NCBI RefSeq assembly: GCF_032842345.1
Contig: NZ_WBKO01000003.1
Location: 62,001-126,000, forward strand
DNA length: 64,000 nucleotides
Direction of reading: 5' to 3'
Source of the DNA: Methanoculleus caldifontis
GTDB taxonomy: Archaea > Halobacteriota > Methanomicrobia > Methanomicrobiales > Methanoculleaceae
The notes beneath the pieces were generated by a model. The model ran no database searches. It saw only the letters and a list, made by a program, of their open reading frames with translations, and was not told the DNA's origin. Within the stretch, counting starts at the first letter, position 1. Each line of letters starts with the position of its first letter. Positions 1 through 64,000 of this stretch are shown in pieces. The translations under genes were made by a program, and so were the position numbers.

Positions 1-30
1 GCGGCCGCGAAGAGGAGGGCCGCCATCCGG

Positions 31-828
31 TCAGGCCGCATCCGGCGGTCGCACCCCCCCGGGCAGGACGAAGACGAGCGTCGCCCCCGAAGGCCCCTTC
101 GCGAGTTCGACGAGGTCGCCGTCGCAGAGCTCCCGCTTCGCCCCCCGCCCGACCTCGTTCCCGTTCACGAAGGTCCCGCCCGTGCTGCCGGAGTCCTCGA
201 TGAACCAGGCGCCCTGCCGCCGGGTGAGCCGGGCGTGCGGGCGCGAGACCCGGGTGACCGCCGCGTACTCCTCGCCGAGCACGATCTCCTGCCCGGACCG
301 CGGGGGCGCGTCCGGGTCCGCCCGGCCCAGGGCGACACTCTCCTCCCCGACCGGGAAGACCTTCCCGTCGTCCGCCCCCCCAAGGAGGATGAGGGCCGGG
401 CTCTGGTCGGCGAACTCGCCCGAGAACGTCTCCCGGACACCGGCAAGCTTCTCTGCGAGCACGGCGTCCGTGAGCGTCAGGTTCAGGTTCGCAAACAGTC
501 CGAGACTCCTCGTGATCGCCTCAAGCCCCCCCGGCACGAGCGAGTACTTCCAGACCGGGTGGACTCCCTTCGCCGTCGGCCGCGAGAGGCCCGCCTCCTT
601 CCGGACGACCCCGATGCCCATCAGTTTGTCGAGGTGCTTCTTGGTGTTCTCGTAACTCGTCTCGATCTCGTGGGAGATCTGCCGGACGTCCTTGGGTTTC
701 CGCTCGATCACCTTCAGGATCTTCAGGCGCGTGCTGCTGCTCAGCACGTCCAGGTATTCGGAGAGTTCCTGTAAGTCGTCGGTGCTGGTATCGAGGATCA
801 GTGTCCTTGAGTCGTCGTCGCGGGTCAT
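31..828 (-). CDS. HTH-FHA domain regulator
   Basis: 265-aa cytoplasmic protein. The N-terminal ~100 residues form an ArsR-like winged helix (LSEYLDVLSSSTRLKILKVI, then a recognition-type segment ETSYENTKKHLDKL), so it probably binds DNA. The C-terminal ~110 residues are a forkhead-associated domain with the typical SRPHARL and SGSTGGTFVNG motifs, which bind phosphothreonine peptides. The combination suggests a transcription regulator that reads a Ser/Thr-kinase signal; the target is unknown. ATG start at 828; it is transcribed away from the small genes that follow. Confidence 0.85.
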   Translation of the reverse strand: MTRDDDSRTLILDTSTDDLQELSEYLDVLSSSTRLKILKVIERKPKDVRQISHEIETSYENTKKHLDKLMGIGVVRKEAGLSRPTAKGVHPVWKYSLVPGGLEAITRSLGLFANLNLTLTDAVLAEKLAGVRETFSGEFADQSPALILLGGADDGKVFPVGEESVALGRADPDAPPRSGQEIVLGEEYAAVTRVSRPHARLTRRQGAWFIEDSGSTGGTFVNGNEVGRGAKRELCDGDLVELAKGPSGATLVFVLPGGVRPPDAA

Positions 829-988
829 GGCTCTCCTGCCGGCCTCCTATAGTGGTATGGTTTCGCGAGGCCGCTGATGAAGGTTGTGCACCGGGGCGGG
901 GCGGGCTGCCGCTCCAGCGGGAACCTGCAGAACGGGGGAGTTCCGGCCTGGATCATGTTTATACCGGAGGACCGATCAGGAGGGGGAC

Positions 989-1273
989 ATGCTTGGCGAT
1001 ATCGAGGCGGTGCAGCAGCGGGCCGTGATGGTGGAGATCGAGGAGATGATCCAGTCGACCCCCGACCATGCCGACATCCGGAAGGCGCTCACGGCGCTCG
1101 ACTTCGTGCCGAAACAGGACGACGCCGAAGTCGCAATCTGGGTGCATCCCGTTCTGCGGATCTTCGTCCTGCTCCAGATGAACGTCGGGGGCGGCTACGC
1201 GGGCTACAAGGTCGCGACCTACGAGGACCTTGAACGCCCCGGAAGGGAGTTCGTCGGCTACAACGCCCGGTGA
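989..1273 (+). CDS. small hypothetical protein, first of two tandem paralogues
   Basis: 94 aa, no recognised domain. The ATG at 989 is chosen because a strong ribosome site (AGGAGGGGG, 978-986) sits just upstream; a longer frame from 884 has no such site. It shares the pattern IRKAL-x2-L-x-F-x2-K-x-D, then W-x2-P and FV-x3-M, with the next gene, so the two are diverged tandem duplicates. Soluble and acidic, with no Cys motif and no membrane segment. Function unknown. Confidence 0.7.
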   Translation: MLGDIEAVQQRAVMVEIEEMIQSTPDHADIRKALTALDFVPKQDDAEVAIWVHPVLRIFVLLQMNVGGGYAGYKVATYEDLERPGREFVGYNAR

Positions 1274-1350
1274 CGCCTTCGTCCCCCCTCCCCCACCCGC
1301 CGTCCCTGGCCGGGTCAGGTTTATCCGGGTGTACGCAGTATCCCGTCCGC

Positions 1351-1617
1351 ATGCGAGAACAGATACTGGTTGACCGGGAGCAGCAGGAGGCCATGAGGGG
1401 CAGGGTCCGGGAGGCGATCGCCGGCGGCGAGACTTACGACGAGATCCGCAAGGCGCTCAAAGATCTCGGTTTCCAGGCGAAGGAGGACAACCCCGCCCTC
1501 GGCCTCTGGGAGAACCCCGAGCACGAGCTCTTCGTCATGGTCCACATGGACCCCCAGACCGGCAGGCTGCGGGACTCCGATGTCCGGACGTTCGAGGAGA
1601 CCGAAGGGGACGAGTGA
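1351..1617 (+). CDS. small hypothetical protein, second tandem paralogue
   Basis: 88 aa, unrecognised. Paralogue of the preceding 94-aa gene: both have an N-terminal Glu/Arg-rich helix, then IRKALKDLGFQAKEDN, a W-x-NP turn and FVMVHMD. The start at 1351 fits the paralogue's N-terminus, and a TATA-like GGTTTATCC lies about 33 bp upstream, so the mRNA may have little or no leader. Function unknown; the conserved duplication argues that both are real genes. Confidence 0.65.
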   Translation: MREQILVDREQQEAMRGRVREAIAGGETYDEIRKALKDLGFQAKEDNPALGLWENPEHELFVMVHMDPQTGRLRDSDVRTFEETEGDE

Positions 1618-1626
1618 CCGCCAACT

Positions 1627-2058
1627 TCAGGGATCGGCGACGAGCATGATGTAGCCGCCGATGAGGACGACGACGAAGACGAGGATGGTGACGGGTATCG
1701 CAAGCGTCCGTTCAAGCACGGCAAAGAATTCCACGCCCGTGATCTCCCCGACGAGCACGAAGAGCCGGAAGAGGAACGTGACCAGGAAGACGGCGCCGAA
1801 GGCGTTGAAGACCGGGGCCGGCAGGTTCAGCGGGAAGACGAGGACGCCGAAGAGGTCGCCGAGGAGGAAGAGCGCCGTGATCAGGAAGAGGAGGCCGAGG
1901 CTGGCGTTGAGGAACTCCACGATCCGGATAAAGATCGGCGACTGGACGTAGTCGCCGGAGAGGATGTTCAAGACGGCGAGGAGGATCAGGAAGACGATGA
2001 ATCCGGCTATCCTTGAGATGAGGATGCCGCCGACCGACTCCTTCTTCCGCTCCCGCAC
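1627..2058 (-). CDS. four-helix integral membrane protein
   Basis: 143 aa with about four hydrophobic helices (residues ~14-34, 50-70, 84-105 and 118-140) joined by short loops; no catalytic motif. GTG start at 2058, preceded by GAGGG on its own strand. The ribosome site lies in a perfect small palindrome (CCCTCA-G-TGAGGG, 2065-2077), which could hide it in a hairpin. It converges with the upstream small paralogue. Function unknown. Confidence 0.7.
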   Translation of the reverse strand: MRERKKESVGGILISRIAGFIVFLILLAVLNILSGDYVQSPIFIRIVEFLNASLGLLFLITALFLLGDLFGVLVFPLNLPAPVFNAFGAVFLVTFLFRLFVLVGEITGVEFFAVLERTLAIPVTILVFVVVLIGGYIMLVADP

Positions 2059-2172
2059 CGCGATCCCTCAGTGAGGGAGTGCCTTCCACCCATATGGAGC
2101 TACCGGCGGTGATCTCTCCGGCCTGCTGGATTTATCTGCCGGCGGCGCCAATGCCGGGGGGGTGACAGAGGC

Positions 2173-3903
2173 GTGGCGGAACGGTTGCCGGTGACGAACC
2201 TCGAGGTCGCGGCGGCGTTCTACGAGGTCGCCGACCTCCTCGAGATCAAGGGCGTCCCCTTCAAGCCGCAGGCCTACCGGCGGGCGGCCCTGGCGCTTGA
2301 GGCCCTGCCGGAGGATCTCGCGGACGTCGTCAGGGAGGACCGCCTCGACGAGATCCCCGGCGTGGGGAAGGGCATCGCCGACAGGATCCGGGAGTTCGTC
2401 GGGACCGGAAGCCTCGCGCTCCTCGCCGCTCTCCGCGAGGAACTCCCGGAGGGAGTGCAGCACCTGACCCGGCTCGAGGGGATCGGGCCGAAGAAGGCGA
2501 TCGCGCTCTCCCGCGACCTCGGCATCCGGACCGTCGACGACCTGGAGGCGGCGGCAAAGGCCGGCCGGGTCCGGGACCTGCCCGGCTTCGGGGAGAAGAC
2601 GGAGCAGAAGATCCTCGAGAGCATCCTTCTGTACCGGACGGCAAAGGGGCGCCACCTCCTCGGCCGCATCCTCCCGGTCGCCCGCGAGATCGAGGCGCGG
2701 CTCGCGTCACTCCCCTCCGTCCGGCAGGTCAGTCTCGCCGGCTCGATACGCCGGCGGAAGGAGACGATCGGGGACGTCGATATCCTCGCGGCCTCGTCAC
2801 GCCCCGAGGAGGTGATGGAGGCCTTCGCCACCCTCCCCGGGGTCGAGCGGGTCCTCGTCCGGGGGCCGACGAAGACCTCGGTGGTCCTCGCGACCGGCAT
2901 CCAGGTCGACCTCCGGGTGGTGGAGGGCGGGCATTTCGGGGCGGCGCTCCAGTACTTCACCGGCTCGAAGGAGCACAACATCGCGATGCGAAAACTCGCG
3001 ATCGCGCGGAACTGGCGGTTGAACGAGTATGGGCTCGTCGACCTTGCGACCGGGGAGACGGTCGCGGGAGAGGACGAGGCCGGGATCTACCGTGCGTTCG
3101 ATCTCGCCTGGATCGAGCCCGAACTCCGGGAGGACCGGGGCGAGCTCGAGGCCGCCCGGACCGGGACACTGCCCGACCTCGTCGGCTACGGCGCCGTCCG
3201 GGGCGACCTCCACGTCCACACCCGCTGGAGCGAGGGCGCCCACTCCGTGGCCGAGATGGCGGAGGCGGCGCGGGCTCTCGGCTACGAGTACATCGCCATC
3301 TGCGACCATGCCGAAGCCCTCCATATCGCCCGCGGCCTCTCTCCCGAACGCCTGGCCGACCAGGCCCGCGAGATCGAGCGGGTCAACCGGGAGAACGGCG
3401 GTGAATTTACTGTCCTCACCGGGACGGAGTGCAACATCGATCTCGATGGGAACCTCGACTTCCCCGACAGCCTTCTCGCCGACCTCGACGTCGTCGTCGC
3501 GAGCGTCCACTCCGGGTTCAACCAGACCGAGCGGGAGATGACCGAACGGGTCGTCGCGGCGATGGGAAACGAGCACGTGGACATCATCGGCCACCCGACG
3601 GGCCGGATCCTCCTCTCCCGCGAGCCCTACCGGATCGATCTCTCCGCGGTCTCTGAGGCCGCGGCGACGCTCGGCGTCCTGCTGGAGATCAACGCCTACC
3701 CCGGCAGGCTGGATCTCTCCGACGTCAACGTCCGCTCGGCCCGCGGGCACGGCGTCTCCTTCTCGCTCGGCTCCGACGCCCACAACAAGGAGAGCCTCCG
3801 GCAGATGGAGTTCGGGGTCGCGGTCGCCCGGCGGGGCTGGCTCACGCCGGAAGCGATCGCGAACACCCGGCCGCTTCAGGAACTCCGGGGGTTCCTGCGG
3901 TAG
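2173..3903 (+). CDS. polX: family X DNA polymerase with PHP domain (PolX)
   Basis: 576 aa, the usual length for bacterial/archaeal PolX. HhH motifs lie at ~60-75 (IPGVGKGIADRI) and ~100-150; the polymerase nucleotidyltransferase site is GSIRRRKETIGDVDIL (D201, D203) with a third acid at D246 (QVDLRV). The PHP phosphoesterase domain begins at DLHVHT (345-350) and carries further metal-ligand motifs (CDHAE, GHPTGR, GSDAH). Known role of the family: gap filling in base-excision repair, with 3'-5' exonuclease/phosphatase activity from the PHP domain. GTG start at 2173. Monocistronic in this context. Confidence 0.95.
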   Translation: MAERLPVTNLEVAAAFYEVADLLEIKGVPFKPQAYRRAALALEALPEDLADVVREDRLDEIPGVGKGIADRIREFVGTGSLALLAALREELPEGVQHLTRLEGIGPKKAIALSRDLGIRTVDDLEAAAKAGRVRDLPGFGEKTEQKILESILLYRTAKGRHLLGRILPVAREIEARLASLPSVRQVSLAGSIRRRKETIGDVDILAASSRPEEVMEAFATLPGVERVLVRGPTKTSVVLATGIQVDLRVVEGGHFGAALQYFTGSKEHNIAMRKLAIARNWRLNEYGLVDLATGETVAGEDEAGIYRAFDLAWIEPELREDRGELEAARTGTLPDLVGYGAVRGDLHVHTRWSEGAHSVAEMAEAARALGYEYIAICDHAEALHIARGLSPERLADQAREIERVNRENGGEFTVLTGTECNIDLDGNLDFPDSLLADLDVVVASVHSGFNQTEREMTERVVAAMGNEHVDIIGHPTGRILLSREPYRIDLSAVSEAAATLGVLLEINAYPGRLDLSDVNVRSARGHGVSFSLGSDAHNKESLRQMEFGVAVARRGWLTPEAIANTRPLQELRGFLR

Positions 3904-3932
3904 CGGTTCTCACACCCTGCCGGTTCCTGGAA

Positions 3933-4089
3933 CTCACGCGAAGCCGCGAAGTGCGAGCGTAGCGAGCTTGAGCACCGTCAGGTGCGAAGTGCGATGTTCC
4001 GTTAGGAACGGAGCTCGAGCACCATCAGGTGCGAGGAACGCGAAAGGGGCTGCCGGTCATTTCTTCGCGGCTTCGCGCCTTCGCGTGAG
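3933..4089. repeat. composite palindromic repeat element (MITE-like)
   Basis: Non-coding interval after polX. It opens with the 19-mer CTCACGCGAAGCCGCGAAG (3933-3951) and closes with its near inverse complement (4063-4089, with an extra CCTTCGCG). Between these ends lie two tandem units beginning TGCGA and ending GGTGCGA(A)G: 3952-3989 (38 bp) and 3990-4035 (46 bp). Each contains small hairpins such as GCACC-GTCA-GGTGC and GTTCC-GTTA-GGAAC. The same 19-mer recurs twice near 59.95 kb, and the internal units recur inside two hic loci. No ORF is credible here. Confidence 0.8.
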
Positions 4090-4128
4090 ATCCTGGGTCC
4101 GAGAACAGCCCCCGGAACCGAAAAAAAG

Positions 4129-4587
4129 TTAACTGGTGGTCTCCGCCCTCACCGGGGCGCCGACGATGTCCACGAGCCGGATCTCGAACGTCAGCGGCTG
4201 GCCGGCGAGGGGATGGTTCGCGTCGAGCGTCACGGTCGACTCCGAGACATCGCTGACGGTCACGACGGCCGCCCTCCCGTCCGGCTGCTGCACCTGGAGG
4301 TGCTGGCCCGGTTCGGGCTCGATCTCTTCGGGGAACTGCCCCCGGTCGACCGTCAGCATCATATCGTCCCGCCGCTCGCCGTAGGCCTCCTCGGGCCGGA
4401 TGGTCGTGCTCTTCGTCTCCCCCGGCTCCATCCCGACGACGGCCTGCTCGAACCCGGGGATGATCTGCCCGCTCCCGATGGTGAACTCAAGGGGAGAACT
4501 CTCATCGGAGGAGTCGAAGACCGTGCCGTCTTCCAGTTTCCCGGTATACTGCACCCTGACGGTATCGCCTTCTTTTGCCTGTACCAT
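4129..4587 (-). CDS. FKBP-type peptidyl-prolyl cis-trans isomerase (SlyD-like)
   Basis: 152 aa. The FKBP core is clear at the N-terminus (DTVRVQYTGKLEDGTVFDSS; IPGFEQAVVGMEPGE), split by an insert-in-flap domain (~70-125) as in SlyD and archaeal short FKBPs; the C-terminal NHPLAGQPLTFEIRLVDI closes the core. It catalyses proline isomerisation and acts as a folding chaperone in the cytoplasm. There is no signal peptide and no His-rich tail, so the nickel role of bacterial SlyD is not supported. ATG at 4587. Confidence 0.92.
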   Translation of the reverse strand: MVQAKEGDTVRVQYTGKLEDGTVFDSSDESSPLEFTIGSGQIIPGFEQAVVGMEPGETKSTTIRPEEAYGERRDDMMLTVDRGQFPEEIEPEPGQHLQVQQPDGRAAVVTVSDVSESTVTLDANHPLAGQPLTFEIRLVDIVGAPVRAETTS

Positions 4588-4642
4588 GCTGCTTCACCGG
4601 CGGGGTGGTGATCGCCGGTTCCTATTTATGAGTGCCGGTCCC

Positions 4643-5254
4643 TCACCTGCCGCCCCGGCGGACGGCGTGGAGGACCCCCATCACGCCCCGCACATCGTAG
4701 CCGGGCGTCCGTTCGATCGTGAAGTCATAGTGTTTCCCGATGTAATCGAGAAGCCTGCGGTTCACCGCCCCCCCGATCGGAGGCATGTGGAGCTCCATCT
4801 CGATCCGCCGCACGGAATCGAGGTCCTGCGGCCGGATCGTCCACTCGGCGCCCTCGCAGTCGCATTTCAGGAAGTCGCACCCCCCGGCCGCATCGGCGAA
4901 CGCACCGAGGCTCCGGGTCGTCACGGTGACGGTCCCCCCGCCCCAGGCGATCCGCTGCCTCCCCCCATCGCCGAGCGCCCCGGCGACCACCGTGACGCCG
5001 GCGCCGTTCGCCCTGACGTTCTCGCGGAGGACCTCCGCGAGGACGGGTTCGACCGCCAGGACCCGGCCGGCTCGCCGGGCGGCCCTGATGCAGAAGGCTC
5101 CCACGTTCGCCCCGATATCGATGACGATATCGTCCGGCCGGATGTCGTCGAAGTGGTACTCGCCGACGACGTAGACGGCGTCGGCGCCCGGCGGCATCCT
5201 CCTGAAGGTCACGCCGTCGGCGGTGGTGACCGTATGCGGGGCATCTGGATCCAT
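4643..5254 (-). CDS. FkbM family SAM-dependent methyltransferase
   Basis: 203 aa. The SAM-binding motif I is VIDIGANVGAFCI (~44-56), followed by the acidic motif VLAVEPV (~66-72), and CDFLKCDCEGAEW (~135) is the characteristic FkbM post-III motif. Family members O-methylate sugars or small molecules; the substrate cannot be read here. ATG at 5254, transcribed divergently from the trehalose synthase. Confidence 0.85.
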   Translation of the reverse strand: MDPDAPHTVTTADGVTFRRMPPGADAVYVVGEYHFDDIRPDDIVIDIGANVGAFCIRAARRAGRVLAVEPVLAEVLRENVRANGAGVTVVAGALGDGGRQRIAWGGGTVTVTTRSLGAFADAAGGCDFLKCDCEGAEWTIRPQDLDSVRRIEMELHMPPIGGAVNRRLLDYIGKHYDFTIERTPGYDVRGVMGVLHAVRRGGR

Positions 5255-5574
5255 TGCGCTCTCTAGCGTTTGGGTCCCGGCATATATGGGCGTTCCTCCC
5301 GGCGTTGCGGGCCGCGCTCCACCGCAACGGGGGCCCCGCGCTCTCCCGTCCGGAGCCGCCCGGGAGGGTCCGATTCATGCCCCTTTATTAACCTTTTTTG
5401 TAATTCCCCTCGTCGACGAGAGCGGCGTGTGCTCCTTTTAGACCTCAATGTGTCGCGTTATTAGAAATCTGGCTTATTAAAATTAATATAATAATAACGA
5501 TATTTTTATAATGCCGGCATGCCGATGCTGTATCGTAGTACGTCTCTACATAATCTATTGAGGGGAGATCTGCG
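5255..5574 (+). promoter_or_regulatory. AT-rich promoter region of the trehalose synthase gene
   Basis: 320 bp without a gene. The 5380-5515 part is strikingly AT-rich for this genome (runs such as TTATTAAAATTAATATAATA). A TATA-like ATTTTTATAAT lies at about 5501-5511, giving a leader of roughly 40 nt and a GGGGAG ribosome site just before the ATG at 5575. The half nearest the FkbM gene is GC-rich and shows nothing recognisable. Confidence 0.5.
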
Positions 5575-6825
5575 ATGGCCTACATGAACGGAATAACCTG
5601 CATCTGCGACAACGGCCGGACACTCGAGGACCACCGGCCCATCGTCGGCGACGACGTCATCTCCGGAATCTACCGCAAAGCGGTGGCGCTCCAGGGGAAG
5701 AGAGTCCTCCATGTGAACTCGACCTACCAGAGCGGCGGCGTTGCGGAGATGATCCTCTCGCTGGTTCCGCTCATGAACGACGTCGGGGTCAAGACCCAGT
5801 GGAATATCCTGACCGGCGAGGGCGACTTCTTCACGATCACGAAGAACTTCCACAACGCGCTCCAGGGACAGCCGATAGCCTTCTCTGACATGGAGAGGGG
5901 CCTCTACCTCCAGACGAACGAGTGCTTCTCCGGGCAGATGGCGATCGACCACGATCTCGTGGTCGTCCACGACCCGCAGCCCCTGCCGCTGATCCGGTTC
6001 TACCAGAAGACCCAGCCCTGGGTCTGGCGCTGCCACGTCGACCTCTCGAACCCCGACCCCGCGCTCTGGGAGTTCCTCAAGGGCTTCGTCCTTGACTACG
6101 ACCGGATGGTCATCTCCCACGACCAGTACCGGCGGTGCGGGATGCCGATGGAGCAGCGGATAATCCGGCCGGCGATCGACCCGCTCTCGGAGAAGAACCG
6201 CGACCTCTCCGAGGCCGAGATACAGGACCTGCTCACACAGTACAACGTGCCGATCGACAAGCCCCTGATCACCCAGATCTCGCGCTTCGACAAGTGGAAG
6301 GACCCCGAAGGCGTCGTCGACGTCTTCATCGAGGTCAAAAAGCATGTCGACTGCAGGCTGATCCTCTGCGGGAGCATGGCCCCCGACGACCCCGAAGGCT
6401 GGGAGATCTACCGGCGGGTCGAGGAGAAGGCGCGGCCCTACATCGAGACCGGCGACGTCATCCTGATCACCGCCGAAGACCACCTGCTGGTCAACGCCCT
6501 GCAGCGGGTCTCCTGCGTCATCCTCCAGAAGTCGCTCAGGGAGGGCTTCGGCCTGACCGTCACCGAGGGGCTCTGGAAGGGCCGGCCGGTCATCGCCTCG
6601 CGTGTCGGCGGGATCCCGCTCCAGATCGAGGACGGCGAGACCGGGTTCCTCCTCGACCCGACCGACACGGACGGGTTTGCCTGGAGGATCCGGCAGGTCC
6701 TCGAGAACCCCGAACTCGGCGAGAGGCTCGGCCGGGCCGGCAAGGAGCACGTCAGGAAGCACTTCCTGATCACCCGGCTCCTCACCGACTACCTGGAGAT
6801 GCTCCACGCCGAACTGAACACCTGA
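5575..6825 (+). CDS. treT: trehalose glycosyltransferring synthase (TreT), GT4 family
   Basis: 416 aa, family length. It has a two-Rossmann GT-B fold: the N-terminal lobe carries VLHVNSTYQSGGVAEMI and HDPQPLPL; the C-terminal lobe carries ITQISRFDKWKDPEGV and the donor-site E-x7-E segment SLREGFGLTVTEGLWKGRPV. TreT joins NDP-glucose and glucose to make trehalose, used by archaea as a compatible solute. It stands alone behind an AT-rich promoter, so independent (perhaps osmotic) control is plausible. A generic GT4 role is the alternative, but N-terminal resemblance to TreT is strong. Confidence 0.85.
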   Translation: MAYMNGITCICDNGRTLEDHRPIVGDDVISGIYRKAVALQGKRVLHVNSTYQSGGVAEMILSLVPLMNDVGVKTQWNILTGEGDFFTITKNFHNALQGQPIAFSDMERGLYLQTNECFSGQMAIDHDLVVVHDPQPLPLIRFYQKTQPWVWRCHVDLSNPDPALWEFLKGFVLDYDRMVISHDQYRRCGMPMEQRIIRPAIDPLSEKNRDLSEAEIQDLLTQYNVPIDKPLITQISRFDKWKDPEGVVDVFIEVKKHVDCRLILCGSMAPDDPEGWEIYRRVEEKARPYIETGDVILITAEDHLLVNALQRVSCVILQKSLREGFGLTVTEGLWKGRPVIASRVGGIPLQIEDGETGFLLDPTDTDGFAWRIRQVLENPELGERLGRAGKEHVRKHFLITRLLTDYLEMLHAELNT

Positions 6826-7257
6826 AAGAAAAGATATTCCTCAACTATTATCGGAGGGCGGGCCGTGCGGGATATTCACGGCCGCCCTCTTCTCCGGGTG
6901 CCCGGCAGAATCGCGCCCGACTCCGGGCACCCGTCTCTGGTGAAGGGCAGAGGTCCGCATGGCCGACCGGACCCGGCGCACCTGTTTATCGTCCTGTATT
7001 GTGGGTCAAGGGCAGGTCGTATGGATGGTTTTCGATGGCGATGAGACTTCGGAAAATTCAGAGGCTTCACCGGACCCGTTGACGCAACCACCCCCCTTCG
7101 TTGGGGAGAGGATCGCCATCAAGATATATATCTCTTTCTTCCTGCCGGGGCAGGTGCCGACGCCCCGGAACACCCCGCAGCTCGTGCGGGCCGGCGTGGC
7201 GTTCCCCCGGCGACCCGCGGCAGAAATGGGCGGAGATTCCGGAAAACCGCTCCGCCG
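6826..7257. other. intergenic region, no gene recognised
   Basis: 432 bp between the stop of treT and the stop of the convergent DEAD-box gene. It contains an AT-rich AAGATATATATC (7118-7129) and a short hairpin CCTGCC-GG-GGCAGG next to it. Open frames here show no family resemblance and no ribosome site. Termination signals for the two converging genes are the likeliest content. Confidence 0.4.
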
Positions 7258-8874
7258 TTACCGTCCTTCGGGAGACCTGCCGCTCTCCGGCGACCCGGCG
7301 ACCCGGATCGGGTCGAGCAGCCTGACTCCCGCGATCGTCTTTCCTTCCATCCGCTCGATGATCACCTCGACGGTGTCGGGGGGCACCTCGACGGTGGAAT
7401 ACCTGTCGTAGATGTTGATCGCGCCGATCGTCCGCCCGGGAATCCCGGTCTCGCCGGCAAGCGCCCCGACGATGTCCTTGGGCCGGATCCGGTGCTCCCG
7501 GCCGAGGGGGATCTCGAGGATCGCGAGGCCTCTCGTCCCGCCGATATCCTGGACCGGGCCGGATCCCCGGTCGCTGGGGGCGTTCGCGCCGAGGTGCATC
7601 TTCAGGAGAGCGGCCGCAACCTCAAGCGAGGTGTAGTCCTCGGCGATGATCTGCTCGACCAGGTTCACGTAGCGTTCGAGGCCGCCTTCCTCGACGACCT
7701 GCCCCACGCGGTCGATCATCCGCCGGGTCCGGCTCTCCTCGACGTCGCCCTGTGTCGGGAGCGGGATCCGGCCGATCCGGATCTTGGTGTAGTCCTGGAT
7801 CGTCCGGAGCTTGAAGTACTCCTTGGGGCCGACGAACGTGACGGCACGCCCGGTCCGCCCGGCCCGCGCCGTCCGGCCGATCCGGTGGATGTAGTACTCG
7901 ATGTCCTGCGGGACGTCGTAGTTGATGACCAGGTCGACGTCCTCGACGTCGATCCCGCGAGCCGCGACGTCCGTTGCGACCAGGATGTCGATCGATCCTG
8001 CCCGGAACTTCGCCATCACCCGGTCGCGGAGGGTCTGCTTCATGTCCCCGTGGAGGCCTTCGGCGAAGTAGCCGCGGGCCTGGAGATGGGTGGTCAGCTC
8101 GTCGACGCCCTGCTTGGTGTTCGAGAAGACCAGGGTCAGTTCGGGGTCGTACATGTCGAGGAGCCGGGAGAGGACCTCGATCTTTTCGCGGTTGCGCACC
8201 TCAAGGTAGAGCTGCTCGATCTGCGGGACGGTCACCTCGCGGCGGGCGACGGATATGAACTCGGGATTCTTCTGGAACCGCTTTGTGATCTCGAGGATCG
8301 GCTTGGGGAGCGTCGCCGAGAAGAGGACCGTCTGCCGGTCGTTCGGGGTCTCTTCGAGGATCTTCTCGATGTCCTCCCGGAATCCCATATCGAGCATCTG
8401 GTCCGCTTCGTCGAGGACGACGAGGCCCACGCGGGCAAACGAGAGCGTGCCCCGGTCGAGGTGGTCGAGGACCCGCCCGGGCGTCCCGACGACGACCTGG
8501 ACCCCGCGCTCGAGACCCTTGAACTGCCGCTCGATCGGCTGGCCGCCGTAGATCGGGAGGATGTTGATGCCCTTGTGGTACTTCGCCAGGCGGGCGAACT
8601 CCTCGGCGGTCTGGATGGCGAGCTCGCGGGTGGGGGAGAGGACGATGACCTGCGTCGCCCGGTTGTCGGGGTCGACCCGCTCGATCGCGGGGACGGCGAA
8701 CGCCGCCGTCTTGCCGGTCCCTGTCTGGGCCTGGCCGGTCACGTCGCGGCCCTCGAGTATCACGGGTATCGTGCTGGTCTGGATCGGCGTCGGTTCCTCA
8801 AAGCCCATATCTTCTATTGCCCGGAGTGTCTTTTGCGAGATATTGAAGTTCTGGAAGGTGGTACTGTTCTCCAT
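7258..8874 (-). CDS. DEAD-box ATP-dependent RNA helicase
   Basis: 538 aa. Q motif near FEEPTPIQ (~25-32), Walker A AQTGTGKT (~49-56), DEAD box in VVLDEADQMLDMGF, SAT motif, and HRIGRTARAGRTG in the second RecA domain. The C-terminal ~75 residues (LAILEIPLGREHRIRPKDIV onward) match the DbpA/CsdA-type RNA-binding domain. Such proteins unwind RNA duplexes in ribosome assembly, mRNA decay and cold adaptation. ATG at 8874. The gene is monocistronic and shares a short divergent spacer with the next gene. Confidence 0.93.
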   Translation of the reverse strand: MENSTTFQNFNISQKTLRAIEDMGFEEPTPIQTSTIPVILEGRDVTGQAQTGTGKTAAFAVPAIERVDPDNRATQVIVLSPTRELAIQTAEEFARLAKYHKGINILPIYGGQPIERQFKGLERGVQVVVGTPGRVLDHLDRGTLSFARVGLVVLDEADQMLDMGFREDIEKILEETPNDRQTVLFSATLPKPILEITKRFQKNPEFISVARREVTVPQIEQLYLEVRNREKIEVLSRLLDMYDPELTLVFSNTKQGVDELTTHLQARGYFAEGLHGDMKQTLRDRVMAKFRAGSIDILVATDVAARGIDVEDVDLVINYDVPQDIEYYIHRIGRTARAGRTGRAVTFVGPKEYFKLRTIQDYTKIRIGRIPLPTQGDVEESRTRRMIDRVGQVVEEGGLERYVNLVEQIIAEDYTSLEVAAALLKMHLGANAPSDRGSGPVQDIGGTRGLAILEIPLGREHRIRPKDIVGALAGETGIPGRTIGAINIYDRYSTVEVPPDTVEVIIERMEGKTIAGVRLLDPIRVAGSPESGRSPEGR

Positions 8875-8965
8875 TCATTCATCTCTTGGTGCTGATACGT
8901 CTTTATATGTCGCATGGAGGTGCGGCCGGAGAACGTATATCCGCCCGGCGGGCGAACCTGAAGGG

Positions 8966-9691
8966 ATGATTGTCCGGCAATCCCTCCCGTCCGCGGGCGT
9001 TCGGGAGGCCTACCTCCGCTACGCGCGCGACCGCCCGGACCTGGCCGGGGTCCTCCTCCCCGCCCTCCTGCCCCACGAGGTCTGCGGGGCCGTGCCCCCG
9101 CGCCGCGTGAAGGTGCTCTTCGTCGCCGAGTCCCCGCCCTGGGCCGCCGGAGGCCGGGAGGTCGCCGGACCGGCCGACTGCGCCGACCCCCGCTACCCCT
9201 ACTTCTGGAACGACCGCTACGAGGCGCGGCCGGTCCGGGGACCGCTCTCCGGAGGGCTCGCCGAGAACCTCTTCTGCCTGCTCGGCCTTACCGGCCGGTC
9301 ACGCCGGGAGAACCTCGACCTCTTCTCCGGCCGGGGCTGCTACCTGGTCGACACCATCCAGTGCGTCTTCCGGAAGAACCGTCGTCCGGCGATCCCATCC
9401 GACCTCGTCCGGCTGAGCGCCCGCGAGGTTCTCGGCCGGGACCTTGCCGCCCTCGCCCCGGAGTACGTCGTCGCCCTGGGCAACACGGCGCTCGCGGGGC
9501 TCCGCCGGCTTGAGCCCTACGCCGGCGCTCTTGCCGGCGCGGAACAGGTCACCGCGATCCCCGATGCGTTGCGGGACGCCCTCCTCGAGGAGCACCACCT
9601 CCTCTGCCTGCCCTATCCGGGCGGGCGCAACCGGCGCTACCTGGACCGGATCGCGTCGGGGTTCGATCTCGTCGGGGACCTTGCAACCTGA
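8966..9691 (+). CDS. uracil-DNA glycosylase-superfamily-like protein
   Basis: 241 aa. It shows features of the UDG superfamily: KVLFVAESPPWA near residue 50 (position of the catalytic-water motif), YFWNDRY, GCYLVDTIQCVFRK, and PEYVVALGNTALAGL, the strand-turn that precedes the late motif in UDG-like proteins. It lacks the four Cys of Fe-S family 4/5 UDGs, and activity on uracil is not established. ATG at 8966 is chosen over longer frames because AAGGG lies just before it. Family assignment is inference from motif pattern. Confidence 0.6.
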   Translation: MIVRQSLPSAGVREAYLRYARDRPDLAGVLLPALLPHEVCGAVPPRRVKVLFVAESPPWAAGGREVAGPADCADPRYPYFWNDRYEARPVRGPLSGGLAENLFCLLGLTGRSRRENLDLFSGRGCYLVDTIQCVFRKNRRPAIPSDLVRLSAREVLGRDLAALAPEYVVALGNTALAGLRRLEPYAGALAGAEQVTAIPDALRDALLEEHHLLCLPYPGGRNRRYLDRIASGFDLVGDLAT

Positions 9692-9696
9692 TCCGC

Positions 9697-10392
9697 TCAG
9701 CCGAGCTTCTTCTTTCCCTCCTCAAACATCTTCTCCTTCTGCCGGCGGAGTTCGGCGGCCCGCCTCTGCTCCTCGGGGCTCCCCGTCTCCTCGAGTTCGA
9801 TCTTCTCCGCCGCCTCCGCCATCGCGCGGGCGTCCGGGTACCCCGACGGCTCCATCTTCTCGCGGGCCTCCCGGTACTCCTGCTCGACCTGCTGCCGGCG
9901 CTCCTCTGCGGCAGAGGTGCCGGTCCCCCTGCTCTCTGCGGCAGCCTCGCCGCCGATCGGGATCTCCTTGCCGCGGTCTTCGGGAACCTTCTTCAACCGC
10001 ACCTCGAGGACCCCGTTCTTGAAGGTGGCGTGTGCCTCCTCCTCCCGGACGTCGGTGGGCAGGGTGACCGTCCGGGAGATCGCGCCGACCCTCCGCTCCC
10101 GCATGTGGTAGCCGGCCTGCTCCTCCTCTTTTGCCTCCTCCCGCCGGGCGGCGACCCGGAGCGTCCGCGGGTCGAGGAGCCTGACCGAGATCTCTTCCGT
10201 CTGGACGCCGGGGAGGTCGGCAACGACCACGACGTCGGACTCGTGTTCGAGGACGTCGATCATCGCCCCGGCCCCGCCGCCGAGCGGCGCCCCGGAGAGG
10301 CGCTCCATCGCCTCGCCAAACTGCTTCTGCATCCCTGAGATCATCTCTTCGATCTCGCTCCAGGGCCCCTGGCCCGATCTTCTCAATGCCAT
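9697..10392 (-). CDS. Hsp20/alpha-crystallin small heat-shock protein with charged C-terminal extension
   Basis: 231 aa. The alpha-crystallin domain spans ~45-130 (IDVLEHESDVVVVADLPGV through TFKNGVLEVRLKKVPE), with the conserved A-x-x-x-N-G-V-L motif. An extra ~85-residue highly charged helical tail (REAREKMEP..., EEQRRAAELRRQKEK) makes it longer than the usual 140-160 aa. It is an ATP-independent holdase chaperone. The ATG at 10392 has GGAGAG 7 nt upstream; a GTG six bases earlier is too close to it. The extension is unusual. Confidence 0.85.
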   Translation of the reverse strand: MALRRSGQGPWSEIEEMISGMQKQFGEAMERLSGAPLGGGAGAMIDVLEHESDVVVVADLPGVQTEEISVRLLDPRTLRVAARREEAKEEEQAGYHMRERRVGAISRTVTLPTDVREEEAHATFKNGVLEVRLKKVPEDRGKEIPIGGEAAAESRGTGTSAAEERRQQVEQEYREAREKMEPSGYPDARAMAEAAEKIELEETGSPEEQRRAAELRRQKEKMFEEGKKKLG

Positions 10393-10577
10393 GATCACTC
10401 TCTCCTTGTCTCCTGACGGTCCCTGGTCGGGAGCAATTCATATATACGTTGCTGTGGGGGTGCCGGGATGCTGAAGGAAGACCCCGGCGGCGGCCTTCCG
10501 GTCGATCGGGGGGCCGGGCGGGGTTTTTTCCTCCCGCTCCCCAGGGTTGATATAGGGGAAGCTCCCAGTCGGGTGCC

Positions 10578-11429
10578 ATGAGTCCCAGGACTGCAGAAGA
10601 AGTGGCCCGGAAGACCGCGGTCGTGCTGCCGGCTGCCGGCACCGTGACCGTCATCCCCCGGGATAACCTGAGGATCCACACCTACGAGGCGCCGGAGACG
10701 GCGGTCTTTGTCAACTCGCACATCCTCGAGACGGAGGACCGGCTGATCGTCGTCGACACCCAGCTCCTCCGCCCTCACGCGGAGGAGTTCCGCCGGTACG
10801 CCGACAGCCTGTCAAAGCCGATCGACCGCGTCATCATCACGCACAGCCACCCGGACCACTGGTTCGGCTGCGAGTACTTCCGCGACGTCCCGATCCACGC
10901 CCTCGCGGAGGTCGCCGACGGGATCACGGGCGGCGGGGAGGCGATGATCCAGGCCTACGCCCCGATCTTCGGGGACGCGATCACGGAGACCGTGACGGCG
11001 CCGGAGCACGTCATCCGGCCCGGGACCGGGACCGTCGACGGTGTGCGGCTCGTCTACGAGAAGGTCGACGGGGGAGAGGCCGGCGTCAACCTGGTGATCG
11101 AGCTCCCCGACCAGCGCGTCCTCCTCGCCCAGGACATGGTCTACAACCGGGTCCACGTCTTTCTGCAGCAGAAGGAGATGGGGCCCTGGCTCGCCCACCT
11201 CCGCCGCTACCTGGAGGGTGAGTACGACTTCGTCCTCTCGGGCCACGGGCTGCCGGCGAACATGCAGGCCCTCGCGGACATGGTCGGGTACCTGGAGACG
11301 GCAGAGACCGCGCTCGCGGAGAGCAACGACGTGGAGAGCCTGAAGAAGCACCTGGTCGGGAAGTACCCGCTCTACCGGGGGGACTACATCCTCGATATCA
11401 GCGGGCGCTACCTCTATGGAGGGGAGTGA
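10578..11429 (+). CDS. metallo-beta-lactamase-fold hydrolase
   Basis: 283 aa. The metal-binding motif is THSHPDHWFG (~91-100, H-x-H-x-D-H); later ligands are probably the Asp in LLAQDMVYN and the His in VLSGHGLP. The fold binds two metals and hydrolyses esters, thioesters or beta-lactams; the substrate is unknown. No signal peptide, so cytoplasmic. Its stop overlaps possible starts of the small downstream frame, hinting at a co-transcribed pair. Confidence 0.85.
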   Translation: MSPRTAEEVARKTAVVLPAAGTVTVIPRDNLRIHTYEAPETAVFVNSHILETEDRLIVVDTQLLRPHAEEFRRYADSLSKPIDRVIITHSHPDHWFGCEYFRDVPIHALAEVADGITGGGEAMIQAYAPIFGDAITETVTAPEHVIRPGTGTVDGVRLVYEKVDGGEAGVNLVIELPDQRVLLAQDMVYNRVHVFLQQKEMGPWLAHLRRYLEGEYDFVLSGHGLPANMQALADMVGYLETAETALAESNDVESLKKHLVGKYPLYRGDYILDISGRYLYGGE

Positions 11430-11467
11430 TCCCGGTCCCGCCGGACGGGGCCGCCCGGAGGATGGTC

Positions 11468-11698
11468 ATGCCGTCGCGTGAAGGTCGGAGACTCCTCTCC
11501 AATATCGCGGAGGCGGTCGGCCGTATCGCGGAGTTCACCGCCGGGAGGACCTGCGAGGAGTATAGCACGGACCCGGCGCTCCGGTCCCGCGTGGACCGGG
11601 AGGTCGCGATCCTCGGCGAAGCCCTGAGCGAGCTCCTCCGGCGGGAGAAGGCCTCCGGTACGCCTTCGACCTCGCGGGTGCGCAGGCGCGGCCGGTGA
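11468..11698 (+). pseudogene. truncated HepT-like (DUF86/HEPN) remnant
   Basis: 76 aa. LLSNIAEAVGRIAEFTAG, then EVAILGEALSELLRR, aligns with the first half of the intact HepT proteins encoded near 21.3 and 24.5 kb (DILEAIGRIERYTRG, NLMVIGEAVK). The second half, which carries the toxin's R-x4-H-x-Y ribonuclease motif, is replaced by a short Arg-rich tail, so it cannot be an active HEPN nuclease. The start is taken at 11468 behind GGAGG; earlier GTG/ATG codons in frame are possible. No MNT partner is adjacent. Confidence 0.5.
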
Positions 11699-11700
11699 GA

Positions 11701-11862
11701 TCAGTCGTAGAGGCCCATCGCCAGGTAGTCGTCGTCTGAGAGTTCGTCCCAGAGTCCGAGGACGATCGAGCCGTCGGAGAGGACGTCGCCGGGGATGACC
11801 AGGTCGGAGTCGACTTCCCGGACCTCTTCGGCGCCTTCTCTCGTTCTCACAAGGACTTTCAT
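11701..11862 (-). CDS. small acidic protein, 53 aa
   Basis: Short gene on the minus strand: starts MKVLVRTREGAEEV, ends DDYLAMGLYD, pI very low. The ATG at 11862 is preceded by AGGAGAGAGGATAACC, a clear ribosome site, and the stop abuts the stop of the convergent HepT remnant. The pattern VDSDLVIPGDVLSDGSIVLG suggests a compact beta structure; no family is recognised. Good start context and amino-acid composition support a real gene. Confidence 0.55.
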   Translation of the reverse strand: MKVLVRTREGAEEVREVDSDLVIPGDVLSDGSIVLGLWDELSDDDYLAMGLYD

Positions 11863-11950
11863 GGTTATCCTCTCTCCTGCACCTGCCTCTCACCGTAAGG
11901 CTATATGGTTGTTCCGGGAGGCACCCGTACTTCACGCCGGGATGTCAGGG

Positions 11951-12610
11951 TCACTCCCGTCCCGGACAGGAGAGTTCGCAGGCGCGGCAGTGGTCGATCG
12001 GCTCCCTGCCGGTGGCTTTGTCGACATCCAGCCGCGCCAGGCACCGTTCCCGGCTGTACCTGCCGGTGCGAAACGAGCCCATCGGGCAGGCGCGGGCGCA
12101 GGGGGCCTCGCACCCCTCGCAGGGGCTCTCCCTCTCCGGGAGGGCCCGGCCGGGGCACTCGAGGTCCGTCCAGACCGCCCGGAACCGGACTCGCGGCCCG
12201 TGGCGGGGGACGATGACGAGGTTGTTCCTCCCGATCCTCCCAAGATCCGCCATGCAGGCCGCGTCCTTGAGGTAGATCCCGCCTTCCTGAAGCCGGTAGG
12301 GGATGAGCCGGGACCGGACCCCGTGCTCCTCCTCGAGCCAGCGTGCGAGGGCCTTCCCTACCCCTGCGAGGATCCGGTCGCCGGGGGTCCCGCGGCCCGC
12401 CTCCCAGAGGTCGAGTTCGGGGCGCTCCGGGTCGTGGTGGAGGCCGAGGACGATGTAGGTCCCCCGGTCCGCCTGCGAGCCCCGGTGTCCGTCCGCGATT
12501 GCCGAAGGGCAGTCGACGAGGCCTGCCGCCGCCACGGCGCCCGCCAGGTCCGCGCCGAGCTCTCGGGCCTTCTCCAGGGCTGCACTGATGATCTCCCGGT
12601 CGTCGGGCAT
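11951..12610 (-). CDS. QueG/epoxyqueuosine-reductase-like 4Fe-4S protein
   Basis: 219 aa. The C-terminus has a double-cluster ferredoxin pattern: CEGCEAPCARACP (C-x2-C-x3-C-x3-C-P) and C-x-A-x-E-L-S-C near the end (HCRACELSCPG). The N-terminal part (IVLGLHHDP, LKDAACMADLGRIGRNNLVI) matches the cobalamin-binding half of QueG-type reductases. It is shorter than bacterial QueG (~350-380 aa), lacking the HEAT-repeat tail. Archaeal homologues often occur next to corrinoid enzymes; the substrate here is unknown. ATG at 12610. Confidence 0.75.
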   Translation of the reverse strand: MPDDREIISAALEKARELGADLAGAVAAAGLVDCPSAIADGHRGSQADRGTYIVLGLHHDPERPELDLWEAGRGTPGDRILAGVGKALARWLEEEHGVRSRLIPYRLQEGGIYLKDAACMADLGRIGRNNLVIVPRHGPRVRFRAVWTDLECPGRALPERESPCEGCEAPCARACPMGSFRTGRYSRERCLARLDVDKATGREPIDHCRACELSCPGRE

Positions 12611-12659
12611 GGGAGAGGATATGGGGGGGATGGTGAAGAACGATCCGGTCGTGCTCCTA

Positions 12660-13859
12660 TCACGCCAGGAACGGGAGGATCGGTTCCAGATCCCGGTACC
12701 CGACCAGTTGCCCTGCTGCTCGCTGCTGGGACCGGTCGCCGCCGTAGACCACGAACGATCGTTCCGGTGTGTTGCCGGAGAGACCGTTCCAGTACGTTAT
12801 CTCCTTGAAGAAATCGGAACTTGCTGTTCTGCCTGACTTTATCTCGACCGGGATAGGGTCCCAGCCCCCGTATTCAATGATGCAGTCGATCTCGTGACCG
12901 AGTTTATCCCGCCAGAAGTAGAGGTTGGACTCTTTACCTCGGTTGAAGCGGTATTTCAGGAACTCTGTTATGACGAGCGATTCAAAAAGCCCTCCTTTCA
13001 AGGGGTGGTAACCGAGATCGTCGGCACTCTGCACCCCGGCAAGGTGGGCAGCAAGGCCGGGGTCCGTAAAGTAGAGCTTGGGCATCTTCACAAGCCGCTT
13101 GTTGAAGTTCTTGTGGTGGGGCCGGATCAGGACGATCAGCATTGATGTCTCAAGGAGGGATAGCCATTCTTTCGCCGTGTTATAGGTGATGCCGCAGTCG
13201 TTGGCGAGGGATGAGTAATTCACCACCTGGCCCGACCGGTAGGCACACATCTTCATGAACGTCTGGAATGCCGAGAGGTTCTGCACCTGCTTGAGAAGGC
13301 GGAGATCACGTTCGAGGTAGGTCTGGATATACGATGAATAAAAGTCTCGCGGGTGAATATCGTTGTTATAGGGGCGGGGGAAGAGGCCGGCGTAGAGGAG
13401 CTCCTCGTACCGCTCGACCTCGATGCCGGCACGGGCAAGTTCCCCCATCGAGAGGGGAAGCAGTTTGACGATCCCGACGCGACCGGCAAGCGACTGGGAT
13501 ATTTGCTCCATCATCAGGAAATTCTGGGATCCGGTGAGTATGAACTGCCCCGGCCTCTGATTCCTGTCGAGCACTCCCTGGAGATACGAAAACAATTCCG
13601 GAACTCTCTGCACCTCATCGAAGATCGCTCCGGTCTTTTCGTATTGCGCAAGGAAACTGCGGGGATCCTCTTCTGCGAAGGCCCGGGTGTCGGGATCTTC
13701 CAGCAACGCGTAGGGTAGCTGCGGGAACACCGATCGGACGAGTGTTGTCTTTCCCGACTGGCGGGGACCGATCACGGATACTGCCGGAAACCCGAGCGCG
13801 AGCGACCGGATCTTCTCTCCGGCGTCCCGCCCGATGGTCCTCTGCATGTGGGTGGACAT
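12660..13859 (-). CDS. AAA+ ATPase with C-terminal DUF4143 domain
   Basis: 399 aa. Walker A is GPRQSGKTT (~31-39), Walker B IFDEVQRVP, with sensor segment FILTGSQNFLM. The C-terminal half (YIQTYLERDLRLL, an HTH-like YSSLANDCGITYNTAKEWLSLLE, then a PD-(D/E)xK-like region with FWRDKLGHEIDCIIE and VEIKSG) is the DUF4143 arrangement. These archaeal ATPases are abundant, often patchily distributed and of unclear role. The start codon lies inside a large inverted repeat (13852-13888). It is less GC-rich than its neighbours, which suggests horizontal transfer. Confidence 0.85.
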   Translation of the reverse strand: MSTHMQRTIGRDAGEKIRSLALGFPAVSVIGPRQSGKTTLVRSVFPQLPYALLEDPDTRAFAEEDPRSFLAQYEKTGAIFDEVQRVPELFSYLQGVLDRNQRPGQFILTGSQNFLMMEQISQSLAGRVGIVKLLPLSMGELARAGIEVERYEELLYAGLFPRPYNNDIHPRDFYSSYIQTYLERDLRLLKQVQNLSAFQTFMKMCAYRSGQVVNYSSLANDCGITYNTAKEWLSLLETSMLIVLIRPHHKNFNKRLVKMPKLYFTDPGLAAHLAGVQSADDLGYHPLKGGLFESLVITEFLKYRFNRGKESNLYFWRDKLGHEIDCIIEYGGWDPIPVEIKSGRTASSDFFKEITYWNGLSGNTPERSFVVYGGDRSQQRAAGQLVGYRDLEPILPFLA

Positions 13860-13888
13860 ATTATAAATCTAATTTATAATTTGTCCAC
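13852..13888 (-). promoter_or_regulatory. large inverted repeat spanning promoter and start codon of the DUF4143 ATPase
   Basis: Two 17-bp arms, GTGGACATATTATAAAT and ATTTATAATTTGTCCAC, differ at one position and are separated by 3 bp. On the minus strand the upstream arm holds the TATA-like AATTATAAAT and the downstream arm holds the ATG (13857-13859). Promoter and start site therefore sit in one dyad, typical of an autorepressor site on a leaderless gene. Confidence 0.6.
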
Positions 13889-13963
13889 ATAGATGTACCT
13901 CTCTGCATCGTGCTCTTTCGTGCCCTTGTCCTCGGAGTATATACCGACCACTCTTCTCTGTGC

Positions 13964-14521
13964 CTAACCCCCGGTCCCGGGCCTCTCCAGCACGTAGGCG
14001 AGCGTCCCCTCCTCGAACCCCTCGCCTGCCGGTGCCGGGCCTGCCGGGACGAACCCGTTCTTCTCCAGCACCCTTATGGACCCGACGAGCTCCGGGTAGG
14101 TCGTCGCCAGGACCCGCCGGACGCCGGGGAGGGAGAAGGCCGCCGTGACGATATGCCGGACCGCCTCGGTCGCATACCCCCGGCACTGGAACTCTTCGAG
14201 GACCGAGTAGCCGATCAGCACCGTGCCCGGCTCCGCCGGCGCGGAGGCAAGCCCCCCGCTGCCGACGAGGACCCGGCCGCCCTCCGCCGGCTCGTCCCGC
14301 ACCCAGTACCAGGTGACGAAGCGCGGGTCGGCGTTTCTGGCGGCCATCCGGATGAACTCTTCGAGGGTTCTGTCGTCGAGGAGCGGCGGCGGCCACGCAC
14401 CCGGGACGGCGGCGGCGAGGAGATGGGCGAGTTCTCGGTGATCGTTGCGGTCGCTCTCGAGGATCTCGAGCGTGGCGGGGATGAGGTCGAGGCGTTCGGT
14501 GCGGATATGGAGCGGTTTCAT
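13964..14521 (-). CDS. GNAT family N-acetyltransferase (RimJ-like)
   Basis: 185 aa. It begins MKPLHIRTERLDLIPAT, the usual start of the RimJ/RimL group, and carries the acetyl-CoA pyrophosphate loop region EFQCRGYATEAVRHIV (R/Q-x-x-G-x-A type) and a late NGFV motif. It transfers acetyl to an amine; the substrate is unknown. The ATG at 14521 is favoured by family alignment over a frame that runs on to 14725. Confidence 0.82.
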   Translation of the reverse strand: MKPLHIRTERLDLIPATLEILESDRNDHRELAHLLAAAVPGAWPPPLLDDRTLEEFIRMAARNADPRFVTWYWVRDEPAEGGRVLVGSGGLASAPAEPGTVLIGYSVLEEFQCRGYATEAVRHIVTAAFSLPGVRRVLATTYPELVGSIRVLEKNGFVPAGPAPAGEGFEEGTLAYVLERPGTGG

Positions 14522-14733
14522 CGTTTTCACAGTCTGAGTGTGGTTATCTCCGGCGGTATGGTTCTTATCCGTTCCGGATCTCGCCCTGCTGGGCCGGCGG
14601 GCAGGATGCCGACGGTCGGGTTCTCGCCTCTGCCCTGACGACCCACGGCATCCCGGGACGGCGGGGGCCATACGGCCATTGGCCGCCACAAAAACCATGC
14701 ACGCATTTATTCCGGCAGGTTTCATCCATTAGT

Positions 14734-15897
14734 ATGTTCAACCGCTCCCTCACCGGCCTTCTCCTCATCCTCGCGGTCTGCATCGCGGGCTGCACGTCCG
14801 CCCCGGACACCCCGGACGCCGTCAACCGGACCCTCGACTCCCTCACCCTCGAGGAGAAGATCGGGCAGATGCTCCTCGTCGGGTTCCGCGGCTATACCGT
14901 CGACGACGACTCGCAGATCGCCCGCGATATCGCGGCCGGGCGCGTGGGGGGAGTGATCCTCTTCGACCGGGACGTGGCGCTCGGCACCAGCGAGCGGAAC
15001 ATCAGAGACCCCGCCCAGGTCCGGGCCCTGACCGCCTCGCTCCAGGGCTACGCCGGAGAGATCCCGATCTTTGTCGCCGTCGACCAGGAGGGCGGTGCGG
15101 TCTGCCGGCTGAAGGAGTCCTACGGGTTTCCCGCGACCGTCTCGGCCCGGTCGCTCGGCGATCTGAACGATGAGGCCGCCACCCGCGAGGCCGGGCGGGC
15201 GCTCGCGGCGATGGTTGCCGGGAGCGGGTTCAACGTCAACTTCGCGCCGGTCGTCGACCTCGACGTCAACCCCGCTTCGCCGGCCATCGGGCGGCTCAAC
15301 CGGAGTTTCTCCGACAACGCCACCGTCGTCGCAGAGAACGCCCGCTGGATCATCGAGGAGCACCACAACCTCGGCGTGATGACGGCGATCAAGCACTTCC
15401 CCGGCCACGGGAGCGCCGTGACCGATACGCACGCGGGGTTCACCGACGTCACACGGACCTGGAGCGAGGAGGAGCTCCGGCCCTACCGCGACCTGATCGG
15501 CCTGGGTCTGCCCGACATGGTGATGACCGCCCACGTCTACAACGCGAACCTGGACCCCGACTACCCGGCGACGCTCTCGGAGGCGACCGTCACCGGCATC
15601 CTCCGCGACCGGCTCGGCTACGACGGCGTGGTCGTGACGGACGCGATGGATATGGGCGCCATCCACGACAACTACGATCTCCGCGAGTCGCTCCGGCTCT
15701 CGATCAACGCCGGGTGCGACATCTTCCTCTTTGCGAACAACCTGGTCTACGACGAGGAGATCGCGGAGAAGGCCGTCGGGATCGTGAAAAGTCTCGTCGA
15801 GTCTGGGGAGATCTCCGAGGAGCGGATCGACGAGTCCTGCGGGCGGGTCCTCAGGCTGAAGATGCGCTGCCTGGCCGGGAGCCCGGCCGCGCCCTGA
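14734..15897 (+). CDS. glycoside hydrolase family 3 lipoprotein (NagZ-like)
   Basis: 387 aa. Lipoprotein signal MFNRSLTGLLLILAVCIAGC with lipobox Cys at ~20, so exported and membrane-anchored. The GH3 core follows: VGFRGYTV, VDQEGGAVCRL, the signature KHFPGHGSAVTDTH, and VVTDAMDMGAI carrying the nucleophile Asp. The one-domain architecture resembles beta-N-acetylhexosaminidases. Archaea lack murein, so it may act on S-layer or exopolysaccharide glycans (inference). Confidence 0.88.
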   Translation: MFNRSLTGLLLILAVCIAGCTSAPDTPDAVNRTLDSLTLEEKIGQMLLVGFRGYTVDDDSQIARDIAAGRVGGVILFDRDVALGTSERNIRDPAQVRALTASLQGYAGEIPIFVAVDQEGGAVCRLKESYGFPATVSARSLGDLNDEAATREAGRALAAMVAGSGFNVNFAPVVDLDVNPASPAIGRLNRSFSDNATVVAENARWIIEEHHNLGVMTAIKHFPGHGSAVTDTHAGFTDVTRTWSEEELRPYRDLIGLGLPDMVMTAHVYNANLDPDYPATLSEATVTGILRDRLGYDGVVVTDAMDMGAIHDNYDLRESLRLSINAGCDIFLFANNLVYDEEIAEKAVGIVKSLVESGEISEERIDESCGRVLRLKMRCLAGSPAAP

Positions 15898-16221
15898 TCC
15901 TCGCATCCGGCTCTCCCGCGTTGAATCCGGCGATACCGGAAGGGATAGCATCCGGACTTTTCACCCTCCCGGCATACCTTCTCCGGGACCGGGCAAACAG
16001 AGTGGCAGCCTCCGGGGCGGTTCTGGTGCTTGCGGTCGTGCCTCGCAGCATCAAAACCACCCTCCCCGGCCTCTTCCTCGCAGAGCCTCTCTCCGCTTCG
16101 GGCTTCCAGGTGACGAAGTCTCTTGAGACAGCGGTATCCTCCCTCCGGGCCGTCGGCTTCACGAGGTCTCTCTTCGGGTGCCGATGCCGGCAGAAGAGCC
16201 TGGAAACGCCCTCGCTATAAT
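15898..16221. other. intergenic region, nothing recognised
   Basis: 324 bp between the GH3 gene and the convergent flavodoxin gene. Base composition resembles the surroundings; the open frames have no ribosome site and no family resemblance. No clear hairpin or repeat seen. Confidence 0.4.
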
Positions 16222-16749
16222 TTACGCTGCAGGAACGGCAATCTCCCGCGCGATGCCGGCCGCCCAGGCCTCGATCTCGTCCCAGTTCCGGAAGTCCCCC
16301 TCGGGAAGGACCTCGCGCCCTGCCGGCAGCCTGCGGATGAGCCGGTGCGGGAAATCGAGTTTCGCCGGGTCGAGCGCGCCGGAGAAGACCCGGGTATTCC
16401 GGGGATGGACGAGCCGGCGGAGTTCGGCGATCTCGTCGGGCTCGATCCCCGGGGCGTCCTGCGAGACGGCCTCCGGCTCGGGCTTTAGCGGCCCGCTCGA
16501 GAAGAGCCAGACCGGCCGGCCGTCGAGAACGTCGCTGTTCTTCCGCACGAACTCCGCCGCCTCCCGCATCCAGTGCCCCATGTAGACGGCGCTCCCGATC
16601 ACGACGGCGCCGTAGTCTCTTATCTCCGGCGCCGCGTCGACGCTGCGTGCCTCCGCCTCCAGGCCGTGCTGCCTGAGTTTTTCGGCTATGAACTCCGCAA
16701 TGCCTTTCGTCGACCCGTATCTGCTCGCATAGAGAACGATCACGTTCAT
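16222..16749 (-). CDS. flavodoxin-domain protein (HemG-like)
   Basis: 175 aa. The N-terminal FMN phosphate loop is VLYASRYGSTKGIAE (T/S-x-x-x-G type), followed by AVVIGSAVYMGHW and the flavin-stacking segment LFSSGPL. The shape matches the flavodoxin_5/menaquinone-dependent protoporphyrinogen oxidase group. Its electron partner in a methanogen is uncertain; F420- or ferredoxin-linked redox is possible. ATG at 16749. Confidence 0.8.
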   Translation of the reverse strand: MNVIVLYASRYGSTKGIAEFIAEKLRQHGLEAEARSVDAAPEIRDYGAVVIGSAVYMGHWMREAAEFVRKNSDVLDGRPVWLFSSGPLKPEPEAVSQDAPGIEPDEIAELRRLVHPRNTRVFSGALDPAKLDFPHRLIRRLPAGREVLPEGDFRNWDEIEAWAAGIAREIAVPAA

Positions 16750-16865
16750 GGTCCGCCGGCCTCGCAGGGGGATAATCCCGCCCGGTTCATAAGCGTAGCG
16801 GAAGCGGTGGATCCATACGGCGGAGGCCGCAGGCGGGTGCGGCCGGAGAGAGAGGAGGGATCTCC

Positions 16866-16994
16866 TCACCGCACGTGCCGCCCGCACCCGGCGATCTCGC
16901 GGCCGGCCCGCAGGTGCCGGTCTTTCTCGACGCCGCTTGCCCGGATGATCTCTATCTGGTAGCCGATGACCTCCTCGACCGTGAACGCTTCCAT
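16866..16994 (-). CDS. possible small protein, 42 aa
   Basis: Minus-strand frame MEAFTVEEVIGYQIEIIRAS..., ending in a Gly/Cys/His-rich tail. Upstream it is open only to a nearby in-frame stop, with GAGAG just before the ATG at 16994. It lies between the flavodoxin gene and the degenerate hicB. Composition is protein-like in the first 30 residues. No family recognised; coding status uncertain. Confidence 0.3.
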   Translation of the reverse strand: MEAFTVEEVIGYQIEIIRASGVEKDRHLRAGREIAGCGRHVR

Positions 16995-17036
16995 ACGCTC
17001 TCGCAGTTCCCGCCCGTTCTCCGGCGCCGGAGAAGA

Positions 17037-17254
17037 TTACCCTCGATTGACTGCTACGTAGATGGCTGAAGACCGCGAGCGGGGAACCGGGAACCCGTCC
17101 TCCTCGAGCCCCGCGATGTGGGCTCGATCGCCTCGTGCATCCGCTCTTCCGCTTCCTCGTGGGTCGCTCCGGTGGCCACGCATCCCGGAAGATCCGGGGA
17201 GTATGCCAAGTAGTTGCTGTCGGTCTGCTCGAAGATGACAAGAAATCGATACAT
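17037..17254 (-). pseudogene. hicB: frameshifted HicB-type antitoxin
   Basis: The first frame reads MYRFLVIFEQTDSNYLAYSP, then DLPGCVATGATHEEAEERMHEAIEP, typical of HicB; it then leaves frame. The continuation HIAGLEEDGFPVPRSRSSAIYVAVN is in the adjacent frame. One missing C in the CCC run near 17124 explains the break. The ATG (17254) overlaps the hicA stop as TAATG, so the pair was translationally coupled. HicB normally neutralises HicA and represses the operon. Either a real mutation or a homopolymer sequencing error. Confidence 0.75.
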
Positions 17255-17499
17255 TATTCATCCCTCGTTTTAAGTCCTGCCTGTTTGAGAACGCTGTTCA
17301 GCGTTCCCGGAGCAAGTTTGTCTGCCGGGTGCCCGGCGATGGTGATACGACCGGTGCGATGTTCTGTAAGGAACGGAGCTTGAGCAACCGAAGGTTGCGA
17401 AGTTTTGACGGAGGCTTTATACTGCCGGTGACTGCCCCGGGTCGCCACCAGGTACCATCCGTCCGCTTCGATCATCGTTATGCAGTCTCTCACTTTCAT
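17254..17499 (-). CDS. hicA: HicA-type mRNA interferase carrying an in-frame repeat insertion
   Basis: 81 aa where HicA is normally ~60-65. The family pattern is clear: MKVRDCITMIEADGWYLVAT, RGSHRQYK with the catalytic His, then GRITIAGHPADKLAPGTLNS and VLKQAGL. Between them sit 16 extra residues, encoded by a 48-bp copy of the TGCGA...GCGAAG repeat. Removing that copy joins KASVKT to GRITI, the canonical length. The ATG at 17499 follows GGAGAAAGA. The insertion lies in the loop after the catalytic strand; whether the protein still folds is unknown. Confidence 0.75.
   Translation of the reverse strand: MKVRDCITMIEADGWYLVATRGSHRQYKASVKTSQPSVAQAPFLTEHRTGRITIAGHPADKLAPGTLNSVLKQAGLKTRDE
17355..17402 (+). 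repeat. 48-bp TGCGA...GCGAAG element inside hicA
   Basis: Begins TGCGATGTTC, has the core GGAACGGAGCTTGAGCAACC and ends GGTTGCGAAG. It contains hairpins GTTC-TGTAAG-GAAC and GCAACC-GAA-GGTTGC. It is near-identical to the unit at 3990-4035 and, read on the other strand, to 21900-21945. The length is a multiple of three, so hicA stays open. Confidence 0.8.
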
Positions 17500-17768
17500 T
17501 CTTTCTCCGCCCATACCCGCTGATCCGGAACCCCGGACGCACCATGCTTACTATAGATGATCGGAATCACGCACACATCACGCATCATCACGCATCATAA
17601 GTCCCGGTTCCCCTGACCTGTTCGTGTCTTGCTCAAGTGAGGAGGCTATCCCTTTGTATCTGGATCAAATGTCTGACAGTGCCGGCGGCCGTGCAGAAGA
17701 CGAGGAAGAGGCTTAAGGAGGAACTGACTCATCTTTTATGTAAACTGGATGACCGGGAGGAGAGGGCG

Positions 17769-19463
17769 ATGTATGAGGATCTGGGCGCTCAACTGCGGGA
17801 GATGATGGATCTCCCGGCCGAAACCGAGTGGATCGAGTTCAAGGAGGCAAAGACCAACTTTGATTTCGATGATGTGGGCAGGTATTTCTCGGCACTGAGT
17901 AACGAGGCCAACCTGTATGGGAAATCGGCAGGCTGGCTGCTCTTCGGCATCACTGATAGATCGCCCCGAAAGATTGTCGGCTCAAATTATCGCCTCACTC
18001 CTCCTGGCCTCGACCGGCTCAAAGAGCAGATCGCTCAGCATACAAATCATCTGATGACGTTTGCCGGTGTCCATGAACTCACGGTCGATGGGAAGCGGGT
18101 GGTGATGTTTGAGATCCCTCCGGCTTCCCGCGGCATTCCCACCACGTGGAAGGGTGTTGCGCATGGCCGTATCCATGAGTCTCTCGGACCTCTTGCCCTC
18201 CACGAGATCGAAGAGATACGCCGGCAGGCCCCTCTGGACGACTGGTCTGCGAAGGTCTGTGAGGGGGTGACGTATGCAGATCTTGATCCTGAGGCGATCG
18301 CCTTTGCGCGGGAGAAATACAAAGAGAAATTCCAGGAGAAACACCGGGATCGTGCAAAAGAAGTCGACGAGTGGGATGACCTTACTTTCCTTACGAAGGC
18401 GAAAGTATGTAATCAGGGTCGGATTACGAATACTGCGGTCATCCTCCTTGGAAAGAGTGAGGCAGCGTCCCTTCTCTCACCCGCAATTGCGCATATCACC
18501 TGGGTTCTCAGGGACAAGGATGAGATCGAAGTCGACTATGCCCACTTCGGCCCACCGCTGATCCTCGCCGTCGACAGGGTTTTTAGCAAGGTCCGAAACC
18601 TCACCGTCCGCTATATTTCAGGAGAGACGCTGTTCCCCCTTGAGGTGACGCAGTATGACCCCTGGGTGATCCGTGAAGCGTTGCACAACTGCATCGCCCA
18701 CCAGGACTATCGGCAGGCTGCCCGCATTACCGTGACTGAGAGGCCGGGTTCCCTGATGTTCACCAATCGCGGCGATTTTATTCCGGGGACTGTCCAGAGG
18801 GTGATTGAACGGGATATGCCGTCGGATCAGTATCGAAACCCTTTCCTTGCCGGCGCAATGGTCGAGTTGAACATGATCGATACCATCGGCAGCGGGATCA
18901 AGCGGATGTTTAGAATACAGCGGGACCGCAACTTCCCGATGCCTGACTATGATCTCGACGAGGAAAGTGTGGTGCGGGTCACGATTCCCGGCCGGCTGAT
19001 CGACGAGCGGTATACCTGGATGCTGATCGAGCGGAAGGATCTTACGTTGATGGATGTAATCGCTCTCGATAAGGTACAGAAGGGTCGGCCGGTAACCAGA
19101 GAGGAGCGAGATGTTCTGCGCGAGAAGAGACTCATCGAAGGGCGATCTCCGAATTTGTATGTGTCGGCGAGTGTCGCCGCCGAGACTGATACGCGGGCAG
19201 ACTATATCCGGAAGCGGTCGTTTGACAGGGCTTACTTCAAGGATATGGTGGTGGCGTACCTGCAAACGTATCATGAGGCAAGGTGGCCGGAGATCGAAGG
19301 CCTGTTGCTGGACAAAGTTTCTGATGCTTTGAACGAGAAGCAAAAGCGCGAGTTCATCAAGTCCCTCCTGAAGGAGATGCGAAAGGAGGGGACGATCGTG
19401 ACCGTCGGGAAGACGAGGGGCGCGAAGTGGGTGCTCACCCCATCCTCTTCTAAGAAGGTATGA
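17769..19463 (+). CDS. AlbA_2/Schlafen-type ATP-binding transcriptional-regulator-like protein
   Basis: 564 aa. The AlbA_2 domain (~15-145) has ETEWIEFKEAK and the signature GRIHESLGPLALHEIEEI. The central GHKL-like ATPase segment contains IREALHNCIAHQDY (N-x4-H-R/Q-D-Y) and GSGIKRMFRIQR, and a winged-helix-like tail follows. This is the COG2865 group, common in defence islands and mobile regions. The start at 17769 follows GGGAGGAGAGG; the frame is open upstream to 17637 without a good ribosome site. Codon use is less GC-rich than the flanking core genes, suggesting acquisition. Confidence 0.8.
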   Translation: MYEDLGAQLREMMDLPAETEWIEFKEAKTNFDFDDVGRYFSALSNEANLYGKSAGWLLFGITDRSPRKIVGSNYRLTPPGLDRLKEQIAQHTNHLMTFAGVHELTVDGKRVVMFEIPPASRGIPTTWKGVAHGRIHESLGPLALHEIEEIRRQAPLDDWSAKVCEGVTYADLDPEAIAFAREKYKEKFQEKHRDRAKEVDEWDDLTFLTKAKVCNQGRITNTAVILLGKSEAASLLSPAIAHITWVLRDKDEIEVDYAHFGPPLILAVDRVFSKVRNLTVRYISGETLFPLEVTQYDPWVIREALHNCIAHQDYRQAARITVTERPGSLMFTNRGDFIPGTVQRVIERDMPSDQYRNPFLAGAMVELNMIDTIGSGIKRMFRIQRDRNFPMPDYDLDEESVVRVTIPGRLIDERYTWMLIERKDLTLMDVIALDKVQKGRPVTREERDVLREKRLIEGRSPNLYVSASVAAETDTRADYIRKRSFDRAYFKDMVVAYLQTYHEARWPEIEGLLLDKVSDALNEKQKREFIKSLLKEMRKEGTIVTVGKTRGAKWVLTPSSSKKV

Positions 19464-19681
19464 TTGGGGAGAATTGGGGAAATTAATCCCAATTTCCTGC
19501 AACCGTTTGGAAAATAAACCTCTATTCTGTGATATTTATACAACATGGATTGGGGGAGATTGGGGATCGGTTGTGGAATATTGGGGATGCCATTTCAAAC
19601 ATCGACCTGAGATAGCATAATCTGGTGTTGCGGATCAGGAGCTTAACGCGCTGCACTCATTCTGGTGTCCCGAGCAGCTCC
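19464..19681 (+). repeat. AT-rich spacer with repeated ATTGGGGA motifs
   Basis: Within 19464-19590 the motif ATTGGGG(G)A occurs five times (GATTGGGGA, GAATTGGGGA, GGATTGGGGGA, GATTGGGGA, ATATTGGGGA), all in the same orientation, with a TATA-like GATATTTATAC between the clusters. There is no ORF. The G-runs could form a quadruplex or be a multi-copy binding site; neither can be proven here. Confidence 0.45.
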
Positions 19682-20059
19682 TCAGTACACCCTCCTCTCC
19701 GGGATCGCCCCCCGCACCCCGCCCCGGGGGTCTTCCACGTCCCCGGCATACCGGGGGATGACGTGGACGTGGAGGTGCATCACCGTCTGGCCGGCGGCTT
19801 TTCCCACGTTCACGCCGACGTTGTAGCCGTCGGGGTGGAGCCGGCCGTCGAGGAGGGCTTTCGCCTCCCGGACGAGGGCGAGGAGGGCGGCCTGTTCCGC
19901 GTCGGTCGCGTCGAAGAGGGTGGGGATGTGGCGGAAGGGGATGAGGAGGAGGTGGCCGGGGCTGACTGGATATCGATCATAGCGGGCGTAGCAGAGACTG
20001 TTTTCGAGGACGATCTCCTCCTCCGGGGGGTTGCAGAACGGGCAGGTCAGGGGGTCCAT
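19682..20059 (-). CDS. HIT family nucleotide hydrolase
   Basis: 125 aa. The histidine triad signature HLHVHVIPRY occurs near residue 95, preceded by GYNVGVNVGKAAGQTV; N-terminal CPFC fits the zinc-binding CxxC of archaeal/bacterial HIT proteins. It hydrolyses dinucleoside polyphosphates or AMP conjugates. The ATG at 20059 overlaps the end of the upstream HNH gene by 13 bp, so the two are probably co-transcribed. Confidence 0.88.
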   Translation of the reverse strand: MDPLTCPFCNPPEEEIVLENSLCYARYDRYPVSPGHLLLIPFRHIPTLFDATDAEQAALLALVREAKALLDGRLHPDGYNVGVNVGKAAGQTVMHLHVHVIPRYAGDVEDPRGGVRGAIPERRVY

Positions 20060-20682
20060 GCGGCGTACCCCCGGACGTGGATGAGGTAGGCGCATTTCTC
20101 GATGAGGTGGTCGAAGGCGCGGTCCTGCCAGTTGTTTCCCGGGGTTTCGAGGCCGAGGAGGGAGACCGCGATCTCCCGCTCGAACGGCCGGGGGGCGTGG
20201 TCGTGGAGGAGGTCCCAGTAGCCGATGATGCAGTCCCGCCGGGATTCGAGGAGCGCCGGATCGGGGATATGGTCGCGCTTCTTGGCATTGATTGAACCGA
20301 GGGCGGGGAGGAGGTTCCAGAGGTCGTTGTTCTTCCAGACCGCGAACGGGAGGACGTGGTCGATGTGCATCGCCTCCGGCGAGTGGATGGCCTTCCCCGA
20401 CCAGACACAGGCGAGCGTCCCCTCCTCCGCAAAGATTGACTGGTAGATGTTCCGTGCATCCGCGACCGCCCGCTCGGTCGTCGGGGTCCTGGTGAGCAGC
20501 GAGAGCATGCACTCCTCGGTGACGGTCCCCGTCCTGTCCGCGGCCGCGGTGAACTCGGCCCACTTCTTCAGGAGGCACTCCTCCCCGGAGATGAACCCCC
20601 CGAAGTGCTCGAAGACCGTGCAGAGGTCGCGGGAGAGGGAGAACCGGCCGGGAGGGGGTGAGGTGAACGACGCGTGCCCCAT
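20047..20682 (-). CDS. HNH endonuclease-like protein, 5' end adjoining a repeat
   Basis: 211 aa from the ATG at 20682. The HNH core is MHIDHVLPFAVWKNN, then LWNLLPALGSINAKKRDHIP, a full His-Asn type metal finger. The residues upstream of 20682 that remain open in frame derive from the repeat region (20683-20850), so the native N-terminus may have been lost or shifted. The C-terminal ~80 residues are helical. Such HNH proteins often act in restriction or phage defence. It ends inside the HIT gene start. Confidence 0.65.
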   Translation of the reverse strand: MGHASFTSPPPGRFSLSRDLCTVFEHFGGFISGEECLLKKWAEFTAAADRTGTVTEECMLSLLTRTPTTERAVADARNIYQSIFAEEGTLACVWSGKAIHSPEAMHIDHVLPFAVWKNNDLWNLLPALGSINAKKRDHIPDPALLESRRDCIIGYWDLLHDHAPRPFEREIAVSLLGLETPGNNWQDRAFDHLIEKCAYLIHVRGYAAWTP

Positions 20683-21039
20683 CAGGGGCAGGCGGAGTTT
20701 GAGAAAACGCGGAGCGTTTTCGAGTGACGACGGGCCGAAGGGTGCGACTGCCTGGCAGGCAGGCCGAAGTCGTAGAAGAGGCTGAGGAACAAGCGACCGA
20801 ACAAGTAGTCGAACAAGTGACCGAACAAGTACAGCGCCTCCTGATCTGCTTGAAGGAGATGTCTGAAAAAAGGAGAGTGATACCCCGGCGGGGTGATGGC
20901 GGTGCCCACCGATACCACGTTCAGCACCCGGCGGTTCCCGCCCTCCTATCCGCCGCCGAGCACCCGCACAATCACCGCCCCCCCCTGCGACCGCCAACCC
21001 GGGGGAAAAGCGTTATCCTGATGGGCGGGTAACAGGAGT
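20683..21039. repeat. repeat-rich intergenic region with a 12-bp tandem repeat
   Basis: 20690-20770 holds hairpin-rich repeat DNA (AAAACGC-GGA-GCGTTTT; TGCCTGGCAGGCA). 20787-20834 is a four-copy 12-bp tandem repeat of GAACAAGnnnnn, with copies starting at 20787, 20799, 20811 and 20823. 20946-20995, read on the minus strand, ends in GGAVIVRVLGGG-stop, resembling the end of the frame at 22227, so a gene remnant is possible. The promoter of the MNT gene must lie at the right end. Confidence 0.55.
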
Positions 21040-21351
21040 ATGATAGGCATGCTTACGGCTGATGGCATCCTCGGCACGCTGGCGGAACACCGGGAACGGA
21101 TCAGGAGCCTTGGCGTCCGGCGGATCGGGGTCTTCGGGTCGTTTGTCCGGGGCGAAGAGCGCGAAGAGAGCGATATCGATATCCTCATCGAGTTCAGGGA
21201 AGGAGGGCGCTCCTTTGACACGTACATGGACCTCAAGTTCTTCCTCGAAGATCTCTTCGGAAGGAGAGTCGACCTCGTCGACCGCGATGCCATAAAGCCG
21301 GCTCTCGCACCACACATCCTCCGGAGCGTCAGGTATGTCCCGGGAGTATAA
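21040..21351 (+). CDS. mntA: MNT-type nucleotidyltransferase antitoxin
   Basis: 103 aa. The catalytic motif GSFVRGEEREESDIDILIEF (G-S-x10-D-x-D) and a late acid in RRVDLVDRDAIKP are intact. In the characterised MntA-HepT pairs, the nucleotidyltransferase AMPylates HepT next to its ribonuclease site and so blocks it. The reading frame overlaps the next gene by 17 bp. Start at 21040 just behind AGGAG; the in-frame ATG three codons later gives better spacing. Confidence 0.88.
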   Translation: MIGMLTADGILGTLAEHRERIRSLGVRRIGVFGSFVRGEEREESDIDILIEFREGGRSFDTYMDLKFFLEDLFGRRVDLVDRDAIKPALAPHILRSVRYVPGV

Positions 21352-21679
21352 CCTCTATCTCCACGATATCCTGGAGGCCATTGGGAGAATTGAGCGGTAT
21401 ACTCGGGGAATGGATTACGAGGAGTTCCTGGCAAACTACCTGGTGCAGGACGGAGTGATCCGGAACCTCATGGTCATCGGGGAGGCCGTGAAACTCATCC
21501 CCGAACCGCTGAAATGCGAGCATGCCGATATTTCCTGGAGGAAGATTGCAGGGATGCGCGACATCCTCATTCACGCATACTTCGGGATCCATAACGAGAT
21601 CGTGTGGGACGTTGTCAGGAACAAGATCCCTGAATTACAGATTGCAATCAGGCAGATGCTCGATAGCGAGGCTGCCTGA
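21335..21679 (+). CDS. hepT: HepT-type HEPN ribonuclease toxin
   Basis: 114 aa, full length. The HEPN motif is present and intact in MRDILIHAYFGI (R-x4-H-x-Y). ILEAIGRIERYTRGMDYEEF and LMVIGEAVKLIP are family hallmarks. It cleaves RNA unless modified by the MNT partner encoded just upstream. This is the only MNT/HEPN pair in the window with both partners apparently intact. Confidence 0.88.
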   Translation: MSREYNLYLHDILEAIGRIERYTRGMDYEEFLANYLVQDGVIRNLMVIGEAVKLIPEPLKCEHADISWRKIAGMRDILIHAYFGIHNEIVWDVVRNKIPELQIAIRQMLDSEAA

Positions 21680-21799
21680 TCACCCCTCTGCCGTGGACTG
21701 GCGCACATGGCTCCCGGTCTGCCCGGTGACGACGAATCCATACTGTTTCGAGAGTATCTTTATCATGGTCTCGCCCGATACCGGCCTAAGCCCGGGCAC
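21680..21799 (-). pseudogene. hicA: truncated HicA toxin
   Basis: 39 aa from the GTG at 21799. RPVSGETMIKILSKQYGFVV, then TGQTGSHVRQSTAEG, matches the first half of HicA including the catalytic GSH. The second half (GRxTxPxHxGxxLxxGTL) is missing; the frame stops exactly at the 3' end of hepT, which is where DNA has been lost. It overlaps the tail of the interrupted hicB, the standard hicBA order. Confidence 0.65.
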
Positions 21800-22044
21800 C
21801 CTCGGTCACCTCAAACGTCGTGATGATCGGTCTTCTCCCGTCTTCCAGCGGGAATTCTTCTAAGTACAGCTCCGTAGCCTCCTTGAGGTTGGCTACAGCC
21901 TTCGCACCTCTGGTGCTCGAGCTCCCGCCCTTACGGCCGGTCGCACTCCTCTACCGTCTTGCCCTGGCTGACGGTGCCGATCTCCGGGCACTCCGCGACG
22001 TACATATCCTCTTCCCTGTAGAGCACGGCCGTGAACGTCCCCAT
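21786..22044 (-). pseudogene. hicB: HicB antitoxin interrupted by a 46-bp repeat
   Basis: The first part reads MGTFTAVLYREEDMYVAECP, then EIGTVSQGKTVEE, and hits a stop after CDRP. The second part reads AVANLKEATELYLEEFPLED, then GRRPIITTFEVTEGARA-stop. Deleting 21900-21945 fuses them (KTVEE-AVANLKEAT) into a perfect 70-codon HicB of the partially inactivated RNase-H type. Thus a 46-bp repeat split an otherwise intact gene. Translated parts are coupled to hicA by overlap. Confidence 0.8.
21900..21945 (-). repeat. 46-bp TGCGA...GCGAAG element inside hicB
   Basis: On the minus strand it begins TGCGACCGGC, continues GGGAGCTCGAGCACC and ends AGGTGCGAAG. Same family as 17355-17402 and 3990-4035. 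Its exact removal restores hicB, so both edges of the insertion can be placed to the base. Confidence 0.8.
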
Positions 22045-22136
22045 GATCTCACCGATAGAGTAGCATCTCCCTTTGTGGTGATAATACTGACCGACGTGGT
22101 CGGGCGGTCCTCTTGCCTGCCTGGAAGAGTTCAAAC

Positions 22137-22161
22137 GCGGGTTCGAATCCCGGCCGGGGCG
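22137..22161 (+). other. tRNA 3'-end-like fragment
   Basis: GCGGGTTCGAATCCCGG followed by CCGGGGCG looks like a tRNA T-arm (TTCGAAT loop, four of five stem pairs) and 3' acceptor strand. No matching 5' acceptor GCCCCGG is present within ~100 bp upstream, so it is not a whole tRNA. It may be a scar of an element that integrated at a tRNA gene, or chance similarity. Confidence 0.35.
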
Positions 22162-22226
22162 AGTCTCCGTTCTTCAGGCCGGAGAGGGATTGCGGTACTC
22201 ATGCCCTCCTGGCGCCTGTTATGGTC

Positions 22227-22553
22227 CTACCCGCCGCCCAGCACCTTCACGACCACCTCCACCACCCCACCGACGACCCCGCCGGCCCTGGCGCTCACCG
22301 TCGAACCCCTCCTCTCTCGCACCTTACGGTGCTCGAACTCCTGCTCCGCACCTCGCACCTGTGGTGCTCGAACTCCGTTCCTGGTGGAACATCGTTCTTC
22401 GGTGCTCATGCTCCGGCCCTTCAGGCCATCGCACCTTTCGGCCAGTCGTTCCTGACCTGCCTTCTCCGCCCACCACCCCTCCAGAGCCCGGATCCTGTCC
22501 AATCTAGACGACGCCATCCGAACCGCAGTGCGAGCGTCTTCAGTGGACATCAT
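22227..22553 (-). CDS. hypothetical protein whose middle is made of repeat units
   Basis: 108 aa from the ATG at 22553. The N-terminus (EDARTAVRMASSRLDRIRAL) is a helix-forming segment; the C-terminus (ARAGGVVGGVVEVVVKVLGGG) is a glycine-spaced hydrophobic helix. The central ~40 residues (CDGLKGRS... to EFEHRKVRE) are a translation of repeat DNA at 22318-22441. The original may have been a ~65-aa membrane-anchored protein. Alternatively the frame is fortuitous. Confidence 0.35.
   Translation of the reverse strand: MMSTEDARTAVRMASSRLDRIRALEGWWAEKAGQERLAERCDGLKGRSMSTEERCSTRNGVRAPQVRGAEQEFEHRKVRERRGSTVSARAGGVVGGVVEVVVKVLGGG
22318..22441 (-). repeat. array of three TGCGA...GCGAG repeat units
   Basis: Read on the minus strand: TGCGATGGCC...GAGCACCGAAG, then TGTTCCACCAGGAACGGAGT...CAGGTGCGAG, then GTGCGGAGCAGGAGTTCGAG...AAGGTGCGAG. 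These share the GGAG(C/T)TCGAGCACC core with copies near 4.0, 17.4 and 21.9 kb. The run lies inside a minus-strand open frame. Confidence 0.7.
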
Positions 22554-22671
22554 CCCCCAAGCAATTTTTCTCAGTGCCGGGGCATAGATCGCCCCGACAA
22601 ACGACCCTCTTCAGACAGAGATATGTAGATTGAAGCACCAGAGGATCATATATCGCAGAGGTGAAGTTGCC

Positions 22672-22869
22672 ATGAGCCAGGTAAAAGAGGAGATCATCAA
22701 CGAGTTGAACGACCTCCCACCTCGGACCTACGGTGAGGTGCTCGATTTCATCCGGTTCCTCAAATCCCGGCGCAGGAAGGCCGCCCCGGACACCGCCCTC
22801 GCGAGCGAACCCGTGCTCCGGAAAGACTGGCTCCGACCCGAGGAGGAAGAAGCGTGGAGCGATTTGTAA
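22672..22869 (+). CDS. small antitoxin-like protein (DUF2281-like)
   Basis: 65 aa. MSQVKEEIINELNDLPPRTY, then GEVLDFIRFLKSRRRK, is the N-terminal signature of short DUF2281/VapB-like antitoxins; the acidic tail EEEEAWSDL is the likely toxin-binding part. The start is at 22672 behind GAGGTGAAG. Its end overlaps the downstream mazF-like gene by 16 bp. The antitoxin appears intact while its toxin is frameshifted. Confidence 0.7.
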   Translation: MSQVKEEIINELNDLPPRTYGEVLDFIRFLKSRRRKAAPDTALASEPVLRKDWLRPEEEEAWSDL

Positions 22870-23190
22870 GAGGCGATGTTGTCGTTGTGCCGTTTCCCTT
22901 CTCGGACCTGTCGACGGTGAAGCGGCGGCCAGCTCTTGTCGTTGCGGCACCTGGCGGTGACGATGTCATCCTCTGTCAAATCACGAGCCCAGCAGGTCCG
23001 GGATCGCTACGCCGTCGGTATTACTGAACTCGACTTTGTAGAGGGAACACTCCACAAACCGAGCAATATTCGGCCGAACCGGCTCTTTTCTGCCAGTGTC
23101 GACCTGATTCTTTATCGAGCCGGACGTCTCAATGACCAGGCTGTCACGTCGGTCATCGATAGGATCATCGGGATCCTGCAGGCGGAGTGA
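22854..23190 (+). pseudogene. frameshifted MazF/PemK-type toxin
   Basis: The GTG at 22854 opens MERFVRGDVVVVPFPFSDLS, then VKRRPALVVAA, the MazF/PemK core, up to ILCQITS; it then runs out of frame to a stop at 23025. The other frame carries QQVRDRYAVGITELDFVEGT, then LHKPSNIRPNRLF and VIDRIIGILQ. One extra C in AGCCCAG near 22988 accounts for the break. MazF cuts mRNA at short motifs; as written this copy is dead. Confidence 0.75.
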
Positions 23191-23444
23191 CTCCCAGCCG
23201 GGAACCCGCAGTTGAGGCCTTCGCGCTATTTCACTTTCAACCCGGGCACGGCCCGCCTTTAACAATCTCTTCTCCTCCAGACACTCCTATGGTACATACC
23301 CTTCTCCTCCGCAGCGACCAGACCTTTTTCAGAGATCCTGACGTCTTCGAGCCGGCAGATCGTCTCTCCGAGCACCTCCACCCCCGCGACGCCCGGAACT
23401 CCTCTGGTCCTCCCGGGACAGGAACTCGTGCTCCACGATTGTTT

Positions 23445-23472
23445 AATATATTGAACGATCATTCAATATATT
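23445..23472 (+). promoter_or_regulatory. operator-like inverted repeat over the promoter of the wHTH-nucleotidyltransferase gene
   Basis: AATATATTGAA (23445-23455) and its exact inverse TTCAATATATT (23462-23472) are separated by CGATCA. The left arm contains TTTAATATAT, a TATA box about 26-30 bp before the ATG at 23475, so transcription would start at or near the ATG. The encoded protein has a winged helix and is the natural candidate for binding here. Confidence 0.65.
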
Positions 23473-23474
23473 GT

Positions 23475-24020
23475 ATGCTCCGGGAGTTCGAGACGTTTGT
23501 CGGGTTCCGGGTCCTCGCCTGGTTCCTCACTCACCCCACGGGCGAGATCCACATCAATAAACTCGCCCGGGAGATCGGGGTCAGTCCGGGAAGCGTCAAA
23601 GCGTATGCCGATGCCTTCGAGCGCGACGGGTTGATCACCGTCACGCGCCTCGGCACCGCACGGCTCCTCTCCCTCGACAACGACTCCTTTGCCGTCCGGG
23701 AGTTGAAGCGGGCCTGCATGGCCCTCCTGCTCGTCCGGGCAGGCATCGAGGACCTCGCGCCGGAGAGCATCGCGGTCGCGGTCTACGGGAGCACTGCGGC
23801 GGGGACCTTCGATGAGCAGAGCGACGTCGACATTCTGATCATCGGTGACGAGAGTCAGGTCGATCACGGCCGGGTGCCGGCACTTGAGGCGGAGACCGAT
23901 CGAGAGGTGCAGTTGACGGTTGTCCCCTACTACCGGTGGGAGCAGATGAAAGAGGAAGGCGACCCGTTTGTCGCGAGCGTCCTGCGAAACCACATGCTTG
24001 TTCGAGGGGTTCGCCTATGA
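23475..24020 (+). CDS. winged-helix + nucleotidyltransferase protein
   Basis: 181 aa. Residues ~1-75 form a winged helix (VGFRVLAWFLTHPTGEIHIN, LAREIGVSPGSVKAYADAFE). Residues ~95-175 form an MNT-type nucleotidyltransferase with YGSTAAGTFDEQSDVDILII (G-S-x10-D-x-D). The architecture is known from archaeal MNT/HEPN modules, where the partner HEPN usually follows; no HEPN gene with its own start is seen directly downstream. ATG 2 bp after a perfect inverted repeat implies leaderless, self-controlled expression. Confidence 0.8.
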   Translation: MLREFETFVGFRVLAWFLTHPTGEIHINKLAREIGVSPGSVKAYADAFERDGLITVTRLGTARLLSLDNDSFAVRELKRACMALLLVRAGIEDLAPESIAVAVYGSTAAGTFDEQSDVDILIIGDESQVDHGRVPALEAETDREVQLTVVPYYRWEQMKEEGDPFVASVLRNHMLVRGVRL

Positions 24021-24140
24021 GGTGGCGGGAGTGCGTCGACCGCGGCCTCTTCCCCCCCTCCTCTTTTCGCGGACTGAACCTTTGTGCCGGCGTACGGGAG
24101 ATGTCTATACTAAAGAGAACAGCGCATATCCCGATCAGAA

Positions 24141-24460
24141 ATGGATACCGTCACCCGCGAGGCCGGTGGGGAGTGCGCGAGGATCATCCGCATTCTCCAG
24201 GGAAACAAGAGATACCTGGAAGAGACCTATCGCTTCGGGTCCATCGGCATCTTCGGCTCGTGCCGGCTTGGCGAGGAGCGCGAGGGGAGCGACGTGGACA
24301 TCCTGGTCGAGTTCTCCGAGGTGCCGGGGATCTTCGGGTTTCTCGAGGCTTCGAGCGGTACCTCTCCGAGATCCCCGGCCGAAAAGTGGACCTGGTCGAA
24401 AAGAGCGCGCTCAAACCCCGCATCGGCCGCCGCATCTTGAATGAGGTCATCTACGTATGA
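24141..24460 (+). pseudogene. mntA: frameshifted MNT-type nucleotidyltransferase antitoxin
   Basis: MDTVTREAGGECARIIRILQ, then the site GSCRLGEEREGSDVDILVEF, is intact up to GIFGFLE. The rest, GFERYLSEIPGRKVDLVEKS then ALKPRIGRRILNEVIYV, lies one base out of frame. A G lost at the GAGGC run (24345-24349) explains it. As written the protein ends in an unrelated Arg/Ser-rich tail. The downstream hepT overlaps by 4 bp and is intact. Confidence 0.75.
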
Positions 24461-24834
24461 CGGCTCCGCGGGACACCCTCGACTACCCGGACGATATCCT
24501 TGATGCCGTCGAGAAGATCGAGATCTTCACCCGGGGCATGTCGTATGAGGAATTCTCTGATGATGCCAGGACCGTCTATGCAGTCACGCGAGCGTTGGAA
24601 GTGATCGGCGAGGCGGCGAAGTGTATTCCCCGGGGGATCAGGGAGGATTATCCCGGGCACCCCTGGACTGAGATGGCTGGTATGCGCGACAAACTGATCC
24701 ACGCCTACTTCGGGATCAACAGGGCGACCATCTGGAGGACAATCCGGGAAGATATCCCTCCCTTCAGATCCGCGATGCAGGCCCTCCGGGATGACCTGGG
24801 CATGGACGGGTCCTCGAGCGGCGAGCGCCGGTAA
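24457..24834 (+). CDS. hepT: HepT-type HEPN ribonuclease toxin
   Basis: 125 aa with intact HEPN motif MRDKLIHAYFGI and family hallmarks ILDAVEKIEIFTRGMSYEEF and LEVIGEAAKCIP. Its antitoxin gene upstream is frameshifted, leaving an apparently functional toxin without its modifier unless another MNT (for example the one near 21 kb) supplies cross-protection. The ATG overlaps the end of the antitoxin's second frame. Confidence 0.85.
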   Translation: MTAPRDTLDYPDDILDAVEKIEIFTRGMSYEEFSDDARTVYAVTRALEVIGEAAKCIPRGIREDYPGHPWTEMAGMRDKLIHAYFGINRATIWRTIREDIPPFRSAMQALRDDLGMDGSSSGERR

Positions 24835-25040
24835 GCACCGATGGCGTCGGGAGGGTCCCGGTCCGCAACCGGTTCGGGACGGTTTAGTGCGGCGCTTCCG
24901 GTGCATGCCCTGTTCTGGCCCCACGGGACTGGTCTCCTCAACATCGTTGCATGCCCTTCCGGTCGGGCGTACGGCAGGGATTAAGAACCCGAGGGCAGTT
25001 GGCAACTGTCTTATTACTGTGGATATAACCACTCTCTTGA

Positions 25041-27299
<2,259 letters not shown>

Positions 27300-27305
27300 G
27301 AGGGT

Positions 27306-27418
27306 TCAGTCGAGCATCGCCCGGACCCGGCCCACGACCCGGTTCGCCGATGCCACCACATCGCGGGGCGTCGGCGAGCCTGGTAGACGCAGCCGTAGTA
27401 GCCGTCGCGGTAGTATCT
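27306..27418 (-). pseudogene. possible gene remnant in two frames
   Basis: On the minus strand, RYYRDGYYGCVYQA is followed, one base out of frame, by GSPTPRDVVASANRVVGRVR and AMLD-stop. Joined, they look like the end of a real protein, not random sequence. There is no plausible start; the upstream DNA is the double operator at 27459-27496, which could once have controlled this gene. Family not recognised. Confidence 0.3.
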
Positions 27419-27458
27419 TGCCCCGGGACCGGAAGGGTGAACGAGGCTCCGGAGGGTA

Positions 27459-27496
27459 TGTTCGTACCGTCGAACATATGTTCGGAATTCCGAACA
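27459..27496. promoter_or_regulatory. double operator, two copies of TGTTCG-N6-CGAACA
   Basis: TGTTCGTACCGTCGAACA (27459-27476) and TGTTCGGAATTCCGAACA (27479-27496) are 20 bp apart, two helical turns. The second is a perfect palindrome extending to 20 bp (27478-27497), and the junction CGAACATATGTTCG (27471-27484) is a third perfect palindrome. This looks like a site for a dimeric repressor binding cooperatively. It lies between the converging ends of recQ and the CARF-like gene, so its target is unclear. Confidence 0.7.
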
Positions 27497-27557
27497 TGCG
27501 GTGATCTGAGCCTGTCGGTGCGACCTCGTGGCCCGCGGAGACCTGTCCGCACGGCGA

Positions 27558-28409
27558 TCACGCCCCCGGACCGGGAATCAACCCGCTCACGCACGCGATA
27601 TGCTCCCCGGCCTGCGTGATCCGGATCGAGAAGTTCCGGCCCCGCCACTCCCGCTCCACGTAGCCCTGCTCTTCGAGTTCCCTGAGGTGGCCGCGGTTCG
27701 TCCGGTTCAGGAGCGCCCGCTTCTTCCCGGCCCGCAGGTAGCCGTCCCGCTCGGCCGTGTGCAGGTTTTCGTAGCCGTGGACGCTGGCGTCGTGGAAGAA
27801 CTCGATGATCTCCTCGCTTGTCATCCCCCCGGCCCCGGCCTCCTTGCGCCGGAAGAGCTCGACGAGAAGCCTGACGTTCTCCGGCCGGGGCATCATGATC
27901 CGGAACCGCTGGAAGACCTCGGTCCGGACGTCCTCGACGATCGAGAGGCCGTGCTCGCACTCCTCCCCGTCCCCCGTCGCGTAGCGGTCGGCGCCGACGT
28001 AGTAGAGCGGAACCTCGTGGACCATCGCAGCGAGCGTCACTGCGACCGAGGTCTTGCGCCCGCAGGAGGACATGTTGACGTAGACATCGTTCCCCGCCTC
28101 TTTCTCGGTGCGGATGAGGTAGGAAACGACTTTCAGGACGTCGAGAATATCGAACATCGCGACCGGGACGAACGTCACGGCGATCCCGAGGTCCTGCAGC
28201 CGCTCCGTCACCCGGCCGACGAAGTAGTGCTGTTTTTTGACCATGCCGGGATCGAGGTCGGCATCCGGTGGGACTGCGAGGATGTAGGCCCGGTCGGCCT
28301 TGTTCTTCGTGAACAGCGCCACCGCCCGGTCGATCTCGTGGCCGAGGGGGATGATGTGGACGACGTCGCGCAGCCCTCCCGCCGGGCTCCGGTCGATCTC
28401 ATCAGTCAT
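27558..28409 (-). CDS. CARF-like sensor with C-terminal winged helix (HFX_2341/DUF6293-type regulator)
   Basis: 283 aa from the ATG at 28409, which has GTGAGG just upstream (an in-frame GTG lies at 28436). The N-terminal Rossmann-like half (VVHIIPLGHEIDRAVALF, YVNMSSCGRKTSVAVTLAAM) resembles CARF domains, with the N-x-S-S-C-G-R-K-T turn in the ligand position. The C-terminal ~80 residues form a winged helix (LLNRTNRGHLRELEEQGYVE). I infer a ligand-responsive DNA-binding protein. It is divergent from the three-gene operon at 28490-31640 across an ~80-bp spacer, so it probably controls that operon. No CRISPR array is nearby. Confidence 0.75.
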   Translation of the reverse strand: MTDEIDRSPAGGLRDVVHIIPLGHEIDRAVALFTKNKADRAYILAVPPDADLDPGMVKKQHYFVGRVTERLQDLGIAVTFVPVAMFDILDVLKVVSYLIRTEKEAGNDVYVNMSSCGRKTSVAVTLAAMVHEVPLYYVGADRYATGDGEECEHGLSIVEDVRTEVFQRFRIMMPRPENVRLLVELFRRKEAGAGGMTSEEIIEFFHDASVHGYENLHTAERDGYLRAGKKRALLNRTNRGHLRELEEQGYVEREWRGRNFSIRITQAGEHIACVSGLIPGPGA

Positions 28410-28489
28410 GTTCCTCACAATATTCACTAAATACACGTGAAGATGTTAATGTTTCGGTCCTGCGCATCCCCTATAGGAGGTATCACACC

Positions 28490-28864
28490 ATGAGAACCAA
28501 TCTCCAGGGTCTTGCCGGGCGGCGGATGGAACTGACCGCCGTATTCTGGCAGTACGGAACTTACCGGCACAACGGCCGCTGCGGGAAATCCATCCTGCTC
28601 CGGCAAGTCAGCGACCGCTCCGGCCGGCTGCTCGCCGACCATATCTGGATCAATTATACCGCCGGGTTCGACGCGGCAGGAGAGTTCTCCCGCGGCGATC
28701 TCGTCCGGTTCGCGGCCACGGTCGCCGAGTACGTCAAGGGCTACCGGGGGGAGAAGATCGACGACCGGCTGTTACGGCCGCCGGCGGTCGACTACTGCCT
28801 GAAATTTCCCCGCAGGGTAGAGAGGATCGGCAGGGCCGCCTGCCCGGAGGCGAGGCGATGCTGA
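28490..28864 (+). CDS. small OB-fold-like protein, first gene of a three-gene operon
   Basis: 124 aa. The pattern ILLRQVSDRSGRLLADHIWI-NYTAGF, then GDLVRFAATVAEYVKGYRGE, resembles a widespread small beta-barrel (OB-like) family in which DHxWxNxTxGF and GDxxxFxAxVxxYxKGYxG are conserved; nucleic-acid binding is inferred, not shown. Strong ribosome site AGGAGG at 28476-28481. It overlaps the next gene by 7 bp. Confidence 0.6.
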   Translation: MRTNLQGLAGRRMELTAVFWQYGTYRHNGRCGKSILLRQVSDRSGRLLADHIWINYTAGFDAAGEFSRGDLVRFAATVAEYVKGYRGEKIDDRLLRPPAVDYCLKFPRRVERIGRAACPEARRC

Positions 28865-29625
28865 TGGAGGAGCACCGGCAGGAAGAGGCCGGCCGGCTGC
28901 TTGCCGACCTCGATTTCTCGGCCCTCTACCGGGAGTACGCGTGGCGGAACGACACCTGGGAGAAGGGATTCCCCGACATCCTCCGGCTTGAACGGGAGGT
29001 GACGGTCGCCGCCAGGAGCCGGACCCTCGGCCTCGACCACGTGCGGCAGGTCGCCCGCTGGGGCGGCCTTGCGGGCCGATTCGACTGTCCCGACCCGCTC
29101 GCCGTCACCCTCTATGTCGGCGATGCCCCGGCATACTGGCTGGTGCGTGACTCCGGGGAGACCGTCCGGGATATCGAGCGGCAGGTCCGGGGATTCGGGC
29201 CGACATACGCGAGTAAACTCCTCCGCTTCGCCGTTCCGCAGGTCTTCGGGGCGCTGGACACCCGGCTGGTCCGGGTCTTCGGCCGCGGCGACCCCGCGAT
29301 GCAGCGGTATGCTCTGCTTGACCTCGCCGCGGAGCAGTTTGGCAGCCGGTGGGCGATCCCCGTGACGCAGCCGGGATGGCCCGGGGAGTACGGGACCTGG
29401 ACCGGAGTCCTGCACGCGCTCGCGAGCGCCCTCAACCGGGAGGAGGTCTGCTGCCCGCACCCGGCGGGGTTCGCCGCCGCGGGCCTCCGGAGCCGTGGCA
29501 TCTGGGTTGCGGCGGACGTGGAGATGGCGCTCTTCTCCTACGCCTCAGCGGTCGTCCGGGAGCCGTTCAAAAGCGAAACCCGGATGAGGGAGCAGCGGGA
29601 AGACTCAATCACGGGAGCGGTATGA
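28858..29625 (+). CDS. HhH-GPD/DNA-glycosylase-like protein, second gene of the operon
   Basis: 255 aa. The centre reads ERQVRGFGPTYASKLLRFAV-PQVFGALDTRLVRVFG: a helix-hairpin-helix-like G-F-G turn followed by an acid in the DTRL segment, as in OGG-fold base-excision glycosylases. No Fe-S Cys cluster. A catalytic Lys is possible (K in YASKLL) but unproven. Flanking overlaps (7 bp upstream, 4 bp ATGA downstream) show tight translational coupling. Function is inferred from pattern only. Confidence 0.55.
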   Translation: MLMEEHRQEEAGRLLADLDFSALYREYAWRNDTWEKGFPDILRLEREVTVAARSRTLGLDHVRQVARWGGLAGRFDCPDPLAVTLYVGDAPAYWLVRDSGETVRDIERQVRGFGPTYASKLLRFAVPQVFGALDTRLVRVFGRGDPAMQRYALLDLAAEQFGSRWAIPVTQPGWPGEYGTWTGVLHALASALNREEVCCPHPAGFAAAGLRSRGIWVAADVEMALFSYASAVVREPFKSETRMREQREDSITGAV

Positions 29626-31640
29626 TGGCGCATAACGAACGGTGCAGGGCGTGTAAGAAGACGGTACAGGCGATGCTTGAGAAGATCTACGGCAGGGTGG
29701 AGCCGAACTACCAGATTGGCCTTGGAACCCGGCCGGAAGATTACGCCGGGGAGGCGGTCTATCCGGCGCTGTCGAGGGTATATGACGCTCTCCAGGAGCA
29801 CAGGGGCTATGGTGACTTCGTCCGGGCAGAACGCATAGCCGCCGACTTCTTTGTCCCTGAGCCGGGGTTTGTCGTGGAATTCGACGAGTCGCAGCACTTC
29901 ACGAAGCCGCGGCTGATCGCGCTGGAGAACTACCCGGCCGCGATGCAGGCCGGGTATTCGGTCCCGCGGTGGAAGGAACTCTGTGCGAGCCTCGATAGGC
30001 GTGACAACGATCCCCCATACCGGGACGAGCAGCGTGCCTGGTACGACACGCTCCGCGATTTCCTGCCGGAGATCAAGGGATATCTGCCGACGGTGAGGCT
30101 GTATTCGCGCGAGATGGTCTGGTGCGAGCTTGATCCGGAGAAGCCGGGGGATGTGGAGAGATTCGGAGATCTGCTGGCACAGAAACGTGGATCCCCGGAT
30201 AACGTTCAGGCCGGCGAGCTAGGGAATGAGAACAAGGCAGACAACTGGATTGTAACGGTCACCCTCCGTTCAGACCGGGCTGCCCTGGAAGAGAAGGATC
30301 CGAAGTACAATGGCGTGAGAATCAACGAGTTGAAGCTGATCATAAGCGAGATCCTTGCTCAGACCCGAGGGGATGGCGTCATACTCTTCCCCGGGGGCTG
30401 GGTCCATACCGGCTTTGAGCCTGCCGAGTCGATCTATCCTGTGTTAGAAGGCGAGATCAAGCAGGTGCTCAGCATGACTGACCGCGACGTCATTGCCTGT
30501 GTCGGTGTAGACGGAAAGTATGATCGTCCTCTGGAGGATGACCCGTATGATCAGGATCAGATCGCAGTCGCGGTAAGCAAGTCCGGCATCATTGCAGCGG
30601 GTCGGAAATTCTATCCCACGAATGAAGAAGAGCGAAAGCACATTACGCTTGCCGATTCATATCTGGCCCGCCAGAACGGGTTCCCCCGGACATTCGATCT
30701 GAACGGAACTCGGTACTTCCTTTTCGTCTGCTATGATATCTATGGCCCCAGATCCGACCCCGATCGGTATTCCAATCCCGGTGTCGATATTGGGCTGAAT
30801 CTGATCCACCGGTTCTGCCCGAAAGGCGAAGGCCCTTCCCAGGAGAACTACTTCCCCCGGTATGGGTTCGCGGGCGCTTCGAAGATCTGGGGAATACCGA
30901 TCTTTGGTACCGGCATCTACTACCGGCGAGATATCCCCGCCGATTGGCCGACAGGGGTCTACTGGAAACCGGGAGGTCGGGTGCGATGCACCTACGAGGA
31001 GATCGCGCTGCCGGTCGATCGAAGCATCGGACCGATCTCCGTCCCGGAAGGCCACGTAGAAGTCAGGGTGTTCTCTGATATCCGGCGTAATCTCAACTCA
31101 ATGCAGGTTCCTGCACCTGCAAGGGTCGAGAAAGGTCCGCAGGTAGCGGTTCAGAAGAGTGCCAGACCCCGTGTGCAGCCAGGGAGAGATGCTTTTGCAA
31201 ATGTCGTCACAGCATTCGAAGCCAAAAGCCGGTTCCCCAGGGGGTTGCAAAGGAAGTTTGCCGGCCGGGATCAGTGCCGGTACTCGTTCCCTGCTTGGCA
31301 GCGGATCAACGATAAGCCAATCAAGTACGTTTGCTACGAGTTTAACGACTGGATTGGCCATGGGAAGCCGGAGATCTCGGTTGAAGTGCTCTTCGGTCTT
31401 GAAGCGTTCAGGGATATTGCGGAGATCATCCATGCACGGGCGCCGGCGGTGCAGGAGAGACTCCCACATGCCGCTGAACTGAACTGGAAGACATCCACCC
31501 GTGGATGGCTCCGGCTACAATACTCATTCCCTGACACGGTGGAGCCGGGCCTCATCGCTGATTCAATGGCGGTTCTCGTCGAAGAAACCCGCGAGACAGT
31601 GAATAACTGGCTGAAAGAGAGAGGAATGAGCCATTACTGA
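29622..31640 (+). CDS. nuclease-like / nitrilase-like fusion protein, third gene of the operon
   Basis: 672 aa. Residues 8-11 form a CRAC zinc-type knuckle. 75-92 (DFFVPEPGFVVEFDESQHF) fit a Vsr/DUF559-like PD-(D/E)xK nuclease core: D75, E86, D88. 205-480 resemble the carbon-nitrogen hydrolase fold: VILFPGGWVHTG, AGRKFYP (K329) and YFLFVCYDIYGPR (C370); the usual FPE glutamate is replaced by FPGG, so amidase chemistry is doubtful. 525-672 (AKSRFPRG..., KPIKYVCYEFNDWIGHGKPE, ...) resemble a DUF4268-like region. Codon use is less GC-rich than nif genes. I know of no described system with this fusion. Confidence 0.6.
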   Translation: MMAHNERCRACKKTVQAMLEKIYGRVEPNYQIGLGTRPEDYAGEAVYPALSRVYDALQEHRGYGDFVRAERIAADFFVPEPGFVVEFDESQHFTKPRLIALENYPAAMQAGYSVPRWKELCASLDRRDNDPPYRDEQRAWYDTLRDFLPEIKGYLPTVRLYSREMVWCELDPEKPGDVERFGDLLAQKRGSPDNVQAGELGNENKADNWIVTVTLRSDRAALEEKDPKYNGVRINELKLIISEILAQTRGDGVILFPGGWVHTGFEPAESIYPVLEGEIKQVLSMTDRDVIACVGVDGKYDRPLEDDPYDQDQIAVAVSKSGIIAAGRKFYPTNEEERKHITLADSYLARQNGFPRTFDLNGTRYFLFVCYDIYGPRSDPDRYSNPGVDIGLNLIHRFCPKGEGPSQENYFPRYGFAGASKIWGIPIFGTGIYYRRDIPADWPTGVYWKPGGRVRCTYEEIALPVDRSIGPISVPEGHVEVRVFSDIRRNLNSMQVPAPARVEKGPQVAVQKSARPRVQPGRDAFANVVTAFEAKSRFPRGLQRKFAGRDQCRYSFPAWQRINDKPIKYVCYEFNDWIGHGKPEISVEVLFGLEAFRDIAEIIHARAPAVQERLPHAAELNWKTSTRGWLRLQYSFPDTVEPGLIADSMAVLVEETRETVNNWLKERGMSHY

Positions 31641-31664
31641 CCTGGTGTAGAGGCCAGCTCCCTA

Positions 31665-31698
31665 AGTACTAATCTGGATTAGTACTAATCAGGATTAG
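31665..31698. repeat. tandem palindromes of 16-bp period (operator- or terminator-like)
   Basis: AGTACTAATC-TG-GATTAGTACT (31665-31686) is a perfect inverted repeat, and CTAATC-AG-GATTAG (31685-31698) follows. The same DNA reads as two direct copies of TACTAATCnGGATTAG, 16 bp apart. It lies 25 bp after the operon's last stop and before degenerate genes. Confidence 0.6.
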
Positions 31699-31701
31699 GG
31701 T

Positions 31702-31905
31702 TTCGTCGGCCGCGAGACCGGGCGGGCCTTGCTCGATGAGGGGCGGCGTCTCGTGCAGAAAGCGGAGCACGTCCGGCACGATCCCTATCCGAACGAGCGC
31801 TTCTGCCTTGTTGCCGGGGGCATCGAAGGAAAGGACCGGCTCCGCGAGGAGGGGCTCCTCGCCTACGACCTCACTGACATCGAGGCGGCGTGCAGTGCCG
31901 GGTAG
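31702..31905 (+). pseudogene. unidentified gene remnant
   Basis: The open frame reads FVGRETGRALLDEGRRLVQK, then AEHVRHDPYPNERFCLVAGG and IEGKDRLREEGLLAYDLTDI, ending at the TAG at 31903. Composition is strongly protein-like, but no start codon or ribosome site precedes it; the upstream DNA is the palindrome. Probably the 3' end of a lost gene. Family not recognised. Confidence 0.4.
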
Positions 31906-32249
31906 GCTGCGGCCGGGTTTGTTGTCTGAAAACTGAACCCTTTTTGTACCCATATGTTATCCGCGAGAACCTCTCTTCCTTGCAGAATATCGAGTGCATA
32001 TTCATCCACGGATCGTTTGCAAAGGGGACCGCAGGGGGAAGGAGCGATATCGACCTCTTCATCGTCGGCGACGTGGACGAAAGGGTGCTGATCCCGCTCG
32101 TGAATGCGAGCGAGCGTGCGACCAACCGCGAGATCAACTACACGCTCATGCATGCTAGCGAGTTTGCACGGCGAAAGGAGGGCGGCGATCCTTTCGTGAA
32201 GAATGTAATGGGTGAGAGAAAGATCATGAATCGTCGGGACCTGCGATGA
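31890..32249 (+). pseudogene. 5'-truncated nucleotidyltransferase of the wHTH-MNT type
   Basis: The region from ~31935 encodes the nucleotidyltransferase half only: YPYVIRENLSSLQNIECIFI, then HGSFAKGTAGGRSDIDLFIV (G-S-x10-D-x-D), ending in DPFVKNVMGERKI as in the intact homologue at 23475. The winged-helix half is absent; the upstream codons merge into an unrelated remnant. The GTG at 31890 is the only start in frame and looks accidental. Its stop overlaps the HEPN remnant's ATG. Confidence 0.6.
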
Positions 32250-32364
32250 TTGAGGATCTTGAGAGGCAGGGGCTGATCAGGAGGCTCCCTTCCGACACGA
32301 GGCAGAATTTGCGGTGAGGGCGGCCGGGGCTCTGATGCAGAAGATCGAGACGCTCCTTGCATGA
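32246..32364 (+). pseudogene. internally deleted HEPN toxin
   Basis: MIEDLERQGLIRRLPSDTRQ is the N-terminus of the HEPN proteins that follow wHTH-MNT genes, but the frame stops after 23 codons. In the next frame, EAEFAVRAAGALMQKIETLL followed by A-stop is the C-terminus of the same family. The ~80-90 residues that should lie between, including the R-x4-H motif, are deleted. The ATG overlaps the stop of the upstream nucleotidyltransferase, the normal pair layout. Confidence 0.55.
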
Positions 32365-32426
32365 TCTCTGTTTCTCGGCCGCGAGGGTTCCCGCCATTCA
32401 CCTCGCCGAAAGACCGGCGGCCCCCC

Positions 32427-33158
32427 CTACCCGTGGTGCCTCCCGCACCCGCACGCGAACTCCGCGATGAACCCCTCCCTTCCCGACGCCAGCACCTCGC
32501 CGGGCGTCCCCTCGAAGACGACCCTCCCCTCCTCCATGACGCAGACCTTATCGCCGAGTTCGAGGGCGTCGCGGAGCGCGTGGGTGACGAGGACGCAGGG
32601 GATTCCGGCGGCCCGGATCGTCTCGCGGAGTTCGCGGCGCATCTCTCCCTGGACGCGGACGTCGACCGCGGCGAGCGGTTCGTCGAGGAGGAGGAGATCG
32701 GGCCTGACCGCGAGTGCCCGGGCGAGCGCCACCCGCTGGCGCTGCCCGCCGGAGAGCCGGCCGACGTTGACGCCCGCGAGGTCGGAGAGGTGCATGCGTC
32801 CGAGTTCCCCGGCGACGCGGGCGGCGATCTCCTGTCGCGGGACCTTCCGGCACCGGAGGCCGAACGCGACGTTCTCGAAGACCGAGAGGTGCGGGAAGAG
32901 GGCGTAGGACTGGAAGAGGTGGCCGATGCTCCGGTCTTCGACCGGGACGTCGATCCGCCGTGCGTCCGAATAGAGCACCCGGCCTGCAAGGGCGATCTCC
33001 CCGCGGTCCGGGGCGAGCAGTCCTGAGACCAGGTTGAGGACGGTCGACTTGCCGGCCCCGTTCTCCCCGATCAGGACGAGGGTCTCCCCCGGCCCGACCG
33101 AGAGGGAGACGTCGAGTTCGTAGTCCCGCAACTGTTTTACGGCACGCATGGAGAGCAT
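32427..33158 (-). CDS. modC: molybdate/tungstate ABC transporter ATP-binding protein
   Basis: 243 aa. Walker A GENGAGKST (~32-40), ABC signature LSGGQRQRVALARAL, Walker B LLLLDEPLAAVD, and H-loop VTHALRDALELG. It lacks the C-terminal molybdate-binding TOBE/MOP domain of bacterial ModC, ending instead in a Cys/His tail (EFACGCGRHHG) that might bind metal. It energises uptake with ModB. The ATG overlaps the modB stop (TGATG). The cargo is inferred from adjacency to nif and modA. Confidence 0.88.
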   Translation of the reverse strand: MLSMRAVKQLRDYELDVSLSVGPGETLVLIGENGAGKSTVLNLVSGLLAPDRGEIALAGRVLYSDARRIDVPVEDRSIGHLFQSYALFPHLSVFENVAFGLRCRKVPRQEIAARVAGELGRMHLSDLAGVNVGRLSGGQRQRVALARALAVRPDLLLLDEPLAAVDVRVQGEMRRELRETIRAAGIPCVLVTHALRDALELGDKVCVMEEGRVVFEGTPGEVLASGREGFIAEFACGCGRHHG

Positions 33159-33973
33159 CAGACGGCCCTCCGGGTAGTGTACCGGACCGCGAGGATCACG
33201 GCAAACGAGATGATCACGAGGACGATCGCGATGCTGATCGCGTCGGAAAGGTCTCCCTGCATCGTCGTGTAGATCGCGAGCGGCATCGTCTGCGTCCGGC
33301 CCTGGAAGTTGCCGGCGAACATGATCGTCGCGCCGAACTCCCCCAGCGCCCGGGCGAACGAGAGGATCGCCCCGGAGATAAGGCCGCTCCACGCGAGCGG
33401 GATCGAGACGCGGAAGAGGACGGCGAGCCTCGATGCCCCGAGCGTCCGTGCCGCGTCCTCGTACTGCGGGTCGACCGCCTCGAAACTCGCCCTCGCCTGC
33501 CGGATGTAGAACGGGGAGGCGACGAAGACCTGCGCGAGGATGACCGCGACGGTCGTGAACGCGACGTTGATCCCGAGCCCGTCGAGGAACTCCCCGACGA
33601 CGCCCCGGCGGCCGAAGGCCATCAGGAGCGCGATGCCCGCCACTGCTGGCGGGAGGACGATGGGGAGGTCCGTGAGGGTATCGACGATCTCCCGGCCGCG
33701 GTAGCGCACCCGCGCGTTGACGTAGGAGAGCGGCGTCCCGAAGAGAACGACGATCGCGGTGCTTACCGAGGCGGTGGCGAGGGAGAGCACGAGCGCGTCG
33801 ACGACGACCGGCTGCTGCAGCGACTGGATGAACGCCTCGGGGGTGATCCGCAGGAAGAGCGAGGCTATCGGGACCGTCACGAAGAGGAGGAAGCCCGAGA
33901 TGAGGCAGAAGACGAGGAGGGAGAGAACTGTCCCTCCGGGTCTTGCGGCCCTATCGGACCGGGTCGAATCCAT
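33158..33973 (-). CDS. modB: molybdate/tungstate ABC transporter permease
   Basis: 271 aa with about six membrane helices. The EAA loop required for contact with the ATPase is EDAARTLGASRLAVLFRVSI-PLAWSGLISG. It begins MDSTRSDRAARPGG and overlaps the modA stop by 23 bp. Typical ModB fold; acts in the cytoplasmic membrane. It supplies oxyanion for the molybdenum nitrogenase cofactor (and molybdopterin enzymes). Confidence 0.9.
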   Translation of the reverse strand: MDSTRSDRAARPGGTVLSLLVFCLISGFLLFVTVPIASLFLRITPEAFIQSLQQPVVVDALVLSLATASVSTAIVVLFGTPLSYVNARVRYRGREIVDTLTDLPIVLPPAVAGIALLMAFGRRGVVGEFLDGLGINVAFTTVAVILAQVFVASPFYIRQARASFEAVDPQYEDAARTLGASRLAVLFRVSIPLAWSGLISGAILSFARALGEFGATIMFAGNFQGRTQTMPLAIYTTMQGDLSDAISIAIVLVIISFAVILAVRYTTRRAV

Positions 33974-34772
33974 AAGATTCCAGGATGGCGCTGCCTGTCG
34001 GGCCGCGGACGAACGCGATGAACGCGGCTGCCTCGTCTTTCTGCTCTGACGACGCGAGTATCCCGATCGGGTACTCCGCGACGACGTTGTACTCCGCCGG
34101 GATCTCGATCCTCCGGATCTGGGAGCGATCGTCGGCACGGACGTCCGACTTGAAGGTGAACGCCGCATCTGCCTCACCGAGCGTCAGCTTCGGCATCACC
34201 GTCGTGATCGCCGTCTCCTCGGAGACGACGTTTTTCATCACGGCGTCCCGGTATGCCGTGCCGTAGGCGGGGTCGGCCGCCATCGTATCGAGCACCTGCC
34301 GGGCGTAAGATCCGAACGGGACGTCCTTCGTCCCGAGGACAAGTTTTACGCCCGGCCGGGCGAGATCGGCAAGATTCATGATCTTTGCCGGGTTATCGGC
34401 GGGAACGATCACCGCAAGCGAGTTCTCGAGGAAGACCGCGACCGTGTCGTTCTCCATGAACCCGCCGTCCTGCAGGGCTCCCATATGCTTCGTGTTCGCC
34501 GAGACGAAGACGTCGGCCGAAGCACCCTGTTCTATCTGGGTGCGGAGCGCCTGCGAGCCGTCGAAGACGAAGTCCACGACGACGTCCGGGTTCTCCGCCG
34601 TATACGCCTCCCCAAGCCCGGTGAACGCTCCCGTGAGCGATGCTGCAGTGAAGACCGTCAGCGTCGTCTGCTGTGCGTTCGGCTGCGTGGTGCCGGTGCA
34701 TCCCGCAACGGCGAGCATTGCGGCGACGAGGAGAAGCGGCACCAGCAGTGTAAGGGTGGTGTGGGATCTCAT
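33951..34772 (-). CDS. modA: molybdate-binding lipoprotein
   Basis: 273 aa from the ATG at 34772 (GAGG upstream; another ATG lies 4 codons earlier). Lipoprotein signal with lipobox AVAGC (~C25). The mature protein has TVFTAASLTGAFTGLGEAY, FDGSQALRTQIEQGASADVF and TKDVPFGSYARQVL, standard ModA oxyanion-binding segments. It captures molybdate or tungstate outside the cell and hands it to ModB. First gene of the mod set, 47 bp after the AnfO-like gene, so it may be read through from nif. Confidence 0.9.
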   Translation of the reverse strand: MRSHTTLTLLVPLLLVAAMLAVAGCTGTTQPNAQQTTLTVFTAASLTGAFTGLGEAYTAENPDVVVDFVFDGSQALRTQIEQGASADVFVSANTKHMGALQDGGFMENDTVAVFLENSLAVIVPADNPAKIMNLADLARPGVKLVLGTKDVPFGSYARQVLDTMAADPAYGTAYRDAVMKNVVSEETAITTVMPKLTLGEADAAFTFKSDVRADDRSQIRRIEIPAEYNVVAEYPIGILASSEQKDEAAAFIAFVRGPTGSAILESYGFDPVR

Positions 34773-34819
34773 GGTATGCCTCATGGACGGGTGTCCCGGT
34801 CGTGCAGGTGCCCGGCGCC

Positions 34820-35470
34820 TCACCGGCCGGCCGGCATCCTCGTCAGCCGCAGGCTGACCTCGTTCCTCCCGCACGGTCTGGCCTCCACGCCATATCCTCT
34901 CCGTTCCGCCTCCATCCCGATCCAGGGGGGCACGTGGTCGCAGATCACCTCCAGCGCGTTGAAGTCGGCCCGGCAGATGAACTCCCGGAGGACCTGTTTG
35001 CTGCTGACGAAGGGCGCCTTTCCCTGGATCTCCTTGATCGAGATGAAGAACCGGCCGGGCGCGACCTCGACGGGCACGGGGATCTCGACGGCCGGTGCCG
35101 CCGCGCTCTCCTCCTCCTCCTCGCCCTTCAGCACGCCGTCGAGGAACTCGTCGGGCCGGCCGGAGACCTCCCAGACGCTGCACCCTGCCTTCTCGAGCTC
35201 GAAGTACATGGCGCCGCTCGCCGACTGCGCGGCAAAGATCCTGCAGGTGCCGAGGAATTGCATGAGATCGCCCATCTTCGAGCGCAGTTCCGCGAGCCCC
35301 CCCTCCGGGTCGATGGCAAGCTCCATCTCGCGGCCGGCCGTAAATGAGGGGCCGCACTTCCTGTACACGACGACCGTTCCGGGTTCGCCGAACCTGCCGG
35401 AGCACCCGTCCGCGTCGAGGAGCACCGCCACCTCCCCGGTATCGCCGTGCCCTTCGCACTTTTTGCACAT
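34820..35470 (-). CDS. AnfO-like nitrogenase accessory protein
   Basis: 216 aa. N-terminal CKKCEGHGD (two Cys-x2-Cys-type residues). The centre FLGTCRIFAAQSASGAMYFE, then LEKAGCSVWEVSGRPDEFLD, matches the AnfO family known from Fe-only nitrogenase clusters and found in some methanogen nif clusters. The exact role is unknown; a function in cofactor handling or maturation is presumed. An acidic linker (EEEEES) separates a second domain. It follows the ferredoxin by 2 bp, hence co-transcribed. No anfG/vnfG is present. Confidence 0.7.
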   Translation of the reverse strand: MCKKCEGHGDTGEVAVLLDADGCSGRFGEPGTVVVYRKCGPSFTAGREMELAIDPEGGLAELRSKMGDLMQFLGTCRIFAAQSASGAMYFELEKAGCSVWEVSGRPDEFLDGVLKGEEEEESAAAPAVEIPVPVEVAPGRFFISIKEIQGKAPFVSSKQVLREFICRADFNALEVICDHVPPWIGMEAERRGYGVEARPCGRNEVSLRLTRMPAGR

Positions 35471-35472
35471 TC

Positions 35473-35781
35473 TTAGATCACCAGCCGTTCCACGACGTTG
35501 CCGCCTTCGATATGTTCGTTCAGGATCTCTTCGACGTCGTCGGGCGTGACCGACCCGTACCAGACGTTGTCCGGGTAGACCACGACGATCGGCCCCTTCT
35601 CGCAGATGCCGAAACAGCCGGTGTTGTTGATGAAGACCTCGCCGCCGAGTTCTCGTTCGTCGATCTCTTCCATGAACTTCATCATGACGGCCACGCCGTC
35701 CTTGGAGTGGCAGAACCCTTTCTGCTGGCCGTTTGCGCGTGAACTCGTGCAGATGAAGATGTGACGTTCAGGCTTTTGCAT
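35473..35781 (-). CDS. thioredoxin-fold [2Fe-2S] ferredoxin
   Basis: 102 aa. HIFICTSSRANGQQKGFCHS, then NNTGCFGICEKGPIVVVYPD, supplies the four Cys (C-x10-12-C ... C-x3-C) of this family, like the nif-linked ferredoxins of Clostridium and Azotobacter. It probably shuttles or protects electrons for nitrogenase. The ATG at 35781 is chosen because GAGGTG stands 6-8 nt before it. It overlaps the end of nifN by 14 bp. Confidence 0.9.
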   Translation of the reverse strand: MQKPERHIFICTSSRANGQQKGFCHSKDGVAVMMKFMEEIDERELGGEVFINNTGCFGICEKGPIVVVYPDNVWYGSVTPDDVEEILNEHIEGGNVVERLVI

Positions 35782-37159
35782 TGGATTCACCTCGTTCGTT
35801 GAGCAACTCTTCTCTCCGCAGTCTGCGGTAGGAGCCGTACTTCGCTTCCAGCAGGGTGTTGGTGAACCGGTCGAGAAAGGCGAGGGTGCCCGTGTAGCCG
35901 ACCGAGAGGATCCTCTGCCCGCCGACCCGGTCGTGGACGGGGTAGCCCACCCTGAGGCCGGGGATCCCCTGCCGCTCGGTCAGGTACCTCCCGCCCGAGT
36001 GGCCGACGGCGAGGTTCGCCGACGTCCGGACCGCTGCGTCCTCGATCGTCACGAAATCCGCTTCTTCGAGGACGATCGTCTCTTCCAGCGCGTCCTGTAG
36101 CAGGGGCCGCAGCAGCGCGGATAGGGCGCTGTTCTGCGTTCCGCTGGCGATGACGGCAGGAACCGAACCGTTCTCCAGGCAGAATTTTGCCAGGGCGTAG
36201 ATCAGTTCGGGTTCGCCGTAGACGACCGGCCGCGCCGCCGCGTTGATCTTGTGGGCGTCGGCCATAGCGTCGCAGAGCCATCCCCGCTCGAGCACGAGGC
36301 TCGCGGGCACGGGCCGCCCGCCGAGGTCCTTCAAGGTCCCGACGAAGAGGTCCGTGTTCTCAAGGCCGATCGGGAGCGGGAGGTCGATCAGCGGGACGCC
36401 GAACCGCTCTTTGAGGAAGCGGCCGGGGGAGAGACTGTCCGGGCAGGTGAGGCCGAACTGGATGGTGGCCCGCGCCCCGCTCATGCGAGCGATCGCGGCG
36501 GCCGGGGTGCCGCCCGGCGCGATCTTCGTGTAGCGTCCCCCGAAGGGACGGTCCAGCGTCAGCGAGTAGTCGGGCAGCAGCGTGTACTCAAGGCCCATCA
36601 GGTCGAGGAGGCGCTTTATCTCCCTGATATCGGCGGGGCTGATGTTCGGGACGATGACGTTGATCCCGCGGTGCCGTTCGGCCGGCCGGGCGTAGTGGGC
36701 GATGACCGCCCGCGTCGTCGCCCAGAACCCCTCGGTGTGGGTGCCGCCGTAGCTCGGCGTGGAGACGGGGATGATCTCGATCTCCCCGATCTCCCGGTCC
36801 CTCCGGTAGGTCTCGACGAACCGCCCGACGTCGTCGCCCATGGTCTCGGAGAGGCAGCTCGTCAGGATGCCGATGACCTTCGGCCGGTAGACCCGGATCA
36901 CGTTGTCGAGCGCGATCCTCAGGTTCGCCTCCCCCCCGAAGATCGCCTGCTTCTCGTTTAAGGACGAGGAAGCGATGTCGATCGGCTCGTTGAAGTGCTC
37001 GACGTTCGCGAGGCGCATGTAGGTGCTGCACCCCTGCGAGCCGTGCACCAGCGCGATGGAGTCTTCTACGCCCCGCAGGGCGAGGACCCCGCCGAGCGGC
37101 ATGCACATGTGGCACTGGTTCTCGTTGACCTGTTTTGCCCGTGACGTTGTCTCAGTCAT
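35768..37159 (-). CDS. nifN: nitrogenase cofactor scaffold protein NifN
   Basis: 463 aa. NifK-like fold with NQCHMCMPLGGVLALRGVED, HGSQGCSTYMR and TSCLSETMGDD. With NifE it makes the scaffold on which the FeMo-cofactor precursor matures. The ATG (37159) overlaps the nifE stop by 4 bp, and its tail overlaps the ferredoxin gene. Assigned to NifN, not NifK, by position after nifE and by divergence from the nifK copy just upstream. Confidence 0.93.
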   Translation of the reverse strand: MTETTSRAKQVNENQCHMCMPLGGVLALRGVEDSIALVHGSQGCSTYMRLANVEHFNEPIDIASSSLNEKQAIFGGEANLRIALDNVIRVYRPKVIGILTSCLSETMGDDVGRFVETYRRDREIGEIEIIPVSTPSYGGTHTEGFWATTRAVIAHYARPAERHRGINVIVPNISPADIREIKRLLDLMGLEYTLLPDYSLTLDRPFGGRYTKIAPGGTPAAAIARMSGARATIQFGLTCPDSLSPGRFLKERFGVPLIDLPLPIGLENTDLFVGTLKDLGGRPVPASLVLERGWLCDAMADAHKINAAARPVVYGEPELIYALAKFCLENGSVPAVIASGTQNSALSALLRPLLQDALEETIVLEEADFVTIEDAAVRTSANLAVGHSGGRYLTERQGIPGLRVGYPVHDRVGGQRILSVGYTGTLAFLDRFTNTLLEAKYGSYRRLRREELLNERGESNAKA

Positions 37160-38538
37160 CCTTCCGCCTCCTCGAAGGGGTTCTTCTTCACCCGTTCCCA
37201 GACCGGGGAGCAGGTGGTGGCGTAGACCTCGCGGGCGAACCGGATCGCCCCGTCAAACCCGGCAAGACCGTCTTTGCGGTCGTGGTTGTGGTCGACGAAG
37301 CCGATGCCCAGTTTGTGTGCGAGGAACCGCTCTTTCACACCGCCGGCCATCATGTCGACGTCTTTTTCCAGCAGGAACTTCTCGATCTCGGCGGGGTTGG
37401 CGTCGTCGATCACGACCGTCCCCTCGCTGACGATGGCGCCGATCTGCTCGTAGTCCTCCTGCTTGCCGGTCTGCGTCCCGGTGAAGACGACCTCCATGCC
37501 GAGTTCCTGCAGCTGGCGGATGATGGCGAGCGCCTTGAACGCGCCGCCCACGTAGATCGCCGCCCGCTTTCCTGCGAGTCTCGCCCGGTACTTCTCGACG
37601 ACCGGCCGGACCCGTTCCATCTCGCGCTCGATGAGCGCCTCCGTCCGGCGGACGATCTCCTCGTCCCCGTAGAACCGGGCGATCCTGCGCAGGCTCTCGG
37701 CGGTGTTCGCGGCGCCGAAGAAGTTCACATCGATGTACGGGGTGCCGTACTCCTTCTCCAGGTTCATCGCCACCCAGTGCATCGAGCCGCTGCACTGCAC
37801 CAGGTTCAGGCAGGCTCCGGGCGCCCTCTTCAGGGCGGCGACGGTCGAGTCCCCGGTGAAGGCCACGTTGATCTCGATGCCCATCTCTCTGAGGTAGCGC
37901 TCGACGAGCCACTTCTCGCCGCCGAGGTTATACTCCCCGAGAAAGTTGAGTTTCCGCGTCTTCTCTACGGTCTCTCCGTCTTTTGGGCGGATCAACTTCA
38001 GCAGGGCTTCTCCTGCCGCCCGGTAGCCGACGATCTTGTTGCCCGAGAGAAAGCCGCTCGACTCCACCGGGATCACGTCGATGCCGTGCCTCCCCGACGC
38101 CTCCTTGCAGACGGCGACGATGTCGTCGCCGATCAGCCCGACGACACAGGTCGCGTAGACGAATATCGCCGGGGGATGGTACTTCCCGACGACCTCGTCG
38201 ATACAGGCGACAAGTTTCTTCTCTCCACCAAAGACCACGTCCCGCTCTTTCAAGTCGGTGGAAAAACTCTGCCGAAACATCTCCGGGCCACTGGACAGGC
38301 TGCCGCGGATATCCCACGTGTACGCCGCACACCCGATCGGGCCGTGGACGAGGTGGACCGCATCCGTCACCGGATTTAGGACCACCCTCGCCCCGGAATA
38401 CACGCAGGCACGCTGGCTCACGGCCCCGGCCAGACTGTCGTCGGCGCAGTGAATGCGGCTTTTGTTCTTTCCCGTGGTCACGATGGAGAACTGCCTCTCA
38501 TCGATGCACGCCGTAGGCACCGAACACTCGTTCTCCAT
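37156..38538 (-). CDS. nifE: nitrogenase cofactor scaffold protein NifE
   Basis: 460 aa. NifD-like: QRACVYSGARVVLNPVTDAV, HGPIGCAAYTWDIRGS, TDLKERDVVFGGEKKL, ATCVVGLIGDDI and CLNLVQCSGSMHWVA; DHNHDRKDGLAGFDGA replaces the catalytic His segment of NifD. With NifN it holds and remodels the NifB-derived cluster. 16 bp after nifK. All cluster-binding Cys positions expected for NifE appear present. Confidence 0.95.
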   Translation of the reverse strand: MENECSVPTACIDERQFSIVTTGKNKSRIHCADDSLAGAVSQRACVYSGARVVLNPVTDAVHLVHGPIGCAAYTWDIRGSLSSGPEMFRQSFSTDLKERDVVFGGEKKLVACIDEVVGKYHPPAIFVYATCVVGLIGDDIVAVCKEASGRHGIDVIPVESSGFLSGNKIVGYRAAGEALLKLIRPKDGETVEKTRKLNFLGEYNLGGEKWLVERYLREMGIEINVAFTGDSTVAALKRAPGACLNLVQCSGSMHWVAMNLEKEYGTPYIDVNFFGAANTAESLRRIARFYGDEEIVRRTEALIEREMERVRPVVEKYRARLAGKRAAIYVGGAFKALAIIRQLQELGMEVVFTGTQTGKQEDYEQIGAIVSEGTVVIDDANPAEIEKFLLEKDVDMMAGGVKERFLAHKLGIGFVDHNHDRKDGLAGFDGAIRFAREVYATTCSPVWERVKKNPFEEAEG

Positions 38539-38554
38539 GTCTCTTTCACCAGTC

Positions 38555-39931
38555 TTAGAGGATCAGTTCGTAATCTTCGTCCAGGGAGTCGCGGTCCCGC
38601 CGCTCGAGCAGCGCGTTGCTGATCATCTCGATCAGCCGCAGGCACCCACGGTAGCCGACGATCGGCATCAGCGGGTGCACGGCCCGGTCGAATACGGGGA
38701 ACCCGACCCTGACCAGGGGGATGTCCTCGGCCCGCGCGATGTACTTGCCGTGCGTGTTGCCGATGAGGAGGTCGACCGGCTCTTCCTTGATCCACTGGTG
38801 GAGGTCGAAGAGGTCCCCCTCGGCTTTGACCCTGCTCCCTTCGATGCCCGCTTCTTCGAGCATCCCGTTGACGGTCTTCTCGAATTTGTTGCCGGGCGTT
38901 CCCGTGACGACGTACTTCGGGATCATGCCCATCGTGATGAGGAACTCTGTGAGCGGGACCAGGATGTCCGGGTCCCCGAAGACCGCTACCGTCTTCCCCT
39001 CGTACTGGAAGTGGGTGTCGATCAGGGTGTCGATGACCTGCCCGCGCTCGACTTCGAGCGATTCGGGCACGTCGACCCCGAACCCTTCCTTCACCGCCAT
39101 GATCAGGTCGTCGGTCGCCCGGACCCCGATCGGGATCCTGAGGGGGACGCCGGGCACGCCGCACTTCGCCTGGAGAGTCGCCGCCGCCTCGTCGGAGGAC
39201 CAGGCGCCGAGCGAGAGGGTCAACTTCGAGTTGCCCGATTCCTTTATCTCCGCGATCGTCGCGCCGCCCCGGGGGTACATCTCGTAGGTCTTTCGCATCG
39301 GCGAGTCCATCACGCCCGTGGTGTCGGGATACATGATCGAGGGGACGCCCATCTCGGTCACGATCCTCCTGATCTCCCGCATATCGCCGGGGTTCACGAA
39401 CCCCGGGAAGATGTTCGCCCGTTCCTTCTTTTCGCCGCCGTCCGACTCCGCAAGGTAGGATACGATCCCCTTGCACATGTTCGAAAACCCGGTGACGTGC
39501 GAACCGTGGTAACTCGGCGTGTTGGCGTGGATGACGTACCTGCCTTCGGGGATCTCCGACTGCTTGATGATCGTCGGGATATCGTCCCCGATCGTCTCGC
39601 TGAGGCACGTGGTGTGGACCGCGATGATCTCCGGGTCGTAGATGGCAAAGACGTTCTTGATCGAGGTCTTTAAGTTTGCAGCCCCGCCGAATACGGACGC
39701 TCCTTCCGTGAAGGAACTCGTCGAGGCCATCGCCGGCTCGTGGAAGTGCCTTGAGAGCGCCATCCGGTGGTAGGAGCAGCACCCCTGCGACCCGTGGCTG
39801 TGCGGGAGACAGCCGTGGATGCCGAGGGCTGCGTACATCGCGCCGACCGGCTGGCATGTCTTTATCGGGTTGATCTTTCCTGTCGTGTGTGCGCCTTCGG
39901 TGAGAGGCTTATCTGGTGTGCAGTCGAGCAT
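38555..39931 (-). CDS. nifK: nitrogenase molybdenum-iron protein beta chain
   Basis: 458 aa, the short form without the long N-terminal extension of Azotobacter NifK. P-cluster ligand candidates: C26 (KTCQPVGAM), C51 (HGSQGCCSYHRMA) and C109 (VHTTCLSETIGDD). It pairs with NifD to form the N2-reducing tetramer. It starts 3 bp after the nifD stop, so translation is closely coupled. Confidence 0.96.
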   Translation of the reverse strand: MLDCTPDKPLTEGAHTTGKINPIKTCQPVGAMYAALGIHGCLPHSHGSQGCCSYHRMALSRHFHEPAMASTSSFTEGASVFGGAANLKTSIKNVFAIYDPEIIAVHTTCLSETIGDDIPTIIKQSEIPEGRYVIHANTPSYHGSHVTGFSNMCKGIVSYLAESDGGEKKERANIFPGFVNPGDMREIRRIVTEMGVPSIMYPDTTGVMDSPMRKTYEMYPRGGATIAEIKESGNSKLTLSLGAWSSDEAAATLQAKCGVPGVPLRIPIGVRATDDLIMAVKEGFGVDVPESLEVERGQVIDTLIDTHFQYEGKTVAVFGDPDILVPLTEFLITMGMIPKYVVTGTPGNKFEKTVNGMLEEAGIEGSRVKAEGDLFDLHQWIKEEPVDLLIGNTHGKYIARAEDIPLVRVGFPVFDRAVHPLMPIVGYRGCLRLIEMISNALLERRDRDSLDEDYELIL

Positions 39932-39934
39932 CGT

Positions 39935-41545
39935 TCAGTCACCTCCGGTTCCGCTCTGTTCCCAGGGCGGGGTGATCATCTTCCATGCGGGCGTGGAGAG
40001 CGAGTGCGCCACGTCCTTTGCGAAGGTCACCGCCCCCCTGAAGCACGTGTACGGACCGCTGTAGTCGTACGAGTGGATCTGCTTTGAGGGGAGGCCCATC
40101 TTGTGCGTGACGTACTTGTCCTTGATCCCGGTGAAGATCAGGTCGGGCTTGAAGATCTCGACCAGTTCTTCGGTCTCGAAGTGGTTGGCGTCGTCGATCA
40201 TGATCCCGCCGTCGACCATGTCCGGGTACATCCCCTTGTAGTCGTTGAGGATGCCGGACGCGGCCAGTTCGTCGTACTTCTCCTTTGACATCTTCAGGTG
40301 CAGGTGGGGCGGCCGGTACTCTTCGGGGTCCGGTTCGACGTGGAGTTCGGGGATGTTCTTTGAGTCCGCATCGCTCTTGATCGTCGGTATGACCTCGCGC
40401 CCCTCGTAATCGTCGCGGTGGGCGAACTCGTAGCCCGCGACCACGACTTCCATGCCGAGGTTCCTGAGCAGGAACTGGTAGTGGTGGCTGCGCGACCCGC
40501 CGACGAAGGCAAAGGCGGTCCTGCCTTTGAGGACCTTCCGGCACCGCTCGATCTCCGGCGTGACCGCGGCAAGCTCGCGCTCGATGACGTGTTCCGTCCT
40601 CGCGATCAGGTCTTCGTCGCCGAAGCACCGGGCTATCTCGCGGAGCGTGTCGATCGTCGCGTCGATGCCGATGAAGTTCACCTTCAGCCAGGGGATGCCG
40701 TACTTCGTCTCCATCATCTCGGCGATGTAGTTGATCGAGCGGTGGCACTGGACGAGGTTTAAGTGGGCCCTGTGCATGTTCTTGATCTTCGCATAGGCCG
40801 AATCGCCGGTGAGGGTCGAGCCTACCGTATACCCGATCTCTCCGAGGATCCTCTCGATCTCCCAGGTGTCGCCGCCGATGTTGTACTCGCCGAGGATGTT
40901 GAGGACGTACTTCCCGTCCACCTTCTCGGTCCCGGTCCCGATGATGCGCTCCATGATCTGGTTGTTGGCGATGTGGTGGCCGGCCGACTGGCTGACCCCC
41001 TTGTAGCCTTCGCAGTTGTAGTGGATCACCGGAATACCGTGCCTCTCCTGTGCCGCCTTTGCGACAGCGGAGAGATCGTCGCCGATAAGCCCGATCGGGC
41101 ACGTCGCGCAGATGTTGATGGCCCTCGGGTGGAAGATCTCCACGGCCTCGTCGATCATCTTCGCGAGCTTCTTCTCGCCTCCAAAGACGATGTCGCTCTC
41201 CTGCATGTCGGTCGAGAAGCACATCGCTGTGTAGATCTGCTCCGGGGGAGTTCTCTCGTCGGCCCGTGCCTTGTTCCGCCGCGTCCCCCAGCTGTAGTAG
41301 GCGCACCCGATCGGGCCGTGGGTGATCGTGAGCATATCCTTGATCGGCCCGACGACCACGCCCTTGCACCCGGCGTAACTGCATCCCCGCTGGGTTATGA
41401 TGCCGGGAACCGTCCGGGTATTCGCCTCGATCTGCGGGCAGGAACCGCCGGATGGATCCTTCTTGACGATATGCTTGCTCCGGTTCTTTCGCACTTTGTC
41501 CGGAAGCGGTGCCAGCAGCTCGTCGACGTTTAGGTCCGTCGTCAT
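39935..41545 (-). CDS. nifD: nitrogenase molybdenum-iron protein alpha chain
   Basis: 536 aa. P-cluster Cys at C55 (QRGCSYAGC), C81 (HGPIGCAYY) and C149 (ICATCPIGLIGDD). FeMo-cofactor ligands: the Cys of NLVQCHRS (C267) and the His of QIHSYDYSGPY; the substrate-side His is in SQSAGHHIANN. A ~50-residue insertion around PTIKSDADSKNIPELHV is typical of the methanogen/Clostridium group. These ligands support a molybdenum-type enzyme; the presence of modABC agrees. Confidence 0.97.
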   Translation of the reverse strand: MTTDLNVDELLAPLPDKVRKNRSKHIVKKDPSGGSCPQIEANTRTVPGIITQRGCSYAGCKGVVVGPIKDMLTITHGPIGCAYYSWGTRRNKARADERTPPEQIYTAMCFSTDMQESDIVFGGEKKLAKMIDEAVEIFHPRAINICATCPIGLIGDDLSAVAKAAQERHGIPVIHYNCEGYKGVSQSAGHHIANNQIMERIIGTGTEKVDGKYVLNILGEYNIGGDTWEIERILGEIGYTVGSTLTGDSAYAKIKNMHRAHLNLVQCHRSINYIAEMMETKYGIPWLKVNFIGIDATIDTLREIARCFGDEDLIARTEHVIERELAAVTPEIERCRKVLKGRTAFAFVGGSRSHHYQFLLRNLGMEVVVAGYEFAHRDDYEGREVIPTIKSDADSKNIPELHVEPDPEEYRPPHLHLKMSKEKYDELAASGILNDYKGMYPDMVDGGIMIDDANHFETEELVEIFKPDLIFTGIKDKYVTHKMGLPSKQIHSYDYSGPYTCFRGAVTFAKDVAHSLSTPAWKMITPPWEQSGTGGD

Positions 41546-41566
41546 CTCTTCTCTCTCCTGTACTCC

Positions 41567-41986
41567 TTACCAGATTGCAGCGTCACCGGACTCGCCCGTG
41601 CGGACACGGACTGCATCGGCAACAGGCGTCACGAAGATCTTCCCGTCGCCTGCACCGCGCTCCGTGCGGTTGGCTCTGATGATCGCCTCAACGATCCGCG
41701 GCACGTCCTCGTCGTGGGCGAGGATGGTGAACAACCGCCGCGGAAACATCCTTTTGTCGTCGAGGAACGTGACGACCTGCTCTTCGGACTCCTCCCTCTC
41801 GATGACGTCGGTAGCGGCCATCCCCATGAGTCTCTCCTTACAGGGGGCGTTTATCTCCTCATGCGGCAGCAGTTTTCCTCTGCCCATCGCTTTGACGGCG
41901 GTGAAACCGGCGACGCCCGCCTCGATCAGGGCACGTTTCGTCGCACCGGTCTTCTTCATCCGCACGATGGCCATGATCTCTTTCAT
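41567..41986 (-). CDS. nifI2: PII-like nitrogenase regulator NifI2
   Basis: 139 aa. A PII fold with MKEIMAIVRMKKTGATKRAL at the start, a long T-loop (PHEEINAPCKERLMGMAATD) and the C-terminal GDGKIFVTPVADAVRVRTGE nucleotide-binding segment. In methanogens the NifI1-NifI2 complex binds dinitrogenase and blocks it when ammonium is present; 2-oxoglutarate and ATP relieve the block. Placed between nifI1 and nifD as expected. Confidence 0.95.
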   Translation of the reverse strand: MKEIMAIVRMKKTGATKRALIEAGVAGFTAVKAMGRGKLLPHEEINAPCKERLMGMAATDVIEREESEEQVVTFLDDKRMFPRRLFTILAHDEDVPRIVEAIIRANRTERGAGDGKIFVTPVADAVRVRTGESGDAAIW

Positions 41987-42001
41987 CTCAGCACCGCCGG
42001 T

Positions 42002-42328
42002 TCAGAGGCCTTTGCTCCCCGTCGAGACGGTGTACGCCTCTTCCACGGGGCTGATGAAGATCTTCCCGTCGCCGAAGTTGCCGCTCTGGCCGGTCCTGGC
42101 ACTCTTGAGGATTATGTCCACGATCCTGTCCCTGTCCCCGTCCTCTATCGCGACGAGGATGAGGGTTTTCGGGATCTCGTCGTAGTAGACGTCCCCCATC
42201 CGGATCCCCTTCTGCTTGCCGCGGCCGACGACGTCGACGACCGTTGCAGCGTTGAATCCTCCGGCCGAGAGGTTCTCGAGGACTTCGTCCTTCTTCTCCG
42301 GCCTGACTATCGCTCGTATAAACTGCAT
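42002..42328 (-). CDS. nifI1: PII-like nitrogenase regulator NifI1
   Basis: 108 aa. MQFIRAIVRPEKKDEVLENL, the short T-loop around GRGKQKGIRMGDVYYDEIPK, and FGDGKIFISPVEEAYTVSTG fit NifI1. The ATG at 42328 stands 5 nt after GGAGGTGA; a GTG 9 bp earlier overlaps that site and is less likely. Works with NifI2 in fast ammonia switch-off of nitrogenase. Confidence 0.95.
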   Translation of the reverse strand: MQFIRAIVRPEKKDEVLENLSAGGFNAATVVDVVGRGKQKGIRMGDVYYDEIPKTLILVAIEDGDRDRIVDIILKSARTGQSGNFGDGKIFISPVEEAYTVSTGSKGL

Positions 42329-42345
42329 CTGCTTCACCTCCAGTA

Positions 42346-45298
<2,953 letters not shown>

Positions 45299-45740
45299 CC
45301 CCCCTTTTTTCCGGCCGCTGAACGGGGGGCGTGCAGGAGCAGATCCGGGGCGGCGATCGCCGGGGTATCTCCGCGCGGGACCCAGGATCGGGAGCGCCTG
45401 GAAAGCCGGATGGATGGTGTCGCTGGTGATTGTCCCTTTAAAACTATTGTATATGATTCAAAATGTCTCAAAGACTCTATATCTCTGTAAAAAGATAACG
45501 ATAGTTTAATCTACCCAAACTGGGTACAAAAACCTGGAAGCGGGATCCCGGCGGCAGCTGCACGCAGCACCGGAGAGGCGGCGTGCAGCACCCGCCGACA
45601 CCGTATCGCCGGGAAATCCGGCGGTCTCCGGTCCCGGCCGTTGAGTGGCAGGGCTCGTTCCCCGCACGGAGGGGGGTTCCGGAGGCTCTGCGATGAATCT
45701 CCTACCCCTCGCCATTCAGCATTCAACAGGGTGATCTACC
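45299..45740. other. long upstream region of the chemoreceptor gene
   Basis: 442 bp. The segment 45437-45512 is AT-rich with TTGTATATGATTC and CTATATCTCTG, plausible TATA elements, leaving a 200-nt or longer leader that is GC-rich. No ORF with a ribosome site and no recognisable riboswitch was found. Confidence 0.35.
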
Positions 45741-48284
45741 TTGGATACAGCGACACTGAATAACGCACTCGACCAGATCGTCGCCGGGAACTACTCCACC
45801 CGGATCGACGAAACCACCGTCGGAGACGAACTCCGGCCGCTCGCCGGCCGGCTCAACGCCGCGCTTGCCGCACTGGAGGGCCGCGAAGAGGCTCACCAGA
45901 AGGAACTCCGTGAGACGGCCGCTCTGAAGCGGCGGTTTACGCTGATGATCCGCGACAACCCGCTCGCGATCGCCGTCCTCCGGCCCGACAAGAGCCGGAT
46001 CGACATCAACGACGAGTATGCCCGGATGTGGCGGGGCACCCGCAAGGAGACCCTCGCAAAGAAGATCTACGACTACGACGTCACCATTCTCGACGGGGAG
46101 CACTTCTACGCCTGTTACGAGACGAAGCAGCGGACACGGACGACCGTACTCGCAAAATGGCCCGACGGCGTGAAGAAGTACCTCACCTTAAACGCCATCC
46201 CGATCCTGGACGAGAAGGGCGAGATCGAGGTGGCCTTCTACGTCTGGAACGACACCACCCACGAGCACGACCTGGTCGAGCAGGCCCGGGATAAAGCCGC
46301 CTGGTACGAGTCCATCCTGGACGCGGTGCCGTTCCCGGTCTCGGTCACCGACCTCGACACGAACTGGACGTTCATCAACCGGGCCGTCGAGACGTTCATC
46401 GGCAAGAAGCGGGCGGAGGTCCTCGGCCGGCCGTGCCGCGAGTGGAACGCAAACATCTGTAATACCTCAAACTGCGGCATCACCTGCCTGCGGCGGGGAC
46501 AGCAGCAGACGTTCTTCGAGCAGAGCGGCGGCAACTTCCAGGTCGACACCTCCTACGTCAGGAATGCAAGGGGCGAGAACGTCGGGCACGTCGAGGTCGT
46601 CCAGGACATCTCGAGTACGGTCAAGGTCGCCAACTACATGGACGTCGAGGTGCAGCGGCTTGCCGGCAACCTGAGCCGGCTTGCTGCGGGGAACCTCGAG
46701 TTCGACACCGCTGTCGCCCCCGCCGACCGCTACACCGAAGAGGTCCGGCAGAACTTCGTCAGGATTGCAGAGAGCCTCGTCGAGGTCCGCGGGAATATCG
46801 GCGCGATGCTCGAAGACGCCGCGATGCTGGCGCAGGCGGCGCAGGACGGAAACCTCCGGGCCCGCGCCGACGTCGCCCGGCATGAGGGCGAGTATCGCAG
46901 GATCGTCGAGGGCGTCAACGCCATGCTGGACTCGGTGATCGCCCCGCTGAATGTGGCGGCGGACTTCATCACCGATGTCTCGATGGGTAACGAGCTCGAA
47001 AAAGTCACCGGCGACTATCGCGGCGATTACGCCAGGATCAAGGAGAGCATCAACCGGTGCCGCGAGATCCTCTACGGGGTGCTGGGCGAGATCACCATGC
47101 TCACGCAGGCGGCCGTGGACGGCAGACTCGAGACCCGTGGAGATACCCGGAAGTTCGACGGCGCATGGGTCCAGATGATCGGGGGCATCAACGCCACCCT
47201 GGACGCGGTCGTCGGTCCGATCAACGAGGCAAAGAGGGTCTCGGAGGAGTACGCGAACGGAAACTTCAGGGCCCGCGTCGATGGGAACCTGAAGGTCGCC
47301 GGGGACTTCGTCGCGTTCAAGAAGGCGCTCGACAACATCGGCGTCCAGGTCTCCGCCACCCTCGCGGAGACCAGCCGGGCGATCGTCCAGGTCGAGGAGG
47401 GGACCGCGGAGACGAGCAAGGGGTCGGAGGAGATCGCGAAGGCGGCCGAGCAGGTCTCGAACACCAGCCAGCGGTGCGCCGACCTTGCCAAGCAGGTGCT
47501 TGACCGGATCGAGGCCGTCGACCGGCAGATGGCCGACCTCTCGGCCTCGAACGAGGAGATCGCGAGCACCTCGCAGAACGTCCTCGAACGGGCCCAGAAC
47601 GCGGCCCGGCAGGGCCACCAGGCGCAGGGTCTCGGTGACGAGGCCTCGAAGAAGATGCAGATCGTCGAGGGGATCGCACAGCAGAGCGTCGAGGAGATCG
47701 AGGGGCTCAACGCCCGGATGCGCGAGATCAACAACATCGTCAAGCTCATCACCGATATCGCGAACCAGGTCAACCTCCTCGCCCTGAACGCCGCGATCGA
47801 GGCTGCCCGGGCGGGAGAGCACGGGCGCGGGTTTGCGGTCGTGGCGGGCGAGGTCCGGAACCTCGCCGGGGAGGCGAAGAGCGCGACCCGGCAGATTGAG
47901 GACGTGATCGGCGGCATCCGGGCGAGCAGCCAGAAGACCGCGGCCGCGATCAAGTCGGCGCACACCGAGGTCGGGGCGGGGGTGTCGAGCGTGAACAAGA
48001 CGATCGAGGCGCTCAACACCATCATCAGCGAGGCCGAGGTGGTCGCCCACGGGCTCGGCGAGATCGCCCGCGCCACCGAGGACCAGGCGAACGCCACGAA
48101 CAACGCCGTCCAGGGGATGGCGGAGGGCACGAGGCTGACGAAGGAGATGCAGAACCAGATGGACGACCTTGCGGCCCTCGCGGAGGAGGCGAGCGCCTCG
48201 ACCGAGGAGATCGGCAGCGCCGCCCACGAGATCAACAGGATGGCCCGGGGCCTCAAGGGGACCATGGACCGGTTCCAGGTCTGA
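45741..48284 (+). CDS. soluble methyl-accepting chemotaxis protein with two PAS domains
   Basis: 847 aa, TTG start at 45741 behind GGGTGAT. No membrane helices, so a cytoplasmic receptor. PAS-1 spans ~68-175, PAS-2 ~188-300. PAS-2 carries four closely spaced Cys (C232, C240, C245, C249; [15 protein letters not shown]), suggesting redox or metal/haem sensing. HAMP-like repeats (~310-540) follow, then the signalling hairpin with tip [19 protein letters not shown] (here [19 protein letters not shown]) and [11 protein letters not shown]. It signals through CheW/CheA to the archaellum; the che genes are not in the window. Confidence 0.92.
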
Positions 48285-48729
48285 GCGGGGGGCCTGCGAC
48301 ACTGAGTATCCCGGAGCCCGGCGACTGCTCGCCGGACGACCGGGAAACTCATCCCTGGAGTTCTGGGAGTGGTTAGCTCAGGATCCTGCTCTTGCAGTGC
48401 GGGAGAGTGGTGATTGGGAAAACAGGGATCCTACATGGGCGGCCGTCCTGCGGGCGCAAGAATTTTCAGATCGAACCGGCCGGATGCCTCTCCTTCCTGC
48501 CGCAATGTTGTGGCGGTTCATTCGCCGCAGGGTCTACTGGTATATCGTAAGCGCGGATCGCTGTCCCGCCGGGTTCTTCAGGTGGAGGGCCGGGGTTGAG
48601 GGAACGATGGTGCAGGGAGGCGTTACCTCCTGTAACCAATCCGATACCCCTCTCGCGCATCGGTCCGCTCATGGGATGCCGGCCCCTGCCTGCTGGAAGT
48701 TCTCTCCAGCACTAACTATGAGTTATTAT
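48285..48729. other. intergenic region, no gene recognised
   Basis: 445 bp between the convergent chemoreceptor and the secreted-protein gene. Short frames on both strands lack ribosome sites and family resemblance. An AT-rich ACTATGAGTTATTATTC lies at about 48714-48730. No repeats of the TGCGA family here. Confidence 0.35.
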
Positions 48730-49434
48730 TCAATACGGGTGCGGATTGGCTCTGTCGTGCTCCGCATCGCTATAATCTGACCCCCTTACTATGATCAGTT
48801 CCGGGAACCCATGCTGATATGGATCGTAGTTGCGCATGTGGTTGGGTATATCATCCACCACAATGTATGGGAATACGGTTCTGGTTGTATATGCGGTGAA
48901 ATTCCAGTTCAGAGTCTGTTCGCGGCTCAGATTCTGATCGAAATAGAAGTGCTCAGGCGTCCCCATAGTATCGGACATGCCCCTCTCCTTCCATCTATAG
49001 TGTTCAAACCCCTCAAATGTGGTGACATAGAGGTTCACTGGTACTGGGGACACTATGGAGACATATAACTCGTCGCCAGGAAGCATGGGGGCAGGAAATC
49101 CATCATTCAGTCTGTCGGTAATCTCAACCTGCCCGTTCCAGAGTTCGGTAGTGTAGTTGTGCTCATACTCGAAGGGAGCCTCAACAGGCTCTTGCGGTTG
49201 TTCAGGCTCTCCGAATATGGGTTGGTTCGGTGGAGCGGGAGCATCGCTCGAATCCGGGGGCTGTGCCGGGGGGAGCCCACTGGATTGAGTCGGTTCCACC
49301 ATCAGCGGTTGCGTGGGTTTTGTCTCTTCCGGTTCGGCTCCCTGCATCGGGAGCGGCTGTGCCAGGACGACCCCTGTCACACAGATAACGGCGATGATGG
49401 CGGCGATCATCGTCCTGGATGCTATACGGTTCAT
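48730..49434 (-). CDS. secreted protein with Pro-rich linker
   Basis: 234 aa. MNRIASRTMIAAIIAVICVT, then GVVLAQP, is a signal peptide or anchor. Residues ~30-80 are a low-complexity Pro/Gln/Glu linker (PPAQPPDSSDAPAPPNQP). The C-terminal domain (~95-225; VEITDRLNDGFPAPMLPGDE-LYVSIVSPVPVNLYVTTF) is a predicted extracellular beta domain, probably Ig-like. The start is ATG 49434 behind AAGGTGA. Family and function not recognised. Confidence 0.65.
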   Translation of the reverse strand: MNRIASRTMIAAIIAVICVTGVVLAQPLPMQGAEPEETKPTQPLMVEPTQSSGLPPAQPPDSSDAPAPPNQPIFGEPEQPQEPVEAPFEYEHNYTTELWNGQVEITDRLNDGFPAPMLPGDELYVSIVSPVPVNLYVTTFEGFEHYRWKERGMSDTMGTPEHFYFDQNLSREQTLNWNFTAYTTRTVFPYIVVDDIPNHMRNYDPYQHGFPELIIVRGSDYSDAEHDRANPHPY

Positions 49435-49815
49435 ACGTTTCACCTTCGTTAGACTGCTGCCGGCTCTCACCTCAAGAAGGGGAGCGGGCCGTCTGCGTGC
49501 GACCACGGCCCCGCGTACGGTCTTCAACGGCAGGTGAACGGTAGATTCACTGGTTTCCGGGCGCCTCCTCCGTGCCGGGTATGCACATCCCCCGTTGGCC
49601 GTTCTCAAACGGGGCGATCTGCCTGCAGGTGGTGTAGGGTGAACTTATCCGCGGTATCGATGATCCCACGCTGCGGCGTGGTGGATAGAGGGATTATATA
49701 AGAATGACTGTGCCGGGCTTTTACGTTCAAAAAACCTGGCGATCCGGCCGGCGGCCACGCGGGATCGCCGGCCGCGGTGCCGGACCCCGCGCCTGAAAGA
49801 GGTGAATCCTGCGCC
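49435..49815. other. intergenic region with TATA element
   Basis: 381 bp upstream of the secreted-protein gene and of its neighbour's 3' end. A self-complementary TTATATAA-like element lies at 49695-49702 and could be the promoter of the secreted-protein gene, with a leader over 200 nt. Otherwise GC-rich, with no ORF. Confidence 0.35.
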
Positions 49816-50112
49816 CTACTGCGCAAGGATCTTCCGCTTCTCCTGCTGGAACTCCTCCTCCGTCAGGGCCCCCATCTGCTTCAGCTCCGCGAGTTCCCTG
49901 AGCTGCGCCATCTTCTCCTCCTGGGTTATGCCTGTTCCGGCAGGCGCCTGCACCTGCTCCTCGTATGGTGCCGCCTGCTGCGCCTGCGCCGCCTTCTTCA
50001 TCTCCCTCTCCCGCATCCTCCTATCGACAGCGCGGGTGGTCACGGTGGCTGTTCCCGCTATCACCGCGGTGCGGGCCACGGTGCCGATCAGGCCCGGCCG
50101 GCCGCCTCTCAT
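49816..50112 (-). CDS. small SHOCT-domain protein
   Basis: 98 aa. The N-terminus has a short hydrophobic stretch (LIGTVARTAVIAGTATVTT) then RRMREREMKKA; the C-terminus is a SHOCT motif (MAQLRELAELKQMGALTEEE-FQQEKRKILAQ), a short oligomerisation helix pair. Often found next to DUF6325/DUF1269-type proteins. The ATG at 50112 overlaps the upstream gene's stop (ATGA), so the two form an operon. Confidence 0.8.
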   Translation of the reverse strand: MRGGRPGLIGTVARTAVIAGTATVTTRAVDRRMREREMKKAAQAQQAAPYEEQVQAPAGTGITQEEKMAQLRELAELKQMGALTEEEFQQEKRKILAQ

Positions 50113-50558
50113 GGTGCCACCCCCAGCGCTTCCTGCTCTTCGGGCTTCCATGCCAGCGCGGCGTCCACCGCCTCTTTCGGGATGCGCTCGCCCGCGATCA
50201 GCCTTCCGTTGGCGTTCAGGACGGCGTCGCGGAACCTTGTCGCCCATACGTGCTCGAACAGCAGCAGCGCCACGGAGCTGTTCTTCTCCATGACCTCGCC
50301 GACCTTCTTCACATCCTCCTCGGCGAAGAGCGTGCTCGCCTCCCGCGCAAGCGGGGCGAACGCTTCCGCCGCATCCTTCTGGAGGTCGGCAAGCTCCATC
50401 ACGCTGATGCTGCCCCGATCGTCTTTCGTCACGAAGACGAGATCGATGATGCGGATGACGCCTTTATCGACCACCTCGCGCAACGCCGGGATGATCTCGC
50501 CTTTGAACTGGTTTCCCGGAAACTCGATGACCATGTATTCTACCGGACCAAGAGACAT
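50109..50558 (-). CDS. DUF6325-type protein
   Basis: 149 aa. MSLGPVEYMVIEFPGNQFKG, then EIIPALREVVDKGVIRIIDL, FVTKDDRGSISVMEL and SSVALLLFEHVWATRFRDAV, match the DUF6325 (formerly DUF1269-like) family, which co-occurs with SHOCT proteins. Role unknown, perhaps stress-related. ATG at 50558; co-translated with the SHOCT gene. Confidence 0.8.
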   Translation of the reverse strand: MSLGPVEYMVIEFPGNQFKGEIIPALREVVDKGVIRIIDLVFVTKDDRGSISVMELADLQKDAAEAFAPLAREASTLFAEEDVKKVGEVMEKNSSVALLLFEHVWATRFRDAVLNANGRLIAGERIPKEAVDAALAWKPEEQEALGVAP

Positions 50559-50683
50559 AGCACGCCTCGGCAGCAGGATGCCGGTTCGACTATATAACTC
50601 ATCCTGGTGCAGGTCACCTGCGTTGTCCCTGTCTCTCGCTCCACTGTTCTTATGGCGGCGCCTCCTGGAGACCGTCATCCGCA

Positions 50684-51223
50684 TCAGAAGACCACCCGGA
50701 CGAGCCCGAGCGCCACGAGCAGGAGGAAGCCGGTGATGAGGACCCATCCCAGCGTGACGAAGAAGATGGACTGGAGTTTGTTCCAGCGCAGAAGCCACCC
50801 GATGACGACGCTGGTGTAGAGGCCGATCACCGGGAGTGCGGGGAGGACGATGAGCGTGACTGCGCCGTACCTGTGCAGGATCGGGTACCTCGCCATCTTC
50901 GCTTCCGTGCTCTTCGTGAAGCGCCGGACCCGCTCCGACTGCTCGGCAAACACGTCCAGGATCTCGTAGATGGCAAGGACGATCCCGAGCTCCGTGAGCG
51001 TCATGACGGCCAGGATGAAGAGGGGGCTCAGGCCGAACCCCACGCCGACGAACGCGGCGTTTGCCTGGAGGATGAGGGTGGAGACGATCAGGGAAAAGAC
51101 TCTCCCGACCGGAACGGAGAGGAGAAGGCCGAGGAGTACGGGAAGCAGGGTGGCGACGACGAAGGCGATGGCGATTGCCCGAAACCCCTTCCGGACCCCG
51201 TCAATCGCCCTGGATCTCTCCAT
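50684..51223 (-). CDS. small multi-drug export protein-like membrane protein
   Basis: 179 aa with four to five membrane helices (~15-40, 45-65, 68-90, 115-140, 150-178). FGLSPLFILAVMTLTELGIV and RYGAVTLIVLPALPVIGLYT are characteristic of the archaeal/bacterial small multi-drug export (SMEX/DUF2391-like) family. Transport has not been shown for this protein. ATG at 51223, divergent from the PsiE-like gene. Confidence 0.65.
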   Translation of the reverse strand: MERSRAIDGVRKGFRAIAIAFVVATLLPVLLGLLLSVPVGRVFSLIVSTLILQANAAFVGVGFGLSPLFILAVMTLTELGIVLAIYEILDVFAEQSERVRRFTKSTEAKMARYPILHRYGAVTLIVLPALPVIGLYTSVVIGWLLRWNKLQSIFFVTLGWVLITGFLLLVALGLVRVVF

Positions 51224-51462
51224 TCTTCCACCCGGACGCCGGGGGGCATGGACCCCGGAGGTCTAGCAATTCCGGCGTGCCATAGGATGCACACTTCGAT
51301 ATATGAACCTTGCCCGGAAGCATGTTCCAGACCCTCGTGCATCTGCAGCAGTCCGGGAGCATGAGGGTCCCAGGATGCTGCGGAAAACCGGGAAAATCCC
51401 CCAGGGATGAAACAACAAAGTTTCCGGCATTTATTTATGCAGACCTGCACGATGATCTATGC

Positions 51463-51915
51463 ATGCGCCGTTTCGTGGAGCGGTTTGAGCATTGTGTCTA
51501 CATTGCGCTGATTGCGTTCCTGGTAGTGCTGCTCTTCTTCACGCTCCTCGAACTGGGGTGGATGGTGGCCGTGGGCGTGTTTGAGGTCTCCGTCTACCGG
51601 CTTGACAGCGAGGAACTCTTCGGCCTCCTCGGATACTTCCTGCTGGTCCTCATCGGCCTCGAACTCCTGGCGACGATAAAAGCGTACCTCGATAAAAGGG
51701 AGTTCCACGTCGAGATCATCATCCTCGTCGCGATCATCGCCATCGCGAGAAAGGTCATCCTCCTCGACTCTCCGGATGCAGGCGAACTCATCGGCATTGC
51801 GCTGCTCATCACTGCCCTCTGCGGCGGCTATTACCTCGTGCACCGGGCTGGGATGCCGTTCTCTCTCCCGCCCGACGACGGCGCGGCTCCGCCCGGGCGG
51901 CGGGAGGCGCCGTGA
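51463..51915 (+). CDS. PsiE-like (phosphate-starvation-inducible) membrane protein
   Basis: 150 aa. Four helices; VERFEHCVYIALIAFLVVLL, then EELFGLLGYFLLVLIGLELL, KAYL and HVEIIILVAIIAIARKVILL, match the PsiE family. Function unknown. The ATG at 51463 has TTTATTTATG about 30 bp upstream, so it may be leaderless. Confidence 0.8.
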   Translation: MRRFVERFEHCVYIALIAFLVVLLFFTLLELGWMVAVGVFEVSVYRLDSEELFGLLGYFLLVLIGLELLATIKAYLDKREFHVEIIILVAIIAIARKVILLDSPDAGELIGIALLITALCGGYYLVHRAGMPFSLPPDDGAAPPGRREAP

Positions 51916-52066
51916 TACGGGTCCTCCGACCCGACCCGACGGGGCCGCTCTCCTCGTCGCTTGCGCGGAACGACTCCTGCTGAGGGCCGGAGCGCGTCAC
52001 CTGAACGTGGGCGATGGCCGGCAAACACGGAGGGTTCCGGCGGCCCGTCGATCAGGCAGGGCCGGG

Positions 52067-53539
52067 TCAGGGTTCCGGGGCCCGGGGCACCGGGGTGGCG
52101 GGCAGCATGAGCGCGGCTACGAGGCCTACACCCGCAAACACCACCAGAACTACCAGGGCGAAAGCATAGCCCATGTTCCCCACGGCCAGGCTGGATACGA
52201 TGACGGTTCCCGCAATGGCCACGCCGAGCGAGGAGCCCAGGTTCGAGACGCTGCGCGAGAGGCCCGATATCTCCCCCTGGTCCTCTTCGGGGAAGGCGGA
52301 CTGGACGACGTTGACCGAGGAGGTCAGCATGACGCCAACGCCCACGCCGACCAGGAAGAGGCCCGGCACGAACGTAAAGACGTTGGATGTCTCCCGCACC
52401 AGCAGCAACAGGAGGAGGATGCCGATCACCGTCACGATAAAGCCCCGCCGGATCAGTATGGCCTGGGGACGCCTCCGTGCCAGCCTGCCCGCGGCCATCG
52501 AGGAGAGCAGAACGCCGATCGTGGCCGGCGTGAGGATCAGGCCGGTCTCGATGGCGCTATAGCCCCGCACGGTCTGCAGGTAGACGGAGACCACAAATGA
52601 GAGGCCTAAGAGGACCAGCCACTGGATGTTCTGCGTGATGAGGCCGAGGTTGGATGTGCGGTTCTTGAACATCCTGGTGTGCAACAGAGGCTCCTTGCCC
52701 GCCCGTTCCATGGACCGGATATGCCAGAAGAACAGGGCGAGTAGTACCACTCCAATAAGCACGAAGACCCATACCGGCGAGATGCCGCCTTCCGGGATCA
52801 CGACCGTGTTGCCGATGACAAAATCCTGGCTGGCTCTAAACCAGCCGTACGTCGAGGCCTGCAGGATGCCGACCACCACAAAGAAGAGTCCCGCCGCCGA
52901 GAGGATGGTTCCGACGATGTCGAAAGCGGGTTTCTCGCCCTGCACTCCCGGATCGACGATCTTCCGGCTCTGGATGATGACTATCCCGACGACGAGAGCC
53001 TGCACGACAAAGGCGGCGCGCCAGCTGATCGCGGTGGTGATGATCCCGCCGACCAGCGGGCCTGCTGCCGCCCCGACGCCGCCCGCCGCACTGATCGCAC
53101 CGAAAGCGCGGGCACGCGAGGTGAGGTCGGGAAAGAAGACGGTTGCAAGGATGTACACGGGCGGGATCAGCAGCGCGGTCCCGATGCCTTCGAGGAGCGA
53201 GTAGCCGAGGATCAGGACCCCGAGCCCCGGCGCCGCTGCCGCTACCAGCGCTCCCACGCCGTAGATTAGGAGGCCTCGCCTGAAGAGGTACGTGCGGCCC
53301 AGGATATCCGTCAGCTTGCTGCCGGGGATCATCAGGGCTGCCATGGTGAGCGTAAAGACGGCGATGGTCGTCTGGACGCCGCTGACCGTCGTCCCCAGGT
53401 CGGTGGCGATGTTGTTTATGGCCACGTTCATGTTCGAGGCAGCGTAGCTGCAGATGAACTGGGCCAGCGCAAGCGGCAGGAGCACGCCCTGCGGGGTTGC
53501 CGCCGGTGTCGGGGGAGCCGGATCTGCGGAGTGATCCAT
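52067..53539 (-). CDS. MFS drug exporter, DHA2 (14-helix) type
   Basis: 490 aa. About 14 helices; motif A-like GSKLTDILGRTYLFRRGLLI after helix 2 and motif C-like AISAAGGVGAAAGPLVGGII near helix 5. DHA2 carriers export drugs or lipophilic cations by proton antiport. ATG at 53539; the gene is flanked by the divergent glucosidase gene. No regulator adjacent. Confidence 0.88.
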   Translation of the reverse strand: MDHSADPAPPTPAATPQGVLLPLALAQFICSYAASNMNVAINNIATDLGTTVSGVQTTIAVFTLTMAALMIPGSKLTDILGRTYLFRRGLLIYGVGALVAAAAPGLGVLILGYSLLEGIGTALLIPPVYILATVFFPDLTSRARAFGAISAAGGVGAAAGPLVGGIITTAISWRAAFVVQALVVGIVIIQSRKIVDPGVQGEKPAFDIVGTILSAAGLFFVVVGILQASTYGWFRASQDFVIGNTVVIPEGGISPVWVFVLIGVVLLALFFWHIRSMERAGKEPLLHTRMFKNRTSNLGLITQNIQWLVLLGLSFVVSVYLQTVRGYSAIETGLILTPATIGVLLSSMAAGRLARRRPQAILIRRGFIVTVIGILLLLLLVRETSNVFTFVPGLFLVGVGVGVMLTSSVNVVQSAFPEEDQGEISGLSRSVSNLGSSLGVAIAGTVIVSSLAVGNMGYAFALVVLVVFAGVGLVAALMLPATPVPRAPEP

Positions 53540-53833
53540 CGTATCAGCCTTTGAATAGAACCCTCCAGATGGGCATGGCGTATATTAACCTAACTGACCG
53601 GCGCCGTTACGGGCAGCGTAGCCTTTGTACGGGAAGACAGGGGGCCGGCGACAGCGGCTAACGTATCCTCCTGCCCCGCTTCCTCATCTGGCATTCCCGG
53701 ACAGGCCGTGGGCCATGAGCCGGAACTGCGGGTCTCACGAAAACAGGAGATCCAGCATTGCATGGTGCCATTGAGCAACTCGAAATTTTATTCGTCGAAA
53801 AATATATTATATGGCGGATGGTCTGGCTCACGC

Positions 53834-56587
53834 ATGACACCTGTGACGTTTGTGCCCAATGTGCCTGAGGGGCAGCGGCTGCTTGAGATCCGTAACAGCG
53901 GCGTCCCCTGGCGCAGGTGGGGACCCTACCTGAGCGAACGGCAATGGGGAACGGTGAGGGAGGACTATGGGGGGGACGGCGATTCCTGGGCCTACTTCAC
54001 GCACGATCAGGCACGGTCCCGCGCCTACCGGTGGGGGGAAGACGGGATTGCCGGCATCTCCGACGACTCCCAGCGCCTCTGTTTTGCGCTTGCCCTCTGG
54101 AACGGCGCCGATCCCATCCTCAAAGAACGGCTTTTCGGGCTTACGAACGCTGAAGGGAACCACGGCGAGGACGTGAAGGAGTATTACTACTACCTCGACA
54201 ACACCCCGACGCACTCCTACATGAAGTACCTCTACAGGTATCCGCAGGCCGCATTCCCCTATAACGATCTTGTAGAGACGAACCGGCAGCGCAACCGGTA
54301 CGACCTGGAGTACGAGCTCCTCGACACCGGCATCTTTGCCGACGACCGCTACTTCGATGTCTTCGTGGAGTACGCGAAGGCGTCCCCGGAGGATATTCTT
54401 GTGCAGATCACCGTCCATAACCGCGGCCCGGAGGAGGCATCCCTCCACGTGCTGCCCACCCTCTGGTTCCGCAACACCTGGTGGCAGGGAGGCGGTGCGG
54501 AGAGGCCAACCCTCCAGAAGACGGAGGGCCCTCCGGGGACCGGCGTGATCGCGGCCGATCACCCTGACCTCGGAAAGCGCTACCTCTCCTGCGAGGGCGC
54601 CCCCGACCTGCTCTTCACCGGGAACGAGACCAACACGGAGCGCCTCTTCGGCACCCCGAACGCCTCGCCGTTCGTGAAGGACGGTATCAATGACTGCATC
54701 GTCGAGGGGCGCGCCGATGCCGTGAACCCGGAGGGTTCCGGGACCAAAGCTTCCGCGCATTACCGGTTAACCCTCGGTCCGGGGGAAACGCAGAGGATAC
54801 GGCTGCGGCTGAACCAGGCCCCGCCCTCCGGGGAGAGCCCTCTCTTCGGGAACCCCTTTGAGAGCGTGCTCGCAGAGCGAACGCAGGAGGCGGACGCATT
54901 CTACGAGAACATCACCCCTCCGTCGGTCGGCCCCGATGCGGCGAACGTGATGCGCCAGGCGCTTGCCGGGATGCTCTGGACGAAGCAGTACTACCTCTAT
55001 GAGGTCGACCGCTGGCTGGACGGGCACGATCCCGGCCAGCGGCCCTCCCTCAGGAACAATTCATGGTTCCATATGGTGAACGCCGACATCATCTCCATGC
55101 CCGACAAGTGGGAGTATCCCTGGTATGCGGCATGGGACCTGGCGTTCCATACCGTTGCCCTTGCCATGGTGGACCCGGAGTTTGCCAAGAACCAGCTCGA
55201 CCTGATGCTGCGCGAGCGTTACCTGCACCCGAACGGCCAGATCCCGGCCTACGAGTGGAATTTCAGCGACGTCAACCCTCCCGTGCACGCCTGGGCCGCC
55301 CTCTTCATCTACCGCACGGAGAAGGAACTCCTGGGTGCGGGGGACGTGCAGTTCCTGGGACGGATCTTCCAGAAACTCCTGATGAACTTCACCTGGTGGG
55401 TGAACCGCAAGGACCGCACCGGCCAGAACATCTTCGAGGGCGGGTTCCTGGGCCTCGATAACATCGGGGTTTTCGACCGCAGCGCACCCCTGCCTACGGG
55501 GGGATACCTGGAGCAGGCCGACGGGACGGCGTGGATGGCTCTCTTTGCCCAGACGATGCTGGATATTGCCGCCGAACTCGCTGTCCACGACCCGGTCTAC
55601 CAGGAGATGGCGACCAAATTCTACGAGCATTTCGTCTGGATCGCCTCGGCGATGAACAATATCGGAGAGCACCAGGAGGGGATGTGGGACGAGGAGGACG
55701 GTTTCTACTACGACCTCCTCCGCCTGCCCGACGGCAGCGCAACGCGCCTTAAGGTGCGGTCCCTGGTGGGGCTGCTGCCTCTCGCTGCCAGCACGGTCTT
55801 CACCAGAGAGATGATAGAGCAGATGCCGGAGTTCATAGAGCGGGCCCGATGGTTCAACCGGTACCATACGCGTATGGCTTCCACCGTCTCCAACATCGGC
55901 CGGCCCGGCGCCGGAGGGCGGCTCCACCTTTCGCTGCTCACCGAGGAGAGGCTGCGAAGAGTTCTTTCGCGAATGCTGGACGAGAACGAGTTCCTGAGCG
56001 ACTACGGGATCCGGTCCCTCTCCCGTGCACACCTGCACGACCCCTATATCTTCTACCAGGACGGGCAGGAGCACAGGGTGCAGTACCTGCCGGCGGATTC
56101 CGACTCGAGCATGTTCGGCGGGAACTCCAACTGGCGGGGGCCGATATGGTTCCCGATGAACATCATGCTGATCCGGGCGCTGTTAAACCTCTATGCGTAC
56201 TACGGAGACGATTTCACGGTAGAATGCCCGACGGGGTCGGGGAACCGGATGAACCTCTACCAGGTGAGCGAGGAGATTGGACGCCGCCTGACCCGGGTCT
56301 TCCTCCGCGATGAGAGCGGCCGCCGCCCGGTCTTCGGCTACGCCCAAAAGTTCCAGGACGACCCCCACTGGCGCGACTACCTCCTCTTTTACGAGTACTT
56401 CCACGGGGATAACGGGGCAGGAGTCGGCGCCAGCCACCAGACCGGGTGGACGGGGCTCGTTGCCCGGATCATCCAGATCTTCGGGTATATGACCCCCGAA
56501 CAGGTGCTGGGAGAGGAAGCGCGGAGGCTCACCTACAGGAAAGAGGGTTCTCCTCCCCGGCCGGTAGAGGGGCCTGCTGCCCGATAA
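53834..56587 (+). CDS. MGH1-like / GH63-family glucosidase
   Basis: 917 aa. (alpha/alpha)6-barrel glycosidase: the segment [20 protein letters not shown] carries the conserved catalytic Asp of GH63-like enzymes, with [20 protein letters not shown] late in the barrel. N-terminal beta domain ~1-330. No signal peptide, so cytoplasmic; likely substrates are mannosylglycerate, trehalose-like or other compatible-solute glycosides. The TATA box AAATATATTATAT lies ~27 bp before the ATG at 53834, indicating a leaderless message. Confidence 0.85.
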
Positions 56588-56694
56588 CAGGTGCACCGGT
56601 CCGGTGAAGCGAGCGGTGCTCCGCCGGACCTGGCCGGGTGGCCGGGGGCAGATACCTATATATGGTGATAGCGAGCCCTCCGCGTGGTGTTGTT

Positions 56695-57246
56695 ATGGTT
56701 GACACGCAGTTTGGTGCCGGCACCTATGAGTCCGGCGCTGCTATGGCTCCGTCACGCTGGCTCGTGCTGCTGCTCGGCGTTATCGCGGTCATCTTCGGCG
56801 TTCTCTTCTTCATCTACCCCGTCCAGACGCTGACGCTCCTCGTCACGTTCCTCGGCCTGTACTGGTTCTTCAACGGTATCGTCGCGCTCATCGGCCTGTT
56901 TACGGATAGCACCGGCCGGGGCTGGAAACTCCTGGTCGGTATCCTCGGCGTCCTTGCAGGGATCCTCGTGCTCACCTATCCCCTCTACAGCGCCGTCCTC
57001 ATCCCGACCGTCCTTGCCATCATCATCGGCGTGGAGGGGCTGATCATCGGGGCGGTCTACATGGTGCAGGGCTTCTCCGGCAGCGGGTGGGGGACGGGGA
57101 TCCTCGGCATCCTGAGCATCATCTTCGGCCTGGTCCTGATCGCAAACCCGCTCGTCGCCGCTGTCGGCCTGGTGCTGCTCCTCGCGGGGCTCGCCATCGT
57201 CGGCGGCATCGCGGCCATCGTCGTTTCGTTCCGGCTGCCGGGGTGA
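56695..57246 (+). CDS. HdeD family membrane protein
   Basis: 183 aa with six hydrophobic helices in three pairs, the HdeD/DUF308 pattern (LGVIAVIFGVLFFIYPVQTL; GILGVLAGILVLTYPLYSAV; GILGILSIIFGLVLIANPLV). E. coli HdeD helps at acid pH and high density; the archaeal role is unknown. ATG at 56695 with CCTATATATG ~35 bp upstream, so a very short leader. Confidence 0.88.
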   Translation: MVDTQFGAGTYESGAAMAPSRWLVLLLGVIAVIFGVLFFIYPVQTLTLLVTFLGLYWFFNGIVALIGLFTDSTGRGWKLLVGILGVLAGILVLTYPLYSAVLIPTVLAIIIGVEGLIIGAVYMVQGFSGSGWGTGILGILSIIFGLVLIANPLVAAVGLVLLLAGLAIVGGIAAIVVSFRLPG

Positions 57247-57418
57247 CCGGAGAGAGGGGCCTGACCGGCGACCCCGGTCTTTGGGCACGACCTCCCCTCC
57301 CCTTTGCCCGTAATGAAGTGTATCCTGCTGCCGCCCTCACCGGGAGCGCTATTGCGTGACACCCGGTTCGCTGCAATCAATTGGGATAATTTTATATAAG
57401 TCGCGTTATTATCCGGCT

Positions 57419-57439
57419 CCGGGCAGTCATCCTGCCCGG
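57419..57439 (+). promoter_or_regulatory. leader hairpin of the first tandem lipoprotein gene
   Basis: CCGGGCAG-TCATC-CTGCCCGG, perfect 8-bp stem, ten bases before the ATG at 57449; the ribosome site GGGAG overlaps its right foot. TATA-like TTTTATATAAG lies at 57390-57400. The same arrangement occurs 500 bp downstream (57920-57940). Confidence 0.6.
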
Positions 57440-57448
57440 GAGATAGGT

Positions 57449-57865
57449 ATGAAGAAAATTGGGGTATTGTTCGTTGCGCTGTTCCTCATCCTGGCCTGCG
57501 CCGGTGCCGGATGCGTCCAGCCTTCGGAGGAGGAGGCGGAGGCACAGCTCTGCCAGGATCTCGCAGAACTCAGGGCAGCGCTTGAGAGCATGGAGAACAC
57601 CAGCCTGAGGACTTCTGTCGGAGACCTCCGGGATGGGCGGGACCAGGTCCGGTCTGCTATGGAGGATGTCAGGGAGTCCGCAGGAGAGCTCGCCGATGTC
57701 CGGGTCGATGAGCTCAACGCTGCCTACGAAGACCTCGACCGGGCCGTAGAGGACCTCCCCGACGATGCGACCGTCGTTGGAGCCATCCAGGCCATCCGGC
57801 CGCAGATCCAGGCCGTCCGGGAGGAACAGCAGAACCTTTACGCAGACCTGAACTGCACGGCGTAG
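57449..57865 (+). CDS. predicted lipoprotein, first of tandem pair
   Basis: 138 aa. Signal MKKIGVLFVALFLILACAGA with lipobox AGAGC (C22). The mature part is acidic and helical (LCQDLAELRAALESMENTSL, RDQVRSAMEDVRESAGELAD, LDRAVEDLPDD), probably a coiled-coil bundle; it ends DLNCTA. About 55% identical to the next gene. Exposed on the outer face of the membrane; function unknown. Confidence 0.75.
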   Translation: MKKIGVLFVALFLILACAGAGCVQPSEEEAEAQLCQDLAELRAALESMENTSLRTSVGDLRDGRDQVRSAMEDVRESAGELADVRVDELNAAYEDLDRAVEDLPDDATVVGAIQAIRPQIQAVREEQQNLYADLNCTA

Positions 57866-57919
57866 TGAGGGCCGCAACAAATTGGAGTAATTATATATAA
57901 CTCCACATATCATCCGGCC

Positions 57920-57940
57920 CCGGGCAGTCGTTCTGCCCGG
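57920..57940 (+). promoter_or_regulatory. leader hairpin of the second tandem lipoprotein gene
   Basis: CCGGGCAG-TCGTT-CTGCCCGG: the stem is identical to that at 57419 and the loop differs. The ribosome site GGGAGG (57939-57944) begins inside the stem. TATA-like AATTATATATAAC lies at 57888-57900. The duplicated gene carried its own promoter and leader. Confidence 0.6.
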
Positions 57941-57948
57941 GAGGAAGC

Positions 57949-58359
57949 ATGAAGAGAACAGGCGCGCTGTTCATCGTTCTGGCCCTCGTCCTTGCCGGTC
58001 TTGGTGCCGGATGCGTCCAGCGGGAGATGGGGGCCCAGCTCTGCCTGGACCTTGACGGGCTCGGAGATGCGCTCGATACGCTGGAGGATACCGGCACTCT
58101 CTCCTCGGTGCAGGATATCCGGAACGCACGGGACCAGGTCTGGTCCGCCATGGAGAACGTCAGGAACTCCGCGGTCCAGGTCCCCGGCGTCCGGATCGAC
58201 GGGCTCGATGCGGCGTACGGCGACCTTGACCGGGCCGTGCAGGACCTTCCCGACGATATGAACGTCGTCGGGGCCGTCGAGACGATCCGTCCGCAGATCC
58301 AGGCTCTCCGGGATGAGCAGCAGAGCCTCTCCGCAGACCTGAACTGCACGGGGTGGTGA
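57949..58359 (+). CDS. predicted lipoprotein, second of tandem pair
   Basis: 136 aa. Signal [20 protein letters not shown] with lipobox GAGC (C22). Same helical pattern as its neighbour ([66 protein letters not shown]), ending DLNCTGW. Both keep a second Cys in LC (residue ~31) and one near the end, which may form a disulfide. It ends 25 bp before the sulfatase maturase gene. Confidence 0.75.
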
Positions 58360-58384
58360 GCGTAGCGAGGACCGGGGTCGACCG

Positions 58385-59671
58385 ATGAACGGATCCAACG
58401 AGAGGGCGCTCCCCGCCTTCCATGTCATGGCGAAACCGACCGGGACACGGTGCAACCTCGACTGTGCCTACTGCTTCTACAGAACGAAGGAAGGGCTGTA
58501 CCCGGAGAGCGACTTCCGGATGACCGATACGGTGATGGAGGAGTACATCCGCCAGACCCTCGCGGGGCATCGCGTCCCCCATGTGACGATCGCCTGGCAG
58601 GGGGGAGAGCCGACCCTGATGGGACTGGATTTCTTCCGGCGGGCAGTGGCGGTGCAGAAGAAGTATGCAGGGCCCAAAACCCGTATAGAGAACACCTTCC
58701 AGACAAACGGCATCCTCCTCGATGACGACTGGTGCCGGTTCTTCCACGACAACCGCTTCCTCGTCGGCCTCTCCATGGACGGCCCCCGCGAACTCCATGA
58801 TGTCTACCGGAGAGACCGGCAGGGCCGGGGCACGTTTGACCGGGTCATCAAAGCCGCCCGTCTGCTCCAGAAGCACCGGGTCGAATTCAACATCCTCTGT
58901 GCGGTCAACAGCATGAACGCCGATTACCCCCTGGAGGTGTACCGGTTCTTCCGCGACGAACTCGATGCGCGATATATCCAGTTCATCCCCATCGTGGAAC
59001 GGGCGAACGAGGGGAAGACGGTCACCGACCGATCCGTCCGGCCGGACCAGTGGGGGCGGTTCCTGACCGGGATCTTCGATGAGTGGATCCGAAGAGACGT
59101 CGGCCGGACATTTCTCCTGAACTTCGACTGGGCGCTTGCGGGATGGTTCGGGATGGTGGGGACGGTCTGCGTCTTCGCCCCGACCTGCGGCCTGGGGGTG
59201 GCGCTCGAGCATAACGGCGACCTCTACTCCTGCGACCACTTCGTCGAACCGGACCACCTCCTCGGCAATATCCTCACGACACCGCTGGGCGAGCTCGTGA
59301 ACTCCGAAAAACAGCGGCGGTTCGGGGCGGCCAAGCGCGATACGCTCCCCCGGTACTGCCGGGAATGCAACTTCCTCGCCGTCTGCAACGGGGAGTGCCA
59401 AAAGAACCGGTTCGTCGAGACGCCGGACGGCGAGGCGGGACTGAACTACCTCTGCGAGGGGTATCGGACCTTCTTCGCCCACGCCGACCGGCCGATGCGG
59501 ATGATGGCCGGCCTGCTCCGGCAGGGGAGGTACGCCGACGAGGTGATGCCGATGCTCGCGGCAAAGGTGGGCCGGAACGAGCCCTGCCCCTGCGGCAGCG
59601 GGCTGAAGTACAAAAAATGTTGCGGGAGGCCGACGGCGCCCCGGAACGGTGATGGCGTCAGAGGGCGGTAA
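58385..59671 (+). CDS. anaerobic sulfatase-maturating radical SAM enzyme with SEC-C tail
   Basis: 428 aa. Radical SAM Cys motif CNLDCAYC (C23, C27, C30) with the typical [10 protein letters not shown] that follows in anSMEs; SPASM-domain Cys in [20 protein letters not shown] and [20 protein letters not shown] bind two more clusters. The C-terminal ~25 residues are a SEC-C zinc motif ([17 protein letters not shown]), an uncommon addition. It converts an active-site Cys/Ser of a sulfatase to formylglycine without O2. A sulfatase fragment lies at 63.5 kb. Confidence 0.9.
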
Positions 59672-60394
59672 GATGACATCTCCGTCGTCTCCTGCTCATG
59701 GGTGTCGGCATCCTCAGTACTTTACTAATTCAGACATCCGACATCGAACGGTGCAGCCTCGCGTGACGACTTAAAACGGAGTTAGCAGTACCCGGACACG
59801 GGACTCGCATCTCCGATGCTCCAACTCCGCTCCGTAGGAGCGTCGTCTTTCGAAGCCTGAGGGCTTCTCACGCCCCGGTTCTACGAAGTATCACACTTCG
59901 CCCCTGGCGGTGCTCAAGCTCGTTTACGCTCGTACTTCGCGTTCTTCGCGGCTTCGCGTGAGTTTTCAGCACTGTGGTGATAGAGCCTCACGCGAAGCCG
60001 CGAAGTCGCGAAGGACGCCTCCCCCGTAGGGTGCGACGGTTCAGAGCGCGAGGGTTCCCTCAGGACCGGAGCGTGAGAGGCCATCAGGCTTCGAGAGAAT
60101 TCGAGGGTTTGGCCTCCTGAGGACCGTCTCAAACATTTTAGCGGAGTACTGATCCCACATGGCGCCGTTCTCCGGGCAGTTTTGCGCTGTTCCTGTGCGG
60201 TTTGCCGGCTTCGCCACGATAATTCCGGGGAGATTTATTCTCTACCGACAATTATAATTACACCACAATATAATCGGCGCCGGCAGCTGTTCGCCCTACG
60301 TATCTCACCCGCTCGGTCACCGGGCCTGTAGCGACCCGGGCCCCGTGAGCCGGAACAGGGGCGTGGGGGCGACGGCAGCCAGAGGGTGATATCC
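59672..60394. repeat. repeat-rich intergenic region
   Basis: 723 bp without a credible gene. 59896-59934 is a minus-strand TGCGA-type unit (compare 3952-3989). 59944-59962 and 59987-60005 are exact inverted copies of the 19-mer found at 3933, with 24 bp between, forming a long hairpin. 60030-60130 holds further small dyads (GAGGGTTCCCTC; GGCCTCCTGAGGACC). A TATA-rich ATTATAATTACACCACAATATAA at 60249-60271 is probably the promoter of the next gene. Confidence 0.6.
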
Positions 60395-60934
60395 ATGATG
60401 CGAAGAAGAGCGGAAGGGGGCCTTCGCGGGCGCGAAGAGGCCGGCGGCACGCACCGGTACAAGATGAAAGAGAAACTCGTCTCCATCGGGGACGACTATT
60501 GGATCGAGGACGCGGCGGGAGAGCGGGCGTTCAAGGTGGACGGGAAAGCGCTCCGGGTGAGGAACACCCTGGTGATCCAGAGCAAGGAAGGGCAGGACCT
60601 CTACAAGATCCAGGAGCGGATGCTCCGGATCAAGGACACCATGGAGATCGAGAAGGGCGCAGGCGGCACGGCGGCGACGATCAAGAAGGCGCTGATCGCG
60701 CCGCTCCGTGACCGCTGGACGGTCAGCATCCCCGGTGGCGAGGACTGGGAGGTGCAGGGGAACATCCTCGACCACGAGTACCATATCGAGGCCGGGCGGC
60801 GGGAGCGGGTTGCCGAAGTCTCGAAGAAGTGGTTCCGGATCCGGGATACCTACGGCGTGGAGGTGGAGCCGGGCCACGACGACGCGCTCGTCCTTGCCAT
60901 TACTGCGGCGATCGACCAGATGGCGCACGATTAG
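60395..60934 (+). CDS. LURP-one-related (LOR/YxjI-like) protein
   Basis: 179 aa. The repeated beta pattern RYKMKEKLVSIGDDYWIEDA, then GERAFKVDGKALRVRNTLVI, ERMLRIKDTMEIEK and WFRIRDTYGVEVEPGHDDAL, matches the LOR family (Tubby-like fold). Function unknown; plant members respond to stress and membrane lipids. The ATG at 60395 follows GAGGGTGAT. Confidence 0.82.
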   Translation: MMRRRAEGGLRGREEAGGTHRYKMKEKLVSIGDDYWIEDAAGERAFKVDGKALRVRNTLVIQSKEGQDLYKIQERMLRIKDTMEIEKGAGGTAATIKKALIAPLRDRWTVSIPGGEDWEVQGNILDHEYHIEAGRRERVAEVSKKWFRIRDTYGVEVEPGHDDALVLAITAAIDQMAHD

Positions 60935-61134
60935 GCCATAAAGAGAGAAGAAAGGGGCGATGGACGACTGACGGGTTCGCCGGGGCGGGAGTACCGGAGG
61001 TCACGGACAACCCGAATGGGGAGAAACTGCCAGGAATTGGTAAACATCCGGGTCATACGATAATATGAGCACTTTTTTATACTCGACCAAATATTTTGGT
61101 TCTGAACCGCCTCCGCTCGGAATGGGGTAATGAT

Positions 61135-62022
61135 ATGTTCGAAACCGTATCGTTCACGGTATTCCTCGAGACGATCGGCGTTCTCGCGGTAGTGATCTTC
61201 GTGCTCTCGAGCATGATCGGCATGGGATTCTCCCTTACCGTGCGCGAGATCATCGAATCTCTCAAGAACCTGCGGCTGGTGATCCTCTCCCTCGTGGCGA
61301 ATTTTATCCTGGTGCCGCTGCTCGCTCTCGCCCTCCTGTTCGTCTTCCCGCTCTCCGAAGGGCTCTCAATCGGCCTGTTCGTCATCGGGACCGCCGCAGG
61401 AGCGCCCTTCCTGCCGAAACTCGCGCATGCGGCGAAGGGGAACATGGCTTTTGCCATGGGGCTGATGGTGCTCCTGATGGTGGTGACGATCGTATACATG
61501 CCGCTCGTCCTGCCGCTGATGCTGACCGGCGTGGTCATCGATCCCTGGGCGATCGCCCGATCGCTCATCCTGCTGATGCTCATACCGCTTGCGATCGCCC
61601 TCTTCGTCAGGGCGCGATACGAGGAGGTTGCCAGAGGGCTTCTCCCCCTGATGAACCAGGCAGCGAATCTCTCGATGCTCACGCTGATCGTGGCGTTCTT
61701 CGTCGTCTACTTCGAAGACATCGGGGGCGTCGTCGGCACCACGGCGGTCCTCGCAACGATCGTCTTCATTTTAGTCTCGTTTGTCATCGGCTACCTCCTC
61801 GGCGGCCCGGGCGGCGACACAAAACGGGTGCTCGGTGTCGGGACGGCACAGCGAAATATCTCGGCGGCGCTGGCGATTGCCGCCCTCAACTTCACCGACC
61901 CCGACGTGATGGTCATGATCCTCGTCGTAGCGTTGGTCGGTCTCATACTGTTGATGATCACCGGCGTGGAGATGGGAAGACACGCCGGATCCACGACCGG
62001 AGCATCTCCGGAGACAGAGTGA
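61135..62022 (+). CDS. BASS-like (bile acid:sodium symporter family) transporter
   Basis: 295 aa with nine to ten membrane helices. SSMIGMGFSLTVREIIESLK and GTAAGAPFLPKLAHAAKGNM are typical of the bile-acid/Na+ symporter-like group; the crossover segment GVGTAQRNISAALAIAALNF carries the conserved helix break. Substrate unknown. The ATG at 61135 is chosen over an upstream GTG; TATA-like TTTTTTATAC lies at about 61072. Confidence 0.8.
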   Translation: MFETVSFTVFLETIGVLAVVIFVLSSMIGMGFSLTVREIIESLKNLRLVILSLVANFILVPLLALALLFVFPLSEGLSIGLFVIGTAAGAPFLPKLAHAAKGNMAFAMGLMVLLMVVTIVYMPLVLPLMLTGVVIDPWAIARSLILLMLIPLAIALFVRARYEEVARGLLPLMNQAANLSMLTLIVAFFVVYFEDIGGVVGTTAVLATIVFILVSFVIGYLLGGPGGDTKRVLGVGTAQRNISAALAIAALNFTDPDVMVMILVVALVGLILLMITGVEMGRHAGSTTGASPETE

Positions 62023-62109
62023 GGCCAGAAGAAGGCTCAACCGTGGGATGGGAGCAGGAGTGCGAGCAGCAGAGTACCCGGTGGGGCATGTTCCGCGGGA
62101 GTCCGCTCG

Positions 62110-63429
62110 ATGATCGTCGAACCTGCCGTATTTGTCGTTGTTTTTGCAGGACTTCTCTTCGCCTTCAGCCTGCTCTCCCGCCGGATATCGGGGACCGTGC
62201 TGACGGCCCAGATCTTCTTTGTCGCCATCGGGATTCTGCTCGGCCCGGCCGGTATCGATCTGCTTGGTATTCCCGCGACGAGCAGTTTTGTCCTCCTTTT
62301 GGCCGAGGTGGCGCTGGTCATCACCCTGTTCACCGATGCCGCCCGGATCGATATCCGCTCGCTCGGCGAGAACCGGCAGCTCCCCGGCCGTCTGCTCCTC
62401 TTCGGACTCCCCCTCACCATCGGTGCAGGAGTCGCTCTTGCGGCTCTCCTCTTCACGGATCTGACCCTTGCCGAAGCGGGTCTCATCGGCGCGATCCTGG
62501 CGCCGACCGACGCCGGACTCGGCCAGGCGATCGTGAATAATCCAGGGGTTCCGGTCCGGGTCCGGCAGGCCCTGAACGTCGAGAGCGGGCTGAACGACGG
62601 CGGTGCCATCCCCTTCTTCTTCCTCTTTCTCGCCCTGACGGAGGCCGAAGCGGAGGTGGCCCCGCTCTCTCTCCTGCTCTCTCTGGTCGTCGAACAGATC
62701 GGGCTCGGGGTGATCGTCGGCCTCGCCATCGGATTCGCAGGCGGGTGGCTGGGGAGATGGTCCTTATCCCGCGGGTGGATATCCGGAATCTACTGGCGGA
62801 TAGACATTCTGGCACTTGCTATCATCGCCTGGCTCGTGGCCGATGCCGTAGGGGGAAGCGGCTTTATCGCTGCTTTCATCGGAGGCCTTGCTACGGCTGC
62901 GGCGTTCAAACGGGTCCGGGAAGAAGAGGTCAGTTTCGCGGAGGCCGAAGCGGATATCCTGAATCTTGCGGTATTCTTCATCTTCGGTCTCATTGCGGGA
63001 GGGCTGATCGGGAGTATCGACTGGACCGTCATCCTCTACGCGGTGCTGAGCCTGACCGTCATCCGCATGGTTCCCGTGGCGATCTCGCTTATCGGGGCAC
63101 ACCTGGGGCGCGATTCCGTCCTTTTCCTGGGGTGGTTCGGCCCGCGGGGACTCGCCTCGATCGTCCTTCTGCTCATCGCCGTCGATGAAGCGGGCGGCAT
63201 TGCCGGCATGCAGACGATAAGCCTGATCGTGATCACGACCGTCCTGGCCAGTGTCTTTGCCCACGGGATTACCGCAAACCCGGCGATCCGCTGGTATGCC
63301 CGGCGCCTGGCAGCACTGCACCCGGACGCACCGGAACGGAAAGGAGGAGAGGAACTGCCCACACGAGGCGGCATGTCCACGACCGGCCGTGCATCGGATG
63401 GCTATAGGGGGAGGAATCCGCCGTTGTAG
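62110..63429 (+). CDS. cation:proton antiporter (CPA1/NhaP type)
   Basis: 439 aa with about 12 helices. The ion-binding helix contains LAPTDAGLGQAIVNNPGVPV (T-D motif); the following segment RVRQALNVESGLNDGGAIPF carries the conserved E-S-G-x-N-D-G-x-A-x-P. It exchanges Na+ or K+ for protons, for pH and salt balance. It follows the BASS-like gene by 87 bp and may share its transcript. Confidence 0.93.
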   Translation: MIVEPAVFVVVFAGLLFAFSLLSRRISGTVLTAQIFFVAIGILLGPAGIDLLGIPATSSFVLLLAEVALVITLFTDAARIDIRSLGENRQLPGRLLLFGLPLTIGAGVALAALLFTDLTLAEAGLIGAILAPTDAGLGQAIVNNPGVPVRVRQALNVESGLNDGGAIPFFFLFLALTEAEAEVAPLSLLLSLVVEQIGLGVIVGLAIGFAGGWLGRWSLSRGWISGIYWRIDILALAIIAWLVADAVGGSGFIAAFIGGLATAAAFKRVREEEVSFAEAEADILNLAVFFIFGLIAGGLIGSIDWTVILYAVLSLTVIRMVPVAISLIGAHLGRDSVLFLGWFGPRGLASIVLLLIAVDEAGGIAGMQTISLIVITTVLASVFAHGITANPAIRWYARRLAALHPDAPERKGGEELPTRGGMSTTGRASDGYRGRNPPL

Positions 63430-63542
63430 CCATCCAGGTGCCAGGAGGAGAGATCGGGGCGGATGATCCCTCCTTCCTGCGACCCGTTCGAAAAAGATCC
63501 GCCCCCGGCCGTACTCTCCCCGTGAGGGCGGGAGCGGGGGTG

Positions 63543-64000
63543 TTAATCCCGCATGATCCAGGCGGCCACCTCCTTCTCGTGGTCGACATAATGCTCGCCG
63601 CTGACATCGATCACCACCCGGTCGATGGTCCCGCCCGTAAAGGCGAAGGGTGCGGAGTAGTCCGGCGATACCGGCGATCCGCTATCCCGGCCAACGCAGA
63701 GACCGTCGCCGGTGAGAGTGAAGAATCCGGGCTGGGTCCTGATCCGTCCCTCTCCCACCTTCTCCATGTCGACGTACAGGGTGAGGGTGCCCAGAGCACT
63801 CTTTGTCTCCGTGTCCTCCCCATCCATGGCGAATTCCGCAGTGAAGGCATGACGGCCGGTGGGCACGATGCTGCTCGAGGAGATCTTCTGGATCGCATCC
63901 CCGAGCCAGTTGTAGACATAGTGAAGCCGCCCGTCTGCGATGTAGAGGCTGTGACCGCCGCCGACACCCCCGTGGGCGAAGAGCACGCCTTGCGCCTCCG
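63543..64000 (-). CDS. arylsulfatase, C-terminal part (cut by the window edge)
   Basis: The frame stays open to the window end, so only about the last 150 residues are seen. GVLFAHGGVGGGHSLYIADG, then RLHYVYNWLG, TLTLYVDMEKVGEGRI and SGEHYVDHEKEVAAWIMRD, match the C-terminal domain of bacterial/archaeal arylsulfatases. The active-site C/S-x-P-x-R lies outside the window. It pairs functionally with the maturase at 58.4 kb (inference). Confidence 0.75.
   Translation of the reverse strand, partial: EAQGVLFAHGGVGGGHSLYIADGRLHYVYNWLGDAIQKISSSSIVPTGRHAFTAEFAMDGEDTETKSALGTLTLYVDMEKVGEGRIRTQPGFFTLTGDGLCVGRDSGSPVSPDYSAPFAFTGGTIDRVVIDVSGEHYVDHEKEVAAWIMRD

Follow-up and report, generated by a model that had tools for sequence, protein, structure and literature searches.

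The movement of very small interspersed repeats has long been an unsolved problem in bacteria and mitochondria. Double-hairpin elements (DHE) occur in Allomyces. The DHE and the repetitive hairpin-forming elements (RHE) of mitochondrial DNA are short two-hairpin elements that occur dispersed and in tandem, in intergenic as well as coding sequence, with compensatory changes in their stems and without a known enzyme (PMC2800124). In prokaryotes, many small dispersed non-coding repeats are MITEs (PMC2229807), and the Rickettsia palindromic elements and the palindromic repeats of Methanocaldococcus jannaschii lie within open reading frames and in some cases keep the frame (PMC2229807 and the work cited there). 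For Methanoculleus marisnigri, the relevant part of a satellite survey lists families of period 45 and 51 as tandem arrays alone, with no account there of dispersal, structure or gene insertion (PMC6749651). Here we describe a set of two-hairpin units from Methanoculleus caldifontis and its relatives that, by comparison of their sequences, are a dispersed, mobile, non-coding repeat family, both in structure and in mobility.

Results

On the minus strand of the window (the whole stretch of 64,000 nucleotides analysed here), hicB is split by a 46-bp double-hairpin unit at 21900..21945 into a 5' part of codons 1-33 (21946..22044) and a 3' part (21786..21899) that reads AVANLKEAT...EGARA to the stop. 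The unit is laid out as TGCGA-[CCGGCCGTAAGGGCGG]-GAGCTCGA-[GCACCAGAGGTGC]-GAAG and matches covariance model R1 (see below), to whose seed it belongs, at 21902-21945 with 57.3 bits. Its sequence, TGCGACCGGCCGTAAGGGCGGGAGCTCGAGCACCAGAGGTGCGAAG (21945..21900 on the minus strand), parts the HicB residues KTVEE from AVANLKEAT, and when the flanks are joined without it they encode a 70-codon HicB, just as the original prediction had it, with a weak similarity to HicB-like Pfam families that stays below the curated cut-offs. The edges had also been said to be placeable to the base; they are ambiguous by 2 nt, because the empty site reads GTAGAGG/AGGCGGTAGCC (the second part beginning AGGC) and its 'AG' could belong to the left or to the right flank.

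When 35 Methanoculleus genomes were searched by tblastn, many species proved to have an uninterrupted hicB (77-94% identity), and in blastn alignments most of the genus copies differed from the split locus by a single gap of 46-48 bases. Whether relatives lack the unit had been put forward as a check, and about 19 genomes do lack it; the unit in the M. caldifontis gene is thus a derived insertion, not a deletion elsewhere. The same site is filled differently in two relatives: the insert is 46 bp in our genome (hairpins A1B1) and 44 bp in G015 (A2B1), both shifting the frame, and 45 bp in G029 (A1B2), where the frame is kept. The hicA gene beside the split hicB is cut to a remnant of 28 codons (MIKILSKQYGFVVTGQTGSHVRQSTAEG; 21680..21766, minus strand) but is full length in G015 and others, so that the hicAB module in our genome is dead or dying. 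In G015 (L208, G015:C155) the hicA toxin gene adjoining the hicB broken by the 44-bp unit is full length. Unit insertion need not be the cause of hicAB decay, hicA being truncated in one genome and intact in another with the same site filled.

Three further genomes carry a 51-bp in-frame hicB insert with a strong hairpin (GTGCATCCGGTGACGGATGCAC), placed after GTACTTAGAGGAA and varying among the three (L206 in G010, L207 in G005 and L215 in G028); it looked like a second family but had no copy elsewhere among the loci examined and was set aside. A toxin-antitoxin-rich island in the window (21040-21679 and 22630-24460) includes an MNT nucleotidyltransferase with a HepT-like HEPN protein, confirmed by Pfam, and further MazF-like and MNT/HEPN genes judged by eye.

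The other hic locus of the window was likewise predicted to carry the repeat, and a related unit is indeed found in its hicA, on the plus strand at 17355..17402 (R1 match 17355-17400, also in the model seed). It lies antisense to a hicA frame of 86 aa that reads through it (17254..17514, minus strand; Pfam HicA_toxin, E 3.9e-16). Of the unit lengths originally given, 46 and 48 bp, the first holds for hicB, whereas the hicA unit adds a net 47 bp relative to G007, the nearest relative without it. About 15 bp downstream of the unit, our hicA has one extra T (GCTTTATA versus GC-TTATA) that restores the frame, and the 47-bp insert and the compensating T together leave HicA open at 17254-17514. Eighteen orthologous copies lack the unit, which marks it as a real insertion; G033 has it, and G012 retains a remnant. 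Across this locus (17054-17254 and 17254-17514) the hicA frame is kept and the partner hicB is apparently frameshifted.

Filled and empty sites were also paired for a hicA gene of G010 (46 bp; empty site GGGGAA/GGTGGG) and for the loci L166/L120 (45 bp) and L079/L212 (46 bp). The G010 insert shifts the frame, as the one in our hicB does, and that of L166 is in frame. A nitroreductase gene of our own genome contains a partial unit (+30/-3 nt) that begins at a TGCGA native in the G028 orthologue. Inserts are sense to the host gene in hicB and G010 hicA and antisense in the second hic locus and the nitroreductase gene. None of the filled/empty sites examined shows inverted ends, and the junctions scatter by 0-2 nt.

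A natural hotspot lies in a multicopy short Zn-ribbon gene (weak DUF7685 similarity) whose native sequence is TGCGAGG/GGTGTTATGC. Differing unit arrays occupy exactly this native TGCGAGG in 11 copies, which belong to 8 genomes; 26 copies are empty, and the right junctions, where seen, have lost 0-2 G. Mapping the filled state onto the gene tree takes 9 changes, and a single filled clade is rejected (p 2.5e-6). A reduced tree, built from the upstream part only and without three rows on doubtful or long branches, needs 7 changes, of which 6 are forced by starred branches, and rejects one clade at p 6.6e-5; overall the count is 7-9 changes, 5-6 of them forced by starred branches. These trees exclude one insertion that was then simply inherited. 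The recurrence may in part reflect gene conversion between paralogues, or one gain that was precisely lost several times.

Among units with no module upstream, 52 of 269 are preceded by GCGARG, against a background of 0.15%, although some of these may have unrecognised upstream modules; RG precedes the first unit in 64% of cases. Units insert precisely and repeatedly, with a preference for positions after sequence that matches the unit's own end (GCGARG, TGCGAGG). The match is just 2-3 nt at some targets (CCGG at the second hic locus, GGAA at G010 hicA). Recombination over long homology, named at the outset as a way to explain the insertion sites away, was not seen: insert and target have no more than a short match in common, TGCGAG or GCGARG, which resembles an insertion seed. 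The prediction of a transposed or template-copied unit is supported by sites with and without the unit at hicB, two hicA genes, the Zn-ribbon gene and elsewhere, as well as by the repeated filling of one site.

Each unit obeys the grammar NNC-GA-(hairpin A)-GA-GNNY-GA-(hairpin B)-GA, that is, two 'GA-hairpin-GA' modules in 44-48 bp, beginning TGCGA or AACGA and ending GGTGCGA in the same sense; TGCGAG(G) is also a unit end. Units chain in tandem arrays. In a scan of the loci examined, consecutive modules were 4 nt apart in 349 cases, 5 nt in 104 and seldom otherwise, where shuffled sequence gives 2-4. With windows picked by flanking anchors alone, 83.5% of hairpin A cells were paired as compared to 61.8% with arms shuffled among units. 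In an alignment of 44 units, 93.0% of the cells of the whole structure were paired (80.7% shuffled, 25-42% slid) and 75 cells were doubly changed (26 shuffled); these shuffle tests overstate significance, as unit copies are related by descent. With 81 distinct A stems among the units, a chance origin of the fold is untenable. The 167 distinct combinations of A and B stems among 355 units, together with the differing A/B pairings at hicB, indicate that the hairpins behave as exchangeable cassettes. Outside hairpin A, the triplet before it pairs with the linker after it across tandem G.A/A.G (TGC/GCA 65, AAC/GTT 61, TGC/GCT 53 and CGC/GCG 21); such pairing beyond the GA feet is the pattern of a tandem G.A mismatch within a helix.

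The loops, mostly C-G closed, are GNA (386) or GNYA (204) in the loci examined, while the RNA-favoured GNRA accounts for 33. GNA and GNNA loops on G-C stems form extraordinarily stable DNA mini-hairpins, d(GCGAAGC) melting at 78 C (PMC4686876), and the arrays contain exact GCGAAGC between GA feet. As single-stranded DNA, the units of the window fold more stably than shuffles (z -2.2 to -3.6), and the loop types point to DNA over RNA as the probable folded form. The Rfam 15 covariance models gave no match to the units.

The pattern first put forward for the family, TGCGA-N-GCGAAG, has four matches in the window against 0.43 expected, but two of the four are not family members, and it was replaced first by a core pattern and later by a covariance model. 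The 13-bp core CGGAGYWYGAGCA matches 66 times in the 2.6-Mb genome, as compared to 4 for a reversed-pattern control, tens of times in most Methanoculleus relatives and at background level elsewhere; the named records that contain it are from Methanoculleus and related Methanomicrobiales. Model R1 was built from 44 units, and the copy numbers it yields are lower bounds, 150 candidates per genome being scored: at least 160 units in our genome, and more than 100 in most Methanoculleus species, whereas about ten species have 0-12 and there are few units beyond Methanoculleus. The sequence is therefore repeated well beyond chance, as had been supposed, and the family is largely confined to Methanoculleus. 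Two near-perfect units in another family of the order (L293, G129) may represent transfer or contamination. The strict core pattern had no match in viral contigs, and viral carriage of the units was rejected on that ground. A runs test of unit orientation by replichore or strand domains gave no signal.

Within the window, R1 identifies 11 units at E<0.001, its two seed units from the hic loci among them. A tandem pair lies on the plus strand, the first unit (3952..3987) composed of a mini-hairpin A (GA-GCGTAGC-GA) and a hairpin B and the second (3990..4034, 62 bits) adjoining a CTCACGCGAAG-type repeat. On the minus strand are a tandem three, consisting of a partial unit (22399..22433), a complete one (22353..22396) and a third (22317..22350), and two further units (59805..59847 and, with a mini-hairpin, 59898..59941). 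Two weak or degenerate units are on the plus strand (60032..60094, E 2.6e-4; 20666..20723, E 9.6e-4). A second interspersed repeat, CTCACGCGAAGCCGCGAAG...CTTCGCGGCTTCGCGTGAG, occurs at 3925-4110 and in 82 loci examined and often brackets units; its CTCACGCGAAG was counted 154 times, and it includes the mini-hairpin sequence GCGAAGC.

The survey of candidate enzymes covered Y1_Tnp (PF01797) and RVT_1. A link to a REP-associated, RAYT-like transposase had been suggested and was not supported: Y1_Tnp gave no hit in our genome, with control genomes positive, and occurs in 7 of the 35 Methanoculleus genomes, five of which (G002, G013, G020, G022 and G023) have 0-7 units each. The other two are both copy-rich: G010, with two Y1 genes, and G031, with a hit below the curated cut-off; nearly all copy-rich genomes among the 35 searched lack the domain. 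RAYT/Y1 was thus rejected as the driver, being absent here and present mainly in copy-poor species. RVT_1 was found in 3 of the 35 genomes and not in our own, and a reverse transcriptase was rejected as the driver because the domain is nearly absent in the genus.

Discussion

From the junctions and targets we infer, at about even odds, that the units spread by template switching, in which a short match seeds the copying of DNA. While the element strand is unpaired, on the lagging strand or during repair, its mini-hairpins would halt the polymerase or knock it off; the growing 3' end, if it carries ...GCGAGG or a shorter match such as RG, could then pair with that motif where a unit ends at another locus, copy one or more units and rejoin its first template through another short match. 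No dedicated transposase would be needed, and such copying would account for the lack of terminal inverted repeats, the 0-2 nt scatter, the growth of tandem arrays, the exchange of hairpins and the partial units seen now and then. The hicB insert would represent one such event, in a toxin-antitoxin gene able to tolerate loss. The 2-3 nt target matches at the second hic locus and G010 hicA count against this mechanism. Stems also remain paired across long divergence, so that selection on the fold, perhaps via a bound protein, may act. Our fuller reading, to which we assign a probability of roughly 0.4, is that the family is transposase-free selfish DNA, made of chained, extra-stable mini-hairpins (GNA/GNNA loops, tandem G.A feet), that would spread by template switching at native TGCGAGG, strike the same sites repeatedly and swap its cassettes.

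The main rival, possible but rather unlikely, is single-strand transposition in trans, modelled on the IS200/IS605 and REP/RAYT systems, in which an HUH-like or other nuclease would bind the hairpins on one strand, cut at the foot and insert the unit 3' of a short GARG. A single-strand (HUH-type) transposase would equally be expected to prefer a motif just 5' of the insert and to leave no target duplication, the same site is struck repeatedly, and the asymmetry of hairpins and loops, with GA feet and GNA loops on one strand alone, suits such an enzyme as well. Its usual domain is nonetheless missing from our genome and found mostly in copy-poor species, the targets are not strict (CCGG and GGAA occur, and RG precedes in 64%), and the partial units and scattered junctions also speak against it.

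Improbable, in our judgment, is a functional structured element, such as a protein-binding or nucleoid site or an mRNA 3' end, that is kept by selection, spreads mostly by ordinary recombination and gene conversion, and enters genes as a by-product. The strong pairing constraint, the DNA-type loops and the more than 100 copies in most species speak for it. The disruption of genes in either orientation, the differing arrays at one site and the several species with few or no units argue against function as the main explanation. Still harder to credit is a MITE, a non-autonomous derivative of a DDE insertion sequence mobilised by that sequence's transposase: the units are small, dispersed and non-coding, but they have neither terminal inverted repeats nor a consistent target duplication, their stems vary freely, and they chain in tandem. 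A SINE-like RNA route, in which units are transcribed, folded as RNA and reverse-transcribed, was already disfavoured and is very improbable despite the compact covarying two-hairpin fold and small size, given the scarcity of RVT_1 and its absence from our genome, a GNYA excess over GNRA of about 6:1, the lack of an Rfam match, and inserts both sense and antisense to host genes.

With filled and empty sites, a natural multiply hit hotspot, a DNA-type structural code and copy-rich genomes that lack the usual transposase, the movement of very small repeats becomes directly testable in this genus, where the units seem to have introduced both in-frame and frameshifting changes into genes, toxin-antitoxin genes among them.

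As for described repeats, the satellites of period 45 and 51 in M. marisnigri may include these tandem arrays, with which they agree in period. The palindromic repeats of Rickettsia and M. jannaschii are larger, about 100-150 bp, whereas our units measure 44-48 bp, many inserts shift the frame, and sister species have precise empty sites. Membership in the REP/RAYT, MITE and IS200/605 classes is in each case contradicted at a defining feature. Like REP and BIME sequences, the units are small palindromes in hundreds of copies with mosaic tandem arrays and one-strand hairpins; however, each side of the foot has GA, with TGC/AAC...GCA/GTT beyond it, in place of GTAG/CGTC, the modules stand in one orientation instead of alternating, and the cognate Y1 transposase is missing here and in nearly all copy-rich genomes. 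MITEs differ in having terminal inverted repeats and a fixed target duplication, in place of the variable 0-2 nt found here. IS200/IS605 elements share one-strand hairpins and insertion 3' of a short motif without target duplication, here with an RG-rich/TGCGAGG preference that is not strict, but Y1 TnpA is neither encoded by the units nor detected in our genome, and the units chain and swap hairpins. The closest analogues are the double-hairpin elements of mitochondrial DNA. Compared by features, with no claim of common descent or sequence relation, both have two adjacent hairpins per unit and are mobile, including into coding sequence; DHE are organellar, whereas the units described here populate an archaeal chromosome, keep to a fixed GA-hairpin-GA grammar with GNA/GNNA loops and return to TGCGAGG as a target.
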